Source: Actinomycetota bacterium (GTDB lineage Bacteria; Actinomycetota; Acidimicrobiia; Acidimicrobiales; Ilumatobacteraceae). From it: 7,728 nt of DNA. Of the stretch, positions 1 to 7,728 are shown piece after piece. The position numbers and the translations under genes are program-made. The stretch spans positions 1 to 7,728 of the forward strand of contig WLFB01000046.1 of NCBI GenBank assembly GCA_009703975.1, read 5' to 3'. How positions within the stretch are numbered: the first letter of the stretch is position 1; each line of letters starts with the position of its first letter. Below the pieces are notes generated by a model. It saw only the letters and a program-made list of their open reading frames with translations, was not told the origin of the DNA and did no database searches.

Positions 1-1
1 T

Positions 2-664
2 CTGTTTGCCGCCAGTGGTGAAGAGCAAACTTCAAAGGGAATTAAGAAAAAAATTACGGGTTTTCTTGTCGACTTCAACACCAAAGGTTGCGAGCGCGTT
101 AAGGGATACAACTGCGTTTCAAACAATGGCTATCACAACTCGATTATCAATTTCGATAATTGCCGCGTTCCTGCCTCAAATGTTCTGGGTGAAGAACATA
201 ACGGCTTTGATGCCGCCAATGAGTGGCTTGGTGCTACACGTTTACAAGTTGCCGCCGTGTGCGTTGGTCGTGCCCGTCGCGCACTTAAACTCGCTGTCGA
301 ATGGGCCGCCACGCGCGAACAGTTCGGCCAGCAAATTGGCAAGTTCCAAGGAGTGTCGTTCAAACTTGCTGATATGCAGATTCAACTAGACGCAGCAGAG
401 TTACTGACTTTGCGAGCCGCATTCAATGATGCTGCTGGTAATTTCAGCGATACCGAAGTTGCAATGGCTAAAGTTTTTTCTAGTGAGATGTGTCAGTTCG
501 TCACCGATGAGGCAATACAAATTTTTGGCGGCATGGGCTTAATGGACGAGTTGCCTTTAGAACGAATGTGGCGTGATACTCGTGTTGATCGCATATGGGA
601 TGGAACGAGCGAAATTCAAAGGCACATCATTTCGCGAGCGTTGTTGCGTCCTCATGGCGGCTGA
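2..664 (+). CDS. Acyl-CoA dehydrogenase, C-terminal part (5' end outside window)
   Basis: FAD-dependent flavoenzyme that introduces a trans-2,3 double bond into an acyl-CoA, or, as CaiA does, works on crotonobetainyl-CoA in the reductive direction. The frame is open from base 2 and 220 residues are visible; the family is about 380 long, so roughly 160 N-terminal residues lie upstream. Seen: the end of the middle beta domain (GFLVDF, then NCRVPASNVLGE and NGF), then the C-terminal helical domain with REQFGQQIGKFQ, ADMQIQLDAAE, IQIFGGMGL and RMWRDTRVDRIWDGTSEIQR. These are classic family signatures. At the MCAD catalytic-Glu position (YEGT in MCAD) it has Asp, codon 599-601, in WDGT. The alternative base position used by isovaleryl-CoA dehydrogenase is Thr here (GATRLQ), as in MCAD. 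The stop overlaps the next gene by 11 nt, so they are co-transcribed. With a CaiD-like hydratase two genes on, a CaiA-like role is plausible, but the similarity to CaiA is only general. Confidence 0.9.
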   Translation: MFAASGEEQTSKGIKKKITGFLVDFNTKGCERVKGYNCVSNNGYHNSIINFDNCRVPASNVLGEEHNGFDAANEWLGATRLQVAAVCVGRARRALKLAVEWAATREQFGQQIGKFQGVSFKLADMQIQLDAAELLTLRAAFNDAAGNFSDTEVAMAKVFSSEMCQFVTDEAIQIFGGMGLMDELPLERMWRDTRVDRIWDGTSEIQRHIISRALLRPHGG

Positions 665-2690
665 GCAACTTCTTGCAAGAACGCTGAATCCTCGCTCTAT
701 TGCATTGTTCGGCACAGGACCTGCGCAAAGTGTTATTGAGCAGTGTCGCAAACTTGGCTACACCGGAGAACTTTGGCCAGTTCATCCAACGCGCGAAACC
801 TTGGCTGGCGTTAAATGCTTTAAAACTGTTGCCGATTTGCCGCATCCTCCCGACGCTGCATTTGTTGCCGTTAACCGCCACGCCACAATTGAAGTAATTG
901 CCCAGCTGGCGAAGATTGGCACAGGCGGAGCAGTTTGCTACGCATCCGGATTTTCTGAATCAGGAATGCACTCCGGAGTCGATGGTGTTGCATTGCAAAA
1001 ACAACTTAAAAACGCTGCGGGCGAAATGCCAATTCTTGGCCCTAATTGTTATGGCTATATCAACGCATTGGATGGCATCGCACTTTGGCCCGATCAACAT
1101 GGCTGTAAACCACTAACGAGTGGCGCAGCGATCGTAAGCCAAAGCGGAAACGTCGGGCTTAATCTAACTCTGCAGCAAAGAGGTTTAGACCTCGCCTATC
1201 TCGTAACCGTAGGAAACCAAGCAACTGCAGGAGTTGAAGAGTGTCTCGAGGTTTTCATCGACGACAGTCGCGTGACAGCAATCGGATTATTTATTGAGGC
1301 AATTGTCGATCCAATTCGTTTTGCAAAACTTGCACTTAAAGCTGACCAACGCAATCTGCGAATAGTCGCCTTACAGACTGGCCGAAGCGACGCCGGAGCA
1401 ATGATCGCCGCCTCACATACGGCATCACTAGCTGGGCGTCGCAGTGCTTATCAAGCATTTTTTAACCGATGTGGAGTGGCCATGGTTGACACTCCTGTCG
1501 AACTAATTGAAACCTTAAAATTGTTGATTCAAGATGGCGCATTAACGGGCAACAAGCTCGTCTCGCTTTCATGCTCTGGTGGCGAGGCCTCTTTGATCGC
1601 TGATCTTTGCGAAAAGACTTCATTAGTTTTCGAGCCCTTTGCAAATGACCAACACTCGAGGATTAGCGAAACACTTACAGAACTAGTAACAGTTGGTAAC
1701 CCGTTTGATTACCACACATTTATGTGGGGCGACCGCACTGCCACAGCGAATACGTTTACGCAAGTAATGTTTGGCCCACAAGACGCAACACTGCTAATTC
1801 TTGATACGCCCCCAAGAAACGATCACGATTCTAAAACTTGGGTCACTGCTGCTCAATCACTTGGAGATGCTGCGACAGCAACAAAACGTCGTGGAGTAAT
1901 AATTGCAACTCTTCCAGAATGTGTAACAGAAGAAGTTCGCACAGCCGCAACTGCCGCCAACCTAGTTGTGTTACAAGGACTGAACGATGCGATCATTGCA
2001 CTTAACGCAGCAGCTTGGCTATCGACCAATCACCCAGAGCAACCACCCGCAACAGTCACGGCTTTCACTGCAACGAAATTAATTAACGAAGCCGACGCCA
2101 AATCTCTTTTACAGAAAAATCATGTGACTGTGCCGATTGGAAAGAAATCCACTCGAGATGATGTTGCTAAAACTGCAACAGAGGTCGGTTACCCGATAAC
2201 ACTTAAAGGTTTAGGGCTGGCCCACAAGAGCGAATCTGGCGCAGTGAGAGTAGGTCTACAAAACGAACAAGAATTGACACAGGCGCTTACAAAAATGCCT
2301 TCTTCAATATCCGATTTTCTCGTCGAGCAAACAATCACAGACGTTGTCGCTGAGATTCTTGTCAGTATTCGTCGAGATCCGCCTGTTGGTTGGCTAATCA
2401 CCCTTGGTGCTGGCGGCGTTTACACCGAGCTATGGCGCGACACAACATATTTGCTTGCACCGGTAAGCAACTCGCAAATTGAGTCTGCGATTAGCGAAAT
2501 TCGAATAGCGCCACTACTAAAGGGTTTTCGTGGCAAGCCTGCAGGAAATATCAATGCTTTAGTTGAGTTGATCCAAAGGGTTATAGATACGGCGACAAAC
2601 AACGACCTCGTTGAGATTGAATTGAATCCTGTGCTGGTTACACCGAAAACTGCAGTAGCTGTTGACGCCCTAATGATCGCGACTATGTGA
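654..2690 (+). CDS. NDP-forming acyl-CoA synthetase (acetate--CoA ligase family), fused alpha-beta type
   Basis: Activates a carboxylate with CoA and a nucleoside triphosphate through a phosphohistidine, giving acyl-CoA, NDP and phosphate. The protein has 678 residues, typical of fused single-chain members. Order of domains: Rossmann CoA-binding domain (about 8-135; NPRSIALFGTG, ending ILGPNCYGYIN), succinyl-CoA-ligase-like domains (about 155-455; AIVSQSGNVG at 159-168, the phosphohistidine motif SHTASLAG with His255, and Glu215 in GLFIEAI), then an ATP-grasp domain (about 473-678; ITLKG around Lys518, AHKSESGAV, SIRRDP, ITLGAGGVYTELWRD, EIELNPVLV). I chose ATG 654 because the family's N-terminus begins there; the frame is open further upstream, but that stretch matches nothing. 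No Shine-Dalgarno is visible, and translation is probably coupled to the dehydrogenase stop. Set between a dehydrogenase and a CaiD-like hydratase, it probably makes their CoA substrate, taking the place of AMP-forming CaiC. DMSP lyase DddX also belongs to this superfamily, so a betaine or sulfonium substrate is conceivable; the substrate cannot be read from the sequence. Confidence 0.9.
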   Translation: MAAEQLLARTLNPRSIALFGTGPAQSVIEQCRKLGYTGELWPVHPTRETLAGVKCFKTVADLPHPPDAAFVAVNRHATIEVIAQLAKIGTGGAVCYASGFSESGMHSGVDGVALQKQLKNAAGEMPILGPNCYGYINALDGIALWPDQHGCKPLTSGAAIVSQSGNVGLNLTLQQRGLDLAYLVTVGNQATAGVEECLEVFIDDSRVTAIGLFIEAIVDPIRFAKLALKADQRNLRIVALQTGRSDAGAMIAASHTASLAGRRSAYQAFFNRCGVAMVDTPVELIETLKLLIQDGALTGNKLVSLSCSGGEASLIADLCEKTSLVFEPFANDQHSRISETLTELVTVGNPFDYHTFMWGDRTATANTFTQVMFGPQDATLLILDTPPRNDHDSKTWVTAAQSLGDAATATKRRGVIIATLPECVTEEVRTAATAANLVVLQGLNDAIIALNAAAWLSTNHPEQPPATVTAFTATKLINEADAKSLLQKNHVTVPIGKKSTRDDVAKTATEVGYPITLKGLGLAHKSESGAVRVGLQNEQELTQALTKMPSSISDFLVEQTITDVVAEILVSIRRDPPVGWLITLGAGGVYTELWRDTTYLLAPVSNSQIESAISEIRIAPLLKGFRGKPAGNINALVELIQRVIDTATNNDLVEIELNPVLVTPKTAVAVDALMIATM

Positions 2691-3460
2691 TGAGTGTTGA
2701 AGTAGTTAACAACGGCGAAATTCTAGAAATCACAATCGACAGACCAAAAGCCAACGCTATTGACGCGGCGACAAGTCAAGAATTAAGCACGATCTTTGAG
2801 TCGTTTATGAAGGACTCAAAGACACGTGTAGCAATTTTGACCGGGAGCGGGTCAAGGTTTTTTTCGGCCGGATGGGACCTGACGGCAGCTAACGAGGGAG
2901 AAGCATTCGAATCTGATTACGGTGTTGGCGGATTTGGTGGAATCTGCGAACTTAAATTTCGTCCCAAACCGGTAATTGCCGCAGTAAACGGTATGGCTGT
3001 TGGCGGTGGCTTTGAAATTGCTTTAGCTGCCGACTTTATAGTCGCCGCAGATCATGCAACTTTTTTCCTTCCTGAAACAACGCTTGGTTTAATTGCCGAC
3101 AACGCCACAGTTCGTTTGCCAAAGATCCTGCCACCAAATATCGCACGCGAAATGTTGATCTCAGGGCGACGAATGCTGGCAACCGAAGCACAATCTTGGG
3201 GAATTGTAAATGAGGTTACAACTGCCGAAGATTTATTACCCGCCGCTCGCCGACTCGCTGTAAGGATTTGCCAGTCTGCACCTTTAAGCATCTCAGCGGT
3301 CTTAGATCTGATGCGCGAATTAGAAACAGTTTCAACCTCAAACGCAATGACTGTTTTGCGCGAGAACCAAACATACCGCAATGCAATTAATTCTCAAGAT
3401 GCCACTGAGGGTACGAAAGCATTCGCCGAAAAGCGTGCACCAAAATGGCTGGGTCGCTAG
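2690..3460 (+). CDS. caiD: Crotonase-family hydratase, CaiD-like (carnitinyl-CoA dehydratase / crotonobetainyl-CoA hydratase)
   Basis: CaiD interconverts L-carnitinyl-CoA and crotonobetainyl-CoA in the cytoplasm. This 256-residue protein (E. coli CaiD is 261) matches CaiD along its length from memory: ILEITIDRPKANAIDA near the N-terminus, FFSAGWDL with EGEA (57-72), PVIAAVNG, GGGFEIALAADFIV (105-118), RLPKILPP (142-149) and the end FAEKRAPKWLGR. The two crotonase catalytic acids are present as Glu109 and Glu129, which correspond to E. coli Glu111 and Glu131 with a constant offset of two. Oddity: after Glu129 the usual PDSGG-type loop is replaced by ADNAT, and the segment is one residue shorter. 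ATG 2690 overlaps the ligase stop by one base (TGATG), showing translational coupling; GTG 2687 just before it is an in-frame alternative. The family is firm. The carnitine or betaine specificity is inferred from similarity and could be a related beta-hydroxyacyl-CoA. Confidence 0.82.
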   Translation: MSVEVVNNGEILEITIDRPKANAIDAATSQELSTIFESFMKDSKTRVAILTGSGSRFFSAGWDLTAANEGEAFESDYGVGGFGGICELKFRPKPVIAAVNGMAVGGGFEIALAADFIVAADHATFFLPETTLGLIADNATVRLPKILPPNIAREMLISGRRMLATEAQSWGIVNEVTTAEDLLPAARRLAVRICQSAPLSISAVLDLMRELETVSTSNAMTVLRENQTYRNAINSQDATEGTKAFAEKRAPKWLGR

Positions 3461-3504
3461 TGAGCACTGATGCAACCTCGCAATCACTTGAGATTATGAA
3501 GTGA
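3460..3504 (+). other. Possible 14-codon coupling mini-ORF between the hydratase and the methyltransferase
   Basis: A GTG at 3460 overlaps the hydratase stop (TAGTG). It opens a 14-residue frame (MSTDATSQSLEIMK) that ends at TGA 3502-3504, inside the GTGA overlap with the methyltransferase start. It therefore fills the 40-nt gap exactly, with a start-stop overlap at each end, the same arrangement seen at 2690. It may pass ribosomes from one gene to the next, be a remnant of a longer methyltransferase N-terminus, or be chance. No Shine-Dalgarno is visible and no peptide family is recognised. Confidence 0.25.
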
Positions 3505-4187
3505 GTCAGAAAGACGAGAAATCTACAGCACAGCAGATCGATTTAACAGACGCGTACGCAATAAAAACTCCTGAAGACAGCAGGCGTCTTTATGCGACAT
3601 GGGCCGAAAGTTACAACGAGACATTTATAGAAGCAAATAAATATGTTTACCCTCATAGAGTCGCTGAACTCTTCGTAGAAAATGTGCCCAATTCAGGTTT
3701 TGAAGATGTAATCGATATTGGCTGTGGCACTGGAGCCGTAGGTACTTATCTCGCAAAACTTCGACCCGAGTTATCAATTGATGGCTTCGACATCTCGCCC
3801 GAAATGCTCACTCAGGCTGCACAGACACGTCGACTCGATAACTCACCTGTGTATAGCAATTTGCAAGAAGTTGATCTCACCAGTGCGTTACCAAACAAGA
3901 CATACAGCGCAATGATTAGTGCGGGCACTTTCACTCATGGACACCTCGGACCAGAGACTCTTCTTCGAATCTTTGATCTCGTTCGTATATCCGGATGGTT
4001 TGTTATCGGAATCAATGCCGAACATTACAAAGCTCATGGTTTTGCCGAAACTATGCAGACAGCAATTTTCGCTGAAATCATCAGTGAGCCCAAAGTTTAT
4101 GTTGTAGATATCTATGAGCCCACCAGCCCTCACTATGGCGACAAAGCGAATATCTGCATTTTTCACCGTCGGAAGCCTGTCAGCTGA
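3501..4187 (+). CDS. Class I SAM-dependent methyltransferase (METTL27/WBSCR27-like)
   Basis: A 228-residue cytoplasmic methyltransferase. Seen: an N-terminal helix region with RLYATWAESYNETF (29-42); motif I VIDIGCGTG (70-78), which binds S-adenosylmethionine; acidic Asp97 in DGFDISPEML, expected to hold the ribose; Asp125 in EVDLTS; then ISAGTFTHGHLGPE (139-152) and FVIGINAEHYKAHGF (167-181). This layout, especially the TFTHGH and NAEHY segments, is what I associate with METTL27-like proteins; their substrates are mostly unknown. GTG 3501 is the only plausible start near the N-terminus, because an in-frame TGA lies at 3489-3491. No Shine-Dalgarno is present. It is probably the last gene of the CoA operon, as a 162-nt gap with its own promoter follows. 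Its substrate is not identifiable; co-location suggests a betaine-related metabolite, as inference only. Confidence 0.85.
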   Translation: MSQKDEKSTAQQIDLTDAYAIKTPEDSRRLYATWAESYNETFIEANKYVYPHRVAELFVENVPNSGFEDVIDIGCGTGAVGTYLAKLRPELSIDGFDISPEMLTQAAQTRRLDNSPVYSNLQEVDLTSALPNKTYSAMISAGTFTHGHLGPETLLRIFDLVRISGWFVIGINAEHYKAHGFAETMQTAIFAEIISEPKVYVVDIYEPTSPHYGDKANICIFHRRKPVS

Positions 4188-4305
4188 TTTTTGCGAGTGC
4201 TGTAGCGACAAACCATTCAATAATTCAGCAAAAAATCAACTAAAACCAGTTTACGAAATCTCTTTGCCACTAGGCACAACAAAGAATTAACTTCAAATCA
4301 CCGTC

Positions 4306-4350
4306 TCTCAGCGTTGAGAACTACAGGGCGTTTCAACTAATATTGCGCTA
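4306..4350 (+). promoter_or_regulatory. Promoter of the desaturase-Rieske pair, leaderless, with a small inverted repeat on the -35 box
   Basis: TTGAGA (4314-4319) and TAATAT (4338-4343) are separated by 18 nt, and six bases separate the -10 box from ATG 4350. Transcription would start on or next to the A of the ATG, giving a leaderless mRNA. The -35 box overlaps an inverted repeat TCTCA-GCGT-TGAGA (4306-4319), and GTTGA (4313-4317) is matched by TCAAC (4333-4337) in the spacer; either could be an operator. The rest of the 162-nt gap (4188-4305) is AT-rich with no clear terminator; a 4-bp TGCC-ACTA-GGCA hairpin is too weak. Confidence 0.6.
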
Positions 4351-5378
4351 TGCGCGATTACACAGTTGGTGGCCCAAGCTCAATAACAGCAGCAGAAAAC
4401 GGTCTCGTTGATGCCGATTGCTACAAGCCGGTAGTAGACCGCGCACTAATGAAGCAACTGATGCAGCGCAACAATGGTTGGGCGATTGCACACGTCGCAA
4501 GTTGGTTTGCAGCGCTTGGGATATTTGGCTGGCTGGCGCATCTAAGTTGGGGATCTTGGTGGGCAATACCAACATTCGCGATCTACGGTGTGTTGTATGG
4601 CTCAATGAGTGACTCACGTTGGCATGAAACAGGCCACCGCACAGCTTTTCGAACTAAATGGATGAATGATGTCGTCTATTACATCGCATCATTTATGATT
4701 TTTCGCGAACCGGAAACATGGCGTTGGAGCCATGCTCGACATCACTCTGACACGATTATCGTCGGCAGAGATGCTGAGATTGCGTTCAAACGAAATGTGC
4801 CGTTTCATAAATTTGTTTTAGAACTTATTGGCATATCTGCGGTGCCAAATGAATTCAAGCAGTGGATTCAAAACTCTTTAGGAAATTTCACGAACAACCA
4901 AAAAGAATTTCAACCTGAAGAAACATTTCGAATTTCAATGTGGGCGTCTCGTATCTACATTTTGATTCTTGCTGGAGTTGTTACCTCATGTATTCTCGTC
5001 CGCAGTATCGAGCCGGTGATGTTTGTCGGTCTGCCCAGCTTTTATGGACATTGGTTGGTTGTTACTCTCGGAATCACTCAACACGCAGGACTTGCTGAAG
5101 ATGTAATAGATCATCGGCTCAACACACGAACCATATATATGGGCCCGTTGACACGCTGGATCTACTGGAATATGAACTATCACGTAGAGCACCACATTTA
5201 TCCCTCAGTGCCGTTCCACTCTTTGAAGAAACTTCATGTTGCAATCAAAGATCAGTTGCCTACGCCTTATCCGAGCTTGTATCGAGCCCTTCGCGAGGTA
5301 ATTCCGACTTTGCGCCGCCAAGCCAACGACAGTGCATATTTTGTGAAACGTGCGTTACCTCTAAACACGAATATCTGA
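4350..5378 (+). CDS. Membrane di-iron fatty acid desaturase/hydroxylase, MocD-type
   Basis: An integral membrane oxygenase with a non-haem di-iron centre that uses O2 and electrons from a ferredoxin to desaturate, hydroxylate or O/N-dealkylate a substrate. The protein has 342 residues. Hydrophobic segments lie at about 45-66, 70-86, 203-218 and 223-243. All three histidine boxes are present: HETGH (92-96), HARHH (128-132) and HVEHH (278-282), plus His245 in QHAG and His255 in DHRLNTR. An NMNYHVEHHIYPSVPFHSL segment is typical of the fatty acid desaturase superfamily (COG3239). A Rieske ferredoxin follows after 4 nt. This pairing is that of MocD and MocE, which demethylate the rhizopine 3-O-methyl-scyllo-inosamine in rhizobia; many relatives outside rhizobia have unknown substrates. 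No Shine-Dalgarno precedes the ATG, and the promoter predicts a leaderless start there. A lipid desaturase remains possible, though a dedicated Rieske partner speaks more for a small-molecule oxygenase. Confidence 0.88.
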   Translation: MRDYTVGGPSSITAAENGLVDADCYKPVVDRALMKQLMQRNNGWAIAHVASWFAALGIFGWLAHLSWGSWWAIPTFAIYGVLYGSMSDSRWHETGHRTAFRTKWMNDVVYYIASFMIFREPETWRWSHARHHSDTIIVGRDAEIAFKRNVPFHKFVLELIGISAVPNEFKQWIQNSLGNFTNNQKEFQPEETFRISMWASRIYILILAGVVTSCILVRSIEPVMFVGLPSFYGHWLVVTLGITQHAGLAEDVIDHRLNTRTIYMGPLTRWIYWNMNYHVEHHIYPSVPFHSLKKLHVAIKDQLPTPYPSLYRALREVIPTLRRQANDSAYFVKRALPLNTNI

Positions 5379-5381
5379 ACC

Positions 5382-5711
5382 ATGACAGAGTTAGGTAATG
5401 ATTGGATTACGGCGTGCGATGAATCATCAATCGCAAAAAATGACGTCGCAAGATTTGATCATCTTGACGGCACATATGCAGTAGTTCGTACGTCTGATGG
5501 GACATGTGTGGTGATGGATGGTCTTTGCACTCACGGTAAAGCACACTTGGGGGAAGGCTTCGTGGACGGCACGACAATTGAATGTCCGAAACATAACGGA
5601 CGATTTAATGTTTTAACTGGAGAAGCGGTTGCTTCGCCAGTTCGCGTTGCGACAAGTGTTTATGAAACTCGAGTACATAACTCGAAGATTGAATTTCGAC
5701 TACTTAAATAG
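5382..5711 (+). CDS. MocE-family Rieske [2Fe-2S] ferredoxin
   Basis: A soluble electron carrier of 109 residues that would feed electrons to the di-iron oxygenase encoded just upstream. The Rieske cluster ligands are complete: Cys49-x-His51 (CTHG) and Cys68-x2-His71 (CPKH), 16 residues apart, followed by GRFNVLTGEAVASPV, the usual glycine/proline-rich end of the cluster-binding fold. Length and motif fit stand-alone ferredoxins of the MocE/biphenyl dioxygenase type; there is no oxygenase catalytic domain. ATG 5382 follows the desaturase stop by 3 nt with no Shine-Dalgarno, so translation is probably coupled. The cognate ferredoxin reductase (MocF role) is not in the window and must be elsewhere. 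The 3' end overlaps the convergent selenoprotein gene by 8 nt. Confidence 0.92.
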   Translation: MTELGNDWITACDESSIAKNDVARFDHLDGTYAVVRTSDGTCVVMDGLCTHGKAHLGEGFVDGTTIECPKHNGRFNVLTGEAVASPVRVATSVYETRVHNSKIEFRLLK

Positions 5712-6780
5712 TCTCTGGTTTTGTTTCGCGACCGGTACCAAGCCTGTAACCGGGTCGACCCGCTCTTGACCATCCATCGACAAATTTAAAAAACTCGTCA
5801 CCAAACGGATCAACGCCTACAAGAGGCATATTGCCGCGACGAATGGTCCAGTCAAATGGTGCTAATTCTTCTGCACGAGCCAGGTGCTTTCGCGAACCAA
5901 TCTCATCTCCCACACCTCCACGTTCACGCAATGCGATCGCAATACGCCGATGTAAGCGTGCATCTTGCAATTCTTGAGATGGCGGTAACTGAAAATCACG
6001 CACCTGAGAATCATTCAAATCAAGCACATTGTTATGAACCCATGACCGTAACAAATTATGGTGCACCTCAGAATCAACATGAGAGAACGATCGAAACAGG
6101 TCACTACCTGGAGTGCCGTCTGCAGGGCGAACTATCTTATTATTTTCGTCTACCCAGATTGCGGCCGGCACATTAACAAATCCATACAAGTCGGCGACAA
6201 TGTGAAATTTATCAATTAGCACCGGAAACGTGAGCGCTTCTTTTGTCGCCCACTCGATGACTGCCTTCACATCAGCATCTAATGCCACGGCAATTATCTG
6301 TAAACCAGAATTTTGTAATTCGTTAGAGAGTTGCTGCCAGACCGGCAGCTCGTAACGGCAGCCTCACCAGGAGGACCATGCCAGCAACAATCTCTTTCGC
6401 CGATTGAAATCACTGAACGACACTTGCTTGCCATAAATATCTGGCAACATAAAGTCTGGTGCATCCAGCGACGACATAGATTCGGCTCGAGTTGGTGCCG
6501 AGTCGCCCAAAGCAACTACTTCATACCCTCTATCGAACACAATACTTTGATTCGTAAACTTCGCAAACGAAGCGAGATCAATATTGACACCATCTGACAA
6601 TTCGCCAGCGTTACGCACCGGATAACAAATATCGCCTTTGCATAATCCTTCGGGCTTTAAAACCCAACCGGTTGCGCCCTCAAGATCACTGACCAAGATT
6701 GCGAATTCACCAAATTCCCTGCTACTAGTCGCCACTGATGCCCCACCGTCAGTTCTGATGACTAAGCAACTACTGTCCAC
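5704..6780 (-). CDS. ResA/thioredoxin-like selenoprotein with in-frame UGA (Sec139)
   Basis: One 358-residue protein read through TGA at 6366-6364. Upstream of the TGA: GWVLKPEGLCKGDICYPV (39-55, Cys47 and Cys52), APDFMLPDIYG (107-117, start of the AhpC/TSA-ResA fold), SFSDF and LLLAWSSW (131-138). The TGA is followed in the same frame by GCRYELPVWQQL, IIAVALDAD, FPVLID, and VNVPAAIWVD with the thioredoxin cis-proline at 205. The C-terminal region ends with RRGNMPLVGVDP, FFKFVDGW and AGRPGY. Only Sec or Cys makes sense at the TGA, giving W-U-G-C-R, which fits the ResA-like selenoprotein family with a WAxxUGC motif (Ser replaces Ala). A SECIS-like hairpin follows. Expected role: thiol-disulfide or peroxide redox chemistry; the substrate is unknown. 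No signal peptide is seen. GTG 6780 is the start because TAA lies four codons upstream; TAAGAT six bases before it predicts a leaderless mRNA. The gene converges on the Rieske gene with an 8-nt overlap. Confidence 0.88.
6333..6366 (-). promoter_or_regulatory. Putative bacterial SECIS element with its UGA codon
   Basis: On the mRNA (minus strand), UGA (6366-6364) is followed after 14 nt by GCUGCC-GGUCU-GGCAGC (6349-6333), a perfect 6-bp stem with a 5-nt loop. GGUCU starts at nt 24 counted from the U of UGA. E. coli fdhF has the same GGUCU apical loop, by my recollection starting at nt 22; SelB reads its G and U. Loop identity, spacing and a coding frame that continues together support a SECIS. 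Outer pairing is limited to a bulged GA/UC, so the lower stem is weak. Confidence 0.75.
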
Positions 6781-6792
6781 CGCTTGATCTTA
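6781..6792 (-). promoter_or_regulatory. -10 box of the selenoprotein gene, leaderless type
   Basis: On the minus strand TAAGAT (6792-6787) is followed by six bases (CAAGCG) and then GTG 6780. This TANNNT-6-start geometry matches the desaturase promoter and predicts transcription from the start codon. No convincing -35 hexamer is seen at 16-19 nt. The TAA of the same hexamer is also the in-frame stop that fixes the start codon. Confidence 0.4.
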
Positions 6793-6854
6793 ACTCATAC
6801 GGACACGCAAACCGATAGCCAAGAATAAGCGTCTCATACATCTGCTCTATAAGT

Positions 6855-6867
6855 TAAAATCACAGAG
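6855..6867 (+). promoter_or_regulatory. -10 box of the SGNH-like membrane protein gene
   Basis: TAAAAT (6855-6860) lies seven bases before ATG 6868, again close to leaderless geometry; TATAAG (6848-6853) is an overlapping alternative. No good -35 box is visible. Together with the minus-strand box, the 87-nt gap 6781-6867 is a compact divergent promoter region with nothing else recognisable in it. Confidence 0.35.
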
Positions 6868-7728
6868 ATGTCAATGTTCGCTAATTCAATAAAACTGTCA
6901 TTGTTTACAAATATTGGATCTCCGTTAACCATTGCGATTATTGGTTCAGCTCCGTGGATGCTTTTTAGCCAGCGACTCATTTTGGCACTACTCACACCTC
7001 TAGCACTACTCACAGCATTGATGTTCTCTGATCGATGCCACGACAAAAATTTTCGTATCCGTACCGTTTTGCCTTTGGCACTTCTCCTTCTGATTCAACT
7101 TCTTCAGATTCATTACGGAGTCATCCCAGAGGCCTCGCCTAACCATCGGACACTTTTTCGGGTGTTGCTAATTTCAATAGTTCCCCTGATATTTGTAATC
7201 TGTCAGAAAGTAACAATTCGAAACGTGATTACTGCCAACGTGCTTGTGTTGCTGGTGGGGCTAGTAGTTGTAGAGGGCACATTGACTGTCCTATCACCAA
7301 TGAAAAGTGAGCAAAACAAATGGTCTGATTTGGCATCTCAGTTTGACGAGTCTCCGAAACCTGAAACGAGCCCGACAATCTCAATGGACGGCCAACATCG
7401 TCTGACGACAGATCAGCCCAAGTCGTTCACGCAACGAGTATTTTTCTACGGTGGATCAACAACGTTTAATCGCGAGGTTACAGATTCTGACACATATCCA
7501 TCGCTAACTCAAAAACTTCTTAATGAAAAAGCGGGCGCAATCAAGGTTGAAAACCGCGGAACTATCGGGGCATCAGCGGTTGACCTATTACGTTTTCTTC
7601 AAGAAAACGAGACTGATTTGCTCAACACAAACGAAGGAGACACAAGTCAAGGTTTACGCCGTGGAGATATCGTCGTTTTCTACATCGGCGTGAATGAAGC
7701 CAAAAATGCGATCGTCTACAGAGATCCA
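6868..7728 (+). CDS. Membrane-anchored SGNH/GDSL-like hydrolase (3' end outside window)
   Basis: Open without a stop from ATG 6868 to the last base; 287 residues are visible. The N-terminal part is hydrophobic, with likely membrane segments at about 17-33, 37-53, 67-81, 97-112 and 120-142. A polar linker (about 145-188) follows, then an SGNH-like domain: VFFYGGSTTFN (191-201, where Ser197 takes the place of the GDS nucleophile), DSDTYPSLTQKLL, VENRGTIGASAVDLLRF (block II-like), and DIVVFYIGVNEA (Gly274, Asn276; block III GxN). The C-terminal Asp-x-x-His block would lie beyond the window. Such proteins usually act on cell-surface or extracellular esters, for example as glycan O-acyl esterases or transferases; the exact role here is unknown. 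It is divergent from the selenoprotein gene, with no evidence of a functional link. ATG 6874 (third codon) is an alternative start. Confidence 0.75.
   Translation, partial: MSMFANSIKLSLFTNIGSPLTIAIIGSAPWMLFSQRLILALLTPLALLTALMFSDRCHDKNFRIRTVLPLALLLLIQLLQIHYGVIPEASPNHRTLFRVLLISIVPLIFVICQKVTIRNVITANVLVLLVGLVVVEGTLTVLSPMKSEQNKWSDLASQFDESPKPETSPTISMDGQHRLTTDQPKSFTQRVFFYGGSTTFNREVTDSDTYPSLTQKLLNEKAGAIKVENRGTIGASAVDLLRFLQENETDLLNTNEGDTSQGLRRGDIVVFYIGVNEAKNAIVYRDP
6985..7014 (+). repeat. Short direct repeat inside a membrane segment
   Basis: GCACTACTCACA occurs at 6985-6996 and again at 7003-7014, an exact 12-bp repeat with an 18-bp period. It encodes ALLT twice (ALLTPLALLTAL), so it keeps the frame and the hydrophobic character. 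It is probably a small in-frame duplication. Confidence 0.6.

Follow-up and report, generated by a model that had tools for sequence, protein, structure and literature searches.

An in-frame TGA within a thioredoxin-fold gene

On the minus strand of the window, by which we mean the whole stretch of 7,728 nucleotides that was analysed, lies a putative selenoprotein gene (5704..6780) comprising 358 codons and a TAA stop. Its GTG start at 6780 aligns with the ATG of the 84% identical homologue L055, and translation of the frame revealed a sole TGA at codon 139 (6364..6366, minus strand), the predicted selenocysteine codon. This TGA takes the place of the first redox residue of a thioredoxin-type site (WSSW-TGA-GCR, motif WSSW-U-GC). 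When open reading frames were listed under translation table 11, the gene was broken into a 138-aa ORF (6364-6780) and a 194-aa ORF (5704-6288), just as the first-pass annotation had expected of routine ORF calling. The joined product matched PF00578 (AhpC-TSA) with 65.9 bits (cut-off 26) over residues 106-217, indicating that a single domain spans the TGA, in keeping with the earlier description of one in-frame TGA at the first redox residue of a frame intact on both sides. Four neighbouring window genes terminate in TGA (at 664, 2690, 4187 and 5378), so TGA is a normal stop here and, as that annotation had also held, is not generally reassigned.

The selenoprotein gene converges on a plus-strand gene for a Rieske [2Fe-2S] protein (5382..5711, PF00355), which is context only and not part of the selenoprotein; the two overlap by 8 bases at their 3′ ends. 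Rieske and desaturase neighbours are retained beside the selenoprotein gene in several relatives. Further away, window positions 2-3460 hold a fatty-acid-type cluster of acyl-CoA dehydrogenase, ATP-grasp/CoA-binding (acyl-CoA synthetase-like) and enoyl-CoA hydratase genes.

Homologues carry TGA or a Cys codon at position 139

The aligned codon was read in 27 distinct genes, the window's own included, and was TGA in 24 and TGC or TGT in three. These 27 genes were obtained from 37 loci with DNA inspected by merging duplicates and counting a locus from two collections once; excluded were L047-L050 and L053 (ordinary thioredoxin-fold proteins of 25-29% identity with Cys at the aligned codon), L041 (the window again), L072 (partial, TGA) and several other loci without a match spanning the codon. 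The records behind the TGA-bearing relatives belong to several different projects. Searching at the protein level yielded 379 homologues, and the best 120 listed comprised 101 full-length proteins and 19 pieces of 200-204 aa with 55-57% query coverage; both of the two pieces inspected start downstream of the TGA. All 101 full-length proteins among these best 120 have Cys aligned to residue 139, so that the homologues offer either U (TGA) or Cys at the residue on which the first-pass annotation had proposed to compare them.

When 116 sequences were aligned (15 of TGA type, window included, and 101 of Cys type), the invariant positions were C47, C52, W138, residue 139 (Sec/Cys), C141, R142 and N203-V204-P205, and the remaining Cys of the window protein, C5, was not conserved. 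Some record titles among the relatives are at odds with their content: those of L070, L056 and L058, which name Bifidobacterium breve or Ferrithrix thermotolerans and hold relatives of 69-77% identity, look like mislabelled bins. The record of another close relative, L059, is titled acIV, the name of a freshwater actinobacterial lineage. In one relative genome (G040), copies or pieces of the gene with the TGA occur several times, on contigs C140, C164, C156, C176 and C193.

A conserved hairpin follows the TGA

Downstream of the TGA lies a candidate SECIS hairpin (6333..6349, minus strand) with a 6-bp stem, GCUGCC/GGCAGC, and a 5-nt loop, GGUCU (6339-6343); counted from the TGA, the stem begins 14 nt and the loop 20 nt downstream. 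Folded alone, it has an energy of -11.6 kcal/mol (z -3.84); in the 51-nt stretch from the TGA onward, the window sequence reaches its minimum with a competing structure (-15.4 kcal/mol, z -1.08). According to the rules given for bacterial SECIS elements in a recent review (PMC13188914), the loop has 3-9 nt with a G in its first two positions, the stem has 4-16 bp, the UGA lies 16-37 nt from the loop and the minimum free energy is -7.5 or lower, and the hairpin alone agrees with these values (loop 5 nt, stem 6 bp, 20 nt, -11.6 kcal/mol). An Rfam search of positions 6000-7000 gave a chance match only, which was discarded.

The codons of this segment are unusually constant. Over codons 1-12 after the TGA, 73.7% of 1155 same-residue codon pairs were identical, whereas the 296 other sliding windows had 42% as their median and never exceeded 52%, figures that are descriptive since the rows are related. 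A minimum of 400 same-residue pairs per sliding window was imposed because, in its absence, the lowest values fell in far C-terminal windows (0.0, few comparable codons) and not at the SECIS. The suppression of synonymous change has a visible cause in the hairpin GCUGCC-GGUCU-GGCAGC encoded there.

All six pairs are formed in every row of TGA genes (138 of 138 cells; 24 TGA genes, 23 distinct rows). Across the 23 rows, four of the six stem pairs never vary, pair 18-34 occurs as G-C, C-G or U-G, and pair 19-33 as C-G or U-A. The covariation score and the number of double-change cells (nine) both lay above all 500 shuffles; two of the five measures were unremarkable, namely the count of doubly changed pairs (reached in 25 of 500 shuffles) and that of further pair types (162 of 500). 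Eight of the nine double changes fall at one pair and probably reflect few events, and the covariation is accordingly modest. RNAalifold recovered the same helix unaided, and in the more distant TGA gene L119 a third pair is changed from G-C to C-G.

When Cys homologues and TGA genes were compared in the same way, all six pairs were present in 3 of 10 and 18 of 20, and at least five in 5 of 10 and 20 of 20, respectively. The presence of the hairpin in some Cys homologues indicates that the LPxWQ motif encoded there accounts for part of it. The full SECIS-like hairpin after the codon aligned to residue 139 in the Cys homologues L121, L123 and L130 either is left over from a time when the gene encoded Sec or results from the codons for LPxWQ. 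The putative SECIS, an element that the first-pass annotation had not brought up, adds independent evidence for the selenoprotein reading.

Selenocysteine machinery and its co-occurrence with the TGA

The source genome (G000) is a single draft of 1.49 Mb in 257 contigs and is 75.7% complete. It encodes a tRNA-Sec (63.5 bits) with anticodon tca, as read by ARAGORN, and SelD (308.9 bits), the enzyme that makes the selenium donor according to a passage in PMC1794560. SelB is represented by a C-terminal piece of 310 aa that runs off the edge of contig C147 and contains PF09107 and PF25461; it scored 41.5 bits on the SelB model, under the full-length cut-off of 242. The best match to that model in the genome, on contig C64, is EF-Tu and was not counted. 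A search for SelA found none in this 75.7% complete draft. The machinery that the first-pass annotation had suggested looking for is therefore present as regards tRNA-Sec, SelD and part of SelB, with SelA missing from an incomplete assembly. Among G000 and 60 relatives, SelA exceeded the cut-off in 37 of 61 genomes, and within the window's genus (G000 included) in 20 of 29. Using tblastn, a match to the SelB piece was found downstream of selA in 10 of 12 selA loci fetched. As selA lies directly upstream of selB in relatives, selA in this genome probably falls in the same contig break that truncates selB.

To relate the codon to the machinery, tRNA-Sec was counted only at 58 bits or more (61 genomes) or at E <= 1e-10 (397 genomes), because the tRNA-Sec model also matches ordinary tRNAs. 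Among the 61 genomes are 18 TGA carriers, not including G022, which has only a piece beginning near the site; 14 of the 18 possess tRNA-Sec and 13 possess SelA over the cut-off, and the two that have neither (G007 and G015) are drafts of 81% and 83% completeness. Neither tRNA-Sec nor SelA was found in the three Cys carriers of this set (0/3 each). Among 397 genomes sampled from the order, 153 had a homologue at E <= 1e-30 and 236 had tRNA-Sec. At the 30 loci whose codon was read, all 20 TGA genomes (that of the window among them) carried tRNA-Sec, as did 2 of the 10 Cys genomes (Fisher p = 7.7e-6, for loci that are top-scoring and not a random draw, from related and so not independent genomes). 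A tally of 86 genomes by stop counts gave tRNA-Sec in 64 of 69 TGA versus 3 of 17 non-TGA genomes, but is weaker than it appears since at least G082 has TGC at codon 139 and TGA elsewhere; because of this misclassification we relied on the 30 codon-read loci instead.

The missing SelA bears on the alternative that survives best, namely that the UGA is decoded as Cys, by a Cys-charged tRNA (tRNA-Sec or another that reads UGA), or is subject to near-cognate readthrough, leaving Cys or Trp in the mature protein. This would be compatible with the SelA result in this assembly and with the Cys homologues, which indicate that Cys is tolerated at residue 139 in the family, but SelD is present in the genome, SelA occurs over the cut-off in the 20 genus genomes mentioned above, and selA in relatives lies upstream of selB, where C147 breaks off, so we consider decoding as Cys or Trp very unlikely.

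Elsewhere in the same genome, a thioredoxin-fold gene on contig C180 (L006:1228-1893) also has an in-frame TGA, in the context WFWAPG-U-RAC with a UxxC site, and a lipoprotein-like N-terminus. Judged from its sequence, it may be a second selenoprotein; the fold of the 51 nt after its TGA contains no strong hairpin (z +1.08).

Constraint on the protein beyond the TGA

Compared with its nearest homologue (L055), the window gene has a dN/dS of 0.127 before and 0.079 after the TGA, and five sister pairs gave 0.112-0.167 before and 0.035-0.127 after it, values below 1 which indicate that the protein is constrained past the stop. Comparisons with most relatives are saturated at synonymous sites, so only the nearest pair and the five sister pairs are quoted; one of 16 close genes (L045/L064, N runs) was excluded.

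A pseudogene, or a sequencing or assembly error that placed the stop in an ordinary Cys gene, might be suspected in a single incomplete draft where standard ORF calling breaks the gene in two. This is extremely improbable, however, as the same TGA recurs in 24 of 27 distinct genes from records of several projects, dN/dS remains low after it, and the hairpin is retained with compensatory changes; the in-frame TGA is not a nonsense mutation. Two separate proteins, a 138-residue product ending at the stop and a second gene starting downstream, are what gene callers produce and what the 19 pieces of 200-204 aa among the best 120 homologues resemble, but such a break would halve one thioredoxin fold and remove its active-site residue, 101 homologues are uninterrupted at the site, and purifying selection extends over the whole stretch after the TGA, leaving this arrangement hardly any probability. 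If TGA coded for an amino acid throughout the genome, its being read in frame here would be explained, but such a reassignment has a negligible chance in view of the four neighbouring genes ending in TGA, the sole TGA sitting at a redox residue ahead of a SECIS-like hairpin, and a tRNA-Sec with anticodon tca.

Taken together, the TGA in relatives, the Cys homologues, the hairpin, the tRNA-Sec, SelD and SelB piece of the genome and the co-occurrence of codon and tRNA make it very likely that the gene at 5704-6780 encodes a selenoprotein, which strengthens the "probable selenoprotein" of the first-pass annotation. We hold with high confidence that its TGA is read as selenocysteine through SelB and tRNA-Sec, likely guided by the hairpin, and that the product is a three-domain UxC enzyme.

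Domain architecture and a proposed catalytic cycle

A structure model divides the predicted selenoprotein into three domains. The N-terminal alpha/beta domain (residues 1-104; 6469..6780) gave no confident match in structural comparison. It is followed by a ResA/TlpA-like thioredoxin-fold domain (about residues 103-231; 6088..6474), delimited by the PF00578 match and the model, and by a C-terminal helical domain (about residues 237-339; 5764..6072) assigned by DSSP of the model, all on the minus strand. Cys141 (6358..6360, minus strand), the partner of Sec139 in the UxC motif, is invariant in 116 of 116 sequences, as is a second Cys pair in the N-terminal domain, Cys47-x4-Cys52 (6625..6642, minus strand); the CX4C pair is also found in all seven listed loci over the cut-off of the NCBIfam model NF041054 (L025-L031). 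In a hydropathy analysis for a membrane anchor, no 19-residue stretch proved strongly hydrophobic, the highest Kyte-Doolittle mean being 1.38. The product is probably a cytosolic three-domain thiol/selenol oxidoreductase.

In the mechanism that we propose, the bacterial SelB/tRNA-Sec system would insert selenocysteine at the UGA of codon 139, with SelB presumably binding the GGUCU loop of the hairpin and delivering Sec-tRNA-Sec to the UGA. The product would be a 358-residue three-domain enzyme whose predicted thioredoxin-fold middle domain has a Sec139-Gly-Cys141 active site. The selenol of Sec139 may attack a disulfide (or peroxide) of the substrate, whereupon Cys141 would resolve the bond to give a Se-S link that is reduced again, perhaps through the invariant Cys47/Cys52 pair, whose participation in the cycle is a conjecture. 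A wider reading, which we put forward tentatively and regard as rather less probable than its opposite, is that of a cytosolic two-centre selenoenzyme in which a UxC selenol site and an invariant CX4C hairpin share one chain as a fixed electron relay; the family would have exchanged Sec and Cys at least two times, and the Sec clade that includes the window protein would stand by itself outside the curated NF041054 group. If the two-centre reading is true, nature supplies matched Sec and Cys versions of one enzyme. With its conserved SECIS and its matched Sec and Cys forms from small-genome actinobacteria, this set of homologues permits a direct test of what Sec contributes to a UxC/CxC site, and the invariant second Cys pair offers a specific, testable mechanistic lead.

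Relation to known selenoproteins and thioredoxin-fold families

The first-pass annotation had placed the gene in a ResA-like WAxxUGC family. Its best NCBIfam model is indeed NF041054 (WAxxUGC_long, ResA-like WAxxUGC motif-containing protein; 197.8 bits, residues 30-224), but the score is under the 300-bit cut-off, the match ends at profile position 202 of 354, and "ResA-like" fits the middle domain only. Members over the cut-off share with the window gene the TGA at the same place, the UGC motif, the N-terminal CX4C and the hairpin position; their motifs are WASWUGC, WSSYUGC and WSPYUGC, compared with WSSWUGC in the window. All nine TGA genes of the window's genus that were scored lie under the cut-off, and as gene callers also cut such genes at the TGA, the clade has probably been missed as a selenoprotein in annotation.

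In a tree of 56 rows (23 Sec and 33 Cys, the latter being 30 of the 101 Cys proteins plus three loci), the window's clade consists of 15 Sec rows and one Cys row (100/100), and Cys-containing proteins lie between it and seven rows that exceed the NF041054 cut-off. The tree requires three Sec/Cys changes, two of them forced by starred branches, the exact count being unsure with long branches (L038, L044) and an unrooted tree. The position of the Cys protein P0015, which branches within the Sec clade, points to a replacement of Sec by Cys in its sequence.

In 2008, Zhang and Gladyshev (PMC2398784) tabulated a "Prx-like (UGC-containing)" family of selenoproteins (pfam00578) comprising 46 Sec sequences and 855 apparent Cys homologues, and their discussion notes a greater abundance in nonmarine samples. 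The window protein has in common with that entry the pfam00578 match and the UGC motif, and by this description its family is likely the same. The table of a 2026 review (PMC13188914), citing the 2008 paper, lists a UGC-containing TlpA disulfide reductase family protein (cd02966), an entry with which the window protein shares the UGC motif and the TlpA/ResA fold class. Our literature search found no paper using "WAxxUGC", and on selenoproteins in Acidimicrobiia or selenocysteine in Ilumatobacter it found, by title, none on such a gene. The deep-Sep paper (PMC12013277) has no mention of ResA, AhpC, Acidimicrobi, redoxin, Actinobacteria or Actinomycetota, and the main text of PMC5029168 does not contain "UGC".

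Among the closest known systems are Bacillus ResA (PDB 1st9, 1su9) and the DsbE-like 3gl3, yet the solved ResA domain of about 140 residues covers only the middle of the window protein, which scores 70.8 bits on the ResA model NF002854 (cut-off 170). ResA has a CxxC site and is membrane-anchored outside the cytoplasm, whereas the window protein has a UxC site, no anchor predicted by hydropathy and two further domains. It also departs from peroxiredoxins, whose peroxidatic motif is PxxxT/SxxC, in having Leu instead of Pro at residue 132, seven before U139. The kind of selenoprotein is already known (NCBIfam WAxxUGC and probably the 2008 Prx-like family); this analysis adds a second Cys pair that is invariant, a clade set apart, and evidence from covariation and from suppressed synonymous change.
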